Below the pieces are notes generated by a model, which searched no databases, had not been told where the DNA came from, and saw only the letters and a list, made by a program, of their open reading frames with translations. A stretch of 64,000 bases of DNA from Gemmatimonadales bacterium (GTDB taxonomy: Bacteria; Gemmatimonadota; Gemmatimonadetes; Gemmatimonadales; GWC2-71-9). Of the stretch, positions 1 to 64,000 are shown piece after piece (within the stretch, counting starts at the first letter, position 1; each line of letters opens with the position of its first letter). The position numbers were made by a program, and so were the translations under genes. The DNA is taken from positions 1-64,000 of the forward strand of contig DASYCE010000026.1 of the NCBI GenBank assembly GCA_036500345.1, read 5' to 3'.

Positions 1-1271
1 ACCCACGCCTGATGGTAGTCATCGCCGCCCGGCGAACCACGCAATGCGACCCAGGTCTTACCGCCGTCCTTGGTGCGGCTCACCGCGACGTTGGGGACGT
101 ACACGACGTCGGCGTTGTGCGGATCGACGGCGATGTGCTCGAAATACCACCCGCGACCCCACAGCGCATTGTCCCCCGACACCTTCGTCCAAGTGGCGCC
201 GGCGTCGTCGGAACGGAAGAAGCCACCTTGACCGGGCGCTGCACCGCCGCGGCCGCCACCCGCCGCTGGTGCTGGCGCGCCAGGTTCAGGAACGAGGCAA
301 TCGACCACCGCATACACGCGCCGCGGGTTGCTCGGCGCCACGGCAATTCCCGTCTTGCCGATCCCTTCCTTCGGCAAGCCGACGGTGAGTTGCTTCCACG
401 TGGTGCCGCCGTCCGTTGACTTGAAGATGCCGCCCCCGGGTCCGTTGGTCGGAGCATAGGTGTACCACGGCGGGCGACGGGTGTTCCAGAGACCGGCATA
501 GACGATCTTCGGATTGCTCGGGTCGATCACAACTTCCGCGGCACCGATGTTCTCGTCCTTGTAGAGCACTTTCTGCCACGTCTTCCCGCCATCGATGGTA
601 CGGAAGACGCCGCGCTCGGGACTCGCCGCATAGAGATGACCGATCACCGCGACAAAGGCGATGTTCGGGTTGCGTGGATCGACAGCGATCTTGCCGATGT
701 GCTGCGTGTTCTCAAGGCCCAGGTGCTGCCACGTCTTGCCAGCATCGGTGGACTTGTAGACACCGTTGCCGAATCCGGTCGAATCGCGCAGCGTTGATTC
801 ACCGGTGCCCACATACACCGTGTCGGGCGACGACGCCGCGACTGCAATCGCACCGATCGACGCCACCGGCTGTGAGTCGAACACTGGCGTCCAGACACGT
901 CCGGCATCGACCGTCTTCCACACACCGCCGTTGACCGCGCCAAAGTAGAACTCATTCGGCCGCCCCGGAACGCCGGTCACGGCATCGGTTCGGCCGCCGC
1001 GGAACGGACCGATGAGGCGCCATCGCAATCCCGAGAATGCCGATTCGTCCTGCGGCACGCCCATCCCATACTCGAACGGCGATGCGACCCGATCGCCGCG
1101 GAGCGCGCGGCCGAACGTCGGCCGCATCGCGGTGTACGCCACGCCGAGGCCCGCGGCCGCGAGAAAGTCGCGCCGGGTGGTCTCGGTTGGGGGCTCGGTT
1201 GTGGTGGAATCGGAAACGGGAGAGTCGGAGGAAAGCGGAAGGTGCTGATCGGACCCACGAGGTGACGCCAC
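1..1271 (-). CDS. Exported Asp-box (BNR/VPS10-like) repeat protein, 3' end outside window
   Basis: The reading frame stays open from about 1271 to the left window edge. It encodes at least six sialidase/VPS10-type Asp-boxes of the form S/T-x-D-x-G-x-T-W (for example KSTDAGKTW, RTIDGGKTW, KSTDGGTTW, RSDDAGATW, RTKDGGKTW), as in beta-propeller glycosyl-hydrolase-like or sortilin-like secreted proteins. About 30 residues after the start comes a twin-arginine signal (TTRRDFLAAAGLGVAYTA), so the protein is probably exported folded. The start chosen is GTG at 1271, with GGAG six bases upstream; no ATG precedes the Tat motif in this frame. A Gly/Ala-rich insert (GGGRGGAAPGQGG) lies between two repeats. 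The catalytic or binding function is unknown. Length cannot be judged because the C-terminus is missing. Confidence 0.85.
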   Translation of the reverse strand, partial: MASPRGSDQHLPLSSDSPVSDSTTTEPPTETTRRDFLAAAGLGVAYTAMRPTFGRALRGDRVASPFEYGMGVPQDESAFSGLRWRLIGPFRGGRTDAVTGVPGRPNEFYFGAVNGGVWKTVDAGRVWTPVFDSQPVASIGAIAVAASSPDTVYVGTGESTLRDSTGFGNGVYKSTDAGKTWQHLGLENTQHIGKIAVDPRNPNIAFVAVIGHLYAASPERGVFRTIDGGKTWQKVLYKDENIGAAEVVIDPSNPKIVYAGLWNTRRPPWYTYAPTNGPGGGIFKSTDGGTTWKQLTVGLPKEGIGKTGIAVAPSNPRRVYAVVDCLVPEPGAPAPAAGGGRGGAAPGQGGFFRSDDAGATWTKVSGDNALWGRGWYFEHIAVDPHNADVVYVPNVAVSRTKDGGKTWVALRGSPGGDDYHQAW

Positions 1272-1325
1272 GAGCAACTCCGGTGAGAGGCGAGGTTGGG
1301 AGCCACAATGATTTGCGAGGCCTCT

Positions 1326-1354
1326 CAATTAGCTGGCGCGACGGGTGGTGTCAA
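1326..1354 (-). promoter_or_regulatory. Predicted sigma-70-type promoter for the Asp-box protein
   Basis: Read on the minus strand there is a perfect TTGACA (1349-1354), a 17-bp spacer and TAATTG (1326-1331). The -10 element is poor, but the position, about 50 bases upstream of the GTG start with its GGAG ribosome-binding site, is sensible. Confidence 0.4.
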
Positions 1355-1493
1355 GTTATGGCGCGGTACATTGTTGCAAGGCGGATCGATTCGGATCGGC
1401 CAGGCGCCGGACGGGGCACCGCTCTGGCGTTTCGGGCTGCGTCCAGCCATTTTTCAGGGCTTCCTCCGACTACCATTTTCTCGAGTGACCGGC

Positions 1494-2162
1494 ATGGCGA
1501 CCACCCGTAAGGCAACAGCTACCACCGCGATCCCGGCGACAGGCGATCCCGACGCGCAGCCGTTCTTTACGCCGCAGCGGATCCGGATCTTCGGGATCGC
1601 TGGAGCAGCAGTGCTGGTCATCGGGCTCGTCGCGTGGTTCATGGTTGCCGCCGGGCAGCGGAAGCAGGCCTTCGCCGCCGAGGCACTCGAGCAGGCCCGC
1701 GATGCCGCCGCACAGCAGAACTGGGGCGTCGCCGTCCAGGGATTCACCCGGGTCGCCTCGTCGTACAGCGGAACTCCGGCGGCGTACGAAGCCAATCTCG
1801 GGCTGGCGCAGGCGAAGCTCGTCGCCGGCCAGAACGAGCTGGCCATTTCCACCCTCGAGGCGTTCCTGAAGACCAATCCGCCTCCGACCTACGCATCACC
1901 CGCCAACAACCTGCTCGGCACCGCCTACGAGAACATGGGGAAATTCGCCGAAGCTGAGGCTGCCTATCGCAAGGGATCGGACCTCGCCACCGTGGATTAC
2001 CTCAAGGCGAGCTCGCTCCTGGACGCAGGCCGGGCCGCCAGGCTCGCGAACAAGGCCGACGAGGCGAAGTCGATCTACACGGAGATCGTGACCAAGTACG
2101 CCAAGACCGCTGCGTACAGCGAAGCCCAGGTCCGGCTCGCTGAACTGACCGCACACTCCTGA
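1494..2162 (+). CDS. Membrane-anchored TPR protein
   Basis: This 222-residue protein has a cytoplasmic N-terminus of about 28 residues, one transmembrane helix (IFGIAGAAVLVIGLVAWF, about residues 31-48) and an Ala-rich alpha-helical remainder made of TPR-like pairs (for example NNLLGTAYENMGKFAEAEAA and LDAGRAARLANKADEAKSIY). The layout resembles YfgM/TPR_21 proteins, which assist envelope protein export, but family membership cannot be proved by eye. The ATG at 1494 was preferred over an in-frame ATG at 1296 because the extra 66 residues look like translated intergenic DNA. It is the only plus-strand gene left of dif in this window and may belong to the opposite replichore. Confidence 0.8.
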   Translation: MATTRKATATTAIPATGDPDAQPFFTPQRIRIFGIAGAAVLVIGLVAWFMVAAGQRKQAFAAEALEQARDAAAQQNWGVAVQGFTRVASSYSGTPAAYEANLGLAQAKLVAGQNELAISTLEAFLKTNPPPTYASPANNLLGTAYENMGKFAEAEAAYRKGSDLATVDYLKASSLLDAGRAARLANKADEAKSIYTEIVTKYAKTAAYSEAQVRLAELTAHS

Positions 2163-2184
2163 TTCGCTGATTTTCCCGCTGGGC

Positions 2185-2200
2185 GAGGAACGCCTTCCTC
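2185..2200 (+). terminator. Possible terminator hairpin after the TPR gene
   Basis: GAGGAA-CGCC-TTCCTC forms a perfect 6-bp stem with a 4-base loop 22 bases after the stop codon. There is no U tract, so intrinsic termination is uncertain. Confidence 0.3.
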
Positions 2201-2411
2201 TAGCAAGCGACCTGGTTTCTGCATGCCAGCAATCGACACCCAACGATTGCCGGGGCCTTCCTCCGGAACGACCAGCAGTGATGGACCGGACGAGCTGATT
2301 CAGCTGAACGCTTGCCAAGAGCTAGCCAGCCAGCTCGGCAATTCAGACCTAACCAACTGGAAGTAAACGGGTTACGTAGGTCACTGATTCAGCGATCTGG
2401 CTGTGTAAACT

Positions 2412-2439
2412 ACGACGTATAATGTATATTATGTTAAGT
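2412..2439. other. dif: dif site: XerC/XerD recombination site at the replication terminus
   Basis: The 28-bp site has the classic dif architecture: an XerC arm ending in ATAA, a 6-bp TGTATA centre and an XerD arm TTATGTTAAGT. Positions 2419-2437 (ATAATGTATATTATGTTAA) are identical to E. coli dif, giving 22 of 28 matches overall; I also count 21 of 28 against B. subtilis dif. dif is where tyrosine recombinases resolve chromosome dimers during FtsK-driven segregation. The context agrees: the site lies in a non-coding convergent gap, coding orientation becomes almost entirely minus to the right of it, and a XerD-type recombinase is encoded at 19130-20038. Comparison with the reference sites is from memory. 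Confidence 0.92.
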
Positions 2440-2444
2440 TGTAC

Positions 2445-2479
2445 GGTGGATAAGTGTGGGAAACCGATCGTTATCCACC
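2445..2479. repeat. Inverted repeat of two DnaA-box-like 9-mers beside dif
   Basis: GGTGGATAA (2445-2453) and TTATCCACC (2471-2479) form a perfect 9-bp inverted repeat with a 17-bp spacer, starting 5 bp after the dif XerD arm. Each arm matches the E. coli DnaA box TTATCCACA at 8 of 9 positions. It could bind DnaA or a terminus-specific accessory protein, or form a terminator-like structure for dapF, although no U tract follows. The function is unknown. Confidence 0.6.
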
Positions 2480-2529
2480 TTCCCCCATTGTCTATTGGTT
2501 TGGAAGCTCGCAGCAGGTTTGCTGGGAGT

Positions 2530-3372
2530 TCAGGAGAGCCAGACACCCCGCGCCACAACTCGCCCCTCGCCGCAGAGCCAGATGGCGGACCCGCGCCCGT
2601 GGTCCACGGTAGCGCTGACCGAAAGGATCCGACCGCTTGCGGAGAGGAACTGGAGCGGCAACGAGTCCAGCCCGACATCCGCGAGCGCGAGCGCCCCAGC
2701 CACCGTTCCAGTCCCGCAGGAGAGTGTCTCCGCCTCAATGCCGCGTTCATAGGTCCGAACGGTCCACGCCGGCGAGTCGCCCGCACCTCTAGTTCTACTG
2801 GAAGGTGAGGTCTGTGAGAGGAAGTTCACGTTGGCGCCACCAGCACCGAGCGCCGGATCGAATCTGAGGGTGCGTCCCCGCGCCATCACGTCGACTTTGG
2901 CGACATCGTCCACCAGGACGATCGCGTGTGGGACCCCGACGACGCCGAGGCGGATCCAGCGCTCGCCGGGCTGAAGCGTCGTGTCGACCGGCCGAGGGAC
3001 CGGGGCGTCCGGAAGGTGGAGCTCTGCCATCTGTCCGGGACCGACGCAGCGGGTCGCGAAAGTCGCCGCCTCGGTCACCAGGGTCATCCCTGCCGCGTCG
3101 GCCATCTCGAGTCGAGCTGCCAGACGGGTCGAGCAGAGCGCGGCGTTGCCGCACATCGGGGCCGGTGATCCGTCACTGTTGAAGTAGGTCATCCGAACAG
3201 TGTCGGGACCCTCGGGTGTGACGAAGACGAGTCCGTCGCCGCCGACGCCGTTCCGGCGATCACAGATTTCGGCGATCCGACCGGTCGTCCAGTCCTCCGG
3301 CGCGGAGGTCCGGCCGTCGATCATGACGAAATCGTTCCCCGAGCCGGTCATCTTGTGAAATACGATCGTCAT
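2530..3372 (-). CDS. dapF: Diaminopimelate epimerase
   Basis: DapF interconverts LL- and meso-diaminopimelate for lysine and peptidoglycan synthesis in the cytoplasm. The 280-residue protein starts with the family signature FHKMTGSGNDFVMID and carries both catalytic cysteines, in MCGNAALC (about residue 74) and ETLSCGTG (about residue 219). The usual CGNG of the first motif is CGNA here, and the second motif reads YERGIEAET instead of the common ERGxGET, so this is a divergent but apparently intact enzyme. The ATG at 3372 overlaps the upstream stop codon (ATGA). It is the last gene of the 15-gene kdsB operon and ends 91 bases from dif. Confidence 0.9.
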   Translation of the reverse strand: MTIVFHKMTGSGNDFVMIDGRTSAPEDWTTGRIAEICDRRNGVGGDGLVFVTPEGPDTVRMTYFNSDGSPAPMCGNAALCSTRLAARLEMADAAGMTLVTEAATFATRCVGPGQMAELHLPDAPVPRPVDTTLQPGERWIRLGVVGVPHAIVLVDDVAKVDVMARGRTLRFDPALGAGGANVNFLSQTSPSSRTRGAGDSPAWTVRTYERGIEAETLSCGTGTVAGALALADVGLDSLPLQFLSASGRILSVSATVDHGRGSAIWLCGEGRVVARGVWLS

Positions 3373-4100
3373 CCGAGCCGCCCGAACAAGCCCTGAAGCT
3401 GCAGCCACCAGACCATCCAGATCGCTTCGACTACGATCCGCCGGTTCATCTTGCTATGTCCTTCGCTGCGATCAGTGAAGATGATCGGTAGCTCCGTCAG
3501 CCTGAATCCCTTCTTCCACGCCCGAAAGGTCATCTCGATCTGAAAGGCGTAGCCATTGGACCGGACCTTGTCGAACGGGATCGCCGCCAGCACTTCCCTG
3601 CGGAAGCATTTGAAGCCGCCGGTGGCGTCCGTGAGCGGCAGGCGGGTGATCCAGCGTGCGTACTTGTTCGCGAACCACGACAGCAGCAGCCGGCTCATCG
3701 GCCAGTTGATCACGTTGACGCCGCTGGCATAGCGCGAGCCGATGATCAGGTCGCCGAGGCCGCCATCGCTGGCTGCCTGGAGGAAGCGCGGCAAATTGGC
3801 CGGGTCGTGCGAAAAATCGGCGTCCATCTCGAAGATGTGGGTGTAGTCGCGCTGAAGTGCCCAGTGGAATCCGGCGAGATAGGCCCGCCCCAGCCCTTCC
3901 TTCGTGGTCCGGTGGAGGACGTGGACACGCGGATCGGCCTCGGCGAACTGATCGGCGATCGCGCCGGTGCCGTCCGGCGACCCGTCATCGACGACGAGGA
4001 TGTCGAGCCGCGGATCCTGCTCGAGGATCGCCGGAACGATCTTCGGCAGATTCTCGCACTCATTGTATGTCGGAACAACCACCAGCCCGCGTTCAGCCAT
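3369..4100 (-). CDS. Polyprenol-phosphate mannosyltransferase-like GT2 glycosyltransferase
   Basis: This 243-residue protein resembles dolichyl/polyprenol-phosphate mannose synthase (Dpm1): VVPTYNECENLP at the N-terminus, VVDDGSPDGT near residue 42, and the metal-binding DxD in EMDADFSHDP. It would move a sugar from a nucleotide-sugar to undecaprenyl phosphate at the inner face of the cytoplasmic membrane. It has no C-terminal transmembrane domain, like the short bacterial and archaeal forms. The start MAERG at 4100 overlaps the upstream YfhO-like gene by 8 bp. A lipid-linked sugar donor for the neighbouring membrane protein is plausible but inferred. The sugar is not known. Confidence 0.85.
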   Translation of the reverse strand: MAERGLVVVPTYNECENLPKIVPAILEQDPRLDILVVDDGSPDGTGAIADQFAEADPRVHVLHRTTKEGLGRAYLAGFHWALQRDYTHIFEMDADFSHDPANLPRFLQAASDGGLGDLIIGSRYASGVNVINWPMSRLLLSWFANKYARWITRLPLTDATGGFKCFRREVLAAIPFDKVRSNGYAFQIEMTFRAWKKGFRLTELPIIFTDRSEGHSKMNRRIVVEAIWMVWWLQLQGLFGRLG

Positions 4101-6501
4101 CGGTCTTCCGGACGCCAATGCGGTCGATGCCGAGTACCACGACGACCAGGATCAGGGAGATCAGGGTGACGAGCTTCCCGGTTCCGTACGCCGCGATGTC
4201 GTACGTGAGCGTCACGCTCTTCGCCCCTGCCGGCAGCGGCACCGTGAGCAGCGACCCGTCGCCGCGCAAAGGCGTGACGTCCTTGCCATCGACGGTGGCG
4301 TGCCAATCCGGGTACCAGTTTTCAGCGACGACGAGGTAGCTCGTCTGCGGATCGGAACCGGTGAGCGCGACTGACATCGCACCCGGTGCCCATGCTGTCA
4401 GCTTCGCCTGGACGTTCGACGGCGCCGGAAGCGGCGCAGTGGAAGCGAGCGGCGGCGCGTTCACCGTCGCTGTGTCCGAAAAGACGACGTAGCTGTTCAG
4501 CGCGAAGGCAGTGCTCGCGACCGTCTGCGGAATCTGGTCATCGGCAAGCTTGGCAGCGGCCGGCACGACACGGACCCATTGAATCGCCGAATCGCGTTCG
4601 AAGAGGGTCCCTTCGCGTGGACCTTCCACCATGTCGGAGAGCTGCATCGGACCGGCGATGCGATGGTACCCCGGGATCGAGTCTGCGTTGCGTGCCAGCG
4701 CCACGTACTTGACCGCGAAGAGGTCCCACATGTGCGGCGCAAGCTGATATTGCCAGACGTTCTTTCCACCGAGGAGCGCGTCGAAGAATCGGTCTTCCAT
4801 GCCGTGATAACCGAGCAACATTGGAATGCCGTTGACCATCAGGCGCGCGCCGGCGTATAGCGTCAGCGAGGCGAATTGCTGATGCTGCTGCGGATCAGGA
4901 TTATCCGGGGACGCCGGTGAATAGACCCGGTACGGCAGCGGCGACTTTTCCATCAGCATCATGAACGGGTCGTCGGCGTAGACCGTTGAAGCAGGCGGAA
5001 ACCACGGCGCGAACTTCTGGAGGATCGACCAGTTGTCGCCGATGACGATCGCCGCGAGAAGAAGTGCCGCCGCCAGGCCGCGCAAGATCCCGCGCCGAAC
5101 CAGAATCACGATCACGGCGCCGACGATGATCACCGCGAGAAGCCGCGCGCTCCCGGCTGTCAGTTCCGGCGCGTTGGCAACGACCTCAGGCACCTTTGCC
5201 GGACCAGCGAGCCCCTCGGCGAGACCCTGAAGCGCGCCGACGACCCCAAGCAGCGCGATGCTGCCGAGGACCCCGAATATCGTGTAGATCGACCGCGTCG
5301 TCGACGTACCGTCGAAGAGACGGTCGACACCAAATCCCGCGAACACGCATCCGACCAGCGCCACGATGAAGAACGCCAATCCTGGGGCCCGGAACTGCCC
5401 CATCTTCGGCATCAGGATCCACAAGTGGTAGAACGGCGAATAGCCGCCCCATGACACCAGCAGAAAGAGGATTCCGATCACGCCGAGCGGCAGCAGGAGC
5501 TTGCGGCGCTTGACGGCACCAAAGCCGAGGATCGCCAGCGCGAAGATCACCGCGCCCATGTACGGCGTATCGGTCTTGAAGAAGTTCGGCCCCCAGTAGA
5601 ACTGATCGAGGCCATTGAACTGCGGGAGGATGATCGACATCAGTTCGACCGGCGCCATCCCCCAGCTGCTGGCATAGGCGTAGCCGAGACTTTCGCCACC
5701 GGCGCCGCGCGCGGTATACGCGACCATGTGCTGCACTGGAATGAGCTCGACCCCTGCGACACCAAGCCCCACCACGACGGCTGCGGCCGCACATGCCAGC
5801 GTGACGATCGGGTTCATCGTGGCGGGTCGCTCAGGATCGAGGAAGACCAGCCAGAGGGTGAAGAGTCCGCACGCAACCAGGATGTAGTACGCCGCCAGAT
5901 AGTGTGGTGTGAGCATCACCAGCCCGATCACCAGCGCAAACCAGCCGAAATAGCCGCGACGACCGCCGCGGATCGCGCGCAGCAGCGCGAGCAAGGCGAA
6001 TGGCGCCAGTGCTGCCGCGAAAAGTTTGCCGTCGTGCCCCGGATTCATCTGCGACGCCACGGCGCCAGTGAGTTCGTACGCCAGGCCGCCCACAACCGAT
6101 CCGGTCCAACTCACCCGCAGCGCCCGCAACAGCGCGTACATCGCGATGCCGGCGACGATGAAATGAATGAAGAAGGCGAGGGTCAGCGCCGTGTCGGCGC
6201 GGACGATCCAGCGAAGCCACGCAGTGGGGTAGAAGACGTCGAAATGTCCGGGCACCGCCCACAACGGCATCCCGCCGAAGATGTATGGATTCCATTGCGG
6301 AATGTGGCCGCTCTGGTGCATCCCCTGCTCTGCCAGCGCCCGGAAGGCGTAGCCTGCGACGATCTGGTCCTGGCCGCCGAGAAACTGCCCCGAGAGCATC
6401 GGGTAGAAGAGCGCCAGCGCGGCGACCAGGAATACCGCGCCCGCGATCAGGAGGGGGAACCTCGGCGTGAACCAGTCGTCAGACCGGGAGGATGATGTCA
6501 C
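4093..6501 (-). CDS. YfhO-like polytopic membrane protein
   Basis: This 802-residue protein has about 11-13 predicted transmembrane helices in its first two-thirds. An early extracytoplasmic loop has the GGQDQIVAGYAFRALAEQG and WNPYIFGGMPLW features typical of YfhO/GT-C-type proteins. A large periplasmic C-terminal domain (about residues 520-780) contains VVAENWYPDWHATVDG, and a final helix follows. YfhO-family members are thought to use polyprenyl-phosphate sugars to glycosylate envelope polymers, and the upstream and downstream glycosyltransferases fit this role. Substrate and acceptor are unknown. Its first 23 bases overlap the end of the preceding flippase-like gene. Confidence 0.8.
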   Translation of the reverse strand: MTSSSRSDDWFTPRFPLLIAGAVFLVAALALFYPMLSGQFLGGQDQIVAGYAFRALAEQGMHQSGHIPQWNPYIFGGMPLWAVPGHFDVFYPTAWLRWIVRADTALTLAFFIHFIVAGIAMYALLRALRVSWTGSVVGGLAYELTGAVASQMNPGHDGKLFAAALAPFALLALLRAIRGGRRGYFGWFALVIGLVMLTPHYLAAYYILVACGLFTLWLVFLDPERPATMNPIVTLACAAAAVVVGLGVAGVELIPVQHMVAYTARGAGGESLGYAYASSWGMAPVELMSIILPQFNGLDQFYWGPNFFKTDTPYMGAVIFALAILGFGAVKRRKLLLPLGVIGILFLLVSWGGYSPFYHLWILMPKMGQFRAPGLAFFIVALVGCVFAGFGVDRLFDGTSTTRSIYTIFGVLGSIALLGVVGALQGLAEGLAGPAKVPEVVANAPELTAGSARLLAVIIVGAVIVILVRRGILRGLAAALLLAAIVIGDNWSILQKFAPWFPPASTVYADDPFMMLMEKSPLPYRVYSPASPDNPDPQQHQQFASLTLYAGARLMVNGIPMLLGYHGMEDRFFDALLGGKNVWQYQLAPHMWDLFAVKYVALARNADSIPGYHRIAGPMQLSDMVEGPREGTLFERDSAIQWVRVVPAAAKLADDQIPQTVASTAFALNSYVVFSDTATVNAPPLASTAPLPAPSNVQAKLTAWAPGAMSVALTGSDPQTSYLVVAENWYPDWHATVDGKDVTPLRGDGSLLTVPLPAGAKSVTLTYDIAAYGTGKLVTLISLILVVVVLGIDRIGVRKTDG

Positions 6502-7414
6502 TCGGTTTTCTCCGGAAGAGAAGGAATGGCAATGCCACGCCGACCTCGTTGATCGTCAATGCTACGCGGGAAGCTGCGGCAATTGCCAGCGCCGGTGCGT
6601 CGCCGATCGTGTCGCGGAGGAGCATGAACAACGCGAGGTCCCTGATGCCGAACCCGGCCGGGATGAAGAGAAAGACGTAGCCGAGGACATAGGATGCGGC
6701 GAACCCGCCCGTTGCCGTAGTCCACGGAAGATCGATCCCCTGCAGCGTGCCGAGAAGGAGGAGCTGCAATGAGATGCCATAGCCGGCCCACGCCACGAGA
6801 TTGGCGAACAGAGCGGCGGCGAGCGCACTCGGATCGACCGGGCGGATGGCTTCCGGCCTGCCAAGGACGAATCCGATTCGCCGCGTGACCGACGGGGACG
6901 TGAGTCCGATCGCCATCACCAGGGCGAGCGATGCGAGCACGATCGCCGCCGTCGCGCCGAAGCCGCCGGCGAGGCGGTTGAGGAGGTCGGTGCCGGAGAG
7001 GGCAAGCGCCAGCATCGCGCCGGTTGCCAGCGACACCAGTTGCATGATAACTGCCGAGCCGGTCGCCGCCGTTGCCGACACGCCGCGCTGCTGGGCCATC
7101 ATCGCCATCCCGGCGATCGACCAGATCTTCCCGGGGATGTACTTGCCGAGGCTGGAGATGCTCCAGATTCTCGCGGCGTCGACGATACGCAGCCGTTCGC
7201 CCCACCCGGCCAGCACCGCGCGCCAGCCCCAGATGAGGACACCGTACATCGCCCACGTCACGATCAGCGCGGCAATGATGAATTCCCAGCGCAGGTGCCA
7301 GACAATCCGCTGCTCCTGCACCTTGGCCCAATCTGCTCGGGTCTTCTGGACCAGGAAATACAGAATGATTGCGCCGCCAACCGCCTGCGCCACGCGCCAA
7401 CTCGTCTTACGCAT
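6479..7414 (-). CDS. Flippase-like / lysylphosphatidylglycerol synthase TM-region protein
   Basis: This 311-residue integral membrane protein with about eight hydrophobic helices contains the family signature SLGKYIPGKIWSIAG near residue 86 and a C-terminal PAGFGIRDLALFMLL segment. These are characteristic of the UPF0104/AglD-like family, which shares the membrane domain of lysyl-PG synthase but lacks the catalytic domain. Members often sit in glycosylation loci and are proposed lipid flippases. The ATG at 7414 (MRKTSW) was preferred because it overlaps the upstream stop by 8 bp, as elsewhere in the operon, while the longer alternative lacks similarity to the family. The exact substrate is unknown. 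Confidence 0.8.
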   Translation of the reverse strand: MRKTSWRVAQAVGGAIILYFLVQKTRADWAKVQEQRIVWHLRWEFIIAALIVTWAMYGVLIWGWRAVLAGWGERLRIVDAARIWSISSLGKYIPGKIWSIAGMAMMAQQRGVSATAATGSAVIMQLVSLATGAMLALALSGTDLLNRLAGGFGATAAIVLASLALVMAIGLTSPSVTRRIGFVLGRPEAIRPVDPSALAAALFANLVAWAGYGISLQLLLLGTLQGIDLPWTTATGGFAASYVLGYVFLFIPAGFGIRDLALFMLLRDTIGDAPALAIAAASRVALTINEVGVALPFLLFRRKPSDIILPV

Positions 7415-8552
7415 GAAGCGCACCCTCGTACCAGGTGAGACAACGCTCAGCCACCGCGTCGGCGGACAGCCGGTCACGCCACTGCAAACCTGCCTGCCGT
7501 GCGTGCGGCATGGCGTCGGGAGTATTCAGCAGGTCGAGAATGGCGTCGGCAATCGCGGCCGCCGCCGGTTGGACAATCCACCCGCCGGCCCCTTGGATGA
7601 CGACGTCGGCCAGTCCCCCGCCATCCCGGCATGCGATCACCGGGACACCCTGCATTAACGCCTCCGCTGCTGCGAGGCCGAACCCTTCACCGACGGCCGG
7701 CATGATACAGCCATCTGCGGTCGCGAGGACCGTGGGGACGTCCGCCGGCGCGATCTCTCCGACGAACCGGACGTGCGCCTCGATGCCGAGTTCGGCCGCA
7801 CGCAGTTCGAGCGCGGCACGCTCAGGGCCATCGCCGACAACGTGCAGTGTACAGTCTACCCCCAGTTCTCGTGCGTGGGCTACCGCCTCGATCGCGAGAT
7901 GAACGCGCTTCTGCGGCGTGAGGCGGCCGATCACGACGAACCCGCCGCCGCCGGCGCTCCATGGCCGGTCGACACTCACCACTGGCATCGGTTGAACGCC
8001 GCTCTCTGCCACGTGGACCCCGGTACGGCGCTCGACGATCTCCGCCAACGACCGCGACACGGTCGTCACGACTTTCGCACGGCGAAAGACGCGTCGTCCA
8101 AGGAATCGCGCCGGGGCGCTTCGTTCGAGCAGTTGCACGTCGGAACCGTGGCACGTGAGTACCATCCGCGCCCCGGCAGGCGCCGCGAGTCCGCCGGGCA
8201 GCCACCAGTGCGCATGGATGACGTTCGCCCCCGCGCTGCGCAGCTCCTCTCGCGCGCCTCTCCTGAGCGCGCGTCTGAGCGCATTGAAGGTCATCATCCC
8301 GGTCGGCGACATGATCGATCGCGCATTCATCCCGCCGTACGCCAATCGTTCGCGTTCCGGCCGCGCATATCGCACGCGGCGCACCGGCACCCCGTCGAGT
8401 TCTTCCACCCCACCCGCGCCGCCATCGCTAGGCGCTACGACCCGAAGATCGATACCGCGCGTGCGCAGCGCCACCGCGAGGGGATGCAGGAATGCACCAG
8501 CGATATCGCCGCGGAAGCGGGGATAATTATGGGTGATCCAGACGACCCGCAA
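7407..8552 (-). CDS. Family 4 glycosyltransferase
   Basis: This GT-B fold enzyme of about 381 residues has an N-terminal ITHNYPRFRGDIAGAF segment like WcaL/PelF-type transferases, an acceptor-side HWWLPGG, a nucleotide-sugar domain starting at VIGRLTPQKRVHLAIEA, and the retaining-GT4 E-x7-E motif in GEGFGLAAAEAL. It probably adds a sugar to an LPS core or surface-polysaccharide precursor in the cytoplasm. No ATG fits upstream of the conserved beginning. The TTG at 8552, four bases after the upstream stop and preceded by GAGTGAG, is the best start. It is the only junction in this operon without an overlap. Confidence 0.85.
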   Translation of the reverse strand: MRVVWITHNYPRFRGDIAGAFLHPLAVALRTRGIDLRVVAPSDGGAGGVEELDGVPVRRVRYARPERERLAYGGMNARSIMSPTGMMTFNALRRALRRGAREELRSAGANVIHAHWWLPGGLAAPAGARMVLTCHGSDVQLLERSAPARFLGRRVFRRAKVVTTVSRSLAEIVERRTGVHVAESGVQPMPVVSVDRPWSAGGGGFVVIGRLTPQKRVHLAIEAVAHARELGVDCTLHVVGDGPERAALELRAAELGIEAHVRFVGEIAPADVPTVLATADGCIMPAVGEGFGLAAAEALMQGVPVIACRDGGGLADVVIQGAGGWIVQPAAAAIADAILDLLNTPDAMPHARQAGLQWRDRLSADAVAERCLTWYEGALHA

Positions 8553-8556
8553 TGAC

Positions 8557-9510
8557 TCACTCAGGGCGATGTGCCTGCAGGCGGCGCAGCAGCTCGCGCT
8601 GTTCTTCGCGCACGCCGGCCAGCATTTCACCGATGAAGCCGAATCCGAACAGCACGAACCCGCTGATCACCATCATCTCGACCAGGTTGAGCAACGGCCG
8701 GAATCCGGTGTTCAGCGATGCGAAGCCGAGGAGGTATCCGAAGCGAAGGACCAGGGCGACAAGACCCGCGACGAAGCCGACGAGAAAGAGCGCGGCCCCG
8801 GCGATGCCGAAGAACAGCATCGGCTTGCGGCCAAAGCGAAGCTGGAACCATACCGAGAGCATGTCGAGGACGCCGACCGGGATGCGCCTCCAGGTGAACT
8901 TCGACACGCCGGCGGTCCGTGGGTAGAGCGGCACCGGCGTCGAGGTCAGCCGAAAGCCTTCCGCGGCGGCGATGACGACCATGTATCGATGGAAATCGGG
9001 GCGCAGCGGCTGGATCAGCATGATCTCCCGCCGGAATGCCTTCACCGAGTTGAGGTCGGTGACCTTGATCCCGAAGAGCCAGCGGCAAAGCGTGTTGTAG
9101 ACGGTCGACACGAACGCCTTCTCGTACTTCCCCTGCTTGGTCCCGGTCACAATGTCGGCGCGATCCTCGAGGATCGGCGTCACCAGCGACGGGACGTCCT
9201 CCGGACGATACTGGAGGTCGGCCGGATAGAAGACGAGGATGTCGCCGCTGGCCACGTCGGCCGCGGTGCGCAGGGCGTCGGCGATCCCGCGTTGGCGCAG
9301 ATGCGTTGCGACGCGCAGAAACGGATACTCGCCGGCGAGTCGCTGCAGCACCGCCGGCGTGTTGTCGCGGGAGCCGTCGTCAACCACGACAACCTCGAAG
9401 GGAACGCCGAGCGGCGGGAGCGCCGCCGCGCATTGTCGCATGAATTCCGGGAGGTTCTCCGCTTCATCCTTGGCAGGAACCAGCATCGAGACGCGCGTTG
9501 GTGCCGTCAT
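8557..9510 (-). CDS. GT2 glycosyltransferase with C-terminal membrane anchor
   Basis: The 317-residue protein has an N-terminal GT-A domain (LVPAKDEAENLPEF, VVVDDGSRDNT, and a DxD-equivalent YPADLQYRPED) followed by two transmembrane helices at about residues 233-261 and 275-300. This is the domain order of GtrB/ArnC/DPM-like enzymes that load sugars onto undecaprenyl phosphate at the membrane. The GVSKFTWRR stretch before the helices is typical of the family. The start at 9510 overlaps the rpoN stop (ATGA); a longer in-frame extension inside rpoN is rejected. The sugar specificity is unknown. Confidence 0.87.
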   Translation of the reverse strand: MTAPTRVSMLVPAKDEAENLPEFMRQCAAALPPLGVPFEVVVVDDGSRDNTPAVLQRLAGEYPFLRVATHLRQRGIADALRTAADVASGDILVFYPADLQYRPEDVPSLVTPILEDRADIVTGTKQGKYEKAFVSTVYNTLCRWLFGIKVTDLNSVKAFRREIMLIQPLRPDFHRYMVVIAAAEGFRLTSTPVPLYPRTAGVSKFTWRRIPVGVLDMLSVWFQLRFGRKPMLFFGIAGAALFLVGFVAGLVALVLRFGYLLGFASLNTGFRPLLNLVEMMVISGFVLFGFGFIGEMLAGVREEQRELLRRLQAHRPE

Positions 9511-11054
9511 ACCCGCTTCCGCATCCGCGCCGGGAGGATCCCGAGCTGATCGCGGTACTTGGCCACGGTGCGCCGGGCGATCTGGATCCCCTGTTCCTCG
9601 AAGAGATGCACGATCTGCTGATCGGTGAGCGGCTTCGCCGGCGTCTCCTCGGCGACCATCTTCTCGAGCTTGGCGCGGATCGAACGCGCCGACGCGTCCT
9701 CGCCTGACGCCGTCGACAGTGCGCTGGAGAAGAAGAACTTGAGCGGCAGGACGCCGCGGGGCGTCTGCACGTACTTCTCGTTGGTCACTCGGCTGACCGT
9801 CGATTCGTGCATCGAGATCACCTCGGCGACCTCCCGCAACGTCAGCGGGCGCAGGTATTCGATCCCCTTCTCGAAGAAGTCGCGCTGCCGGTCGACGATG
9901 AAGTTCATCACCTTGAGCATCGTCTGGCGGCGCTGCTCGATCGCCTGCACCATCCAAGTCGCGCTGTTCATCCGGGAGGCGATGAAATCACGGTTCTCAG
10001 CGGTCATCTTGGTGCGATCGCGGGCCAGCTCCTGATAGGCGCGGGAGAGCCGCAGGCGCGGCACGCCCGTGTCGTTGAGGAAGACGTGGTAGCGGCCGTC
10101 GATCTTGTCGACGATCAGGTCCGGGGTGATATACGCGTCACTCCGATCGGAGTACTTGAGCCCAGGCTTCGCCTCGAATCGTGCCAGCGAATCAACCGCC
10201 TCCTGGGCGGCGCGCGGCTCGACATTGAACTTCCGCGCGAGATCATTCCATCGATGCGCAATCAGGTCGGGGAACGCCTCATCGACGAACCGGTATGCCA
10301 ACGATGACGTGTCGCCGGCGTCCTTGAGCTGCAGCATCAGACATTCGCGAAGGTCGCGCGCGGCAATCCCCGGCGGATCCAGCGCCTGAATCAGCGTCAG
10401 TGCGGCGTCGAATTCCGGTATCGAAAAGAGTGCCACGCCCGGCGGGAGCAACGAACCGTTGCCGTTTCCGTTCGCGCCGCCGTCGGCATGGGACGCCGAC
10501 TCGACTTCGCTCTCCTCTTCGAAGTCGAACGGATCAGCCTCCGGCGGGCGTGCCGCCGGATTGTTCGACATCAGCCAGCGGTTGACCGATTCCAGGATCT
10601 GGTCGGCCGTGGCGCCGAGATATCCATCATCATTGATGTTGCCGACGATTTCCTCGCACATCAGGCGGAGACGCGGCGAAATGTCGAGCATCTGCAGTTG
10701 ATCGCGAAGGTGATCGGCCAGATCACGTGTCTCGACCGACACCGGCTCGATGTACTGCAGCGATTCGAACTGTTCCCGTTGGCCTCCGACCTCGAATCCG
10801 TTGGTCAGAATCTCTTCCCAGTCGATCTCGTCGTCCTTCTTGACCTCTTCCTGCTCCTGCTCGGTCGTCTTCTCGGGCGTGGCTTCTTCCTCAGGCTCCT
10901 CCAGTTCGAGGAACGGATTGTTGAGCAGCTCCTGCTGCAGATGCTGCTGGAGATCGAGCATCGGCATGTAGAGCATGTCCATCGCCTGATAGAGGCGAGG
11001 GTTGATGCGCAGTTCCTGCCGCAGGCCGGTCTGCTGATGCAGGCCTGTCTTCAT
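9507..11054 (-). CDS. rpoN: RNA polymerase sigma-54 factor
   Basis: RpoN directs RNA polymerase to -24/-12 promoters, which need AAA+ activators. The 515-residue protein has a Gln-rich region I (QQTGLRQELRINPRLYQAM), an acidic region II (EEPEEEATPEKTTEQEQEE), the core-binding domain, a helix-turn-helix around TLREVAEVISMHESTVSRVT, and the diagnostic RpoN box ARRTVAKYR near the C-terminus. An additional acidic, Gly/Asn-rich insert (about residues 170-200) is unusual. Its place directly after lptB is the widespread lptB-rpoN pairing. The start overlaps the lptB stop (ATGA). No bacterial enhancer-binding protein is encoded in this window. Confidence 0.96.
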   Translation of the reverse strand: MKTGLHQQTGLRQELRINPRLYQAMDMLYMPMLDLQQHLQQELLNNPFLELEEPEEEATPEKTTEQEQEEVKKDDEIDWEEILTNGFEVGGQREQFESLQYIEPVSVETRDLADHLRDQLQMLDISPRLRLMCEEIVGNINDDGYLGATADQILESVNRWLMSNNPAARPPEADPFDFEEESEVESASHADGGANGNGNGSLLPPGVALFSIPEFDAALTLIQALDPPGIAARDLRECLMLQLKDAGDTSSLAYRFVDEAFPDLIAHRWNDLARKFNVEPRAAQEAVDSLARFEAKPGLKYSDRSDAYITPDLIVDKIDGRYHVFLNDTGVPRLRLSRAYQELARDRTKMTAENRDFIASRMNSATWMVQAIEQRRQTMLKVMNFIVDRQRDFFEKGIEYLRPLTLREVAEVISMHESTVSRVTNEKYVQTPRGVLPLKFFFSSALSTASGEDASARSIRAKLEKMVAEETPAKPLTDQQIVHLFEEQGIQIARRTVAKYRDQLGILPARMRKRV

Positions 11055-11803
11055 GTGGGGCGTTCCATCTGCCGTCGCAGTCGTGCCGTCAGCGTTGGTC
11101 CGAGATAGAGTTCGGCGACGCGGTCGTTCCAGACCAGGTCGCGGACATTGCCGGCAGCCTGCACGGTCCCTTCATGCATGATGTAGGCGCGGTCGACGAT
11201 CTCCAGTGTCTGCTCGACGTTGTGATCGGTAATCAGCACGCCGATCCCGCGGTCGCGTAACGATGCAACGATCGTCTGGATGTCGTGCACCGCGATCGGA
11301 TCGACACCGGCGAACGGCTCGTCGAGGAGCATGAACTTGGGCGACGTGGCCAGGGCGCGGGTGATCTCGAGTCGCCGCCGCTCACCGCCGCTCAGCGTGT
11401 AGGCCACGGCATGCCGCAGCGGCGTCAGCCCCAGCTCGGCCAACATCGCATCGAGCCGGCGATACCGCTCCGCTCGCGGCAGGTTGAGGACTTCAAGGAT
11501 CGCCAGGACATTCTGCTCCACGGTCATTCGACGGAAGATCGACGGCTCCTGCGGCAGGTAACCGAGACCGCGACGGACGCGTTGATACATCGGCATGTCG
11601 GTGACATCGACATCGTCGAGACGGATCGTCCCCTGTTCTGGTCGAATCAATCCACTGATCAGGTAGAACGTCGTCGTCTTCCCCGCCCCGTTGGGGCCGA
11701 GAAGCCCGACGATCTCGCCCTGGGCAAGATCAACGGCGACGTCATTGACGACCGCGCGTCGCTGATAGGTCTTGCGCAATCCTTCGGCGTGGAGGACGGT
11801 CAC
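11051..11803 (-). CDS. lptB: LPS export ABC transporter ATP-binding protein
   Basis: LptB is the cytoplasmic ATPase of LptB2FG, which extracts LPS from the inner membrane. The 250-residue protein shows Walker A GPNGAGKTT, Q-loop LGYLPQEPSIFRRMTVEQN (the LptB-specific form), signature LSGGERRRLEI, Walker B MLLDEPFAGVDP and switch histidine ITDHNV. It starts at a GTG overlapping the lptA stop and ends overlapping rpoN. lptF and lptG are not in the window and must lie elsewhere. Confidence 0.96.
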   Translation of the reverse strand: MTVLHAEGLRKTYQRRAVVNDVAVDLAQGEIVGLLGPNGAGKTTTFYLISGLIRPEQGTIRLDDVDVTDMPMYQRVRRGLGYLPQEPSIFRRMTVEQNVLAILEVLNLPRAERYRRLDAMLAELGLTPLRHAVAYTLSGGERRRLEITRALATSPKFMLLDEPFAGVDPIAVHDIQTIVASLRDRGIGVLITDHNVEQTLEIVDRAYIMHEGTVQAAGNVRDLVWNDRVAELYLGPTLTARLRRQMERPT

Positions 11804-13179
11804 GGGACGATCACCTTTCCCGCCCGCTTGGTCGTGTCGGCAGGGTGGCGCAATGACGCCGTTTCCTGCTCCAGGCCGTCGACATGCCCGAACGCCTGCA
11901 CCGAGATCACGCCGGTCGAGTCTCCGGATCGCATCACCATGAGAATGGTGTCGGCGCGGGTGTAGTTGGTGGACGGTGACTTCTTGCCATCCTTGACCAC
12001 CACTCGAGAATAGAGAGACGCGGCCTTGCCGTACGAATGCAGCTGCGACAGGTGGGAGACGAGCGTGCCTGCCGAGTCGACCTGGCTGAAGTGGGCCAGG
12101 ATCCGGTCGCCCCAGATGGTGTTGCGCAACGTGTCCGGCGTGACGCTGTCGCCGGGAGTGAGCGGCGGTCTTGTCGCACCGCTGTCGCGCGGATTCACGA
12201 TGACCCCGTCGCCGAAGAGACGAACCTCGCGGAGGATCTCGGCCGGAGAATCGACCGCCAGCGAATCGCCGCGCGCGTCATATCCTGCGCTGTGCAAAGT
12301 GGCGCCGGTCTTCCGTGCCCAGGCGATCGTCGATCCAAGCTTCTCGTCGGTGAAGCCGAGAACGATCGTGTCGCCGGTGATCCGGGACGCACCACGAAGG
12401 ACCTGCGCATCGGTGAACGACCGGAGCTCGCGTAGCTTGTCGGCGGCGGTCGCGAGCCGGATCTCGTGGCCGAGGACGGTGAACGAATCGGCCCCACCGC
12501 GATGCAGCATTGACTTGGGCCCGAGCAACTGCCCGACACTGGCGTCCTTGTTCCGGACAAACGCCATCGAGTCGCCTTCGCCGTGCAAGGCTTGGCGATC
12601 GATCGTCACGCCGCCGCTCCCCCAGAGCTTCGATTGACCAAACCCGATCAGGCGATCGCCGCTGAGCACGTAAGGATGCTCGGCACCCGTGTCGCGCACC
12701 GTCGTTCGGGTGAAGTAGCGTACGACCGGCCGTGCAATCGCCACTACCCGCGCGCTGTCGTTGATCCCCCTCACCTGCCGCCAGTAATCGACGTAGGGAC
12801 CGACCAGCGTCGAGCCGGAATGGAGGTCCAGGACGTGGACATTGCGCCGCGCCTCGATTTTCTCGATTGGTGTGTGATAGATCATCGAATCGGCGGTGAA
12901 GCGATACGCGGTGTCGTAATAGACTGCGTGGCCGATCAACTGCATGTACTGACCGCTCTTGATGCTCACCGAATCGGCGTCGAGATGCACGGTCCGATCT
13001 TGGTAGCACGTAAAGCGCACTTCGCCACCAATGTCATAGTCGGTGTTGCCGGGAATGATCTGGTTGCTCACCAGATTGTGCTTGGCACCGAGTAGGTAGA
13101 TCTGGCACGGACGCGTCGACGCCGAGAGCGACGTCGCGACCGCCAGCAGCAGCGAGGCCGCGCTAAGAATCGACTTCAC
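11800..13179 (-). CDS. lptA: LptA/OstA-like periplasmic LPS transport protein, unusually long
   Basis: The 459-residue protein begins with a signal peptide (MKSILSAASLLLAVATSLSA) followed by beta-rich OstA/LptA-like repeats such as DADSVSIKSGQYMQLIGHAVYYD and ADSMIYHTPIEKIEARRNVHV, which form the beta-jellyroll of the periplasmic LPS bridge. Its place between lptC and lptB strongly supports the LptA role. It is more than twice the length of E. coli LptA (about 185 residues), so it may build several jellyroll units in one chain or be fused to LptD-like N-terminal material. The GTG at 13179 overlaps the lptC stop (GTGA) and precedes the signal peptide directly. Confidence 0.8.
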   Translation of the reverse strand: MKSILSAASLLLAVATSLSASTRPCQIYLLGAKHNLVSNQIIPGNTDYDIGGEVRFTCYQDRTVHLDADSVSIKSGQYMQLIGHAVYYDTAYRFTADSMIYHTPIEKIEARRNVHVLDLHSGSTLVGPYVDYWRQVRGINDSARVVAIARPVVRYFTRTTVRDTGAEHPYVLSGDRLIGFGQSKLWGSGGVTIDRQALHGEGDSMAFVRNKDASVGQLLGPKSMLHRGGADSFTVLGHEIRLATAADKLRELRSFTDAQVLRGASRITGDTIVLGFTDEKLGSTIAWARKTGATLHSAGYDARGDSLAVDSPAEILREVRLFGDGVIVNPRDSGATRPPLTPGDSVTPDTLRNTIWGDRILAHFSQVDSAGTLVSHLSQLHSYGKAASLYSRVVVKDGKKSPSTNYTRADTILMVMRSGDSTGVISVQAFGHVDGLEQETASLRHPADTTKRAGKVIVP

Positions 13180-13721
13180 CGCGCGCCCCCCGGGCCGGGG
13201 ATCAGGATCCCCTTCCCCTTCTGACGGCCGGACGGACGATTGATCGTGACGTGCGTGAACCCCGGATCGAACTCGATCCACGCGCCTGCCATGTTTCCCT
13301 GTGGCGATGTCGACGTGAACGACGTATCGGCGTTGATGCGATTCCGCGAACGGTCATACACCAGGTGCTCCGTCTTGAGCACCTTCGCACCCGGCGACGT
13401 CGCCACGACGTTTCCCCGCGCGTCGAGGTTTTGCAGTCGCATCGAGTAGATCCCCTTGTCGGCCGTGATCGTCGACGTGGGGGCCCCGGTGGAATCGTGG
13501 AACGTCACCGTCATCTTCTTGAGATCGGCGACCTGCCGCCCCTGGTAGACCCAGGCCGACTCGGCGACCACATGCGATACAACGACGCCGTTCCGCGTGA
13601 TGTCGAAGTTCATCGAGTCGTACACCTGATCGGCGCTGTCGGCCGCGACGGTCCCGTGCGGTGCCACGCCGTGCTTGACACATCCGGCCAGAACGATCGC
13701 AGCGAACACCGCGCGCCTCAC
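13176..13721 (-). CDS. lptC: LPS export protein LptC, predicted lipoprotein
   Basis: The 181-residue protein fits LptC, which links LptB2FG to LptA in the periplasm: NGVVVSHVVAESAWVY and KTEHLVYDRSRNRINAD are typical LptC strands. The N-terminus MRRAVFAAIVLAGC ends in a lipobox, so the protein is probably lipid-anchored and not held by a transmembrane helix as in E. coli. It overlaps kdsD upstream and lptA downstream by 4 bp at each junction. The sequence is weakly conserved across bacteria, so the assignment rests on both the fold-like motifs and the neighbours. Confidence 0.85.
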   Translation of the reverse strand: MRRAVFAAIVLAGCVKHGVAPHGTVAADSADQVYDSMNFDITRNGVVVSHVVAESAWVYQGRQVADLKKMTVTFHDSTGAPTSTITADKGIYSMRLQNLDARGNVVATSPGAKVLKTEHLVYDRSRNRINADTSFTSTSPQGNMAGAWIEFDPGFTHVTINRPSGRQKGKGILIPGPGGAR

Positions 13722-14677
13722 CCGGCACCCGAGCGGAGGAGATCGTGCAGATGGACGACGCCAACCACCTCGTCACCTGCTCCAAGCACCGGCGCTGCCA
13801 TGATGCTGTGGCGTTCGAGCTGACCCAGTGCCGCGGCAGCGAGATCATCGGCGCGCACGGTCTGCGGGCGTGAGCTCATCACCGTGCCTGCGGCGACCTC
13901 CATGTATCCCGGCATCCGCTCGGCGAGGCGAGTCAGATCGCCGGCAGTAATCACGCCCCGCAGTGCACCATCGGAGAGGACCATTGCGATGCCGCGCCCG
14001 TGCGCCAGCGCCACCACGACATCGCGCATCGGTGCGTCGGGGCGGACCGCGCGGTCGGCCGGCACCATGACGTCGCGCACGCGAAGGAGCAATCGCCGGC
14101 CGATCCTCCCACCGGGATGCAGGACTGCGAAATCCTCGCGTCCGAATCCCTTCCGTTCGAGGAGCGCCATCGCCAGCGCATCGCCGATCGCGAGCGCCAC
14201 CGCCGTACTCGTCGTCGGCGCGAGATCGTGCGGGCATGCTTCCTCGACAACCGATCCGTCGAGCACCACTCGCGCCGCACGACCGACAGTGGAATCGCGC
14301 ACCCCCGTGATCGCGACGACCGGCACGTCCAGCCGGACCAGCGCCGCCAGCAGGCCGAAAAGTTCCTCGGTTTCGCCGCTCTTGCTCAGCAGGATCGCGA
14401 CCGATTGCGGGTCGACGAGGCCAAGATCGCCGTGAAGTGATTCGACCGGATGTACATACGTCGCGGCCGTCCCGGTCGATGTGAGCGTCGCGGCAATCTT
14501 CTGCGCGATAATACCGGACTTGCCGATGCCGCTTACCACGACGCGACCCCCGGTCGCGAGAAGATCGACCGCCGAGCCAAAGTCGCCGTCGAGCCGGTCG
14601 CACGCGGCGAGAATCGCCTCGCCTTCCAGGCGCATCGTCCGGCGAGCGGTGGCCACGGCGTCGGTGGTGGTGATCAC
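13718..14677 (-). CDS. kdsD: Arabinose-5-phosphate isomerase (KpsF/GutQ family)
   Basis: KdsD converts ribulose-5-phosphate to arabinose-5-phosphate, the first step of KDO synthesis. The 319-residue protein has an N-terminal SIS domain (SGIGKSGIIAQKIA, LLSKSGETEEL, active-site HPGGRIGRRL) and two C-terminal CBS domains (about residues 205-319). It lies between kdsC and lptC in a complete KDO gene set, which favours KdsD over the sugar-alcohol operon paralogue GutQ. It starts at a GTG overlapping the kdsC stop. Confidence 0.93.
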   Translation of the reverse strand: MITTTDAVATARRTMRLEGEAILAACDRLDGDFGSAVDLLATGGRVVVSGIGKSGIIAQKIAATLTSTGTAATYVHPVESLHGDLGLVDPQSVAILLSKSGETEELFGLLAALVRLDVPVVAITGVRDSTVGRAARVVLDGSVVEEACPHDLAPTTSTAVALAIGDALAMALLERKGFGREDFAVLHPGGRIGRRLLLRVRDVMVPADRAVRPDAPMRDVVVALAHGRGIAMVLSDGALRGVITAGDLTRLAERMPGYMEVAAGTVMSSRPQTVRADDLAAAALGQLERHSIMAAPVLGAGDEVVGVVHLHDLLRSGAG

Positions 14678-15220
14678 GTCGGGACCTGGCCGCGTTCGGT
14701 AAAGAACCGGTTCACTGCCGCGTCGAATTCACCACGGGCCTTGAGCAGGTTGTCGATCACCTCGCGTACTGCGCCATGACCGCCGCGCGCCTCGGTGACG
14801 TACTTGCATGTCGCCCGCAGTTCCTCGCGGCAATTGGCGACGGCGATCGGCAGGCCGACCTTCTTGAGCACCGGGAGATCGGGAATGTCGTCGCCGACGA
14901 ACGCGACTTCGTCCCAGCCGATCCCTTTCTCGGCCAACACCTTGTCGAAGGCGGCGACCTTGTCGTACGCCTCCACCGTCACCACCGTCTTGACCTTGAG
15001 TTCGGCTGCGCGCAACAGCGTCGACGGCGACGTCCGGCCAGTGACCCACGCGATGTCAATTCCGCTGCCGCGGAGCAGCCGCACGCCGAAACCATCCTGG
15101 ATGTCGAATCGCTTGAACTCGACCCGGGTGCCCTGCAGCTCGCCGATCCAGCTGTCGTTCTCGGTGAGGACGCCATCGACGTCGAGACCGAGGAGGCGGA
15201 TCTTCCTGGCGATCGCGGCG

Positions 15221-15228
<8 letters not shown>
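14674..15228 (-). CDS. kdsC: KDO-8-phosphate phosphatase
   Basis: KdsC, a HAD-superfamily enzyme, removes phosphate from KDO-8-phosphate. The 184-residue length is typical. Motif I is LGLDVDGVLTEND, motif II is WVTGRTS, and motif IV is VGDDIPDLPVLKKVG; the C-terminal ARGGHGAVREVID is characteristic of KdsC. The chosen start is GTG at 15228 (MFDAAIARKIR), overlapping the kdsA stop by 8 bp; the longer frame running back inside kdsA is not protein-like. Confidence 0.93.
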
Positions 15229-18446
<3,218 letters not shown>

Positions 18447-18451
18447 GATGC

Positions 18452-18480
18452 AAAGTATCAGATGGAGCGCCCGCTGTCAA
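18452..18480 (-). promoter_or_regulatory. Predicted sigma-70-type promoter of the kdsB-dapF operon
   Basis: On the minus strand there is a perfect TTGACA (18475-18480), a 17-bp spacer and TACTTT (18452-18457). Transcription would start at or within a few bases of the GTG start codon of kdsB at 18446, leaving little or no 5' leader. It lies in the 85-bp gap after pabA/trpG. Confidence 0.65.
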
Positions 18481-18531
18481 AATGCGTGCCGGACTGCCGT
18501 CGAAGCGCCTAAACGCTTGACAAACAACCGA

Positions 18532-19125
18532 TTACGCTACAGCACCTGCGAGCGAGAGGAAGTTCGTGATCAGTTGCTTCCCGGCGCTGGTTCCTACCGA
18601 TTCCGGGTGGAATTGGACCCCCCAGATCGGGTGGTCGCGATGCCGCATCGCCATGATCTCCTCGCCTTCCGGGCGATCTCCAGTCCACGCGATCACCTCC
18701 AGCGCCGGCGGCACGCTCGCGGGATCGACGATCAGGGAGTGATAACGCATCGCCTCGATCGGTGAGGGAACGCTGTTGAAGAGCGAATCCCCCCGGTGAA
18801 CTACGGGGGAGGTCTTGCCGTGCATTACCCGTGCGGCACGTACCACCCTGGCGCCAAACGCCTCAGCCATCGCCTGGTGACCGAGGCAGACGCCGAGCAC
18901 CGGAATCCCGGCCTCTCCCGCGGCCCTGATCAGGTCGACCGAGATCCCTGCTTCGCCCGGAGTGCATGGCCCGGGCGAGATCACGATCGCCTCTGGCGCC
19001 AGGGCGAGCGCCTCGGCAACCGTGAGGTCGTCGTTGCGCTTCACCGTGGGCTCGGCGCCCAGCTCGCCGAAATACTGCACCAGGTTGAACGTGAACGAGT
19101 CGTAGTTGTCGAGCACCAGCAGCAT
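18532..19125 (-). CDS. pabA/trpG: Glutamine amidotransferase of anthranilate/aminodeoxychorismate synthase
   Basis: The 197-residue class I glutaminase has [13 protein letters not shown], oxyanion motif [12 protein letters not shown], nucleophile GVCLGHQ and FHPES. It supplies ammonia to TrpE (tryptophan) or PabB (folate); many bacteria use one protein for both, and no trpE or pabB is nearby to decide. The ATG at 19125 follows the xerD stop by 4 bp, so it is the last gene of the mqnE operon. Confidence 0.9.
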
Positions 19126-19129
19126 CGGC

Positions 19130-20038
19130 TCAGCCCCGCGGATGGAACTTGTGGTGGACTGTCCGAAGGTAATCGCGGTCGACGTGGGTGTAGATCTGCG
19201 TGGTCGAGAGGTCGGCGTGGCCAAGCATCTCCTGCACTGCACGAAGGTCGGCACCGCCTTCAAGAAGGTGCGTCGCGAAGGAATGCCGCAACGTGTGCGG
19301 TGTGACCCGCTTCTCGATGCCGGCCTGGGCGGCCCGCTTCTTCACGATTCCCCACGCACCCACGCGCGACAATGGCAACCCCCGCGCATTGAGCAACAGC
19401 CGGCTCTGTGATTCACCGTGATCGAGTGTGGGCCGGATCGTGTGCAGATAGACCGACACCGCCGACGCCACCGCGCGACCGACCGGAACGAGCCGTTCCT
19501 TGCGCCCCTTGCCGAAGGCGCGGACGAGGCCATCGCCCAGCATGACGTCGGCGATCCCCAGGTCGCAGAGTTCGGACACGCGAAGCCCTGCACCATAGGC
19601 GAGCTCGAGCAAGGTGCGGTCACGCCACGCCAGCGGCTCTTCGACTCGCGGCGCTTCGAGCAGCCGCTCGACTTCCGGAACCGAAAGCACTTCAGGAAGG
19701 GTGCGCCACCGCTTCGGCGTCTCGAGGCGGTCGCTCGGATCGCGCTCGACCAGCCCTTCGGCGGCAAGGAATCGAAACCAGGTGCGAACACCCGAGATGG
19801 TGCGGCGAATCGTCGCCCCGCTCAATCCGAGATCCTTGAGCAGGAAGATGAATTCTCGGAGCACCGGAGTGCTGATATCGCGCGGTCCGTCGATCCCTTT
19901 CGACCGAACGAATTCGGCGAGGCGCGTCAGGTCGCGCTGATAGGCGACGATGGTGTTGTCGCTGTGGCCAGCTTCGAGCGAAAGGTGATCGCGAAATGCG
20001 GTGAGATGAAACGCCGTCGCGACCGGCGTCGCGTTCAC
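19130..20038 (-). CDS. xerD: Tyrosine recombinase XerD/XerC
   Basis: This 302-residue site-specific recombinase acts on dif to resolve chromosome dimers. It has an N-terminal SAM-like DNA-binding domain (about residues 8-95) and the catalytic set Arg in GLRVSEL, Lys in [10 protein letters not shown], His-x-x-Arg in [17 protein letters not shown], His in [10 protein letters not shown] and the nucleophile Tyr in IYTHV. Length and motifs fit XerD best. The predicted target dif is at 2412-2439. The GTG start overlaps the ispF stop (GTGA). Confidence 0.93.
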
Positions 20039-20538
20039 GGCGACGACGAGGCCGCTGCGGCGGATTCGGCGGCGACCAGCGTGGCAACCGCCATGACGGC
20101 GATCCCTTCGTGGCGCCCGATGAATCCCATTCCTTCGTTGGTCTTTGCCTTGACGGATACGGCGCCCGGGCCGACGCCGAGGACCTCGGCGAGTCGTTGC
20201 TGCATCGCCGTGATGTGCGGCGCGAGTTTCGGCGCATCGACGATGACGGTCACATCGGTCTGTTGCAACTGCCAGCCGGTCGCCTTGATGCGATCGTGGA
20301 CATCGGCGAGGAGAACCATCGAGTCGGCGTTGCGATAGGCTGGATCGGTATCGGGAAAGAGCCGGCCAATATCACCGAGTGCGGCAGCCCCGAGCATTGC
20401 ATCTGCGATGGCGTGGGCAACGGCATCCGCATCGGAGTGCCCCGCGAGCCCGCGCGGATTGGGGATGGTGACGCCGCCGAGAATCAGCGGGCGCCCGCCG
20501 GCGAATCGGTGCGAGTCGTAGCCGATGCCGACGCGCAT
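20035..20538 (-). CDS. ispF: 2-C-methyl-D-erythritol 2,4-cyclodiphosphate synthase
   Basis: IspF is the fifth enzyme of the MEP isoprenoid pathway. The 167-residue protein has GYDSHRF (zinc ligands Asp and His), LAGHSDADAVAHAIADAMLGA, DIGRLFPDTDP and KAKTNEGMGFIG. The position after mqnC links isoprenoid precursor supply to menaquinone head-group synthesis, which is an inference from context. The start at 20538 shares one base with the mqnC stop (TGATG). Confidence 0.96.
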   Translation of the reverse strand: MRVGIGYDSHRFAGGRPLILGGVTIPNPRGLAGHSDADAVAHAIADAMLGAAALGDIGRLFPDTDPAYRNADSMVLLADVHDRIKATGWQLQQTDVTVIVDAPKLAPHITAMQQRLAEVLGVGPGAVSVKAKTNEGMGFIGRHEGIAVMAVATLVAAESAAAASSSP

Positions 20539-21602
20539 CAGGCGACCGCAGCCAGCTGCTGGTCGAGAATCGAGTAATCCTGGCGCCGGCGCCGCGGCGT
20601 ATACCCGGCGTCGCGAATCGCACGTTCCATCTCGCCGATTGTTGCGCGGTAGGTCGTCCCCGCCGCGGATACCACGTTTTCTTCCATCATCAGCGAACCG
20701 AAGTCGTTCGCGCCGAATCGTAGCGCGACCTGGCCGACCTTGAGTCCCATCGTCACCCAGCTCGATTGCAGGTTGGGGACGTTGTCGCAGATGATCCGCC
20801 CCATCGCCAGTGTTCGCAGATAGGTGACCGCGTCGGTCTTGACGTAGTCGCTCATCTCCGGCGTCCCATCCGGTTGCAGGGGCCAGCAGATGAACGCCGT
20901 AAAGCCGCCGGTGCGAGCCTGCAGGTCCCGCACGCGAATCAGGTGCTCGATCCGGTCGGCGTCGGATTCGCCGAGACCGTACATCATCGTCACTGACGTC
21001 TTCATCCCCTGCCGATGCGCCTCTTCCTGGACGCCGAGCCATTCTTCCGTCTGCGCCTTCTTCTTCGCGACGCGGGCGCGGACCTCATCGACGAGGATCT
21101 CTCCCCCGCCTCCGGGAATCGAATCGAGCCCCGCCTCGTGAAGCTGCCGCACCACTTCGGCAACGGGCATGCGGAATCGCTCGGAAAAGAAGACGACCTC
21201 GGAAGGCGAGAATCCGTGAATGTGAATCGGATGATGCGCCTTGATGTAGCGCATCAGTTCGAGATACCACTCGAACGGGATGTAGGGGTTGTGGCCGCCC
21301 TGCAACAGAATCTGCACGCCGCCGAGCGCCTTGCATTCGTCGATCTTGGCGCCGATCTGTTCGAAGGAGAGCACGTAACCGCTCTTGTCCTTCGGGCGGC
21401 GATAGAACGCGCAGAAACCGCAATCGGCAACGCAGACGTTGGTGTAGTTGATGTTGCGATCGATGATGTAGGTCACGACGTCGTCGCCGTGGTGACGATA
21501 ACGTTCACGATCGGCCAGCGCGCCAAGCTCCAGGAGCGGTGCCCGCTGGTAGAGCTCCAGATAGTCACGGAATTCCGGCGAGTCGCGATTGACGCTCGAC
21601 AT
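20538..21602 (-). CDS. mqnC: Cyclic dehypoxanthine futalosine synthase
   Basis: MqnC is a radical SAM enzyme that cyclises dehypoxanthine futalosine in the futalosine pathway to menaquinone. The 354-residue protein has the canonical CX3CX2C cluster motif in CVADCGFCAFYR, followed by GGVQILLQGGHNP, DSIPGGGGEIL and the C-terminal AGTTYRATIGEMERAIRDAG typical of MqnC. The start shares one base with the mqnA stop. Confidence 0.95.
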   Translation of the reverse strand: MSSVNRDSPEFRDYLELYQRAPLLELGALADRERYRHHGDDVVTYIIDRNINYTNVCVADCGFCAFYRRPKDKSGYVLSFEQIGAKIDECKALGGVQILLQGGHNPYIPFEWYLELMRYIKAHHPIHIHGFSPSEVVFFSERFRMPVAEVVRQLHEAGLDSIPGGGGEILVDEVRARVAKKKAQTEEWLGVQEEAHRQGMKTSVTMMYGLGESDADRIEHLIRVRDLQARTGGFTAFICWPLQPDGTPEMSDYVKTDAVTYLRTLAMGRIICDNVPNLQSSWVTMGLKVGQVALRFGANDFGSLMMEENVVSAAGTTYRATIGEMERAIRDAGYTPRRRRQDYSILDQQLAAVA

Positions 21603-22423
21603 CAGGCCGCCGTGAGAAAGGTGAGCGAGCCGTTCGGGACGAGGCCGTCACCCGCCAGTCGCCCGAAGAATTCGGTCAAGCCGGCGAGGTGCCGGTACGA
21701 CAGATCGTAGTCGAGGTCGCCGAGATAGGCGCGGCAGGTCGACGCCGGGATACCAGTTCGTGCCGCGGCTTCATCCGCGATGAGGTCGAGATGCCCGACG
21801 CCCCATGCCCGCGAGGCAAGCAGATGTTCATGCACGGCAAGTGCGCCGGAGCGGTCACGATCGCGACGAGCGGCCCATACCGCGAAGACAAAGGGAAGTC
21901 CGGTCCACTCCTTCCACGCCAGCCCGAGATCCTGAAACACCGGATAAATCCCGCTGGCGCGCAGGTGGAGCGCTGCATCGCCGATCACCAGCACGGCGTC
22001 ATGCGGCAGCGCTTGCAGCGCAGCCAGATCATTCGGCTCGGCGCGAGCAGTGGCGAACCGGGGAGTGACGCCCCAGCGATGCCGGCAGAGCAGCTCGAGG
22101 AGCAGATGCGAGGTGCGCGACGACGCCGTTCGCAGGACCGTTGCACCAGTCAAATCCTCTACCGGCCGCTTGCTGAAGAGCGCCACGCTGTGCACCGGAC
22201 CATCGCACGAGATCGCCAGATTCGGCAGGAGGTGGTATGCCGCCGCATCGCGCGCGTATTCGACCGCCGAGACGACGCTGAGATCGAGTTCCCCGGCGGC
22301 GAGGAGGTCGTTGAGTTCGGCGGCAGTGGCGGAGACGACCGTGGCGGGAGGCGGAACGATCCCGCGATCCATCGCGGCGTAGACCGGTGCGGCGTTGATC
22401 CACGGGATCCGGCCGAGCTTCAT
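21602..22423 (-). CDS. mqnA: Chorismate dehydratase
   Basis: MqnA converts chorismate to 3-enolpyruvylbenzoate, the entry step of futalosine-dependent menaquinone synthesis. The 273-residue protein has a periplasmic-binding-protein-like fold with LGRIPWINAAPVYAAMD at the start, SVVSAVEYARDAAAYHLLPN and VLVIGDAALHL. It lies between the two radical SAM genes of the same pathway; mqnB and mqnD are not in the window. The ATG overlaps the mqnE stop by 4 bp. Confidence 0.94.
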   Translation of the reverse strand: MKLGRIPWINAAPVYAAMDRGIVPPPATVVSATAAELNDLLAAGELDLSVVSAVEYARDAAAYHLLPNLAISCDGPVHSVALFSKRPVEDLTGATVLRTASSRTSHLLLELLCRHRWGVTPRFATARAEPNDLAALQALPHDAVLVIGDAALHLRASGIYPVFQDLGLAWKEWTGLPFVFAVWAARRDRDRSGALAVHEHLLASRAWGVGHLDLIADEAAARTGIPASTCRAYLGDLDYDLSYRHLAGLTEFFGRLAGDGLVPNGSLTFLTAA

Positions 22424-23625
22424 GCGGCGTGCACCACCGGGAGCGTCATCCGGCGATCGCCGCCATGCGGGATGTCGAGCGTCGCAAAATCGGAGCGGAC
22501 CGACTCATACAGCGAATTCCGTTCGACCGGCGTCTTCCCCGCGTCACGGATCATCGCGACGAGTCCCTCGTACGGCATGTGCATCTGGGTCCGCGCCCCG
22601 GCCTCGTGGTACACCCGCTCGTACACCACCGTTCCTTCGACGTCATCGCACCCGAACGACAGCGCCACCTGCGACATGAACGGGGTCACCATCGGCCAGT
22701 GCGTCTTGACGTGCGGCATCGAATCGAGGAAGAGCCGCCCGATGGCGATGTTCTTCAGGTCCTCGTATCCGGTTGTCGCTGTGCCGACACGACCAAGCTG
22801 TTCGCCGAGTTCGTTGTGCTCGGTGTGGTACGCCAGCGGGATGTAGGTGAGGAAACCACCGGTTTCGTCCTGCAGCTCGCGCAGCATCGTCAGATGCTCG
22901 ATCCGATCGGCGGCCGTCTCGACGTGCCCGTACAACATCGTGCAGTTGGTCGGAATGCTGAGGGCGTGCGCTTCGCGGTGGACCTCGATCCATTCCTTGC
23001 CGGTGAGCTTCCGTTCGGCGATGGTGGCGCGCACTGCGGTGGAGAAGACCTCCGCACCACCGCCAGGGAGGGACGTCAGTCCCGCTTCCTTGAGCGCAAG
23101 GAGCGTGTCGCGGATGCTCTGCTTCTCGATCCGGGCGAGGTGGGCGATTTCGACGGCGGTGAGTGCCTTGATGTGCACATCGGGGTGCCGCTCCTTGAGC
23201 CCGCGGATCATGTCGGTGTAGTAGCTCAGCTTGAGCTTGGGATGCAGCCCGCCGACAATGTGAAACTCGCGCGTCGGCGATCCGGTCGCGCTGGCCGCTT
23301 CGTGATAGACCTCTTCGAGCGAGCGGGTGTAATTCCCTTCCTCTTTCGGCATCCGCGCAAATGAGCAGAAGGTGCAAGTGTTGCGGAGGATGCAGACGTT
23401 GGTGGGGTTGATATGCTGATTGGCGGAGAAGTAGACCCGATTGCCGTTGCGGCGCCGGTTGGCAAAATCGGCGAGCGTGCCGAGGCCGATCAGGTCGCTG
23501 GTTTCGTAGAGGGTTATCCCATCCGCGGCGTCGAGCCGGCGCCCTTCGGCGACGCGCTCCGCGATCGGCAGGAGCGCGGGGTCGCGGAGACGATCAATGG
23601 CCAGTACCTGGGTATCTCCCGGCAT
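22420..23625 (-). CDS. mqnE: Aminofutalosine synthase
   Basis: MqnE is the radical SAM enzyme that joins 3-enolpyruvylbenzoate to the SAM-derived adenosyl radical. The 401-residue protein contains HINPTNVC followed by a cluster motif with the spacing CX5CX2C (CILRNTCTFC, codons within 23365-23394), EFHIVGGLHPKL and TSLPGGGAEVF. The family role is supported by mqnA and mqnC immediately downstream. The cluster spacing differs from the CX3CX2C seen in MqnC here. A TAACTT six bases before the ATG is a possible -10 box, but no -35 element was found. Confidence 0.94.
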   Translation of the reverse strand: MPGDTQVLAIDRLRDPALLPIAERVAEGRRLDAADGITLYETSDLIGLGTLADFANRRRNGNRVYFSANQHINPTNVCILRNTCTFCSFARMPKEEGNYTRSLEEVYHEAASATGSPTREFHIVGGLHPKLKLSYYTDMIRGLKERHPDVHIKALTAVEIAHLARIEKQSIRDTLLALKEAGLTSLPGGGAEVFSTAVRATIAERKLTGKEWIEVHREAHALSIPTNCTMLYGHVETAADRIEHLTMLRELQDETGGFLTYIPLAYHTEHNELGEQLGRVGTATTGYEDLKNIAIGRLFLDSMPHVKTHWPMVTPFMSQVALSFGCDDVEGTVVYERVYHEAGARTQMHMPYEGLVAMIRDAGKTPVERNSLYESVRSDFATLDIPHGGDRRMTLPVVHAA

Positions 23626-23687
23626 GGGTTGAAGTTAGCGCATTCGAGGGTGAGGCGGTACAGCGGGCCGCCAATCCGGCTCAGCGA

Positions 23688-24920
23688 TCAGACGCCCCGT
23701 ACCGCCAGCGTGGCGTTGTGGCCGCCGAATCCGAATGAATTGGAAAGCGCCACCCGGACCTTCGTCTTCCGCATGACGTTCGGAACGCAATCGAGGTCGC
23801 ACTCGGGGTCGGGATCCGTCTGATTGATCGTTGGCGGAACCTCACCACGCGTGGCCACGAGCAGGGAGACCACCGCCTCGATCGCACCGGCGGCGCCGAG
23901 AGCGTGCCCCGTCATCGACTTTGTCGAGGCGAAGATCAGCTCCTTCGCCTTCTCCCCGAACACCGCCTTCACGGCGTTCGTCTCGGCGATATCGCCCTGC
24001 GGCGTCGACGTTCCGTGCGCGTTGATGTAGTCGACGTCATCCATCGAGATCTGACCAATCGACAGACAGCTCTGCATCGCCTGGATGGCGCCGCGGCCGT
24101 CGGGCGGTGGCTGCGTGATGTGGAAGGCGTCGGCACTGGCGCCGTACCCGATGATCTCGCCAAGAATGTTGGCGCCGCGCGACCGCGCGTGCTCGTACTC
24201 CTCGAGGACCAGCATCCCGGCGCCGTCGGCAAGCACGAATCCGTCGCGCCCGCGATCGAACGGCCGGGACGCTGCCGGCGGATCGTCGTTGCGCGTCGAC
24301 AGTGCCTTCATGTTGGCGAATGCTGCGACGCTCAGGCCGGTGATGGCACCTTCGCAACCGCCGGTCAGCATCACATCGGCCAGCCCTTCGCGGATCAACT
24401 GCCACGATGTGCCAATCGCGTGCGCACCGGAAGAGCACGCCGAGACCGTCGCGAAATTCGGCCCTTGCAGATGGTATCGGATCGAGATCAGTCCGGCGGC
24501 GATGTCGGGAATGAACATCGGGACAAAGAACGGAGAGACGCGATCAGGCCCCTTCTGCAGGAACGCTTCGCAATTCTCCTGGAACGTCATCATTCCGCCG
24601 ATCCCGGAGCCGACGATCGCACCGGCGCGCGACGGATTCGGGGCACCACCTTCCAGTCCGGCCTGCACCATCGCCTGATGCGCGGCGGCGATGCCGAGCT
24701 GCGCAAAGAGGTCGTAGCGCCTGGCTTCCTTCTTGTCGATGTACAGGGACGGATCAAATCCCTTGACCTCGCAGGCGAAGCGAACGGCCCAGTTGGTCGG
24801 GTCATACTTCGTGATGCGTGCCGCGCCCGACTTCCCGGCGAGGAGCGCCTGCCAGGTCTCGTCCACCGTGACCCCGACCGGGGTCACGAGGCCGAGACCC
24901 GTCACGACCACACGACGCAT
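23688..24920 (-). CDS. fabF: Beta-ketoacyl-ACP synthase II
   Basis: FabF elongates acyl-ACP with malonyl-ACP. The 410-residue thiolase-fold protein has the nucleophile in VSACSSGAHAIG (about residue 163), His in NAHGTSTPQGD and His in MTGHALGAAG, and the C-terminal SNSFGFGGHNA. It starts 4 bp after the acpP stop and is the last gene of the yceD-fabF operon. Confidence 0.97.
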   Translation of the reverse strand: MRRVVVTGLGLVTPVGVTVDETWQALLAGKSGAARITKYDPTNWAVRFACEVKGFDPSLYIDKKEARRYDLFAQLGIAAAHQAMVQAGLEGGAPNPSRAGAIVGSGIGGMMTFQENCEAFLQKGPDRVSPFFVPMFIPDIAAGLISIRYHLQGPNFATVSACSSGAHAIGTSWQLIREGLADVMLTGGCEGAITGLSVAAFANMKALSTRNDDPPAASRPFDRGRDGFVLADGAGMLVLEEYEHARSRGANILGEIIGYGASADAFHITQPPPDGRGAIQAMQSCLSIGQISMDDVDYINAHGTSTPQGDIAETNAVKAVFGEKAKELIFASTKSMTGHALGAAGAIEAVVSLLVATRGEVPPTINQTDPDPECDLDCVPNVMRKTKVRVALSNSFGFGGHNATLAVRGV

Positions 24921-24924
24921 CCGG

Positions 24925-25164
24925 CTACTTCCCGAGCTTCTCGTGGAGATACTTCAGTGCATCCCCGACGGTGCGAAGCTTTTCGGCTTCCTCGTCGGGA
25001 ATGTCGATGTCGAATTCCTTCTCGAATGCCATCACAAGTTCGACGGTATCGAGCGAATCCGCACCGAGATCCTCCATGAAGGACGCTTCCGGCGTGAGCT
25101 TTTCCCGTTCAACGCCAAGCTCCTCGACGATGATGTCCTTGACCTTCTCCTCCACGTCGCTCAT
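24925..25164 (-). CDS. acpP: Acyl carrier protein
   Basis: This 79-residue acidic four-helix protein carries the 4'-phosphopantetheine attachment serine in [10 protein letters not shown]. It shuttles acyl chains through all the fatty-acid enzymes of this operon. A GAGG Shine-Dalgarno sequence lies about six bases before the ATG, the clearest ribosome-binding site of the cluster, fitting the high expression expected for ACP. Confidence 0.98.
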
Positions 25165-25203
25165 CTGTTGCCTCGATTGCAGTGTTGAAGTGTTGGGTCC
25201 GAT

Positions 25204-25947
25204 TCAGCCGATCATGCCACCGTCGACGATCAGCGTCTGGCCGGTAACATACGCCGACATCTCCGAAGCGAGAAACAGGACCGCTCCCGCGACCTCGTCC
25301 GGCCTTCCCAGGCGGGCGAGAGGGATCGAATCCAATAATGCAGCGCGCGTCGCCTCCGGCAAGGCACTTGTCATTGCGGTGTCGATGAACCCCGGCGCAA
25401 TGCAGTTGACCAGGACGCCGCGCCCCGCGTACTCCTTGGCGACAGACTTCGTGAGGCCGATCAGGCCGGCCTTGCTCGCCGCGTAGTTGGCCTGCCCCTT
25501 GTTGCCGGTCACACCAACGACGCTGGTGATGTTGATGATCCGCCCCGACCGGCGCTTCATCATCCCCTTGATCACTCCCTGGATCGCAACGAACGCCGCG
25601 GTCAGGTTGGAGGCAATGACGGCATCCCAGTCGGCATCCGACATCCGGATCAGCAGATTGTCGTGCGTCACACCGGCGTTGTTGACAAGCATATCGATCG
25701 GACCGAGATCCTTCTCGCACGCGTCGATCGTCGATCGCATCGCGGCCCGATCGGTGATATCGCAACCGTAGCCGCGGACGCCGTCGCCGATCGCCGCGGC
25801 AGCCGTCGCGGCGCCCTCAGCCGAACGTCCGACAATCGCCACCCGTGCTCCGGCGGCGTGCAGCGTCACCGCGATCGCGTGCCCGATCCCGCGGGTTCCC
25901 CCGGTGACAAAAGCGACCTTGCCTGTCAGATCAATGGTGATGCTCAT
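25204..25947 (-). CDS. fabG: 3-oxoacyl-ACP reductase
   Basis: FabG reduces beta-ketoacyl-ACP with NADPH. The 247-residue short-chain dehydrogenase has the cofactor motif VTGGTRGIGHAIA, NNAGVTHDNLL, and the catalytic Ser-Tyr-Lys in NITSVVGVTGNKGQANYAAS with Lys just after it. Start ATG 25947 overlaps the fabD stop (ATGA); upstream in-frame sequence is inside fabD and not protein-like. Confidence 0.96.
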   Translation of the reverse strand: MSITIDLTGKVAFVTGGTRGIGHAIAVTLHAAGARVAIVGRSAEGAATAAAAIGDGVRGYGCDITDRAAMRSTIDACEKDLGPIDMLVNNAGVTHDNLLIRMSDADWDAVIASNLTAAFVAIQGVIKGMMKRRSGRIINITSVVGVTGNKGQANYAASKAGLIGLTKSVAKEYAGRGVLVNCIAPGFIDTAMTSALPEATRAALLDSIPLARLGRPDEVAGAVLFLASEMSAYVTGQTLIVDGGMIG

Positions 25948-26876
25948 GCCGACATCCAGGCGTCGACCTGCGTCGCGGTGCCGAGCGCAGTGCACTTCGC
26001 CACCGGCACGATCCGCTTCAGCAATCCGGTCAGGACGTTGCCGGGGCCGACCTCCAGCCAATGCGCGTCGGGATGCATCTCGTGCAGCGCCCGCATCGAT
26101 TCGACCCATCGGACTGGCGCCGTCAATTGCGCGCCAAGGGACGCAATCGCCTCTTCATGGGTGCGCGCAAGTTCCGCCGTGGCGTTGGCCATGACCGGAA
26201 ACGCGGCGGCGCCAAACGGAGCGTGTGCCAGCGCATCGCGAAGACCGGCGGCGGCTGGTTCCATCAACGGCGAGTGAAACGCGCCGCTCACATTGAGGGC
26301 GATCACCCGCTTTGCGCCGGCGCTCTGACAGAGTTCTCCCGCGCGCGCGACGGCAGCCGGATCGCCCGATATGACGGTCTGATCGGGCGCGTTGAGATTG
26401 GCGGCTACCACGGTCAGCTCCGAATCAATCTCAGCCTGTGCGCATGCGACTTCGACATCCGTGGTCGCGAGTCCCAGAACCGCCGCCATCGCACCGGGAC
26501 GGCTTTGCCCTGCCTGGAACATCAATTCACCGCGGCGGCGGACCAGACGTGCGGCGCCAGCGGCGTCGAGTGCACCACTCGCAACCCATGCGGAGTATTC
26601 GCCGAGGGAATGTCCCGCCGCCGCAACGACGCCCCGGAGTCGCGGCGCAATGATCGCGAGCACCGCGCACGAATGCGCGAGAATCGCCGGCTGTGCGTTG
26701 TAGGTCAGCGTCAGGTCGGCTTCGGGCCCATTCCACATCACCATCGTCAGCGGAGCGCCGAGCGCCTGATCGATCTCGGAGAGACGTTCCTTCGCCTGGG
26801 GATACCCTTCGGCGAGATCCTTCGCCATGCCGAGTTTCTGCGCGCCCTGTCCAGGGAAGAGGAGAATTGTTACCAC
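25944..26876 (-). CDS. fabD: Malonyl-CoA:ACP transacylase
   Basis: FabD charges ACP with malonyl groups. The 310-residue protein has LLFPGQGAQKLGMAKDL, the nucleophile elbow GHSLGEYSAWVASG, the substrate-binding Arg in VRRRGELMF, and the catalytic His in SGAFHSPLM. It begins with GTG at 26876, overlapping the last 7 bp of fabH. Confidence 0.95.
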   Translation of the reverse strand: MVTILLFPGQGAQKLGMAKDLAEGYPQAKERLSEIDQALGAPLTMVMWNGPEADLTLTYNAQPAILAHSCAVLAIIAPRLRGVVAAAGHSLGEYSAWVASGALDAAGAARLVRRRGELMFQAGQSRPGAMAAVLGLATTDVEVACAQAEIDSELTVVAANLNAPDQTVISGDPAAVARAGELCQSAGAKRVIALNVSGAFHSPLMEPAAAGLRDALAHAPFGAAAFPVMANATAELARTHEEAIASLGAQLTAPVRWVESMRALHEMHPDAHWLEVGPGNVLTGLLKRIVPVAKCTALGTATQVDAWMSA

Positions 26877-27862
26877 CGGACCACCATGCTCGCCCAGGTG
26901 AAGCCGGCGCCGAACGACACCAGCATCGCGACCATGCCGGGCTTGAGCCGCCCTTCCTCGACCGCCTGCTGCAGCGCCAGCGGGATGCTCGCCGAGCTGG
27001 TGTTGCCATAGCGGTCGAGATTGACCATCACCTTGTCCATCGAGATGCCGGCGTGCTTCGCGGTCGCCTCGATGATGCGCATGTTGGCCTGATGGGGAAT
27101 GAGGAGATCGATCGCGTCCGCTGTGAGACCGGCGCGGCCGATCGCCTCATCGACGGAACGGCTCATTGCCAGGACCGCCGACTTGAATACTTCGCGCCCG
27201 GCCATCTTGACCAGATGCTTCTTGTCGCGGAGCAACTGCTCGCCCAGCGGCTCGGCCGATCCGCCGCCGGGGATGTAGAGCAGCGGTGCGAGCGTGCCAT
27301 CGGAACCGAGGTAGCTCGACAGGAGGCCGCGACCATCGCCGTTGCTGCGCCGTACCACGGCCGCACCGGCGCCGTCGCCGAAGAGGATCGCGGTCGACCG
27401 GTCTTCGTAGTCGACGATCGACGAGAGCTTCTCGGCGCCAAGGACCAGGATTGTGTCGCCCATGCCCGCGCGAAGGAGCCCGTCGGCGACGGTCAACCCG
27501 AAGAGCCATCCCGGGCACGCGGCGACCACATCGAACGCCCAGGCACGATCCGCTCCGATGATCGCCTGCAGGTCGCACGCGGCCGACGGCAGGCGTCGAT
27601 CCGGCGTCACCGTGGCGAAGATGATTCCGTCGAGGTCGTGTGCGGTGATCCCGGCGCGATCGATCGCGATGCGAGCGGCCGCAGCGGTATAGCTCGACAA
27701 CGTCTCGCCCGGTGCCGAGATGTGCCGTTCGCGAATGCCCGTACGTTCGACGATCCACTGATCGGACGTGTCGAGTGTGCGCTCGAGATCCGCATTGGTG
27801 AGGAGGCCGGCGGGGACAGCTGCGCCGAGGCCCGCAATGACCGCGACTGGAGGAAGGGTCAC
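26870..27862 (-). CDS. fabH: Beta-ketoacyl-ACP synthase III
   Basis: FabH starts fatty-acid synthesis by condensing acyl-CoA with malonyl-ACP. The 330-residue protein shows catalytic Cys in AACPGWLFGL, His in LIPHQANMRIIE and Asn in YGNTSSASIP, and the N-terminal ERTGIRERHISAPGET. The order plsX-fabH-fabD-fabG-acpP-fabF is the classical bacterial fab cluster. The GTG start overlaps the plsX stop. Confidence 0.97.
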   Translation of the reverse strand: MTLPPVAVIAGLGAAVPAGLLTNADLERTLDTSDQWIVERTGIRERHISAPGETLSSYTAAAARIAIDRAGITAHDLDGIIFATVTPDRRLPSAACDLQAIIGADRAWAFDVVAACPGWLFGLTVADGLLRAGMGDTILVLGAEKLSSIVDYEDRSTAILFGDGAGAAVVRRSNGDGRGLLSSYLGSDGTLAPLLYIPGGGSAEPLGEQLLRDKKHLVKMAGREVFKSAVLAMSRSVDEAIGRAGLTADAIDLLIPHQANMRIIEATAKHAGISMDKVMVNLDRYGNTSSASIPLALQQAVEEGRLKPGMVAMLVSFGAGFTWASMVVRW

Positions 27863-28872
27863 GACGCGGTGACGGGTTCGCGCCGCGCCATCTCCGCAGC
27901 GATGTGCGCGCTCAGCCCGCTGCGCACAGATTCCGCTGCCCTGCGGATGGCGTTCTTGATCGCGCTCGCGTTCGACGACCCGTGGCAGATGATCGCCACG
28001 CCACGAATGCCGAGCAACGGTCCGCCGCCATACTCGGCATAATCGAGGAAGCGCATCAGCGGCTGGAGGTCGCTCGCCTGAAGGAGCGCGGGATTCTCCT
28101 TGCGGATCAATCCGGTGACCAGCGGCCCCATCGATTCGTAGAACTTGAGGACCGCGTTGCCGGTGAATCCGTCGCAGACCACGACATCGATCTGTCCATG
28201 TTCGGGATGCGGCACCACGATGTCGCGCCCCTCGATGTTCCCGACGTAGCGGATGCGCGGCTGCGTGCGGAGCGCCCGGTGGGTTTCGCGAACGACTGCG
28301 GTTCCCTTTTCATCTTCGCTGCCGACGTTGAGCAGCCCGACGGCGGGACTCTCACGGCCGACGACGTCCCGCATGTAGATGCTGCCCAGGCGGCCGAAGT
28401 TGACCAGCTCCTTGGAGGTGCAGTCGACGTTGGCACCTGCGTCGATGACCAGCACGACGCTGTCGGCCGTGGGAAACGGCGACGCGACCGCAGCGCGATC
28501 GACACCCTCGTGCAGTCCGAGCATGATCGTCGCCGCTGCAAGGGTTGCCCCGGTATTTCCCGCGGAGACAAACGCGTCAACCTGATTGTCGCGGTGCAGG
28601 CCAAATCCGATGACCAGCGAGGATTTGGGCTTCTTGCGCACGGCAGCAAGCGGCCTTTCGTCCATGCCGATCACGTCTGGCGCGTCGACCACCTTGAGGC
28701 GCGCGGGATCGACGTCGCGATGCCGCGCGAGGTGGGACTGAATGAGATCGGCGCGGCCAACCAGCGTGAGTTCGATGTCGGCCGGGAGTTCGCGCAATGC
28801 CAGCACGGCGCCATCGACCTCGGGGGCCGGGGCGCCGTCACCCCCCATCGCGTCGAGCGCGATGCGGATCAC
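27859..28872 (-). CDS. plsX: Phosphate acyltransferase
   Basis: PlsX makes acyl-phosphate from acyl-ACP for PlsY-dependent phospholipid synthesis, as a peripheral membrane enzyme. The 337-residue protein contains ALDAMGGDGAPAPEVDGAV, VSAGNTGATLAAATIMLG, VLVIDAGANVDCTSKEL and VCDGFTGNAVLKFYES. It follows rpmF by 3 bp, the usual rpmF-plsX-fabH arrangement. Confidence 0.96.
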   Translation of the reverse strand: MIRIALDAMGGDGAPAPEVDGAVLALRELPADIELTLVGRADLIQSHLARHRDVDPARLKVVDAPDVIGMDERPLAAVRKKPKSSLVIGFGLHRDNQVDAFVSAGNTGATLAAATIMLGLHEGVDRAAVASPFPTADSVVLVIDAGANVDCTSKELVNFGRLGSIYMRDVVGRESPAVGLLNVGSEDEKGTAVVRETHRALRTQPRIRYVGNIEGRDIVVPHPEHGQIDVVVCDGFTGNAVLKFYESMGPLVTGLIRKENPALLQASDLQPLMRFLDYAEYGGGPLLGIRGVAIICHGSSNASAIKNAIRRAAESVRSGLSAHIAAEMARREPVTAS

Positions 28873-28875
28873 GGC

Positions 28876-29058
28876 CTACTGGTCCTCGATCTCGAGCCGC
28901 TTCTTGCCCGCGTAATAGCCGCACGACGGGCACACCCGATGGGGGAGCCGGGGAGCGCTGCAACGCGGGCAGGCCTGGGTGGGGATTCCCTGCGCGGTAT
29001 GGTGGCCGCGGCGCAGGCGCTTGCGCGATTTCGACATCTTTCGCTTCGGGACAGCCAT
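28876..29058 (-). CDS. rpmF: 50S ribosomal protein L32
   Basis: This 60-residue basic protein starts MAVPKRKMSKSRKRLRR and carries the zinc-ribbon pairs CPRC and CPSC, so it is the zinc-binding form of L32. It is located between yceD and plsX as in many bacteria. Confidence 0.97.
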   Translation of the reverse strand: MAVPKRKMSKSRKRLRRGHHTAQGIPTQACPRCSAPRLPHRVCPSCGYYAGKKRLEIEDQ

Positions 29059-29065
29059 CGGTGCC

Positions 29066-29536
29066 TCAGTTGGTCGAGCCGGTCCGCGCGCAGGCGCACG
29101 GTCCAGCGTTCAAGTCAGCGCCACAGCTGGCGCAGAATCCCTTGCAGTCCGGCCTGCACAGCGGAAACGCCGGAACCCGGAGCGCCAGCTCTTCCCGGAT
29201 CGCCGGGGTGATGTCCACCGACTCGGCGTCAGCGGCAAGCTCGTAGACACCTGGATCTTCCACCAGCGTGGGGTCGGCCGAAAAGAGCACGTCCACGTCT
29301 TCGTCGACGACCAGCGCCACGGCGGTCAGGCAGCGGCGGCACTCCCCCGCGATCCCGGCCCGCAGATGGCCTCGCCAGAAATAGTCGCCGCTATCCGTCG
29401 CCTGAAGGGCACCGTCGATTTCGACCGGGCCAGTCAATTCGATCTGAAGCCCGGAAAACGCCGGATCGTCCGGACTGATGGTCGCCCTGGTGCGAAGCGG
29501 TTGACCCCTGAAGTCCCGAACGTTCAGCCGAAGCAT
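29066..29536 (-). CDS. yceD: YceD/DUF177 family protein
   Basis: This 156-residue protein of the DUF177 family is linked to 23S rRNA accumulation and is always found next to rpmF. It has CRRCLTAVALVVDEDVDVLF in the centre and a C-terminal Cys-rich tail (CRPDCKGFCASCGADLN) that could bind a metal. The ATG at 29536 (MLRLNVRDF) is preferred over one nine bases upstream because GAGGG sits at the right distance from it. It is the first gene of the eight-gene fatty-acid operon. Confidence 0.88.
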   Translation of the reverse strand: MLRLNVRDFRGQPLRTRATISPDDPAFSGLQIELTGPVEIDGALQATDSGDYFWRGHLRAGIAGECRRCLTAVALVVDEDVDVLFSADPTLVEDPGVYELAADAESVDITPAIREELALRVPAFPLCRPDCKGFCASCGADLNAGPCACARTGSTN

Positions 29537-29544
29537 AGCCCTCA

Positions 29545-29574
29545 AAAATAGCCGGAAAAACCCACTTCGGTCAA
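29545..29574 (-). promoter_or_regulatory. Predicted sigma-70-type promoter of the yceD-fabF operon
   Basis: On the minus strand TTGACC (29569-29574) and TATTTT (29545-29550) are separated by 18 bp, and GAGGG precedes the yceD ATG at 29536. The -35 element overlaps the stop codon of ndk, so the fab operon can have its own promoter even though it follows sucCD-ndk closely. Confidence 0.55.
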
Positions 29575-30005
29575 GCCGAGCCGAGGAGGGCTAACTCACG
29601 CTCCGGAAAGAAGAAAGCGATCTCCCGGGCGGCGTTTTCGTCACTGTCCGATCCGTGCACCGCGTTCCGCCCCTTGGACTCCGCGAACAGCTTGCGTACC
29701 GTCCCGGCTGCCGCCTCTGCCGGGTCGGTCGCCCCGATCGTCGTCCGCCATGACGCCACGGCGTTCTCCTTTTCGAGGGCGAGGGCGATCGTCCGGCCCG
29801 AACTCATGAACGACACCAGCTCCTCGTAAAACGGCCGGCCGCGGTGCACCTCGTAGAACGCCTCCGACTCGGCCCGGGTCAGTTTCACCAGGCGCATGGC
29901 ACGGATGAGATATCCCGCATCCTCGATATGGGCCAGGATCTTCCCCGCCTTGCCACCCTCGAAGGCGTCCGGCTTGACCATGGCGAACGTCCGATTGCCA
30001 GCCAT
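29571..30005 (-). CDS. ndk: Nucleoside diphosphate kinase
   Basis: Ndk exchanges gamma-phosphates between nucleoside triphosphates and diphosphates. The 144-residue protein has the phosphohistidine motif NAVHGSDS near residue 115 and TFAMVKPDAFEGGKAGKI at the start. It shares one base with the sucD stop (TAATG), so the kinase is co-expressed with succinyl-CoA synthetase, an ATP- or GTP-forming enzyme. Confidence 0.96.
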   Translation of the reverse strand: MAGNRTFAMVKPDAFEGGKAGKILAHIEDAGYLIRAMRLVKLTRAESEAFYEVHRGRPFYEELVSFMSSGRTIALALEKENAVASWRTTIGATDPAEAAAGTVRKLFAESKGRNAVHGSDSDENAAREIAFFFPERELALLGSA

Positions 30006-30877
30006 TACTTCATCCTCTCCTTGAGCAGTCCGACCACGTCGGCCGGGCGACGCATGATCCCGATCCCCGCCGCCTCGAATGCAGCGAATTTCTCGTCGGC
30101 AGTGCCGGCTGATCCGGAGATGATCGCACCGGCGTGCCCCATCCGCCGACCTTTGGGAGCCGTCTGCCCTGCCACGAATCCGACCACCGGTTTCTTGACG
30201 TGCAGCTTGATGTACTCGGCCGCCTCCTGCTCCGCGGTCCCGCCGATCTCACCGATCATGACGATCGCCTCGGTACCCGGATCAGCATTGAACGCCGCGA
30301 GGACGTCAATGAAGTTGGTGCCGACGATCGGATCGCCGCCGATCCCGACGCAGGTGCTCTGCCCGAGACGGCTGCCGGTGAGATGATGAACCACCTCGTA
30401 GGTCAGCGTCCCCGACCGAGAGACGAGTCCAACCGAGCCGGGAGTGCAGATCGACCCCGGAATGATGCCGACCTTTGCCGCGCCGGGCGTGATCAACCCA
30501 GGACAGTTTGGTCCAATCAGCCGGACCCGCCGCTCGGCGAGGAACGGCATGACGGTCGTCATGTCGAGGACCGGCACACCTTCGGTGATGCACACGACCA
30601 GCGGAATCCCGGCGTCGGCGGCTTCCTCGATTGCACCGGCGGCCATCGCCGGCGGCACGTAGATCACGGCGCAGTTCGCACCGGTCGCCCCAACCGCCTG
30701 TTCGACGGTGTTGAACACCGGCACTTTCGATTCGAACTGCTGGCCGCCTTTCCCTGGCGTTACGCCGGCGACGACGTTGGTGCCGTACTCGATCATCTGC
30801 TTCGCGTGGAATGAACCTTCCCGGCCGGTGATCCCCTGCACCAGCAACCGGGTCTCTTTTCCGATCCAGATACTCAC
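30005..30877 (-). CDS. sucD: Succinyl-CoA synthetase alpha subunit
   Basis: SucD carries the phosphohistidine and CoA-binding domain of the TCA-cycle enzyme that converts succinyl-CoA to succinate with NTP formation. The 290-residue protein has [20 protein letters not shown], the CoA-binding [15 protein letters not shown] and the active-site loop [17 protein letters not shown]. It starts with a GTG overlapping the sucC stop. Confidence 0.97.
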
Positions 30878-32013
30878 GCCGCCTCCTTCGCCAATGCCAC
30901 GGCTTTCGAGACGGCGGCATCCATGTCGTTCATCGCGCTCATCCCGGCGCCATCGAGGATGCGGAACGCTTCCTTCTCGTTCGTTCCGGTCAGGCGAATC
31001 ACGATCGGTACGCCGACCTTGAACTGCTTCGTCGCCGTCACGATGCCGTTGGCGACATCATCGGTGCGGGTAATCCCGCCAAAGATGTTGAAGAGGATCA
31101 CTTTCACGCGGGGATCGGCCGTGATGATTCGCAATGCGTTGACGACCTTTTCCGGATTCGACGATCCACCGATGTCGAGGAAATTCGCCGGCTCGCCGCC
31201 GTAGTACTTGACCAGGTCCATCGTCGCCATCGCCAGACCGGCGCCGTTCACGACACAGCCGACGTTGCCGTCGAGCTTGATGAAGGTCAGCGATGCGTGG
31301 CGCGCCGTGACCTCGCTTGATTCCTCCGCCGACTCATCGCGCAGTGCGGCGAGATCGGGACGCCGATCGAGTTCATTGTCGTCGATCACCATCTTGGCAT
31401 CGAGCGCCAGCACTGTTCCGTCAGGGGTAGTGGCCAGCGGATTGATTTCGGCGAGCGAACAGCCGTTCGCCATGAAGACGCGGTAGAGCTGATGCATGAT
31501 CTTCATCGCCGCGCGTGCCTGCGCCCAATCGGTATACAGCGCGAGCGCGAGCTTGAGGGCCTGGTGCGGGAGAAGCCCGTAGCGCGGGTCGACGGCGAGC
31601 CGGGTGATCTTTTCCGGCGTCTTCGCCGCGACCTCTTCGATATCGATCCCGCCGGCGCTCGACACCATGAACACCGGCTTCTGGGTCGCGCGATCGAGAA
31701 TCAGTCCGACATAGCTCTCGCTGGCGATTTCGGCCGCCGGTACCACGAGCACCTTCTGGACGACGAGGCCCTTGATCTCCATGCCGAGAATCCTGGAGGC
31801 GGTCGTTTCGGCTTCCTCCGCACCCTTCGCCAGCTTGACGCCGCCGGCCTTTCCCCGGCCCCCGGCATGCACCTGCGCCTTGACGACGACTGTTCCGCCG
31901 ATTCGTCGCGCGATCGCCGCGGCGTCCGCCGCGGTCGTCGCCACGTCGCCTTCCGAAAACGGCACGCCGGCGTCCTTGAGGAGGGCGCGGGCCTGATATT
32001 CGTGCAGATTCAC
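30874..32013 (-). CDS. sucC: Succinyl-CoA synthetase beta subunit
   Basis: SucC is the ATP-grasp nucleotide-binding subunit. The 379-residue protein begins [21 protein letters not shown] and contains [31 protein letters not shown] and the C-terminal [15 protein letters not shown]. The GTG at 32013 is preferred, with GAGGG a few bases upstream; longer N-terminal extensions are not family-like. Confidence 0.96.
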
Positions 32014-32060
32014 ACAACCCTCGATGCTGAGTTGGCGCTCACCTGTGAGAAAACTGCGTC

Positions 32061-32099
32061 CGTTCCGCCTCGCGACGACTCGCGGGCGGGATCGGAACG
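32061..32099. repeat. Nested inverted repeat upstream of sucC
   Basis: Outer arms CGTTCCG (32061-32067) and CGGAACG (32093-32099) enclose inner arms CGCGA (32071-32075) and TCGCG (32080-32084). As RNA it would fold into a long interrupted hairpin in the gap between the UPF0182 gene and sucC. It could be part of a transcription-termination region or a sucC leader structure. There is no U tract, and no known riboswitch is recognised. Confidence 0.4.
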
Positions 32100-32137
32100 C
32101 CGGGCACAAAGTAGCGGCGGCAGAAGGTGGACGGTAT

Positions 32138-32157
32138 CTCCGCGCGGACTCGCGGAG
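32138..32157 (-). terminator. Hairpin directly after the UPF0182 gene
   Basis: CTCCGCG and CGCGGAG form a perfect 7-bp stem around a 6-base loop, starting immediately after the TAG stop at 32158-32160. No run of U follows, so it may slow polymerase or protect the 3' end rather than act alone as an intrinsic terminator of the nuo-UPF0182 transcript. Confidence 0.45.
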
Positions 32158-34569
32158 CTAGTGGCCGTGCGGCAGGAGGACTTCGTGCAACGCCTCGAAC
32201 GCGCGGCCGAAGGCGGTCAGATCGCCGCGCTGGAATGCGGAATCGGCGCGGCGGACCCAGGCGCGGGCAGCGTCGAGGACTGTCGACGCGTCTGGTCCGC
32301 GCGCAGCGGTATCCACCCCAGCCTGCCCTGCCGCCGCCCAACCGGCACCGACGCTTCGCCCACCCGTGACGTGGTCTGCGATGGCGGTGCCGATCCAGAG
32401 CAGCGTCGGGACTCCCCTCCGCGGCAACGCGAACAATGGTTGCCACGCCGTCGCCGGATCATGGCCGCTGGTCCACCGCACACCGCGCCAGATGACCGAG
32501 TCGCCGCCGGCCGCAACCGAGTCGCGAAGGTGGAGCACCTCGGCGGAGCGGCTCCAGTGGCGGATCAATTCGCTCCGGCTGTCGGCGGGAAATCCGTCGG
32601 ATTCAATCGGTGACAGCCGCAATTCGGGCGTGCCATTCCGCCGGAACGCCGTCACGACCGACGCGACGGTCCCCCGCGACGGATCGGCAAGCGCGATCTG
32701 GCGCCCCGGTGTCGAATCGTCGATCCACGTCGGCACCGGCACGGCGACTGGTCCGGACGGAGCCTGCCGTTCGCCGGCGTTCCACGTCAATCCCTCGAGG
32801 ACCGAGATCTGGACGTCGAACCAGAGCGGTGGATACGGCAGCGCGCGCCGCAGGTCGGCCGGCATCGACGCCGCCGGCGCAATCAACCCACCGATCGTGC
32901 GCCGCCACGACGCGCCAAGCGAGTCGGCACCGGGATCGAGATAGAAACGGGTCTCGCCGCTGGCGACATCGACCGTGCACACGACTTCCGGGACGACGCC
33001 AGCCACGCGGTCGTCATCCCAGTGGGCCCGTGTCGCCATCGGAATGCGGTCGACGACTGACATGCCCTGGACCACCCACACCGGCCGGTCGTCGACGACC
33101 ACCACGTCGGCTGGCAGCCAGGAAAACATCGGCAGGATCGCAGTGGCACGTGCCGCCGGATCGAGGTGCCAATCGAACGCGGCCTGCTGCGGATCGCGGA
33201 GCATCCCGGGCTCCTGCCGGGCCCACGCCAGCAGGAGACGGCGCAGCGGACCGCCGGCATCGACGCCATCCCGCACCGCAGCCCACCCCGGTGCGCGCGG
33301 CCGGATCCTCGGATCGGCGAGCGACCTCCACACCGCACCGCCTGCGGCGTCAGCGGCGGTGGATCGGACGAACTGTGCGCCGCCCGCGATTGTGGTTGCC
33401 CCATCGACCGCGGCCTGCAGGTCGAGTCGCGGTTCATCGGCTCGATACGACGCGACCAGCCACGCCGGAACTCGGCGCCCGCTATCTGCCATCGCCACGG
33501 CGGTCGTCGCTTCGGGGATACCGCCGGCGCGTTCCGCCACGCGGTCGAGCAACGGCGGATCCCAGATCGCTGTCACGATGGGGAGGGTATCGGGCCCGAC
33601 CGGCTGATCGCCAAGTCGCAACCCCCACGCCAGCTCGTCGAGATGGCGCATCGTCGCGAGCCGCTCGCCGGCCGGGGTAGCGTGGTCTGCGAGGGCGGGC
33701 ACGACGAACCGCTGCAGCCCGGCACCGAGGCACAGAACGATCCATGCCCCGACGAGGACGCTGACCTTTCCGCGCAACGCCCAGAATACGGTCAGCAGTG
33801 CAGTCGCAACCGCAACGCCGGCCATCACCTGTGCACTGTGCGACACCAGGGCGGCACCGTCCATCGTCAACGACCGATAGTCGGAAGCCGCCAGGTGAAA
33901 TGGCGCGAGGAGATAGCCGATGGCGATGACGCCGGCCAGTGCTGCGAGGAGGCCGCCAAGATGGCGCTGTGCATCGGCATGCAGGGTGACGGCGTAGCGT
34001 CCGACCCGCCGGATTGCGCCGATCCCGGCGTAGAGCGCCACGCAAAAGCCGAATCCCAGCACGACCAGCAGGACCAGGAAACGGAGGCCGAGATCCCACG
34101 CAGGAAGCTGCGCCGTGAAGACGCCGATATCCTGGTGCAACAGCGGATCGACGATGCCATAGTGTGCCCCCTGCCACGCGAGCACCATCGGCTCTCGCCA
34201 TGCATGGGCCCCGCTCCCGGCGATCAGTCCGAGGAGCACACCGGATGCGATGGCTCCGGCGAGGAGGAACCGGACAGGCACAGCTTCGCGCAACTGCAGA
34301 TTCCCGATGCGGTGCGACACCTGCACCGAGGTGATCGTTCGTGCGACAAGGAGGGCGTGGAGGGCAAACCAGGTCGAGGCGACGACAATCGCGCCGACAT
34401 CGAGCGCCAGGCCGAGGAGCCGCCAGCCGGTGACAAACGAAGCAGCCGGGGACGAGATGGTTGCGGCCCACCAGCGTTCCGCGACCAGTTCGACCGTCCA
34501 CCGGCCGACGAAAAGCACCGCGAACGCGGCAACGATTGCCCCGATCAGCCGGCGAGTTCGGGGCGTCAT
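32158..34569 (-). CDS. UPF0182 family membrane protein
   Basis: The 803-residue protein has about seven transmembrane helices in its first 310 residues, a loop DPLLHQDIGVFTAQLPAWDL resembling the conserved UPF0182/COG1615 motif, and a large extracytoplasmic remainder. The C-terminus (ARAWVRRADSAFQRGDLTAF) matches the family pattern. The biochemical function of UPF0182 is unknown. It starts 4 bp after the phosphohexomutase gene, at the end of the nuo transcription unit; why it is attached to respiratory genes is not evident. Confidence 0.75.
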   Translation of the reverse strand: MTPRTRRLIGAIVAAFAVLFVGRWTVELVAERWWAATISSPAASFVTGWRLLGLALDVGAIVVASTWFALHALLVARTITSVQVSHRIGNLQLREAVPVRFLLAGAIASGVLLGLIAGSGAHAWREPMVLAWQGAHYGIVDPLLHQDIGVFTAQLPAWDLGLRFLVLLVVLGFGFCVALYAGIGAIRRVGRYAVTLHADAQRHLGGLLAALAGVIAIGYLLAPFHLAASDYRSLTMDGAALVSHSAQVMAGVAVATALLTVFWALRGKVSVLVGAWIVLCLGAGLQRFVVPALADHATPAGERLATMRHLDELAWGLRLGDQPVGPDTLPIVTAIWDPPLLDRVAERAGGIPEATTAVAMADSGRRVPAWLVASYRADEPRLDLQAAVDGATTIAGGAQFVRSTAADAAGGAVWRSLADPRIRPRAPGWAAVRDGVDAGGPLRRLLLAWARQEPGMLRDPQQAAFDWHLDPAARATAILPMFSWLPADVVVVDDRPVWVVQGMSVVDRIPMATRAHWDDDRVAGVVPEVVCTVDVASGETRFYLDPGADSLGASWRRTIGGLIAPAASMPADLRRALPYPPLWFDVQISVLEGLTWNAGERQAPSGPVAVPVPTWIDDSTPGRQIALADPSRGTVASVVTAFRRNGTPELRLSPIESDGFPADSRSELIRHWSRSAEVLHLRDSVAAGGDSVIWRGVRWTSGHDPATAWQPLFALPRRGVPTLLWIGTAIADHVTGGRSVGAGWAAAGQAGVDTAARGPDASTVLDAARAWVRRADSAFQRGDLTAFGRAFEALHEVLLPHGH

Positions 34570-34573
34570 CGCG

Positions 34574-35944
34574 CTACCCGCGAACCCCCCGTGCGGCGAG
34601 CCATTCCATCAGCTCTGCGTGATGCGCGTCGCGGGCCTCGGGTGTGGTTCCCTCGAATCGGAGCACCAGAACCGGCTGCGTGTTGGAGGCGCGAATGAGC
34701 CCCCATCCATCCGGATAGGTGATCCGCACCCCATCAATCGTCACGACGGGATAGCGCGCCCCGAAGTAGGCAATCGCTTCGTCGACCAGTGCGAATTTTC
34801 GCGCATCATCGCACGCCACTCGCAACTCGGGCGTCGCGTACGTCGTAGGAAGATCGGCGAGGAGTGCGGCAACGCCGCTCGGGCCGTGCGAGACGATCTC
34901 GAGCAGCCTCGCCGCCGCAAACAACGCATCGTCGAAGCCGAACCAGTCCCCGCCAAAGAAGATGTGTCCGCTCATTTCGCCGGCGAGCGGTGCGCGTTCC
35001 TCCTTCATCTTTGCTTCGATCAGCGAATGGCCTGTTTTCCAGATCACCGGCCGCGCCCCGGCCGCGGTGAGTGCCTGCGGCAAGACCTCCGAGCATTTCA
35101 CATCGAAGATCACGGCAGCGCCTTCGCCGAAGCGCCGCACCGCGTCGCGACCGAAGACCACCAGGAGTTGGTCGCCCCAGATCGGCCGGGTGTGTTCGTC
35201 GACTGCCCCGATACGATCGCCGTCGCCGTCGAAGGCGATGCCGAGTTCGGCCTGCTCTTCGCGCACCACGCGCTGCAGGTCGACGAGGTTCGCCGCCACG
35301 GTCGGATCGGGATGATGATTCGGGAAGGTGCCGTCGCTCTCGGCGAAAAGGGGAATCACCTCGGCGCCGAGGTCACGCAGCGTCTCGATCGCGACGAGCG
35401 ACATCACGCCGTTGCCGCAGTCCACCGCGACGCGGACCGGCCGGCGCAGCGTGTGACGCTCCACGATCGCCGCACGATATCGGGCGAGAACGGTGTCGTT
35501 GGATTCCTGCCGTCCCGACCCGGTCCGGTACTGTTCGGCCTCGATCCGGTCGCCCAGCGCGGCGATCGACGGGCCGTGCAGCGACTCTCCTGCCAGGACG
35601 AACTTGAAACCGTTGAATTCCGGCGGATTGTGCGAGCCGGTCACCTGCACGCCGCCATCGGTGCCGAGGGCCTGCACCGCATAGTAGAGTGCGGGCGTCG
35701 GCAGCGAGCCCACATCGACGACGCTTGCGCCGGTCGACAGGATGCCGCGCCGGAGCGCCTCCGCAAAACCACCACTCGACGGCCGGTTATCGCATCCGAC
35801 GGCGATGCGCGCACCGGTGCCAACGTGATCGATCGCCGTACTCCCGAACGCCCGGCCAAGATGTTCCGCGAACTCGAGCGTCAACTCCGAGCCGATCAGT
35901 CCACGGACGTCGTACTCCCGGAAAACCGCGCGCGGGATCTTCAT
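34574..35944 (-). CDS. Phosphomannomutase/phosphoglucomutase
   Basis: This 456-residue alpha-D-phosphohexomutase interconverts hexose 1- and 6-phosphates for surface-polysaccharide precursors. It has the catalytic serine loop VTGSHNPPEFNGFKF, the metal-binding loop IAFDGDGDRIGAVDE, the sugar-binding GEMSGHIFFGG and the phosphate-binding RASNTQPVLVLRFEGTTPE. The best match is the AlgC/ManB type; substrate preference cannot be read by eye. The ATG overlaps the nuoN stop, so it is translationally linked to the respiratory operon. Confidence 0.9.
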   Translation of the reverse strand: MKIPRAVFREYDVRGLIGSELTLEFAEHLGRAFGSTAIDHVGTGARIAVGCDNRPSSGGFAEALRRGILSTGASVVDVGSLPTPALYYAVQALGTDGGVQVTGSHNPPEFNGFKFVLAGESLHGPSIAALGDRIEAEQYRTGSGRQESNDTVLARYRAAIVERHTLRRPVRVAVDCGNGVMSLVAIETLRDLGAEVIPLFAESDGTFPNHHPDPTVAANLVDLQRVVREEQAELGIAFDGDGDRIGAVDEHTRPIWGDQLLVVFGRDAVRRFGEGAAVIFDVKCSEVLPQALTAAGARPVIWKTGHSLIEAKMKEERAPLAGEMSGHIFFGGDWFGFDDALFAAARLLEIVSHGPSGVAALLADLPTTYATPELRVACDDARKFALVDEAIAYFGARYPVVTIDGVRITYPDGWGLIRASNTQPVLVLRFEGTTPEARDAHHAELMEWLAARGVRG

Positions 35945-37440
35945 CGCGCACCCACCGGCGCGGTCACCTGCCGCAGCTGCACTGCCTCCTGCGTTGCAAA
36001 ATTCAGCACGGGGTTGGGCCAGACGCCGAGAAGGAGGATGGCAAAGACACAGAGCGCCACCGCGATGCGGGCCGGTCGCGGGAACTTGATTGTCTGGTGC
36101 GCCTGCCGTGTGCGCGTCGGCTTGAGCGTCATCGCGAGAACGACCGGGAGGTAGTAACCGATGGAAATCGCGCTACCGATCACTGCAACTACCGGGAGAA
36201 TGATCTGCCCCTGGCGCAGCGCGGCAGAGAGCAGGAACCACTTCCCGATGAAGCCGAACGTTCCCGGGAAGCCGAGCAGCGACAGCATGCATACGCTCAA
36301 GCCCATCGATGCGAATGGTCGGACCGTAAAGAGCCCCTCGAGGTCGGTCAGCAGCACGGTACGGGCACCGGCTCGTTCGATAGACGCCAGAATGCCGAAC
36401 GCAGCCACAATCGTGACGGCGTACGACAGGAGGTAAATCATCACAGCCGCGTTGCCGTCGTTGGAGTGGGCCCACACCGGCAACAGGAGATAGCCGGCGT
36501 GCGCGATGGCGCTGTACGCCAGCATCCGCTTCATCGACGTCTGTGCCAGCGCCGTCAGGTTCCCGATCAGAATCGTCACCAGGGCGAGTCCGAAGACGAT
36601 TGGCTGCCAGAGTGACGTCAGCGACGGGAAGACCTGGTTCAGCACCCGCAGCAGCGCGAAGAACGCCGCCGCCTTGACCCCCGCGGCCATGAACGCCGTG
36701 ATCGGCGTCGGCGCCCCCTCGTAGACGTCGGGAGCCCAGGCATGGAACGGCACCGCGGCAATCTTGAACGCAAAGCCGATCACAATGAGCCCCATCCCGA
36801 GCTTGGCCATCAGCGTCGGTGGTGTCGCCGCAAACTGGGCGCCGATCAGTTCGAAATTGAATTGTCCGGTGGCGCCGTACGTCAGCGCGATGCCGTACAG
36901 CAGGAATCCGGACGCGAACGCACCGATCAGGAAGTACTTCAACGCCGCTTCCGCGGATGCTCGACGCGTGCGATCGAATCCGGCGAGGATGTACACCGAG
37001 ATCGACATCACCTCGAGGCCGAGGAAGAGCGTGATCAGGTCGGCCGAACCGGCGAGGAGCATCATCCCGACCGTCGCCAGCATCAGCATCGGGTAGTACT
37101 CGGGGGCGAGAATCCCCTGGCGGATCAGCCAGCGTACCGACAGGATCGTCACCGCACCCGCAATCCAGAGCAGCAGCGCATCGCTCGCGAACCGGAATCC
37201 GTCGAGCGCGATCATGAACGACAATCCGGCCGGGCGTGCATGGTTCCAGGCCAGCCACCCGGTCGCGAGGACCGCGAGCACGTAGCCGACGATCGAAAGT
37301 GCGCCCGCCGTGCGCATGTCGTAGCCGTCACGGTGCCGCCACGCCACGTACAGGAGCACCACCAGCGCCCACGCCGAGAGCACCAGTTCGGGGAGGAGTG
37401 CGAGCGTCGCACCGCCGGCGGAGGAGAGGTCGATCTGCAC
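35941..37440 (-). CDS. nuoN: NADH-quinone oxidoreductase subunit N
   Basis: NuoN is one of three antiporter-like proton-pumping membrane subunits of complex I. The 499-residue protein has about 14 helices, with FFLIGAFASGFLLYGIALTYG-like and KIAAVPFHAWAPDVYEGAPT segments and the lysine-containing helix after TALAQTSMKRMLAYSAIAHAG. The start GTG shares one base with the nuoM TAG stop. Confidence 0.96.
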   Translation of the reverse strand: MQIDLSSAGGATLALLPELVLSAWALVVLLYVAWRHRDGYDMRTAGALSIVGYVLAVLATGWLAWNHARPAGLSFMIALDGFRFASDALLLWIAGAVTILSVRWLIRQGILAPEYYPMLMLATVGMMLLAGSADLITLFLGLEVMSISVYILAGFDRTRRASAEAALKYFLIGAFASGFLLYGIALTYGATGQFNFELIGAQFAATPPTLMAKLGMGLIVIGFAFKIAAVPFHAWAPDVYEGAPTPITAFMAAGVKAAAFFALLRVLNQVFPSLTSLWQPIVFGLALVTILIGNLTALAQTSMKRMLAYSAIAHAGYLLLPVWAHSNDGNAAVMIYLLSYAVTIVAAFGILASIERAGARTVLLTDLEGLFTVRPFASMGLSVCMLSLLGFPGTFGFIGKWFLLSAALRQGQIILPVVAVIGSAISIGYYLPVVLAMTLKPTRTRQAHQTIKFPRPARIAVALCVFAILLLGVWPNPVLNFATQEAVQLRQVTAPVGAR

Positions 37441-38996
37441 TATTGCGCCTCCACGTGGCCGGGGCCCGGAAGCGTTGCAGGCGGCAGCGCGGGCTGCACC
37501 ATCTGGACGTACGCCCGCGCGGCACCCTCGGTGCGACGCAGCAATGGCGCAGGATAGAGGCCGACCCAGATCATCGCCGCAATCAGCGGACCGACCACCG
37601 CCAGTTCGCGGAGATTGAGGTCGCCGATGCCTTCATTCGCCGGGTTGGTGAACCGGTTGAAGAAGACGCGCTGCGTCGACCACAGCATGTACCCCGCGGA
37701 GAAGATCACCACCGTCGCCGCGATCGCCACCAGGTACGGATAACGCCCGAACGAACCGAGGAGCACGAGGAATTCCCCGACGAATCCATTGAGACCGGGG
37801 AGGCCGATCGACGAGAACGCCGTGATCACAAACGCCGTCGCCAGGAGCGGTGTGACGCGAGCGAGGCCGCCGAAATCGGCGATCCGTCGCGTATGTCGCC
37901 GCTCGTACAGCATGCCGATCATGAAAAACAGCGCGCCGGTCGAGAGCCCGTGCGACACCATCACCACGATCGCTCCCTGCACGCTTTCGACGGTACTCCC
38001 CCAGATGCCCAGCATCACGAAACCGAGGTGGGATACCGACGAGTAGGCGATGAGACGCTTGAGGTCGGGTTGTACCATCGCCACCAGCGCGGCGTACACG
38101 ATCCCGATCACCGCCAGCGTGGCCATGACCATTCCGGTGGTCTTCGACAGGGCGAACATCGGGAAGAACGGGATCGCAAATCGGAGGAACCCGTACGTCC
38201 CCATCTTGAGCAGGATCACCGCGAGGTCGACCGATCCGGCCGTCGGCGCCTCCGTATGCGCGTCGGGAAGCCAGGTGTGGAACGGAAAGAGCGGCACCTT
38301 GACGGCGAAGGCGAGCGCGAACGCCACGAAGAGCCACGGCGCCCACGGCCCGAACAACTGCGCGTGCGACAGCAGATTGGTATACGAGAATGAATACACC
38401 CCCGTCTGCTGGCCGATCACCGCAACCATCCAGATGATCGCGACCAGCATCAGGAACGATCCGACGAAGGTGTAGATCACGAACTTCGTCGCCGCGTAGA
38501 TCCGGTTGCTGCTCCCCCAGATCCCGATCATGAAGTACATCGGAATCAGCAGCGTTTCCCAGAACATGTAGAAGAGGAAGAGATCGGTGGAGACGAAGAC
38601 GCCGAGCATCCCGGTGTTCAGTGCCATCAGGAGTGCGTAGAAACCGCGCTGCTTCTGGTCGACGCTCCGCCAGCTTCCCCACACCACGAGCGGCAGCATG
38701 ATCACCGACAACAGGACCATCAGGACCGACAGTCCGTCGATGCCGACCCGGTACCCGATACCGAACTTGGGGAGCCAGGTCACATCGGTGACGAACTGCA
38801 TCCCGGTCACCGTCGGGTCGAACGCCCACCAGAGGCCGATGCCGAGAAACAGTTCGGTCAGCGCCACCGCAAACGCGATGTACCGCGCGGCACGGACCGG
38901 CGAGAAGAGAATCGCCGGCATCGCCAGTACCGGGAGGATGAGCAGCACATGGATGATCCAGTGCGAATAGCTGATCGAGGCAAGGAATTGCGCCAT
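37440..38996 (-). CDS. nuoM: NADH-quinone oxidoreductase subunit M
   Basis: NuoM is the second antiporter-like pump subunit. The 518-residue protein shows MFWETLLIPMYFMIGIWG, KVPLFPFHTWLPDAHTEAPT and QPDLKRLIAYSSVSHLGFV, with the conserved Glu of helix 5 and the Lys residues of the discontinuous helices in place. It is separated from nuoL by 3 bp. Confidence 0.97.
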   Translation of the reverse strand: MAQFLASISYSHWIIHVLLILPVLAMPAILFSPVRAARYIAFAVALTELFLGIGLWWAFDPTVTGMQFVTDVTWLPKFGIGYRVGIDGLSVLMVLLSVIMLPLVVWGSWRSVDQKQRGFYALLMALNTGMLGVFVSTDLFLFYMFWETLLIPMYFMIGIWGSSNRIYAATKFVIYTFVGSFLMLVAIIWMVAVIGQQTGVYSFSYTNLLSHAQLFGPWAPWLFVAFALAFAVKVPLFPFHTWLPDAHTEAPTAGSVDLAVILLKMGTYGFLRFAIPFFPMFALSKTTGMVMATLAVIGIVYAALVAMVQPDLKRLIAYSSVSHLGFVMLGIWGSTVESVQGAIVVMVSHGLSTGALFFMIGMLYERRHTRRIADFGGLARVTPLLATAFVITAFSSIGLPGLNGFVGEFLVLLGSFGRYPYLVAIAATVVIFSAGYMLWSTQRVFFNRFTNPANEGIGDLNLRELAVVGPLIAAMIWVGLYPAPLLRRTEGAARAYVQMVQPALPPATLPGPGHVEAQ

Positions 38997-38999
38997 CGG

Positions 39000-40970
39000 T
39001 TACCTCACCAGCGAGCGGAGAATGATCACCGCACCCGCGACGAACATCGTGACATAGAATGTCGTCTGTCCGTTCTGCAACCGGGATCCGAGCCAGCCGA
39101 GCCCCTCGGCGACCCGTGCCGTCCCGCCGACACCGATGCGATCGACCAGGAAGGCATCGGCGGTCTGCCAGAGGACGCGACGCGACAACCACACGACCGG
39201 ATCAACCAGGACCTTCTGATAGATCTCGTCGACGTAATACTTGTGATACAGCAGCTTGGCCACTCCGTGCTCGGGTGGCGCACGATCCGGCGTGACGATC
39301 GCCTGTCGCTCGGTCACCATCGTCCCCGCGACGAGGCCGACGACCGCGGCAACGATCGCCAGTCCGATCAGCAGCATCCCGGTGGGCCCCTCCGCGCTGG
39401 GCGCCGGCCCCAGCGTTGCCCGCGCGACGGCGGTCACCGGCTCCAGCCAATGCTCGAGCCAGCTGTTCCCGCCCGCAAAGCTCGGCAGATTGACCAGGCC
39501 GCCGACGACGCTCAGCACGCCCAGCACCGCGAGCGGTCCCGTCATGAGCCAGGGCGCTTCGTGCAGATGTGACATGGCGCCTTCCGGGCCACGGAATTGG
39601 CCGAGGAACGTCATCGCCACCAGACGCGCCATGTAGTACGCGGTCATCAGCGCCGCGACCAGCCCCAGTGCCCAGCACACCATGAACACCGGGTTGTGCA
39701 TCCCCTGCGCGAATGCCGCGCCGAGAATCTCGTCCTTCGAGAAGAAACCGGCGAACGGCGGAACACCGGCGATCGCCAGCGTCGCGATCAGCATGAGCGT
39801 GAAGGTCCACGGCATCGCGCGACGCAGCCCGCCCATGTTGCGCATATCCTGTGCGTCGGCATGCGAGTGCGCATGGTGCAGGCCATGATGCATTGCGTGG
39901 ATCACACTCCCGGCGCCGAGAAAGAGGAGCGCCTTGAAGAAGGCGTGCGTGATCAGATGGAAGATCCCCGATGCGAACGCGCCGGTGCCCACGCCGAGGA
40001 ACATGTACCCCAGCTGCGACACCGTCGAATACGCCAGCACCTTCTTGATGTCGTACTGGCGAAGGCCGATGCTCGCGGCAAAGAACGCCGTGACCGCCCC
40101 GACCACCGCGACGACTTCGAGTGCGGTCGGCGCCAGCGCGAAGATCGCCGACGTGCGGACCACAAGGAACACACCCGCCGTCACCATCGTGGCTGCGTGG
40201 ATCAGCGCGGAGACCGGCGTCGGGCCCGCCATGGCGTCGGGCAACCAGACGTACAGCGGGATCTGCGCCGACTTGCCGGTGCATCCGAGGAAGATGCAGA
40301 GCGCGATCAGCAACACCATCCCGTCGCCCGAGTGGAAGACGGTGCCCACCTGGGCAGTGATGCCGCTGTAGTCGAGCGTCCCCAGTGTCCACCAGAGCAG
40401 GAACATCGCGATCAGCACGCCGAAATCGCCGATCCGGTTGGCGAGGAACGCCTTCTTCCCCGCGTCCGAGTTGGCGTCGACCTCGAACCAGAAGCCGATC
40501 AACAGGTACGAGCAGAGCCCGACCCCTTCCCAGCCGATGAACGACACCGGCAGCGACGCCCCGAGAACCAGCACCAGCATGAACGCGACGAAGAGATTGA
40601 GATACGAGAAATACCGCGCGTATCCCGGGTCGCTGTACATGTAGCCGGCGGAATACAGATGAATCAGGCCGCCGACGCCGGTGATGATCAGCATCATCAC
40701 GACCGAGAGATGGTCGACCTGGAAGGCAAGGTCGATCGAGAACCGAGGCGTCACCGGCAGCCAGTGCCAGAGCACCACCTGAATCGCCGTCTGCGAGCTC
40801 CGCGCGAGTTCGGCGAACACCGCGACGGTCACCGCGAACGCGGCGAGCATGACCCCGACCCCGACGTATGACGCGAGTCGCTTCGCGTCGGGGCGCCGGA
40901 GCGCAAGTCCCCCGTTGATCGCGGCGCCAAGGAGTGGGAAAGCCACCGCGAGCCAGACCAGTTGGATCAC
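39000..40970 (-). CDS. nuoL: NADH-quinone oxidoreductase subunit L
   Basis: NuoL is the distal antiporter-like subunit with the long lateral helix. The 656-residue protein shows FIGWEGVGLCSYLLIGFW, CTGKSAQIPLYVWLPDAMAG and DIKKVLAYSTVSQLGYMFLG, and a histidine-rich loop HAMHHGLHHAHSHADAQ near residue 360 that could bind metal but is probably just a loop. It starts with GTG three bases after nuoK. Confidence 0.97.
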   Translation of the reverse strand: MIQLVWLAVAFPLLGAAINGGLALRRPDAKRLASYVGVGVMLAAFAVTVAVFAELARSSQTAIQVVLWHWLPVTPRFSIDLAFQVDHLSVVMMLIITGVGGLIHLYSAGYMYSDPGYARYFSYLNLFVAFMLVLVLGASLPVSFIGWEGVGLCSYLLIGFWFEVDANSDAGKKAFLANRIGDFGVLIAMFLLWWTLGTLDYSGITAQVGTVFHSGDGMVLLIALCIFLGCTGKSAQIPLYVWLPDAMAGPTPVSALIHAATMVTAGVFLVVRTSAIFALAPTALEVVAVVGAVTAFFAASIGLRQYDIKKVLAYSTVSQLGYMFLGVGTGAFASGIFHLITHAFFKALLFLGAGSVIHAMHHGLHHAHSHADAQDMRNMGGLRRAMPWTFTLMLIATLAIAGVPPFAGFFSKDEILGAAFAQGMHNPVFMVCWALGLVAALMTAYYMARLVAMTFLGQFRGPEGAMSHLHEAPWLMTGPLAVLGVLSVVGGLVNLPSFAGGNSWLEHWLEPVTAVARATLGPAPSAEGPTGMLLIGLAIVAAVVGLVAGTMVTERQAIVTPDRAPPEHGVAKLLYHKYYVDEIYQKVLVDPVVWLSRRVLWQTADAFLVDRIGVGGTARVAEGLGWLGSRLQNGQTTFYVTMFVAGAVIILRSLVR

Positions 40971-40973
40971 GCG

Positions 40974-41270
40974 TCAGCCCTTGAGAAGATTGATGTGCGC
41001 CAGATCGACTGACTGGGTGTGCCGGAAAATCGCGAGAATGATCGCCAACCCTACCGCCGCTTCCGCCGCCGCCACCGTCATCACGAAGAAGACCATGATC
41101 TGTCCGCCCACGCCGTGCAACTGCGCCAGCGCGACGAAGCTCAGGTTGACGGCGTTGAGCATCAGCTCGACGCACATGAAGACGACGATGGCATTGCGCC
41201 GGATCAGGACGCCCGCGACTCCGAGCACGAACAGCACCGCCGACAGCGCCAGCGAAGGTCCCAGAAGCAT
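40974..41270 (-). CDS. nuoK: NADH-quinone oxidoreductase subunit K
   Basis: This is a 98-residue, three-helix membrane subunit with the two conserved acidic residues in [15 protein letters not shown] and [13 protein letters not shown] that help form the proton path. The ATG at 41270 shares a base with the nuoJ stop; a longer frame into nuoJ is rejected. Confidence 0.97.
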
Positions 41271-41833
41271 CAGAGTTTCTTCTTCGCGAGGACGACCGCG
41301 CCGACGACCGCGGCCAGGAGAAGGATCGACGTGACTTCGAACGGAACGAGGTAGCCGGTAAAGAGTGGCTGCGCCACGCTGCCGACGGCGCCCTGCGCGG
41401 CCTGCGATGTTGCCAGCGCCGCACCATCGGGAAAGACCAGCGCCGGATTCGCCGTCCCCGGCATCGTCGAGATCTCTCCCGCCAGCCGCTGCGGTGTATA
41501 GGTGTGCAGCGTGACGAGCGTCGCGCCGAGCACCGCCGTAACACCGACACCGACCACCCACCCCGGCCACCGCTTCCACTCGCGCGGCACCTCCTCGAGG
41601 TTGAGCAGCATGATGACGAAGAGGAACAGCACCATGACTGCGCCGGCGTAGACCAGCACCTGGATCGCGGCGATGAACTGTGCCTGGAGGATCACGAAGA
41701 TCGCCGCCAGCGCGAACATCGTCGACACCAGCCAGAGCGCCGCCGACAGGGCGTTGCTCCGGGTGATGCACAGCAGCGCCGACCCGACCGACCAGACTGC
41801 GAAGATCCAGAACACTACCGCGGCGGTATTCAC
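41270..41833 (-). CDS. nuoJ: NADH-quinone oxidoreductase subunit J
   Basis: This 187-residue, five-helix membrane subunit has the conserved helix-3 motif [19 protein letters not shown], which holds the pi-bulge tyrosine of complex I. The GTG start lies one base after the nuoI stop. Confidence 0.95.
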
Positions 41834-41834
41834 C

Positions 41835-42341
41835 TCACTCGCCCCGCGGATCGGAAGGATCCCACAGCGTCGACACCGGATGAGTCTGCGCCGAGAGCCG
41901 CTCCAGATCGTACACGAAGCGATCGCGGGAGTATTCGGAATTCTCGTAGTGCACGCCGACGTGAATCGCTTCTTCCGGGCACACTTCCTGGCAGTATCCG
42001 CAGAAGACGCAACGGAACTCGTCGATCTCGTAGATCAGCGGATACCGGTTGCCAAGTTCGTCCTCGCCCGGGACCAGCTTGATGCAGTTGGCGGGACAGA
42101 TCTGCGGGCAGAGCCCGCATGCGACGCACTTCGACCGCCCCTGCTCGTCGGTCAGCATCCGGTGCGTGCCACGCCACCGGGTCGAGATCCGCCAGTCGTC
42201 GGTGCTCTTCATCTCGGGGTACTGCATCGTCACCCGGGGCTGGAACATGTGCCGGAAGGTGAGCGCCATCCCCTTGAGCGTCGCGCGGACGTACGACACT
42301 TCCTTCTCGGGACGCTTGAGGACCTTCACGCCGATGGCCAT
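41835..42341 (-). CDS. nuoI: NADH-quinone oxidoreductase subunit I
   Basis: NuoI is the ferredoxin-like subunit with clusters N6a and N6b. The 168-residue protein has the two motifs CVACGLCPQICP and CVFCGYCQEVCP. The ATG at 42341 shares one base with the nuoH stop; an in-frame stretch upstream lies inside nuoH. Confidence 0.97.
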   Translation of the reverse strand: MAIGVKVLKRPEKEVSYVRATLKGMALTFRHMFQPRVTMQYPEMKSTDDWRISTRWRGTHRMLTDEQGRSKCVACGLCPQICPANCIKLVPGEDELGNRYPLIYEIDEFRCVFCGYCQEVCPEEAIHVGVHYENSEYSRDRFVYDLERLSAQTHPVSTLWDPSDPRGE

Positions 42342-43576
42342 CAGGCCGCTCCTTCGCGAATCGCGCGCCGGGACCGCGCTCGCGGTGCGACGCCGCGCAC
42401 CACTCGGCCCCGATCGAGCAGGAAGAAGAAGAGCCAGCCGAGGAAGAGGTTCAGCGCGAAGAGCGCGAGGCCAAGCGCCCTGGGGTCGGTCCACCCGAAT
42501 CCGCGCTCGACCACCTCGATGGCGATCGCCGTGACCATGATGTAGCCGAGTGACAGCGGGAGCAGGAGCTTCCACCCGAGTGCCATCAGCTGATCGTACC
42601 GGAACCGCGGCAGCGTCCACCGGATCCACATCACGAAGAAGATCCAGAAGAACGTCTTGACGAAGAAGACCGCACCGGTCACGATCGCCTGGATCAGGCC
42701 GCCCTGCTCGTCCCAGTGCGTGAAGGGAATGTCCCACCCGCCAAAGAAGAGCGCCGCCACCATCGCCGACACCGTCACGATGTGCGCGTATTCGGCGATC
42801 ATGAAGAGCGAGAACTTCATGGCGCTGTATTCTGCGTGATAGCCTGCGACCAGTTCCGATTCCGCCTCGGGCAGATCGAATGGCAACCGATTCGTCTCCG
42901 CGAATCCCGAGATCAGGAAGACGAAGAACGACAGGAAGACGGGGAAGATGAACCAGAGCCCGTGCTGCTGCTGGGTGATGATCTCGCTGAACGAGGCATT
43001 CCCCGACAGGAGCAGCACCGGAATCAGCGACATCCCCATCGCCACTTCATATGAAATCAGCTGTGCGCTCGCGCGCAGACCGCCGAGGAGCGAATACTTG
43101 CTGTTGGATGACCACCCCGCGAGTGCCACGCCGTAGACGCCGAGGGACGAGAACGCGAGGATGAAGACGAAGCCGATCGGCAGGTCGGCGACCGACATCG
43201 GCATCAGCCCATGATACGAGATGGCGCCGATCACCGGCCAGGTGACGTCGAAATTCACCATCAGCGGTGCCGCGAGCGGGATGACCGCAATCAGCATCAC
43301 CGCGGGGATGAACGAGAGCGCCGGCGCCAGAAGAAAGAGGACCTCCGTCGCCGAGCCGGGGCGCGTCTCTTCCTTGATGAAATTCTTGATGCCGTCGGCT
43401 GCGGGCTGGAGGATCCCGAACGGCCCGACCCGATTGGGGCCCGGGCGATTCTGCATCCACCCTGCCACCTTGCGCTCCATCAAGGTGAGGAGCGCCACGC
43501 CGACCATCACCATCGTGAAGACAATCAGCAGCTTCAGGATGGCAAGGAGGAGAAATCCTTTTTCGAGCGGCGTCAC
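42341..43576 (-). CDS. nuoH: NADH-quinone oxidoreductase subunit H
   Basis: NuoH forms the quinone chamber at the arm junction. The 411-residue protein has QNRPGPNRVGPFGILQPAAD, KNFIKEETRPGSA and the acidic loop EAESELVAGYHAEYSAMKFS. It ends with a basic tail (RARSRRAIREG) after a last helix, longer than in E. coli. Its GTG overlaps the nuoG stop. Confidence 0.96.
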   Translation of the reverse strand: MTPLEKGFLLLAILKLLIVFTMVMVGVALLTLMERKVAGWMQNRPGPNRVGPFGILQPAADGIKNFIKEETRPGSATEVLFLLAPALSFIPAVMLIAVIPLAAPLMVNFDVTWPVIGAISYHGLMPMSVADLPIGFVFILAFSSLGVYGVALAGWSSNSKYSLLGGLRASAQLISYEVAMGMSLIPVLLLSGNASFSEIITQQQHGLWFIFPVFLSFFVFLISGFAETNRLPFDLPEAESELVAGYHAEYSAMKFSLFMIAEYAHIVTVSAMVAALFFGGWDIPFTHWDEQGGLIQAIVTGAVFFVKTFFWIFFVMWIRWTLPRFRYDQLMALGWKLLLPLSLGYIMVTAIAIEVVERGFGWTDPRALGLALFALNLFLGWLFFFLLDRGRVVRGVAPRARSRRAIREGAA

Positions 43577-45135
43577 GTCGTGGCCTCCTGGCGCTGACCG
43601 ATCGTCAACCCGCCAAAGCCGAGATCACGATACGTCACACCCGCAAAGGGAGTGAGCGTGCTGAACGCCTCAGAAGCAGTGGACGGCACCTGTCGCCCGC
43701 CACCGCCGCGGAGCCACGCTTGTGATGCCGCCCACCACGCGGGCCGTGCCATTCCCGGTGCCGATCGCGCCGGCAGCAACCGCTGCGCCCGGCCGTCGCG
43801 ATTGACATAGACCCCCTGCTCCTCGACCATCGTCGTGATCGGCACCACGACCTCGGCGTTGGCGAGTCGCGGGTCGGGGACCGTCGCGAAATGGACGACG
43901 CGGCGCGCGCCGGCCAGTGCGGCGATGTCGCCGTCATCGAGCGCGACGTCGGCCACCAGCACCAGCGGCGCCCCCTGCAGGCGCGCCATCGTCTCGCCCC
44001 AGTCCGATCCCATGCCGAGGAGGCGCCCCCCCTCGAGGTTGGCGGCGCGCTCCCGGCGCAACGCAAGATTCGGAATGGAGCCGATCGGCGCTTCGTCGCC
44101 AAGCGGCACCTTCATCGCGGCGCTGCGCGGACGCTCACCTGCGAGGCGCAGCAACCAGCCGATCGATTCGCACGACGCGCGACCACCGGCCAGCACCGTG
44201 ATCCCGCCCTCGGCTTCGAGGACCAGCGACGCGATCCGGTCGAGTGCCACGTTCCAGTCGCAGGCCTGGAAGCGGTCGCCGTCGCGAACCAGCGGCGCTT
44301 CGACCCGATCGCCGCGATTCATCCAGCGATAGTCGGCGCGGCCGGTATCGCAGATGAAGTGCCGGTTGACATCGAGGTTCGGACGCGGGCGCAACCGCAC
44401 CACGGAGCTGTCACGCGTGTCGACCGTGATGTTGCACCCCTGGGTGCACCCCGGACAGATCGACGCCGTCTTGTCGAGATCCCAGGCGCGCGCCTTGTGC
44501 AGGAAATCCTTCGAGAGGAGCGAACCGACCGGACAGAGATCGACGACATTCCCCGACCACGGATGGTCGAGTCGTTCCGACTCGTCGATCCCGATGAACG
44601 CCCGGTCGCCGCGCTCGCAGACTTCGAGGACGCCGTCCTCCGCCACGCTATCCATGAAACGGACGCATCGCGTGCAGAGAATGCAGCGGTTCGGCACGTA
44701 GAGCACGTCGGGGCCGAAGTCCTCGACCGGCGCGTATCGCTTGGCGTAGTCCGAGTAGCGTGTCCCGGCGCGCCCTTCCTGATAGACGAAGTCCTGCAAC
44801 TCGCATTCACCGGCCTGATCGCAGATCGGACAGTCGAGCGGATGATTGATCAGCAGGAATTCGAGCACCGCCTTGCGGGCATCGAGCGCCACCTGCGACG
44901 TCACGTGCACCACCTGGCCGTCGGCGACCGCCGTCACGCACGCCGGCATCAGCTTCGGTGCCTTCTCCACTTCGACGAGGCACATCCGGCACACCGCCGG
45001 CGACGGCAACGACGGGTGATAGCAGTAGTGAGGGATGAGCACCCCCGCCTGCTTCGCCGCGTCGATGATCATCGTCCCTTTCGCCACCTGGATCGGGACG
45101 CCATCGATCGTGACCGAAACCATCGCATCGGTCAT
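43573..45135 (-). CDS. nuoG: NADH-quinone oxidoreductase subunit G, short form with N7 cluster motif
   Basis: NuoG carries several iron-sulfur clusters. The 520-residue protein shows the 2Fe-2S ligands (CYHPSLPSPAVCRMC), the His-Cys cluster motif (HPLDCPICDQAGEC), the 4Fe-4S motif CILCTRC with a later CPVG, and a complete CX2CX3CX27C set (CPGCTQGC ... FICDTGR), the ligand pattern of the off-pathway N7 cluster. It is much shorter than the roughly 780-900 residues of E. coli or Thermus NuoG, having lost much of the molybdopterin-oxidoreductase-like domain. Start ATG 45135 lies 4 bp after nuoF. Confidence 0.93.
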   Translation of the reverse strand: MTDAMVSVTIDGVPIQVAKGTMIIDAAKQAGVLIPHYCYHPSLPSPAVCRMCLVEVEKAPKLMPACVTAVADGQVVHVTSQVALDARKAVLEFLLINHPLDCPICDQAGECELQDFVYQEGRAGTRYSDYAKRYAPVEDFGPDVLYVPNRCILCTRCVRFMDSVAEDGVLEVCERGDRAFIGIDESERLDHPWSGNVVDLCPVGSLLSKDFLHKARAWDLDKTASICPGCTQGCNITVDTRDSSVVRLRPRPNLDVNRHFICDTGRADYRWMNRGDRVEAPLVRDGDRFQACDWNVALDRIASLVLEAEGGITVLAGGRASCESIGWLLRLAGERPRSAAMKVPLGDEAPIGSIPNLALRRERAANLEGGRLLGMGSDWGETMARLQGAPLVLVADVALDDGDIAALAGARRVVHFATVPDPRLANAEVVVPITTMVEEQGVYVNRDGRAQRLLPARSAPGMARPAWWAASQAWLRGGGGRQVPSTASEAFSTLTPFAGVTYRDLGFGGLTIGQRQEATT

Positions 45136-45139
45136 CGCA

Positions 45140-46447
45140 TCACACTCCCGCCATCGCGACTGCCGGTGATCCGCTCAGGTACGCGTCGAAATCCGCCCGG
45201 AACTTCTTGATTCCGCTCACCACCGGTGCTGCACACGAGTCGCTCAGCACGCAGATCGTCCGGCCGGTCATCTGTTCGGAAAGTTCCAGCAAGAGGTCGA
45301 GATCCGACGGTTTTGCCTCGCGCGCCAGGATCCGCTCGAGGATTCGCGTCGTCCACGCCGTCCCCTCACGACAGTTGGTGCACTGCGCGCAACTTTCGTG
45401 GGCATAGAAGCGGGCGAGGCGCATGATCTGGTAGACGAGGTCGGTGGAGTCATCCATGACGATCATCCCCCCGGAGCCCAGCATCGATCCCTTGGCGACA
45501 ATTCCTTCATAGTCGGTGACGCAATCCTCGACTTCATCGGGCGTCATGATCGGCACCGATGAGCCGCCGGGGATCACCGCCTTGAGCGTGCGTCCCGGCC
45601 GCATCCCGCCGCAGAGATCGTAGATCAGGTCCTTCATCGGAAAGCCGAGGGTGATCTCGTACACACCGGGCCGCTGCACGTGACCGCACACCGAGATGAG
45701 CTTCGTGCCGGTGCTCTTCGGGTTGCCGAGGCAGAGCTTGCTGTACCACTCCGCACCGCGGTTGATGATGTGCGGCACGGCCGCGAGCGTCTCGACGTTG
45801 TTGATCGTCGTCGGCTTGCCGAACAGTCCCGCGACCGCCGGGAACGGCGGCTTGATCCGCGGATTTCCTCGCCGCCCTTCGATCGAGTTCATCAGCGCCG
45901 TCTCTTCGCCGCAGATGTACGCCCCGGCGCCGCGATGCAGCACGATGTCGATCCGTTTTCCCGATCCCATCGAGTTCGCGCCGAGCACACCAGCCGCGTA
46001 CGCCTCGGCAACCGCTTCGCGCATCACATGAAACGGCTCGGTGAATTCGCCGCGAATGTAGATGTAGCACGTCTCCGCGCGCATCGCGAGCTGCGCGATC
46101 GCGCACCCCTCGATCAGGGCGTGCGGTGTCCAGCGCATGATCTCGCGGTCCTTGAACGTTCCCGGTTCCGATTCGTCGGCGTTGCAGCAGAGGTAGTGCG
46201 GCTTGCCGTCGTCCTTCGGCATGAACGACCATTTCACGCCGGTCGCGAAGCCCGCGCCACCGCGACCACGCAACCCCGACGCCTTCACCTCGTTGACGAT
46301 CTCGTCGGGGAGCATGCTGACTGCGCGCTTGAGTGCGGTGTAACCACCGCGTTCGACCCACCCGGCGTAGGTCCGCGCCTTCGGGTCGCCGAAGTGCGTC
46401 GACAGGACGGCGGTCTCGCGCGGATGAATCGGGGTCGGATATCCCAT
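45140..46447 (-). CDS. nuoF: NADH-quinone oxidoreductase subunit F
   Basis: NuoF binds NADH and FMN and cluster N3. The 435-residue protein has GRGGAGFATGVKW, the NADH-binding GAGAYICGEETALMNSIEG, and the 4Fe-4S ligands in ESCAQCTNCREG with the fourth Cys in DSCA. It shares one base with the nuoE stop. Confidence 0.97.
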   Translation of the reverse strand: MGYPTPIHPRETAVLSTHFGDPKARTYAGWVERGGYTALKRAVSMLPDEIVNEVKASGLRGRGGAGFATGVKWSFMPKDDGKPHYLCCNADESEPGTFKDREIMRWTPHALIEGCAIAQLAMRAETCYIYIRGEFTEPFHVMREAVAEAYAAGVLGANSMGSGKRIDIVLHRGAGAYICGEETALMNSIEGRRGNPRIKPPFPAVAGLFGKPTTINNVETLAAVPHIINRGAEWYSKLCLGNPKSTGTKLISVCGHVQRPGVYEITLGFPMKDLIYDLCGGMRPGRTLKAVIPGGSSVPIMTPDEVEDCVTDYEGIVAKGSMLGSGGMIVMDDSTDLVYQIMRLARFYAHESCAQCTNCREGTAWTTRILERILAREAKPSDLDLLLELSEQMTGRTICVLSDSCAAPVVSGIKKFRADFDAYLSGSPAVAMAGV

Positions 46448-46947
46448 CAGCTGTACCGGGCCAGAATGGCGGGAACGGTCTCAGGCGTGACCGACTCGAT
46501 GAAGTCGTCGTCGATCAGGATCGGCGTCACGAAGCCGCATGCGCCGAGACATTCGACCTCAATCACCGTGAACCGGCCATCGGGACTCGTCGCGCCGAGA
46601 TCGCCACAGCCGGTCTCCGTGACCAGCGCGCGCGCCACATCCTCGGCGCCGCACATCCCGCACGGCGACGTGGTGCACACCTGGATGAAGTGGCGACCGA
46701 CCGGATGGGTGTGATACATCGTGTAGAAGGTCACGACGCCGCGGACGTACGCCGCAGTCAGGTCGAGCTTCTCGGCGACTTCGCGGATGGCATCCTCCGA
46801 GATCCACTCGCGCGCTTCCTGCACCAGCCAGAGCGCCGGCAGCAGCAGCGAGCGCTTGTCGGGGTACATCGGATAGAGCGACTCCAGCTTCGCAAGCGTC
46901 GCCCCCGTGAAGACCGGCTCATGCGGTGCAGTGTGCGATTCGTTCAC
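46447..46947 (-). CDS. nuoE: NADH-quinone oxidoreductase subunit E
   Basis: NuoE is a thioredoxin-like 2Fe-2S protein (cluster N1a). The 166-residue protein shows CTTSPC and CLGAC, the four cluster ligands. The GTG at 46947 overlaps the nuoD stop (GTGA); the long upstream frame is inside nuoD. Confidence 0.96.
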   Translation of the reverse strand: MNESHTAPHEPVFTGATLAKLESLYPMYPDKRSLLLPALWLVQEAREWISEDAIREVAEKLDLTAAYVRGVVTFYTMYHTHPVGRHFIQVCTTSPCGMCGAEDVARALVTETGCGDLGATSPDGRFTVIEVECLGACGFVTPILIDDDFIESVTPETVPAILARYS

Positions 46948-48230
46948 CGGTCGATCTCTCCCATGACGATGTCGATGCTGGCGTTGATCGCGATCACGTC
47001 GGAGAGGAGCGCCCCTTCGCAGAGCTTGGGGAGCGACGCCAGGTTGAGGAACGATGGCGGCCGGATCCGCCACCGCACCGGCTTCGACGTACCATCCGAC
47101 ACGAAGTAGTAGCCCAGCTCTCCCTTGGGGTTCTCCACCCCGAGGTACACCTCGCCCGCCGGTACCTTGATCCCTTCCATCACCTGCTTGAAATGGAAGA
47201 TCATCGCTTCCATGTCGCTCATCGCGCGCGACTTGGGCGGCAACGTCACCCGCGGATCGTCCACGTCGACCGGACCGGGGCGCAGCCTGTCGAGCGCCTG
47301 CTCCATGATCCGCACCGCCTGGAACATCTCCTCGAGCCGGACGCGATAGCGATCGTAGCTGTCGCCGTGCTCGCCGACCGGAACGTCGAAGTCGAACTCT
47401 TCGTAACCGAGATACGGCCGGTCCTTGCGGACGTCGTACGCCACACCGCTGGCGCGGAGCATCGGCCCCGACAGCGAGTAGTTGATCGCGTCCTCCGGAC
47501 CGATCACGCCGACGTCCTGCGTGCGCCCGCACCAGATCGCGTTGCGGGTGAACATCGTGTCGACTTCGCGAAGGGTCGTCGGGAAGGTCCTCAGGAATCC
47601 CCGCAGACCATCTTCCCAGCCCTCCGGGATGTCGGCCATCATCCCGCCCACGCGCGACACCGACGTCGTCAACCGCGCCCCGGTCCACGCTTCCTGCAGG
47701 TTGTAGATCCGCTCGCGCTGATCGAACATCCAGAGGAACGGCGTATACGCACCAAGATCGATTCCCGTGGTGCCCGCCCAGACGAGATGCGAGATAATCC
47801 GGCTCATCTCGCACGCGATGACGCGCAGCAGGCGGCACCGCTCGGTGATCTCGATGCCGAGAAGCTGTTCGACCGCCAGCGCCAGGGCGATGTTGTTCGC
47901 CATCGGCGACAGGTAGTCGGTCCGGTCGGTCAGCGGGATGATCTGGTTGTAGAAGCGATACTCGCCGAGCTTCTCGAAGCCGGAATGCAGGTAGCCGATG
48001 TGCGGAATGACCCGCTTGACCGCCTCGCCTTCGAGCTCGACAACCAGGCGCAGAACTCCGTGCGTCGCCGGATGCTGCGGTCCGATGTTGACCAGCATCC
48101 GCTCGGCGCCAAAGTCGTCGTTCACCGATTCGCTCGGCCGCCGCGTCACCCCCAGCGGCACGTTGCGGACGTTGCCGCGCGCATCGAGTGTCGGCGTCGA
48201 CAGTTCCATTTCCACGGTGCGTGGGGTCAT
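46944..48230 (-). CDS. nuoD: NADH-quinone oxidoreductase subunit D
   Basis: NuoD is the 49-kDa subunit that builds the quinone site with NuoB. The 428-residue protein has NIGPQHPATHGVLRL, HIGYLHSGFEKLGE, TGARLTTSVSRVGG and the C-terminal LCEGALLSDVIAINASIDIVMGEIDR. It is a separate gene and not a nuoCD fusion. The ATG at 48230 overlaps the nuoC stop. Confidence 0.97.
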   Translation of the reverse strand: MTPRTVEMELSTPTLDARGNVRNVPLGVTRRPSESVNDDFGAERMLVNIGPQHPATHGVLRLVVELEGEAVKRVIPHIGYLHSGFEKLGEYRFYNQIIPLTDRTDYLSPMANNIALALAVEQLLGIEITERCRLLRVIACEMSRIISHLVWAGTTGIDLGAYTPFLWMFDQRERIYNLQEAWTGARLTTSVSRVGGMMADIPEGWEDGLRGFLRTFPTTLREVDTMFTRNAIWCGRTQDVGVIGPEDAINYSLSGPMLRASGVAYDVRKDRPYLGYEEFDFDVPVGEHGDSYDRYRVRLEEMFQAVRIMEQALDRLRPGPVDVDDPRVTLPPKSRAMSDMEAMIFHFKQVMEGIKVPAGEVYLGVENPKGELGYYFVSDGTSKPVRWRIRPPSFLNLASLPKLCEGALLSDVIAINASIDIVMGEIDR

Positions 48231-48850
48231 GGAAGCACCTTCCCCGCGGCGGCGAGACGTTCGCGCACGTCGGCGGGAAGCTCGTGATACGCCTCGGCGA
48301 TGGAGAGCTCTTCGAGTGAGTAGTACGCTTCGGGATTCGCCTCGAGCGCCTGGCGCGTCTGCTCCGCTCGCGACCAGTGCCCGCGCAGGGGGAACGATTT
48401 CCGCAGCGGGAATCCTTCCGAATACCCCTCCCACATCAGGATCCGCCGCAGATCGGGGTGTCCGGCGAAGCTCACACCGAACATGTCCCACACCTCACGC
48501 TCGAGCCACTCGGCGCCGTGCCAGAGATCGACGACCGAACGCACTGCGAGAGGACCGTCGGGATCAAGCTGAATCTTGACGCGCAGGTCGATCTTGCGGT
48601 CGAGCGATCGCAGCTGGTACACCACTTCCAGCGGCAACTCGGGATCGCGGTATTCGACGCAGGTCAGATCGGTCAGGTAATTGAACTGCTGCGACGGATC
48701 GGTCTGCAGCCACTGGAAGATCGCATGCGCCGGTTCATTCGCGACCGTGACGATCGCCTGGCCACAGACGATCTTCGACTCCAATGCTCCGTCGGGAAAG
48801 GCCGACTTGAGTGCCGCGAAGGTGTCCGCCGCGACTGCCGCCACGGTCAC
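48227..48850 (-). CDS. nuoC: NADH-quinone oxidoreductase subunit C
   Basis: This 207-residue 30-kDa-type subunit has the signature [20 protein letters not shown] and [13 protein letters not shown]-terminal tail follows (about residues 150-207). It begins with a GTG overlapping the nuoB stop. Confidence 0.96.
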
Positions 48851-49464
48851 GCCGACCTCGTCTGATGGACCGAGTTGCCGAACGGCTCGGAGACTTCATC
48901 GATATCGGCTGGCCGGCGGAAGAGGCCATCAGGGCCGACCAGCTGCTCGACGCGCAGCGAGGGATCGATCATCGTCTCGCCCATGATCTTCTTCTGCAGC
49001 AGCATGATGCCGTAGATGAGCCCTTCGGGACGCGGCGGGCATCCCGGCACGTACACGTCGACCGGAATGATCGTATCGATCCCCTGCACCATCGCGTAGT
49101 TGTCGAAGATTCCACCACTCGAGGCGCAGGCGCCCATCGAAATGCACCACTTCGGTTGCGGCATCTGGTCCCAGATGCGGCGGATCACCGGCGCGAGCTT
49201 GAACGGCAGGCGGCCGGCGCAGATCAGCACGTCGGCCTGGCGCGGCGAGAAGCTCTGCCGTTCCATCCCGAAGCGCGCGATGTCGAACCGCGACGCCGCA
49301 GTCGCCATGTATTCGATGGCACAGCATGCGGTGCCGAACGGCATCGGCCAGAGCGAATTCGAGCGACCCCAGTTGGCGAGGAAATCGAGACGGGTCGTGA
49401 TCCAGTTGGGCGACATCGTCTCGTGCGTCACCGGGGCCGCGACCGGGAGCGGACTCAATCCCAT
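48847..49464 (-). CDS. nuoB: NADH-quinone oxidoreductase subunit B
   Basis: NuoB holds cluster N2, the electron donor to quinone. The 205-residue protein has the tandem cysteines in [11 protein letters not shown], plus [10 protein letters not shown] and [14 protein letters not shown]. Start ATG 49464 overlaps the last 10 bp of nuoA. Confidence 0.97.
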
Positions 49465-49820
49465 TGCAGTGCTCCGCGCTTCCAGATGTACACGTATCCC
49501 ACACCGAGAATGATCACGAAGGTGAACATCTCGATCAGCAGCACGCCGCCCATCTCCTTCATCTGCTGGAACGCCACCGCCCACGGGATCATGAAGACCG
49601 TCTCGATGTCGAAGACGATGAACAGCATCGCCACGAGGTAGAACTTGACCGAAAACCGCTCCCGGGCGTCGCCGATGACCGGCATCCCGGATTCGTAGGC
49701 GGACGATTTGACGGCGGTGGGGCGATGGGACGAGAGGAGGGTCGAGGCACCGATGATCAGGATCGCATTGGCGACCACGAAAACCAGAAGAAGGAGAATC
49801 GGGATGTAGGGCTGCAGCAT
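49455..49820 (-). CDS. nuoA: NADH-quinone oxidoreductase subunit A
   Basis: This 121-residue, three-helix membrane subunit has the conserved loop [20 protein letters not shown] and [12 protein letters not shown]. It is the first gene of the nuo operon. The ATG at 49820 lies 14 bp from a Rex-like operator. The Shine-Dalgarno signal is weak. Confidence 0.96.
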
Positions 49821-49833
49821 CCTGGGGGCCGCC

Positions 49834-49851
49834 TCGTGAAATATTTCACAA
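49834..49851 (-). promoter_or_regulatory. Rex-type operator over the nuo transcription start
   Basis: Read on the minus strand the site is TTGTGAAATATTTCACGA. It matches the Rex consensus TTGTGA-N6-TCACAA at 16 of 18 positions and contains a perfect 14-bp palindrome GTGAAATATTTCAC (49836-49849). Rex represses respiratory genes when NAD+ is high relative to NADH, and nuo is an established Rex target in other bacteria. The site begins a few bases downstream of the predicted transcription start and ends 14 bp before the nuoA ATG, suited to blocking transcription. No rex gene is present in the window. Confidence 0.8.
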
Positions 49852-49860
49852 CCCGGAAGA

Positions 49861-49889
49861 ATAGTACCGGAAACCGGGGTCGAATTCAA
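49861..49889 (-). promoter_or_regulatory. Sigma-70-type promoter of the nuo operon
   Basis: On the minus strand TTGAAT (49884-49889), a 17-bp spacer and TACTAT (49861-49866) give a good promoter. The predicted start is near 49854, immediately before the Rex-like operator. Confidence 0.75.
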
Positions 49890-49962
49890 CGCCGCACCAT
49901 CGGCTGATCGCACGCCGCAGCAGCCGCGCGGGACCGTTGCCCGGGGTGCCGGGGCGTCGGGA

Positions 49963-49968
49963 TAGATT
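49963..49968 (+). promoter_or_regulatory. Possible -10 element of a leaderless dcd transcript
   Basis: TAGATT lies six bases before the dcd ATG, so transcription would begin at or very near the start codon. There is no Shine-Dalgarno sequence. A -35-like TTGCCC at 49937-49942 is 20 bp away, further than ideal, so the promoter is tentative. Confidence 0.4.
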
Positions 49969-49974
49969 AGTCGC

Positions 49975-50535
49975 ATGTCTATCAAATCCGACCGCTGGAT
50001 CCGCCGCATGGCGGCCGATCACGGCATGATCGAACCGTTCACCGACTCCCAGGTGCGCGCGGGCGGGATCTCGTATGGCGTCTCGTCGTACGGTTACGAC
50101 ATGCGCGTCGCTGACGAATTCCGGATCTTCACCAACGTCCTCTCCGCCGTCGTCGACCCCAAGAACTTCGACGCCAAGAGCTTCGTCGAATTCAAGGGCG
50201 ATGTCTGCGTGGTGCCGCCCAACTCGTTCGCGCTGGCGCGGTCGGTCGAGTACTTCCGGATTCCTCGCAACGTGCTGACGATCTGCGTGGGGAAATCGAC
50301 CTATGCCCGATGCGGCATCATCACCAACGTGACGCCGTTCGAGCCGGAGTGGGAAGGCCACGTGACGCTGGAAATCAGCAATACGACGCCGCTCCCCGCG
50401 CGGATCTATGCCAACGAGGGGATCTGCCAGGTGCTCTTCTTCGAAGCCGACGACGACGACATCTGCGAAACGAGCTACGCCGACAAGAAGGGGAAATATC
50501 AGGCGCAGCGCGGCGTCACCCTTCCCAGGCTCTAG
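49975..50535 (+). CDS. dcd: dCTP deaminase
   Basis: Dcd deaminates dCTP to dUTP for thymidylate synthesis. The 186-residue protein has [48 protein letters not shown], and the catalytic Glu within [16 protein letters not shown]. It is the only plus-strand gene right of dif, divergent from nuoA and ending 6 bp from the convergent M28 peptidase stop codon. Confidence 0.95.
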
Positions 50536-50541
50536 CGGCTC

Positions 50542-52731
50542 CTACTCACCACGCAACCGGCCGGTGGCGGCATCGACCTGCGTCGCCACCGCACGGATCC
50601 GCGCCGCGAGATCGCGCGCTTCATGCTGCGCCCTCGGAATGTCATTGTCGCGCAACGCCTCGGCGATTCCGGGAAGGGCGACATTGGCGTAGCCGTTGTC
50701 GCGATCCGACGCGAAGACCAGGTTCTTCATGAATGGCCGGCCCGGAAGCCCCTCCGGCCGTGTCAGCTTTGGTTCGGCGGTGCGGAGGTCTCGATTCGCG
50801 GCCGCCAGGATCGACGGACTCAGATCGCCCCGCGCCAGCACCGAGTCCCGAACGTGGTTGAATCGGTCGCCCGCGGATTGCAGCGCCGCGGCGGCCTGCT
50901 GCACTGCCGTCAACTCCGGCGCGACGCGGCTCACATCGGGTTCGTGAATCCGCAATGGTGCGACCGGGCTCGCAAGCTGGCCGAGGTAACTGCCGAGCGC
51001 GGCGAAGTCGTAGGGAATCACGTCGGCGTTGGCGAGGCGCGCGATGATCACCGACACGAGGCGCCCCTCTGCGCGATGGGAGAGATATCCCGGATCGCCG
51101 AAGCGCTCCATCGCGGTGTAGGTGTCGTATGCCGAGTGATACCACCCCGCGCGACCGCTGAAACCGGTCTCGATCGACGGAATGCCGAGATAGTTGTAGA
51201 AGCCGGCGAAATCCGATCCGCCCCCAAGATCACCGAGACGCGGCTCCGGCACCTGGCGCGCATTGCGGCCCGCTTCGGGACCGCCGTTGCGACGGCCGCC
51301 ATTTCTACCGGCCGGGCGCGCGGCGTCGCCGACGATCCCCGGCCGCGCCCAATGTTCGTAGATCGACCCGGTATCGCCCGGCATCTGCACCGTCCTGGTC
51401 GCGTTGCGGATCAGCCCCTGCAGCGTGGCCGTACCGCCGGCGCCAAAGTTGCGCCCCGCTGCCGATTCGTCCTGGTTGTAGTACGCGACCGCCTCGGCCT
51501 TGAGCGAGTCACGCATCAGCTGCACCCACTCGGTCGAGCCGACAAGGCCCCATTCTTCGGCGTCCCACGTCGCGAAGACGATCGTCCTGCGAGGACGGAT
51601 CCCCTCGCTCGCGGCAGTGGCGAAGGCGCGCGCCGCCTCCATCACGCTCACGGTGCCCGAGATGTTGTCGTCGGCGCCGGGGCCCCATGCGTCGCGATGG
51701 CCACCGACAATCACCATCTCATCGGGAAAATCGGTTCCGCGGAGTCGCCCGAAGGTGTCGTAGATCGTCTTGTAGGCGCGCTGCCCGCGCTCGGGCCACA
51801 CTGCGACGCGCACCCTCACGCTGCTGTCGCCGAGGTGGTAGTCGAACTTCATCCCGCCCTGCCATCCCTGTGGCACTGCCGGACCGTGCATCTCCTTCAT
51901 CAGGATTTCGGCGTTGCCGTAGCCGATCGGGACGACCGGAATGTGCGAGATCTCGAGCGAGTCCTCGCGGACACGACGCGCGTTGGCGGTCGATGCCCAA
52001 TCGGGCGTCGTCGGGTCGCCGTCCCCGTTGTAGATCGACCCGCGCTGCACCTCCTGCGGATTGCGCATCGGCCCGTCGGGATAGACCGCGCCGCGAACGA
52101 AGCCGTCGTCGATCGGATCGGAATAGATCAGCAGTCCGACTGCACCGTGCGCTTCAGCCTCACGTGCCTTGATCCCGCGGAACGAAGCGCCGTAACGAAC
52201 GATCGCGATCTTGCCGCGCACCGAGACGCCGAGTGAATCGAGGCGCGCGAAATCGGCGGGAAGCCCCTGATTGACGTAGACAAGTGGTGCTGTGACGTCG
52301 CCCTTCCCCGATCCGCCGTTCATCGCGGGCCACGGATTCAGGATCGTGGTCGGATCACCGGGAACCGGCGGCTCGTTGAGCGACAGACGGACGCGCGTTG
52401 GCGTGATCCGCTCGACGATCGTCGAATCGTGATACGGGAGATAGACCCGGAACGCGATCCGCTGCGTGTCGAGTCCCCACGAGGCCATGTGACGGAGGAC
52501 GTAGTCGGCCGTCTCTGCCTGCGCCGGGGTTCCCGCGACATGCGGCTTGGCAGCCAGGGCGCGTGTCCAGTTCTGGGCGGACAAGGTGTCGGGGATTGCC
52601 TGGAGGCGCGATTCGAACTGCTCTTCCCTGGCGGTTCCGGCGGGGGTAAAGCCGGAAAGCGACTGGGCGGCAGCGGCTGACGCTGCCGTGAGTATCAGGA
52701 ATGCGCTGACAATGGATGGGCGGATCGACAC
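50542..52731 (-). CDS. Secreted M28 metallopeptidase (glutamate carboxypeptidase II-like)
   Basis: This 729-residue protein has a signal peptide (about residues 1-22, ending AASAAAAQS), a protease-associated domain insert (VRGKIAIVRYGASFRGIKAR) and an M28B catalytic domain. The zinc ligands are visible in GGHRDAWGPGADDN, the catalytic and ligand acidic pair in WDAEEWGL, and a late histidine in WYHSAYDTY. A dimerisation-like helical region forms the C-terminus. The layout resembles PSMA/NAALADase. It is predicted to cleave small peptides in the periplasm or outside the cell. A Gly/Asn/Arg-rich insert (GRNGGRRNGGPEAGRN) is unusual. It starts with GTG at 52731. Confidence 0.9.
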   Translation of the reverse strand: MSIRPSIVSAFLILTAASAAAAQSLSGFTPAGTAREEQFESRLQAIPDTLSAQNWTRALAAKPHVAGTPAQAETADYVLRHMASWGLDTQRIAFRVYLPYHDSTIVERITPTRVRLSLNEPPVPGDPTTILNPWPAMNGGSGKGDVTAPLVYVNQGLPADFARLDSLGVSVRGKIAIVRYGASFRGIKAREAEAHGAVGLLIYSDPIDDGFVRGAVYPDGPMRNPQEVQRGSIYNGDGDPTTPDWASTANARRVREDSLEISHIPVVPIGYGNAEILMKEMHGPAVPQGWQGGMKFDYHLGDSSVRVRVAVWPERGQRAYKTIYDTFGRLRGTDFPDEMVIVGGHRDAWGPGADDNISGTVSVMEAARAFATAASEGIRPRRTIVFATWDAEEWGLVGSTEWVQLMRDSLKAEAVAYYNQDESAAGRNFGAGGTATLQGLIRNATRTVQMPGDTGSIYEHWARPGIVGDAARPAGRNGGRRNGGPEAGRNARQVPEPRLGDLGGGSDFAGFYNYLGIPSIETGFSGRAGWYHSAYDTYTAMERFGDPGYLSHRAEGRLVSVIIARLANADVIPYDFAALGSYLGQLASPVAPLRIHEPDVSRVAPELTAVQQAAAALQSAGDRFNHVRDSVLARGDLSPSILAAANRDLRTAEPKLTRPEGLPGRPFMKNLVFASDRDNGYANVALPGIAEALRDNDIPRAQHEARDLAARIRAVATQVDAATGRLRGE

Positions 52732-52816
52732 GATGCAACTCGGGTTTGGGGCAACCGACGCCGGTATCGACGTCGCACCCTAGAACAATAGCTGAGTTCG
52801 GCGCGACCGGCTGCCG

Positions 52817-54229
52817 TTATTGCGAACCTGCGATGGCTCCGGACCGCGGCCGCACCACTGCCTGGGCATCGGCGCTCTGCGGCGCGACAGTGAAGCGCCA
52901 AGCGTGGGACGTTGCCTGGTTGGTGAGAACGGTCCCATCGAAAAAGTAGAGCGATCCTGTCGTATTGAGCGCGATCCGCACGAAGCATCCCCCAGCGTGA
53001 CAAAGGGTCGCAGAGGACGAGTGTGGCGCAGTCAGCTGCCCGAGCACGCCGAACGTTGCGGCGTTCAGCACAAGCACGCGCGGGTACCATGCGACTGGCG
53101 AGCTGCTCGAATCGGCGACGGGAGATTCGACGTAGAGTCGTGCCTTGTCCGGGCTGAACCGGACGCTCTCGACCGGATATGCGATGGTCGTGTCGTGGAC
53201 CGTCGCGCCGGTGGTGGCGTTGACAACAATTACCCTGTGCAGGTCGCCCGCATCGCCGGCCATTGCCAACAACGAACCGTCGGCCGAAAAATCCGCGTCG
53301 GTGGCGTTCGTCTGCAGATTGGAGATACGGAACGCGACATTCCCCTCTGGCATGGTCAAGACCGGAACCCCGCCGGGTGCGCTGACCGGCAGGATCGCCG
53401 CACGATCACCGCGGGGAGAAATGACGAGCCCATTCATCGGGCCGCCGACGCCGGAGACAGGAGCAAACGAGGCTCCGGCAAACGTGGTTGCGGCAGTGTC
53501 GGCCAGGCTCACGATCCACGCGCCGGTCTTCTGGGACGCGAACCACGTCGATGCTCCGAGTCGCATCACATTTTGCGCCTCGGTGAGAGGGGCCAATCGC
53601 GCCAGGCCAGCGGGAATCTGCGCTGGCACCGGAGCGAGCTGCCACGGGGCAACGATTGCAGCTGCCTGTCCCTGTTCCAGATAAAATGAGCCATCGTAGC
53701 TCGGCCCCGGGCCCCAGAGACCGACTCCGCTGCCACCATGGAGGAGCTCGCCACCGAGCGACGTGAACTGATGCGTGTCGAGGTCGACGAATCGCAGGGT
53801 GTCGTCATCCCCGCTCGTCATGATCATCGCGTGCGCGGCACTTCGCGGCGACGCGTACGTGTCCCAATCAGACGCAAACGGGTATGTGGCCACATCGGCG
53901 TAGCCGTAGACCGTGATCGAATCGAGCGGCTGGGTCCACGCGCCGAGTCGGAGAATCGGCGCAAACGATCCCGAGATCGTGTCCGGCAACGTCACCGACG
54001 CGGTGCTGTCATTCTCGCGGTGCACCGGAAGGACGTATGTGCCGAGAAAGATCGAGCCGGTATCGGTATGGGCGCGAAGCCCGGCAGAAACCACGGTCAC
54101 GGTGGACCCAGCCCAGGCGTTCGCGGAGGACACCGTGTACTGGTTGGTCACGGGAACCGAATCTGCTGAGCTGCAGGCGACAGCGCTTGCGGCGACGATC
54201 ACCATGAAGGCGCGAGGGTTGCGTGGCAT
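52817..54229 (-). CDS. Lipoprotein with propeller-like repeats, function unknown
   Basis: This 470-residue protein has a lipoprotein signal (MPRNPRAFMVIVAASAVACSS). The mature part has an N-terminal beta domain (about residues 30-110) and WD40/YVTN-like strands such as VRFSPDKARLYVESP, GLVISPRGDRAAILP and DADFSADGSLLAMAGD, suggesting a beta-propeller on the periplasmic side of a membrane. No enzyme motif is seen. The gene is preceded by another lipoprotein gene in the same direction and followed by the M28 peptidase. Confidence 0.8.
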   Translation of the reverse strand: MPRNPRAFMVIVAASAVACSSADSVPVTNQYTVSSANAWAGSTVTVVSAGLRAHTDTGSIFLGTYVLPVHRENDSTASVTLPDTISGSFAPILRLGAWTQPLDSITVYGYADVATYPFASDWDTYASPRSAAHAMIMTSGDDDTLRFVDLDTHQFTSLGGELLHGGSGVGLWGPGPSYDGSFYLEQGQAAAIVAPWQLAPVPAQIPAGLARLAPLTEAQNVMRLGASTWFASQKTGAWIVSLADTAATTFAGASFAPVSGVGGPMNGLVISPRGDRAAILPVSAPGGVPVLTMPEGNVAFRISNLQTNATDADFSADGSLLAMAGDAGDLHRVIVVNATTGATVHDTTIAYPVESVRFSPDKARLYVESPVADSSSSPVAWYPRVLVLNAATFGVLGQLTAPHSSSATLCHAGGCFVRIALNTTGSLYFFDGTVLTNQATSHAWRFTVAPQSADAQAVVRPRSGAIAGSQ

Positions 54230-54234
54230 GTTTC

Positions 54235-54263
54235 ACCCTACCACGCGGTACACCCCGCCGCAA
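54235..54263 (-). promoter_or_regulatory. Possible promoter for the propeller lipoprotein
   Basis: On the minus strand TTGCGG (54258-54263), a 17-bp spacer and TAGGGT (54235-54240) end five bases before the ATG at 54229. The GGTGA next to the ATG could alternatively act as a ribosome-binding site, so this is uncertain. Confidence 0.35.
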
Positions 54264-54282
54264 CCCTCCTGCCTCCGCAGGG

Positions 54283-55758
54283 TTACGGCACCACTCCCGT
54301 GATATCGAAGATGTCCATCTGCTGCTGTCCCGGATCGCGCGCCGCGAAGACGTAGGTCCGCCCGTTGATCACCGCGACCTCGCCGGTGTGCAGCCCGACC
54401 GGGACCGAGAAGTAGCCGGCGAGCGTCGGTGTGCCGGCCTGCGTCCGGTCGAAGATGTACAGTCCATTGCCTGGCCCACCTTCGGCGGTGATGACCAATG
54501 CCTTTCCATCCGGCGTCACGGCGACATCGCTCACGGTGGTGATGTTCGGGATGATGATCGAATCGGCGAGCGTCGGTGCGCCGTTCTCGCCAAGGCTCCA
54601 GATCTTCACGGCGTTGCCGAGCGCGCTGCGGGAACCCCAGGTTCCACTGTAGGCTGTCGAACCGAAGACCCATTGATCGGAGCCATAGCGCTCGGGGACG
54701 TTGTTGCCGCCACCCTTCACGGCGAGAGTACTCGGGTCGAGCGCCCAGAATCCGCTGAGCATGTCGGTGGCGTAGAGCGTGCCGTTGGCGAGCATCACGC
54801 CCCAGACATAGGTATTCCCGGCGCCTCCGGGCTGCACCTGCTTCACGATCCGATTCGACATGTCACCGCTGAGCGTGCCGGAGACGTCGATCTTGACCAC
54901 GCCGGCGTTGTAGTAGGCGGCGTACAGCGTCTGGTTCGCTTCATCCATCCAGAAATTGTGGGTGCCGGCACCGGGGATGTGAATGAATCCGACCTCGACC
55001 GGATTGGTGAGGTCCGATACGTCGACGATATGGATGTCGCCCGACGACGACTTCCCCACCGCTCCGGGCCCTTCCTGACCGATGAAGAGGTACTTCTTCT
55101 CGCCGGTGACCGGATTGTGGAACCACCAGCCGTTGTGGACATCCGGCGAACCGGCGTCACCGACGCTGGTGATCAGCGAGCCAACCAGCACCGGATTGGA
55201 CGGTGAGCCCCCCTTCATCCCGTTCCCCACATCGTAGATGCGGACTCCGGAGTTCCACATGAATGCGAAGGCGAGCCCGTCCCGTACGTAGGTGTCGTGA
55301 TCGAACGTCGAACCGCTCGGCGCTGGAACGCTCGCGACGAGCGTCGGCTGCACCTGCGACGTCGTCCCCGCCGTGGCGGTGAAGACGGCAGTGTCAGTGC
55401 CCTGACTGACCACGGCGCGCACCGACTGTGTCCCCGACGTCGGGCCGAGGGTAAACACGGTGGACGCGTGGCCGCTGGCATTGGTCGTGGAGATGATCGG
55501 ATTGAGCGACCCGCCGCCAGTGACGGCGGTCCATCCGACCGTCGCCCCGGAAACCGGCTGCCCCGATTGATCGGTAACGGTCACAGATAGCGGAGTGATC
55601 AGCGTCGCGTCGGGGGTGGACGTCTGTCCCGACCCGCCAAAGACGGCAACGGAGTACGGCGGACCGCCGCCACCCGGAGGAGGAGTGGTGTTGTCGTTGG
55701 ACGAACAGGCGGTGGCGAATGCTGCGGCGAATCCCGCGGCCAGGTAGAGGCGTCTCAT
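54283..55758 (-). CDS. Lipoprotein with Ig-like domain and LVIVD-type repeats
   Basis: This 491-residue protein has a lipobox (MRRLYLAAGFAAAFATAC) and a Gly/Pro linker, then a bacterial Ig-like domain (LSVTVTDQSGQPVSGATVGW, residues about 55-135). It is followed by LVIVD-like repeats, for example GVRIYDVGNG, IHIVDVSDLTNPVEVGFIHI and LYIFDRTQAGTPTLAGYFSV. It is probably exposed on the outer membrane. Function is unknown. GGAG five bases before the ATG is a clear ribosome-binding site. The gene lies next to the 21-bp repeat region. Confidence 0.82.
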   Translation of the reverse strand: MRRLYLAAGFAAAFATACSSNDNTTPPPGGGGPPYSVAVFGGSGQTSTPDATLITPLSVTVTDQSGQPVSGATVGWTAVTGGGSLNPIISTTNASGHASTVFTLGPTSGTQSVRAVVSQGTDTAVFTATAGTTSQVQPTLVASVPAPSGSTFDHDTYVRDGLAFAFMWNSGVRIYDVGNGMKGGSPSNPVLVGSLITSVGDAGSPDVHNGWWFHNPVTGEKKYLFIGQEGPGAVGKSSSGDIHIVDVSDLTNPVEVGFIHIPGAGTHNFWMDEANQTLYAAYYNAGVVKIDVSGTLSGDMSNRIVKQVQPGGAGNTYVWGVMLANGTLYATDMLSGFWALDPSTLAVKGGGNNVPERYGSDQWVFGSTAYSGTWGSRSALGNAVKIWSLGENGAPTLADSIIIPNITTVSDVAVTPDGKALVITAEGGPGNGLYIFDRTQAGTPTLAGYFSVPVGLHTGEVAVINGRTYVFAARDPGQQQMDIFDITGVVP

Positions 55759-55900
55759 GACTGCTCCGGAGGGGGCACGAACGAGGTCCGGCTGACTCGG
55801 AGGATAACGCGGTGGCGAGGTCGGCGGTTCCGGCGCCGGTTCGAGTCAGGTAACAGATAGCGGAAAACTCCGCGGGGACACCGATTTAATTGACGAAGAA

Positions 55901-56236
55901 GCCGCTCCGACAGGCGAATAGATGTTTCATACAGGCGGACAGGTAGTTAATACCGGCGAACAGGGCGCTTCAACTCGCCAACACCGTGCTCCAACTCGGC
56001 AACACGGACTTCCACCCAGGTGACACGGCGTTTCGACTCGGCAAGAGGGAGTTCCGCGGGCGATCAGCGAGCTTCGCCATTGTCACACAGCGTTCCAAGT
56101 GATCGTCAGCGCGTTCCAACAAAGAATCACCGCGTCGCAACAGAGAATCACCGCGTCGCAACAGAGAATCAGCGAGTTTCGCGGTTTACTCCGCGCGTTT
56201 CGCGGCCTGAAAAGTTCGTTCCGCGGCGGTCATCCG
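55901..56236. repeat. Degenerate 21-bp tandem repeat array, about 16 units
   Basis: From 55901 to 56047 seven 21-bp units share tails such as ACAGGCGAATAG, ACCGGCGAACAG and ACTCGGCAACAC. From about 56069 eight units share heads such as GCGTTCCAAC and GAGTTTCGCG. Units at 56132-56152 and 56153-56173 are identical at 20 of 21 bases, and the preceding unit (56111-56131) shares 18 of 21. The phase shifts by one base near 56048-56068. Weak 21-bp spacing of GCG continues to about 56440. There are no spacers, so it is not a CRISPR array. 21 bp is two helical turns or seven codons; stops interrupt the frames I checked on the minus strand. Confidence 0.75.
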
Positions 56237-56534
56237 GCCGATCAAGAGATCGTCATCGAGGGAGATGGTTCGCAAACGCTGCAGCGCCGGTCAATCAGGC
56301 GACATCATGGAAGACCGATCGCAGCGAACGGATCTCACACGGCGCTTCATGCCGGGCGACCGGCGCGTCATCGATGCAGCAGCGCGCTTGAAGGGAGGCA
56401 TAGCGCGATCGGTGACAGTCAGACCGGCTCACATGGCGGGCATCCGGGCCGTCGCCTCCCGATCCACACGGTCCGATATCGGTAAAGCTCTGCTCGCTGG
56501 AGAATCAGCGACCGTCGCTGTCGAATCACACCAT

Positions 56535-56550
56535 CTCGCCTCCCTGCGAG
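56535..56550 (-). terminator. Weak hairpin after the outer-membrane protein gene
   Basis: CTCGC (56535-56539) and GCGAG (56546-56550) pair around a 6-base loop directly after the TAG stop at 56551-56553. There is no U tract. It is a weak candidate for the end of the mdh-sdh transcript. Confidence 0.25.
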
Positions 56551-57822
56551 CTACATCTGCATCCCGCTCATCCCGGGCATCGCATTCATCTCATTGGCAA
56601 GCGCGCCGTAGCGCCCCATCCGGTGACCGCGCATCCCCCAGCCAACCATAACGCCGATATTCAGCGCTCGCACGTTGTCGCTGCCGTAGACCGCGACCGG
56701 ATCAAAGATCCCGCCGCCGACGGCCGCAACCTTCCCCAGCGTCCCCTCGACGAACGGCTCGATCTCCAGCTTGTGCCGCGGCGAGACGACGTCGTACGCT
56801 AGGTGCACGGTGTTGAGCGTCCAGCGCGAAATCCCCAGGATGCTGTTGTCGGGGCTGGGACGCTGGGTGCGGAACGGATCGAAGAGCCGCAGTTCTTCCG
56901 GCCGTTCAGTTCGTTCAAAACGATATGACAGGCGCACTCTCCCGCGCGTGATCATCCCCTCGCCGAGAAAGGTGTGGTAGATGAATGTCCCCGCGAGCTC
57001 GGAAGTCCTGGCATACTCAACCAGCGCATACCGCTCGCCGCTCCTGGTCATGTCGTCCCATCGCCCCGACACCGACACCTTGTCGGCATCTGGCCCGCCG
57101 CCGGGACGATTCTCCGGCGAGGACACGTGCGCTGCAGACCCCTGGACCTCAAGTCCGTGAACCGGCCGAATCATTACGCGGCCACTGTACGAATCGCCGA
57201 ACCGCCACTTCCCCTGATAGCGCAGGAGCGGCCAGTCGCACGGCGAGGTCGGTTCGTCGCCGTCGAAGAGCGAACCCTCGACGGTGACAGGACCGATGTC
57301 GTACTGCGCAATGCCGACCGCGCGCTCGAGAATCTGCGACAGGTGATGGTTGACCGGATAGCGCACGAATGGGCGCGACATCGGGTCGTCGGAGCCGAAC
57401 GGAACAAAGCCCTTCCCGGCGGTGATGCTCAACTTCCCTGCACCGTCGAGGCGGCCGAGAATGTCGTTGACCGAGAAGTTGAGCTCGTGCACGTAGGTGT
57501 GCGGGTGACGCCGGTCGACGTACCCTTCGCCCCACGCCCCCGGCGTGAGCTCACCGCCAGGCATCGTCCACCCTTCGAGGTCGAGCGTCGCAACGAACGC
57601 GAGCTTGTCGCCGAACCCGTGCCCGACCGCCATCAGCACCGGCTGAACGACATGGAACTCACTCAGACCGCCGCCGCCGGGAATCGGATTGGAGTAATCG
57701 TTGACGCCGATCGCCTGCGCCATCGGCGTGATCCCCCAAGACGACTGGGCGGAGAGCGCACTCGCGCTTCCGCCCAGTGTGAAGACGACCACCGCCGCGC
57801 CGGCACTCCGCCAGCGGTTCAC
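56551..57822 (-). CDS. Predicted outer-membrane beta-barrel protein of the sdh operon
   Basis: This 423-residue protein has a signal peptide ([20 protein letters not shown], cleaved near ALSAQS). Its mature part contains many amphipathic beta-strands such as [32 protein letters not shown] and [16 protein letters not shown], fitting a porin-like barrel. It ends with the Met-rich tail MPGMSGMQM, a pattern seen in copper-handling proteins. The family is not recognised and the substrate is unknown. The GTG start at 57822 overlaps the sdhB stop, so it belongs to the mdh-sdh operon. Confidence 0.75.
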
Positions 57823-58595
57823 CCGGTGCCGCCGGTGTTCCGGCCGGGGCCGCGATCCGAAAGCGTTGCCTGCATCAGGTCGCGATTGAGGGACGCGATA
57901 TTCTCGACCGAAATCTCCTTGGGACATGCCGCTTCGCACTCCTCGAAGAGAGTGCAGCCGCCGAAATCCTCTCGGTCCATCTGCCGGACCATCGAGACGA
58001 CGCGCGATGCCCGTTCCGGTTGCCCCTGCGGCAGCAGCGCCAGGTGGTTCACCTTCGCCGCGGTGAAGAGCATCGCCGACCCGTTGGGGCACGCCGCCAC
58101 ACACGCGCCGCAGCCGATGCACGCTGCCGAGTCCATCGCCAGGTCGGCACGAGTCTTCGGAACCAGGATCGAGTTGGCATCCTGTGCCGATCCCGTCGGG
58201 GCGCTGACGTAGCCGCCGGCGGCGATGATCCGGTCGAAGGCGCTCCGGTCGACCACCAGATCGCGCAGGACCGGAAACGCCCGGGCACGCCACGGCTCGA
58301 TGGTGATCGTGTCGCCGTCGCGGAACGAGCGCATGTGCAGCTGGCAAGTGGTCGTGGCGCGCCTCGGCCCGTGGGGAATCCCGTTGATCATCAGCGAACA
58401 GGTGCCACAGATCCCTTCGCGACAGTCGTGGTCGAACGCGACCGGCTCTTCGTTCCGGGAGAGCAGCTCTTCGTTGAGGACGTCGAGCATCTCCAGAAAT
58501 GACATGTGCTCGCTGACGTCGCCGGCGGTGTAGGTGCGGAACTCGCCGCGATCGTCGGGGCCGGCCTGCCGCCAGATCTTGAGGGTGAGCTTCAT
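57819..58595 (-). CDS. sdhB: Succinate dehydrogenase/fumarate reductase iron-sulfur subunit
   Basis: SdhB passes electrons from FAD to quinone. The 258-residue protein has 2Fe-2S ligands in [15 protein letters not shown] plus a later Cys (TTTCQLH), the 4Fe-4S motif [12 protein letters not shown], and the 3Fe-4S set in [17 protein letters not shown]. The sequence style is that of the B-type enzymes of Bacteroidota and related phyla. It lies 13 bp after sdhA. Confidence 0.96.
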
Positions 58596-58608
58596 GATGC
58601 GCGCCCCC

Positions 58609-60522
58609 TCATTTATAGCTCCGTGTGGCCAGCTTCACGAATTCGAACTCCAGCGGCTCCTCGTGACGGATCGGCGCCTGATCGACCCCCTGGTATTCCC
58701 AGACGGCCACGTGGGCGAACTGGTCGTCATTGCGCTTCGCTTCGCCGTCGGCGGTTTCGTATTCGGTGCGGAAGTGACAGCCGCACGACTCCTCGCGCTC
58801 CAACGCATCGCGGCAGGTCATCTCGGCGAACTCGAGGAAGTCCGCGACGCGGCCGGCCTTCTCCAACGACTGGTTCAGCGTCTCGGCGGATCCCGGGACT
58901 TTCACGTTCTCCCAGAATTCGGCACGCAATTCCGGGATCCGCGCGATCGCGCGGCGGAGTCCTTCGCGGTTGCGCGCCATGCCGCACTCGTTCCACATCA
59001 GGTGGCCAAGCTCCTTGTGGAAGGAGTCGACCGATCGCGTGCCGTTGATCGACAGCAATCGCGTCAGCTTCTCGGTGGCGCGCTTCGACGCTTCGGCGAA
59101 GGCGGCATGCGACGAGTCGACCGGCTCGAGCTTCGCGGTCGCGAGGTAGTCGCCGATCGTGTACGGCAGGATGAAGTAGCCGTCGGCGAGTCCCTGCATC
59201 AGCGCTGACGCGCCGAGGCGATTGGCACCGTGATCGGAGAAGTTCGCCTCGCCGATGACGTGCAACCCGGGAATCGTGCTCATCAGGTTGTAATCGACCC
59301 AGAGGCCGCCCATCGTGTAATGCACTGCCGGGTAGATCCGCATCGGCGTGTCGTACGGATTCTCGCCGGTGATCCGGTTGTACATCTCGAAGAGGTTGCC
59401 GTAGCGTTCCCGGATCGTCGCCTCACCGACGCGGTTGATCGCGCTGGCGAAGTCGAGATAGACGCCGCGCCCGCCGGGGCCGACGCCGCGCCCGTCGTCG
59501 CACGCTTCCTTCGCCGCGCGTGATGCGATGTCGCGCGGGGCAAGATTGCCGAACGACGGGTACTTCCGCTCGAGATAGTAGTCGCGATCGGGATCGGGAA
59601 TGTCGCGCGGGATCCGGTTGTCGCCGTGCGCCTTGGGAACCCAGACGCGCCCGTCATTACGCAGCGACTCCGACATCAGCGTCAGCTTTGACTGATACTC
59701 GCCGCTGACCGGAATGCAGGTCGGATGGATCTGGGTGAAGCACGGATTGGCGAAGCCGGCGCCGTGCTTGTACGCGCGGTACGCCGCCGTGACGTTGCAT
59801 CCCTTCGCGTTGGTCGACAGATAGAAGACGTTGCCGTACCCCCCGGTGGCCAGGACCACAGCGTGCGCCGCGAACGATTCCATCTCGCCGGTGACGAGGT
59901 CTCGCGCCACGATCCCGCGGGCGCGCCCGTCGACGAGAACCAGGTCGAGCATCTCGTGCCGCGAATACATTGTGACGCTGCCGCGGGCGATCATCCGCTC
60001 CAGCGCCTGATACGCACCGAGGAGGAGCTGCTGGCCGGTCTGCCCGCGCGCGTAGAATGTGCGTGACACCTGCGCGCCGCCGAACGACCGGTTGGCGAGC
60101 ATCCCGCCGTATTCACGCGCAAAGGGAACCCCCTGCGCGACGCACTGATCGATGATATTCCCCGAGACCTGCGCCAGCCGGTAGACGTTCGCTTCGCGCG
60201 AGCGGAAGTCGCCGCCCTTGATCGTGTCGTAGAAGAGACGCCAGTCGGAATCGCCGTCGTTGGGATAGTTCTTCGACGCGTTGATCCCGCCCTGTGCGGC
60301 GATCGAGTGCGCGCGGCGGGGCGAATCCTGGAAGCAGAAGCACGACACCTGGTAGCCGAGCTCCGCCATCGACGCGGCAGCCGATGCGCCGGCGAGCCCC
60401 GACCCGACCACGATGACATGGAACTTCCGCTTGTTGGCAGGCGACACCAGCCGAAGATCGGCGCGATGGCGATCCCACTTTTCGGCCAGCGGCCCGCTGG
60501 GCGTTCGAGCGTCGAGTTTCAT
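58609..60522 (-). CDS. sdhA: Succinate dehydrogenase/fumarate reductase flavoprotein subunit
   Basis: SdhA oxidises succinate to fumarate. The 637-residue protein has the FAD-binding [20 protein letters not shown], the covalent-FAD His in [32 protein letters not shown], and [20 protein letters not shown]. The C-terminus ends in the capping and helical regions with a [19 protein letters not shown] motif. Start ATG 60522 ([10 protein letters not shown]) lies 4 bp after sdhC; upstream in-frame residues belong to sdhC DNA. Confidence 0.97.
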
Positions 60523-60526
60523 CGGA

Positions 60527-61189
60527 TCAGTGCCACCTGAGATATCCCAGCAGCGATGCGATCGGGATCGTGGCCAATCCGCCGGCAACGAGAATGGCAA
60601 GACTCCACGCCAGGATCAGTCGCGCGCGCCGATATGACGGATGATCGAAGCCGAGCGTCTGGAACGCCGACCAGATCCCGTGAGCGAAGTGGAGCCCGAG
60701 GGCGAGCATCGCGATGAGGTAGAAGATCGCGACCGGTGTCACCGCCATCCCTTCCATCACGTTGCGGCCAACCTCGCCGCGATGGAAATCGGGATGGAAG
60801 GTTCCGGTGGTGAAATGCAGGATATGGAAGACGATGAAGACCGCCAGCAGCACGCCGCCCCAACGCATCGTGCGTGACGCGTACGTGGCCACCTGCTGCT
60901 CGTGCTTGCTGTACTGGATCGGCCGGGCGCGGCGCGCGCGCATCGTGAGCTGGTAGGCCGCGGCGATGTGAATCAGGACGCAGGCGAGGAGGATGGCGCG
61001 GGCCACCCAGAGAGCGGGGCCGAGCGAGCGGAGCCACGCGGCGTAACTGTCGAGATGTGCGGGATTGCTGAAGATCAGCACATTCGAAATCGTGTGCGAG
61101 ATCAGGAAGAGAATCATGACGACGCCGGTCGTGGCCATCGCCACCTTCTTCCCGACCGTGGTGTCCCACAGCGCGAAGAGGCGGTTCAT
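60527..61189 (-). CDS. sdhC: Succinate dehydrogenase cytochrome b558 membrane subunit
   Basis: This single membrane anchor of a B-type succinate:menaquinone reductase has 220 residues and five helices. Histidines suited to two heme b groups lie in [37 protein letters not shown] and [16 protein letters not shown]. No sdhD is present, in line with this type. Menaquinone as partner fits the mqn genes of the same window. Confidence 0.93.
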
Positions 61190-61195
61190 CGAGGG

Positions 61196-62119
61196 TCAGA
61201 CGATCGCTTGGACCGAGCGCACCGCTTCGGCTGACTTGTTCAACGCCGTCCGCTCGTCGTCGGTCAGCGGGATCTCGATGATCCGCTCGAGCCCCTTGCG
61301 ACCGAGGAGGCACGGCACGCCGCAGTACACGTCTTTCAGTCCGAACTCTCCCTGCAGCCATGCCGAGCACGGCAGCAGCCGCTTCTGGTCATACACGATC
61401 GCCTCGGCCATCTGGACCGCCGCGGCGCTCGGCGCGTAGTACGCCGACCCGGTCTTGAGGTGCGCCACGATCTCGGCGCCGCCGTTGCGGGCGCGATCGA
61501 CCAGCTTGTCGAGCGTCGCCTTCTCGATGAACTGGGTGATCGGCACACCGGACACAGTGGTGCACGAGATCAGCGGCACCATCGTGTCGCCGTGACCGCC
61601 GAGGACCATCGCCTGGATATCGCGGACTGACACGCCGGCTGCTTCGGAGAGAAAGGTGCAGAACCGCGCCGTGTCGAGGACACCGGCCATCCCGATCACC
61701 CGCTCGCGCGGGAAGCCGGTCGCGCGACGCATCACGTAGCACATCACGTCGAGCGGATTGGAAACCACAATCACGATGGCGTTGGGCGCGGCGGCCTTGA
61801 TCTGCTCGCCGACCGACTGGACGATCCCGGCGTTGGTCTTGACCAGATCGTCGCGGCTCATCCCAGGCTTGCGGGCGATCCCGGCGGTGACGATGAAGAG
61901 TTCGGCGTTGGCTGCGGCGGAATAGTCGTTGGCGCCGACGACCCGGGTGTCGAATCCCTCGACCGGGCCAGACTCCCATTGATCGAGCGCTTTCCCCTGC
62001 GGAATGCCCTCCGCCACGTCGATCATCACGACGGTACGCGCGAGATGTTTTTCGGCAACGCGCTGTGCAGCTGTGGCACCGACGTTGCCCGCTCCGACCA
62101 CTGCAATTTTGTCGAACAT
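61196..62119 (-). CDS. mdh: Malate dehydrogenase (LDH-like)
   Basis: This NAD-dependent malate dehydrogenase of the LDH-like family has 307 residues. It has the Rossmann motif VVGAGNVGATAAQRVAEK with the NAD-selecting Asp in MIDVAEG, the substrate-binding Arg in AGIARKPGMSR, VSNPLDVMCYVMRRATGFP and the catalytic His in LGGHGDTMVPL. The Arg supports malate over lactate. It is the first gene of the operon, with a GGGG-rich ribosome-binding site before ATG 62119. Confidence 0.96.
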   Translation of the reverse strand: MFDKIAVVGAGNVGATAAQRVAEKHLARTVVMIDVAEGIPQGKALDQWESGPVEGFDTRVVGANDYSAAANAELFIVTAGIARKPGMSRDDLVKTNAGIVQSVGEQIKAAAPNAIVIVVSNPLDVMCYVMRRATGFPRERVIGMAGVLDTARFCTFLSEAAGVSVRDIQAMVLGGHGDTMVPLISCTTVSGVPITQFIEKATLDKLVDRARNGGAEIVAHLKTGSAYYAPSAAAVQMAEAIVYDQKRLLPCSAWLQGEFGLKDVYCGVPCLLGRKGLERIIEIPLTDDERTALNKSAEAVRSVQAIV

Positions 62120-62153
62120 TTCCCCGCCCCAGTCATGCTGAATGACGTGAGTG

Positions 62154-62182
62154 AAGGTAATCGAATTGACCGGGAGCCTCAA
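62154..62182 (-). promoter_or_regulatory. Predicted promoter of the mdh-sdhCAB operon
   Basis: On the minus strand TTGAGG (62177-62182), a 17-bp spacer and TACCTT (62154-62159) precede a leader of about 30 bases. The leader includes a small hairpin (GTCAT-TCAGC-ATGAC) just before the GGGG ribosome-binding site. No Rex-like operator is seen here. Confidence 0.5.
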
Positions 62183-62186
62183 ATCA

Positions 62187-62203
62187 CGGCGCGAATGGCG
62201 CCG
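62187..62203 (-). terminator. Possible terminator hairpin after the SPOUT methyltransferase gene
   Basis: CGGCGC and GCGCCG form a perfect 6-bp GC stem around a 5-base loop, nine bases after the stop at 62213, followed on the transcript by UGAUUUG. The U run is weak. Confidence 0.4.
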
Positions 62204-62212
62204 TCGCCACGC

Positions 62213-62698
62213 TCAGCGATGACGGCGGCGGCTGCGTCCCGGAGTCGCAGGTGCCGGCGTTGCCCGCTTGGCGACGAACTGCAACGTCAGTTCGATCGCC
62301 GCAGCAGCGTCGCGTTCCTTCCGCTTGGCGGCACGGGGCAATCCATACACGCGATCGGGGTACTTCTCGCGGATCTTGTCGGGGAGCTGCAGCGCTTCGT
62401 TTCCGAAGACAAGAACGCTGTTGGGGCGAAATGGCGCATCGACCGGATCCCGATCGGCGTCGGCCGCGAAGTAGAGGCACCGCTCGCGGCTCATCGCATC
62501 GCGGAAGTCCCGCCACATCGGATGGATCCACCAGTCGAGCGCCTGCCAGTCGATCTGTCCGGTGCTGAAGGCGGGGTCGTCGATGGTGAACGCCGGCGCC
62601 ACGAGGTGTAGCGACGCGTCGGCCAGGATGCAGCGCCTGGCGAGGTCGGCGCTGACCTCGGCGGTCTTCGGTTCGAGCAGGGCGATGTGGAGTGGCAT
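62213..62698 (-). CDS. TrmL-like SPOUT RNA 2'-O-methyltransferase, divergent
   Basis: This 161-residue protein has the TrmL/SpoU layout. It has an N-terminal IALLEPKTAEVSADLARRC in place of the usual IVLYEPEIPPNTGNIARTC, then LHLVAPAF (family LHLIEPLGF), SVLVFGNEALQLPDKIREKYP (family LVFGSETRGLP), and a C-terminal helix. The family's knot signature ending SLNLSNAVAV is replaced by a charged stretch (GLPRAAKRKERDAAAAIE). TrmL methylates the tRNA wobble nucleotide, but the altered SAM-loop region makes activity or target uncertain. Confidence 0.7.
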   Translation of the reverse strand: MPLHIALLEPKTAEVSADLARRCILADASLHLVAPAFTIDDPAFSTGQIDWQALDWWIHPMWRDFRDAMSRERCLYFAADADRDPVDAPFRPNSVLVFGNEALQLPDKIREKYPDRVYGLPRAAKRKERDAAAAIELTLQFVAKRATPAPATPGRSRRRHR

Positions 62699-62712
62699 GG
62701 GAAGAGCGGGAA

Positions 62713-62753
62713 TAAAACGCCCGCGCGCACTGGAGGCAACCAGTACGCGCGGG
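62713..62753 (-). terminator. Strong intrinsic terminator after the second M28 peptidase
   Basis: CCCGCGCGTACTGG and CCAGTGCGCGCGGG (62740-62753 and 62720-62733 read on the minus strand) form a 14-bp stem with a single G-U pair around the loop TTGCCT, followed by CGTTTTATT. It starts 17 bases after the stop at 62770 and is the best rho-independent terminator of the window. Confidence 0.88.
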
Positions 62754-62769
62754 AGTGTTCAGCGATCGG

Positions 62770-64000
62770 CTACTGCTGGCAACTGGCGAACGGCGAGACC
62801 GGCTTCTTCCCGTCGACGACCAGGCGGTGGTCGAGATCGGCCACCTTGACCGCGATGTCGTAGATCAACTGGTCGACACGCGCCATGTGTTCATAGCGGA
62901 TGTATTCCGGCTCGTCGGTGACCTGGTGATAGTCGGCGTGACCGCCGGTGGTGAAGAAGATCACCGGGATGTTGTACCGAGCGTAGTTCGCGTGATCGCT
63001 GCGGCAATAGATGTTCTGCGGGTGCCCGTTGGCGTCCATGCTGTAGTCGAACTGCAGCGGCACCTTCTCGGTCTTGTTCACCGCCTCGGCGATATCGCCG
63101 AACTCGGTCGAGAGACGGCGCGCGCCAACGAGCTGCACGTAGTCCGGAGAACCGTGCAGCACCACGTTGTCCTTGCTGATTCCGGTCACGTCGGTCGCTT
63201 CGCCGCGGCCGACCATGTCGATGTTGAGGTCGCCGACAATCGAGTCGCGGGGGAGCGTCGGGTAGTTGGTGAAGTACTCCGATCCCCAGAGTCCCTTCTC
63301 TTCACCCATCTGCCAGATGAAGATGATCGACCGCTTCGGCTTGACCCCGCTCTTGGCGAACTTCTCGGCGATTTCGAGGACCGAGACCGAACCGCTGCCG
63401 TCATCATCGGCACCGTTGCTGATCGAGTCCATACGCGGCGGATAGATCTTCCGCAGTGAATCCTTGATCGCGTTGATCCGCGCCCACTGATCGGCGTCCG
63501 GCGTGATCCTGCCGGTCCGTTCGGCGCCTTCAGTCTGCGCGATCTCGTTGTACGCCTTGAGCGAATCCGATTCCACCAGCGCGCGGTTCGCCGTGCCGAT
63601 GTGATCGGAATGGCCGCCGATGATCACGTACTCGTTCTTGAGCTTCGGGTCACTTCCCGGAAGTACCGCGATCACGTCGCGCGTCGGCGAGAGGACGGTC
63701 TTGCTGTGCGCACTGATCGTCGCCTGCTGGCCGAGGTCGCCCTTGGCAGCCGATGACGGATCCTTGCCGAGAAGTGCGGCCGCCATTTGCGGAGAGATGG
63801 TGGCAGTGAAGAGTCCACCGCCGCCGCCGCGACCGCCACGTCCGCCGCCGCATGCCCTCGCGTCGTCGGCCGCGTGGGTCTGACAGTATGCAGCCTTCCC
63901 TTCGGTCTCCACAGTGTCGTGGAGTGAATAGCCAACCCGGGGCGTCGTCAGTTCGGGCTCGACCGTGAGCACCGCCGCTGCACCCGCCAGCGGATTCGCC
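62770..64000 (-). CDS. M28 family metallopeptidase, 5' end outside window
   Basis: The frame is open to the right window edge, so the N-terminus and signal peptide are missing. The remaining 409 residues start within a protease-associated domain (AGAAAVLTVEPEL) and include the M28 zinc ligands in GGHSDHIG, NGADDDGSGSVSVLEIA, GEEKGLWGSEYF, NIDMVGRG and the late His in TTGGHADYHQVTDEPEY. A poly-Gly/Arg stretch (GGGRGGRGGGGG) near the start is unusual. It is an aminopeptidase-type secreted enzyme, likely acting on extracellular peptides, and ends before a strong terminator. Confidence 0.9.
   Translation of the reverse strand, partial: ANPLAGAAAVLTVEPELTTPRVGYSLHDTVETEGKAAYCQTHAADDARACGGGRGGRGGGGGLFTATISPQMAAALLGKDPSSAAKGDLGQQATISAHSKTVLSPTRDVIAVLPGSDPKLKNEYVIIGGHSDHIGTANRALVESDSLKAYNEIAQTEGAERTGRITPDADQWARINAIKDSLRKIYPPRMDSISNGADDDGSGSVSVLEIAEKFAKSGVKPKRSIIFIWQMGEEKGLWGSEYFTNYPTLPRDSIVGDLNIDMVGRGEATDVTGISKDNVVLHGSPDYVQLVGARRLSTEFGDIAEAVNKTEKVPLQFDYSMDANGHPQNIYCRSDHANYARYNIPVIFFTTGGHADYHQVTDEPEYIRYEHMARVDQLIYDIAVKVADLDHRLVVDGKKPVSPFASCQQ

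Follow-up and report, generated by a model that had tools for sequence, protein, structure and literature searches.

The question raised by this locus is whether a 28-bp sequence lying close to one end of a contig of a Gemmatimonadales bacterium (GenBank assembly GCA_036500345.1) is the chromosomal dif of that organism and, if so, whether it stands as a bare recombination core or belongs to a longer site. The window, by which we mean the whole stretch of 64,000 nucleotides that was analyzed, corresponds to contig 26 (DASYCE010000026.1) from base 1, in an assembly of 32 unordered contigs. The elements and genes on which the first part of the answer depends are as follows:

2412..2422, + strand: dif, XerC-binding arm ACGACGTATAA (from the alignment to E. 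coli dif; its CGTATAA part is fixed in 110 of 151 genomes of the order)
2423..2428, + strand: dif, central 6 bp TGTATA (identical to the E. coli dif center; variable among relatives)
2429..2439, + strand: dif, XerD-binding arm TTATGTTAAGT (from the sequence; conserved across the order; TTATGTAAACT in family f2)
1494..2162, + strand: gene of a TPR-repeat protein, convergent with dapF toward dif (open reading frame; start codon and TPR name inferred)
2530..3372, − strand: dapF, diaminopimelate epimerase, ending 90 bp after dif (TIGR00652, 151 bits, cut-off 114.65; start codon inferred)
19130..20038, − strand: xerD, gene of a tyrosine recombinase, at 16.7 kb from dif (TIGR02225 XerD, 338.4 bits, cut-off 329.6)

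The candidate dif, ACGACGTATAATGTATATTATGTTAAGT, which can be read as ACGACGTATAA-TGTATA-TTATGTTAAGT (2412-2439, + strand), had been described in the initial annotation as near-canonical, with nineteen consecutive bases of E. coli dif and a complete succession of XerC arm, 6-bp center and XerD arm, and this description has been borne out in each of its parts. When the 28-mer is aligned with the dif of E. coli MG1655 (GGTGCGCATAATGTATATTATGTTAAAT, NC_000913.3), 22 of the 28 positions are identical, and the longest identical run comprises 19 consecutive bases (ATAATGTATATTATGTTAA, window 2419-2437). At up to three mismatches it has no match in 100 shuffles of the window, and the genome-wide scan for dif-like 28-mers that had been proposed as a check gives, at the same threshold, a single match in the own genome (3.32 Mb, 32 contigs), the reversed control pattern giving none.

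The same arrangement extends through the order. Allowing up to two mismatches, the pattern CGTATAA-N6-TTATGTTAAGT is found in 110 of the 151 genomes, nearly always as one copy, and its reversed control in none. Among these relatives the arms are constant and the center takes different forms (TGTATA, GATGTA, GATATG, TAGATG, and others), which supports the division into arm, 6-bp center and arm, since a Xer site would be expected to vary in this way. The exact matches that the arm pattern has belong largely to records titled Gemmatimonadales or Gemmatimonadota, loci of the same genus among them, so that the “Gemmatimonadota-like” affiliation first guessed from the letters proved right; the others come from Acinetobacter modules and from scattered taxa. 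Two metagenome-assembled genomes hold two near-identical dif loci each (G090, on contigs 48 and 98; G135, on contigs 12 and 41), probably as a result of mixed strains or contamination.

Judged by its sequence, the 28-mer is the chromosomal dif of this bacterium. A dif as such is not new here, since one was predicted in 2011, by means of an HMM, in the sole Gemmatimonadetes genome then known (Kono et al., 2011; PMC3025954); that prediction likewise concerns the dif of the phylum, but it modeled only the 28-mer, and the main text of the article contains none of the terms “DnaA,” “flanking,” and “accessory.” What is apparently unreported is the composite that dif forms with a second, box-like element, and in the literature searched by title and abstract no description of a DnaA box at dif was found.

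It had also been claimed that the site marks the replication terminus, with cumulative GC skew proposed as the means of checking it. In the own genome the skew switch is not directly demonstrable, because the 32 contigs are unordered and 2.4 kb separate dif from the left end of its contig, and the evidence from skew and KOPS is that of the right-hand side alone: there the skew is −0.018 over 219 kb, negative as expected and as in a complete relative, and the E. coli KOPS, GGGNAGGG, occurs 5 times on the + strand and 28 times on the − strand of the contig, pointing to dif (p = 7e-5). The relative in question, G019, is a complete single-contig genome of the same order (4.637 Mb, of which 2.0 Mb were sampled at even steps), and it places dif at the maximum of the cumulative GC skew: the sampled maximum falls at 1.911 Mb, the minimum near dnaA, and the best change point at 1.934 Mb, as compared with a dif at 1.930 Mb, that is, at 41.6% and not 50% of the chromosome. 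In this genome GGGNAGGG is distributed 184:58 toward dif, and the most strand-polar octamer, GGGCAGGG, with 113 leading copies against 14 lagging, likewise converges on dif. Because this most polar octamer is itself a form of the KOPS of E. coli, the specificity of KOPS seems to be common to very distant phyla. The claim about the terminus thus holds in so far as dif lies at the skew switch of G019, but as worded it is slightly too strong, since Kono et al. (2011; PMC3025954) argue that the forks meet, and replication ends, near dif rather than at it. Together with KOPS (GGGCAGGG), dif offers a usable marker of the terminus for a little-studied phylum. In G096, the sole single-contig genome of the window's family, the skew change at dif is weak and noisy and the polarity of KOPS is not clear (20 sampled stretches). 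The distance from dnaA to dif in this genome (5.51 Mb, single contig) is 26% of the chromosome, and may reflect a rearrangement or an assembly error.

Besides xerD, the own genome encodes a second Xer, which matches XerC best, at 317.6 bits, a score below the XerC cut-off of 335.15, and an FtsK with a gamma domain (FtsK_gamma, 90.7 bits). This xerC-like gene belongs to a different contig, where its neighbors are trmFO- and hslU-like open reading frames. The genes for XerC have been located mostly near dif and those for XerD near the origin (PMC3025954), a pattern with which the xerD of the window, at only 16.7 kb from dif, stands in contrast. As for the immediate neighbors, homologues of the TPR gene adjoin dif in most loci of family f1, dapF is conserved beside it in f1 and in many loci of f2, and in family f6 dif adjoins a Ku-like open reading frame (recognized by eye) and not TPR/dapF.

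The second part of the question is answered by the flanks. When these are aligned on dif, a second conserved block emerges that had escaped the initial annotation, TGTGGRNAA (reverse complement TTNYCCACA), which is similar to a DnaA box, and which in the window is accompanied by two further elements:

2446..2453, + strand: proximal box, GTGGATAA (TTATCCAC as reverse complement), with 10 bp from its AA end to that of the distal box
2455..2463, + strand: distal accessory box, TGTGGGAAA, placed exactly 15 nt downstream of the XerD arm (TGTGGRNAA in the consensus, TTTCCCACA as reverse complement)
2471..2479, − strand: third, inverted box, reading TTATCCACC on the + strand and constituting, together with 2445-2453 (GGTGGATAA), an inverted repeat of 9 bp

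The position of the box was followed through 58 loci, of which eight, belonging to the window's genus, were retrieved by similarity to the window's 121-bp dif region and the rest by the dif pattern alone. An exact TGTGGRNAA follows the XerD arm on the same strand in 47 of the 58, at +15 in 37 loci and at +16 in 10, and with up to one mismatch the distal box is present at +15/+16 in 56; counting both phased slots, a box at up to one mismatch is present in 57 loci, against a background of 0.0008 per position. The other exact hits within 150 bp of dif, over the same loci, amount to five on the opposite strand and four on the same strand, these four all at +5/+6, in other words 10 bp closer to dif, a slot that in many genomes holds another, weaker box (GTGGATAA). 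In 16 loci out of 47 this proximal slot agrees with GTGGATAA at six or more of the eight positions, and the reverse complement of the latter, TTATCCAC, has 5 copies in 2 Mb of G019. When the first set is sampled at one locus per genus (12/12 genera), the information content of the box equals that of the Xer arms, and no variation is seen at T, G, T, G, G or at the two A that close the motif.

The exact composite of dif and box occurs in 93 of 298 Gemmatimonadota genomes (control 0), and the box is kept in the Gemmatimonadales and in families f4 and f6 of the class. Since f6 retains it beside other genes, with the Ku-like frame in place of TPR and dapF, the box is tied to dif rather than to the neighboring genes; and since families f5 and f7-f11, as sampled, have dif-like sites with no box, it would not be essential for Xer recombination as such. 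It was found at none of 57 dif-like sites of other taxa, the composite was absent from 148 Bacteroidota genomes, and among 249 genomes of Pseudomonadota it appeared in two, neither of them a convincing dif, as compared with five control hits. On this comparison of sequences, the composite of dif with a phased box is present in the Gemmatimonadales and in at least two more families of the class. Because the box is phased relative to dif, we strongly infer a protein-binding site, the predicted protein lying next to XerD on a fixed face of the DNA. It is highly probable, in our estimation, that the locus is a working chromosomal dif forming part of a composite site with a predicted accessory box, for which DnaA would be the likeliest ligand.

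The identity of this ligand is a separate matter, and here the candidacy of DnaA, although the most likely, has in our view about an even chance of being correct. It is based on the following: (i) other high-GC bacteria, namely Mycobacterium and Streptomyces, have TT(G/C)TCCACA as their DnaA box (PMC4285127), and the reverse-complement consensus at dif is TTNTCCACA, with position 3 mainly C or G; (ii) the same class of 9-mer is found upstream of dnaA, where TTWTCCACA directly follows a −35-like TTGAC in all seven genomes examined; (iii) and finally, the motif with which DnaA reads its box is the usual one, the signature GGRDHSTVIH being conserved in the DnaA of these genomes. The direct succession of TTGAC and TTWTCCACA suggests, moreover, a conserved autoregulation that DnaA may exert in the Gemmatimonadota; in the own genome (G000) the upstream box is on contig 12, at about 25074-25082. 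Several observations speak against DnaA. Near dnaA only single boxes, and no oriC cluster of DnaA boxes, were found in these genomes, so that the DnaA specificity of the phylum rests on the one upstream box. In the window, the distal box, as TTTCCCACA, is one base off TTNTCCACA, and the proximal box ends in C rather than A and, read as TTATCCACC, is one base off the DnaA 9-mer TTATCCACA. The 9-mer TTNTCCACA is rare, with 14 copies in the own genome and 45 in G019; in the former, the reversed control reaches 27, as if the 9-mer were avoided.

Alternatively, the box could be bound by some other protein of the order, either a dedicated Xer accessory factor, with a role like that of ArgR/PepA at cer, or a protein that organizes the terminus, and to this we would assign a real but less than even chance. 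Such a ligand would be in keeping with the fact that the own genome carries the variant TTTCCCACA, that the G form of the box is nearly always TGTGGGAAA, a pattern of a type that, to our knowledge, is not known from DnaA boxes, and that the related families lack the box though they presumably have DnaA. However, the class to which the sequence belongs, including the C or G at position 3, is that of the DnaA box of high-GC bacteria (PMC4285127) and of the box upstream of dnaA in the same genomes, and a tandem spacing of one helical turn is suited to DnaA.

That the box would be a polar replication fork trap, similar to Ter and stopping forks at dif, is improbable: the skew switch of G019 does coincide with dif despite the displacement of the latter from the 50% point, but only one of the two forks would be stopped by a site that is present singly and on one side of dif, and the coincidence of dif with the change in GC skew is general in bacteria (PMC3025954). 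Very improbable, in turn, is the idea of a bidirectional terminator of transcription, located between the TPR gene and dapF, whose stem would be formed by the conserved sequence. These genes do converge, and the perfect 9-bp inverted repeat of the window (2445-2453 / 2471-2479, GGTGGATAA / TTATCCACC) encloses the distal box in a hairpin of −17.7 kcal/mol; yet it is the primary sequence and the distance to dif that are conserved, and not the pairing, and the box persists in f6 among other neighbors. As a general terminator hairpin it was rejected, the fold being strong in the window but having a median z of −0.2 versus shuffles over the 58 loci. Very improbable, too, is a KOPS or a loading site for FtsK-gamma, which would be consistent with a box located on the XerD side, given that FtsK-gamma contacts XerD (PMC5052618), but the octamer that is strand-polar is GGGCAGGG and not the box, and in 2 Mb of G019 TGTGGRNAA proved rare and with no clear polarity (25 leading versus 18 lagging), so that this candidate was also rejected. 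Finally, a plasmid- or phage-borne dif-like site (pdif, or an IMEX attachment site) in place of a chromosomal dif can be dismissed almost with certainty, for although similar arm patterns are repeated on Acinetobacter records as multiple modules, here there is a single copy, its position between the TPR gene and dapF is vertically conserved, and the skew switch and the convergence of KOPS are at dif; phage records gave weak matches only, of 22-31 bp.

If we accept the composite site with DnaA as the candidate ligand, its operation could be imagined as follows. By analogy with E. coli, FtsK, guided by KOPS (GGGCAGGG) pointing to dif on both arms, would pair the two dif copies of a dimer, and XerC and XerD, on their respective arms, would then resolve the chromosome dimer; the TGTGGRNAA box, often doubled at 10 bp (one helical turn) and set at 15 or 16 nt from the outer end of the XerD arm, would bind an accessory protein, most likely DnaA. 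As to its function, we infer only, and tentatively, an accessory control of Xer recombination, or of the arrival of FtsK on the XerD side, tied to the state of DnaA at the end of replication. A stricter version, according to which dimer resolution is gated by DnaA, or by a protein of the same specificity, bound at dif next to XerD, in such a way that the control of initiation and the last step of segregation would be wired together, we consider rather doubtful. If DnaA does bind the box, there would be a direct link between the control of replication initiation and dimer resolution, one that is testable in cultivated Gemmatimonas.

Descriptions of the chromosomal dif usually present a bare 28-mer under the control of FtsK. 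The present site shares with the E. coli dif/XerCD-FtsK system the 28-bp organization of arm, center and arm with its 22/28 identity, the KOPS GGGNAGGG oriented toward dif, and the coding of XerD, XerC and FtsK-gamma, and differs from it in that, in the 60 nt examined downstream of the E. coli dif, TGTGGRNAA is absent from +15/+16. With the plasmid sites cer and psi (ArgR/PepA/ArcA) it has in common a Xer core and an accessory sequence in a fixed position bound by a host regulator, which here is predicted; in cer and psi the accessory DNA exceeds 100 bp and ensures the selectivity of resolution independently of FtsK, whereas here a chromosomal dif has one or two short boxes no farther than 25 nt from its XerD arm. 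The DnaA boxes that E. coli has outside oriC, those of datA and DARS1/2, are similar in being short, non-coding groups at fixed chromosomal places, but they are not coupled to dif, and here the spacing between box and dif is fixed to within 1 bp. A whole order keeps a second short site in constant helical phase with the XerD arm, conserved as strongly as the arms of the recombinases themselves.

A minor observation concerns the surroundings of xerD in the window, where, near this gene and an ispF-like gene, positions 20538-21602 encode a Radical-SAM protein that, by eye, resembles MqnC/MqnE of the futalosine pathway of menaquinone, in a gene that overlaps another reading frame.
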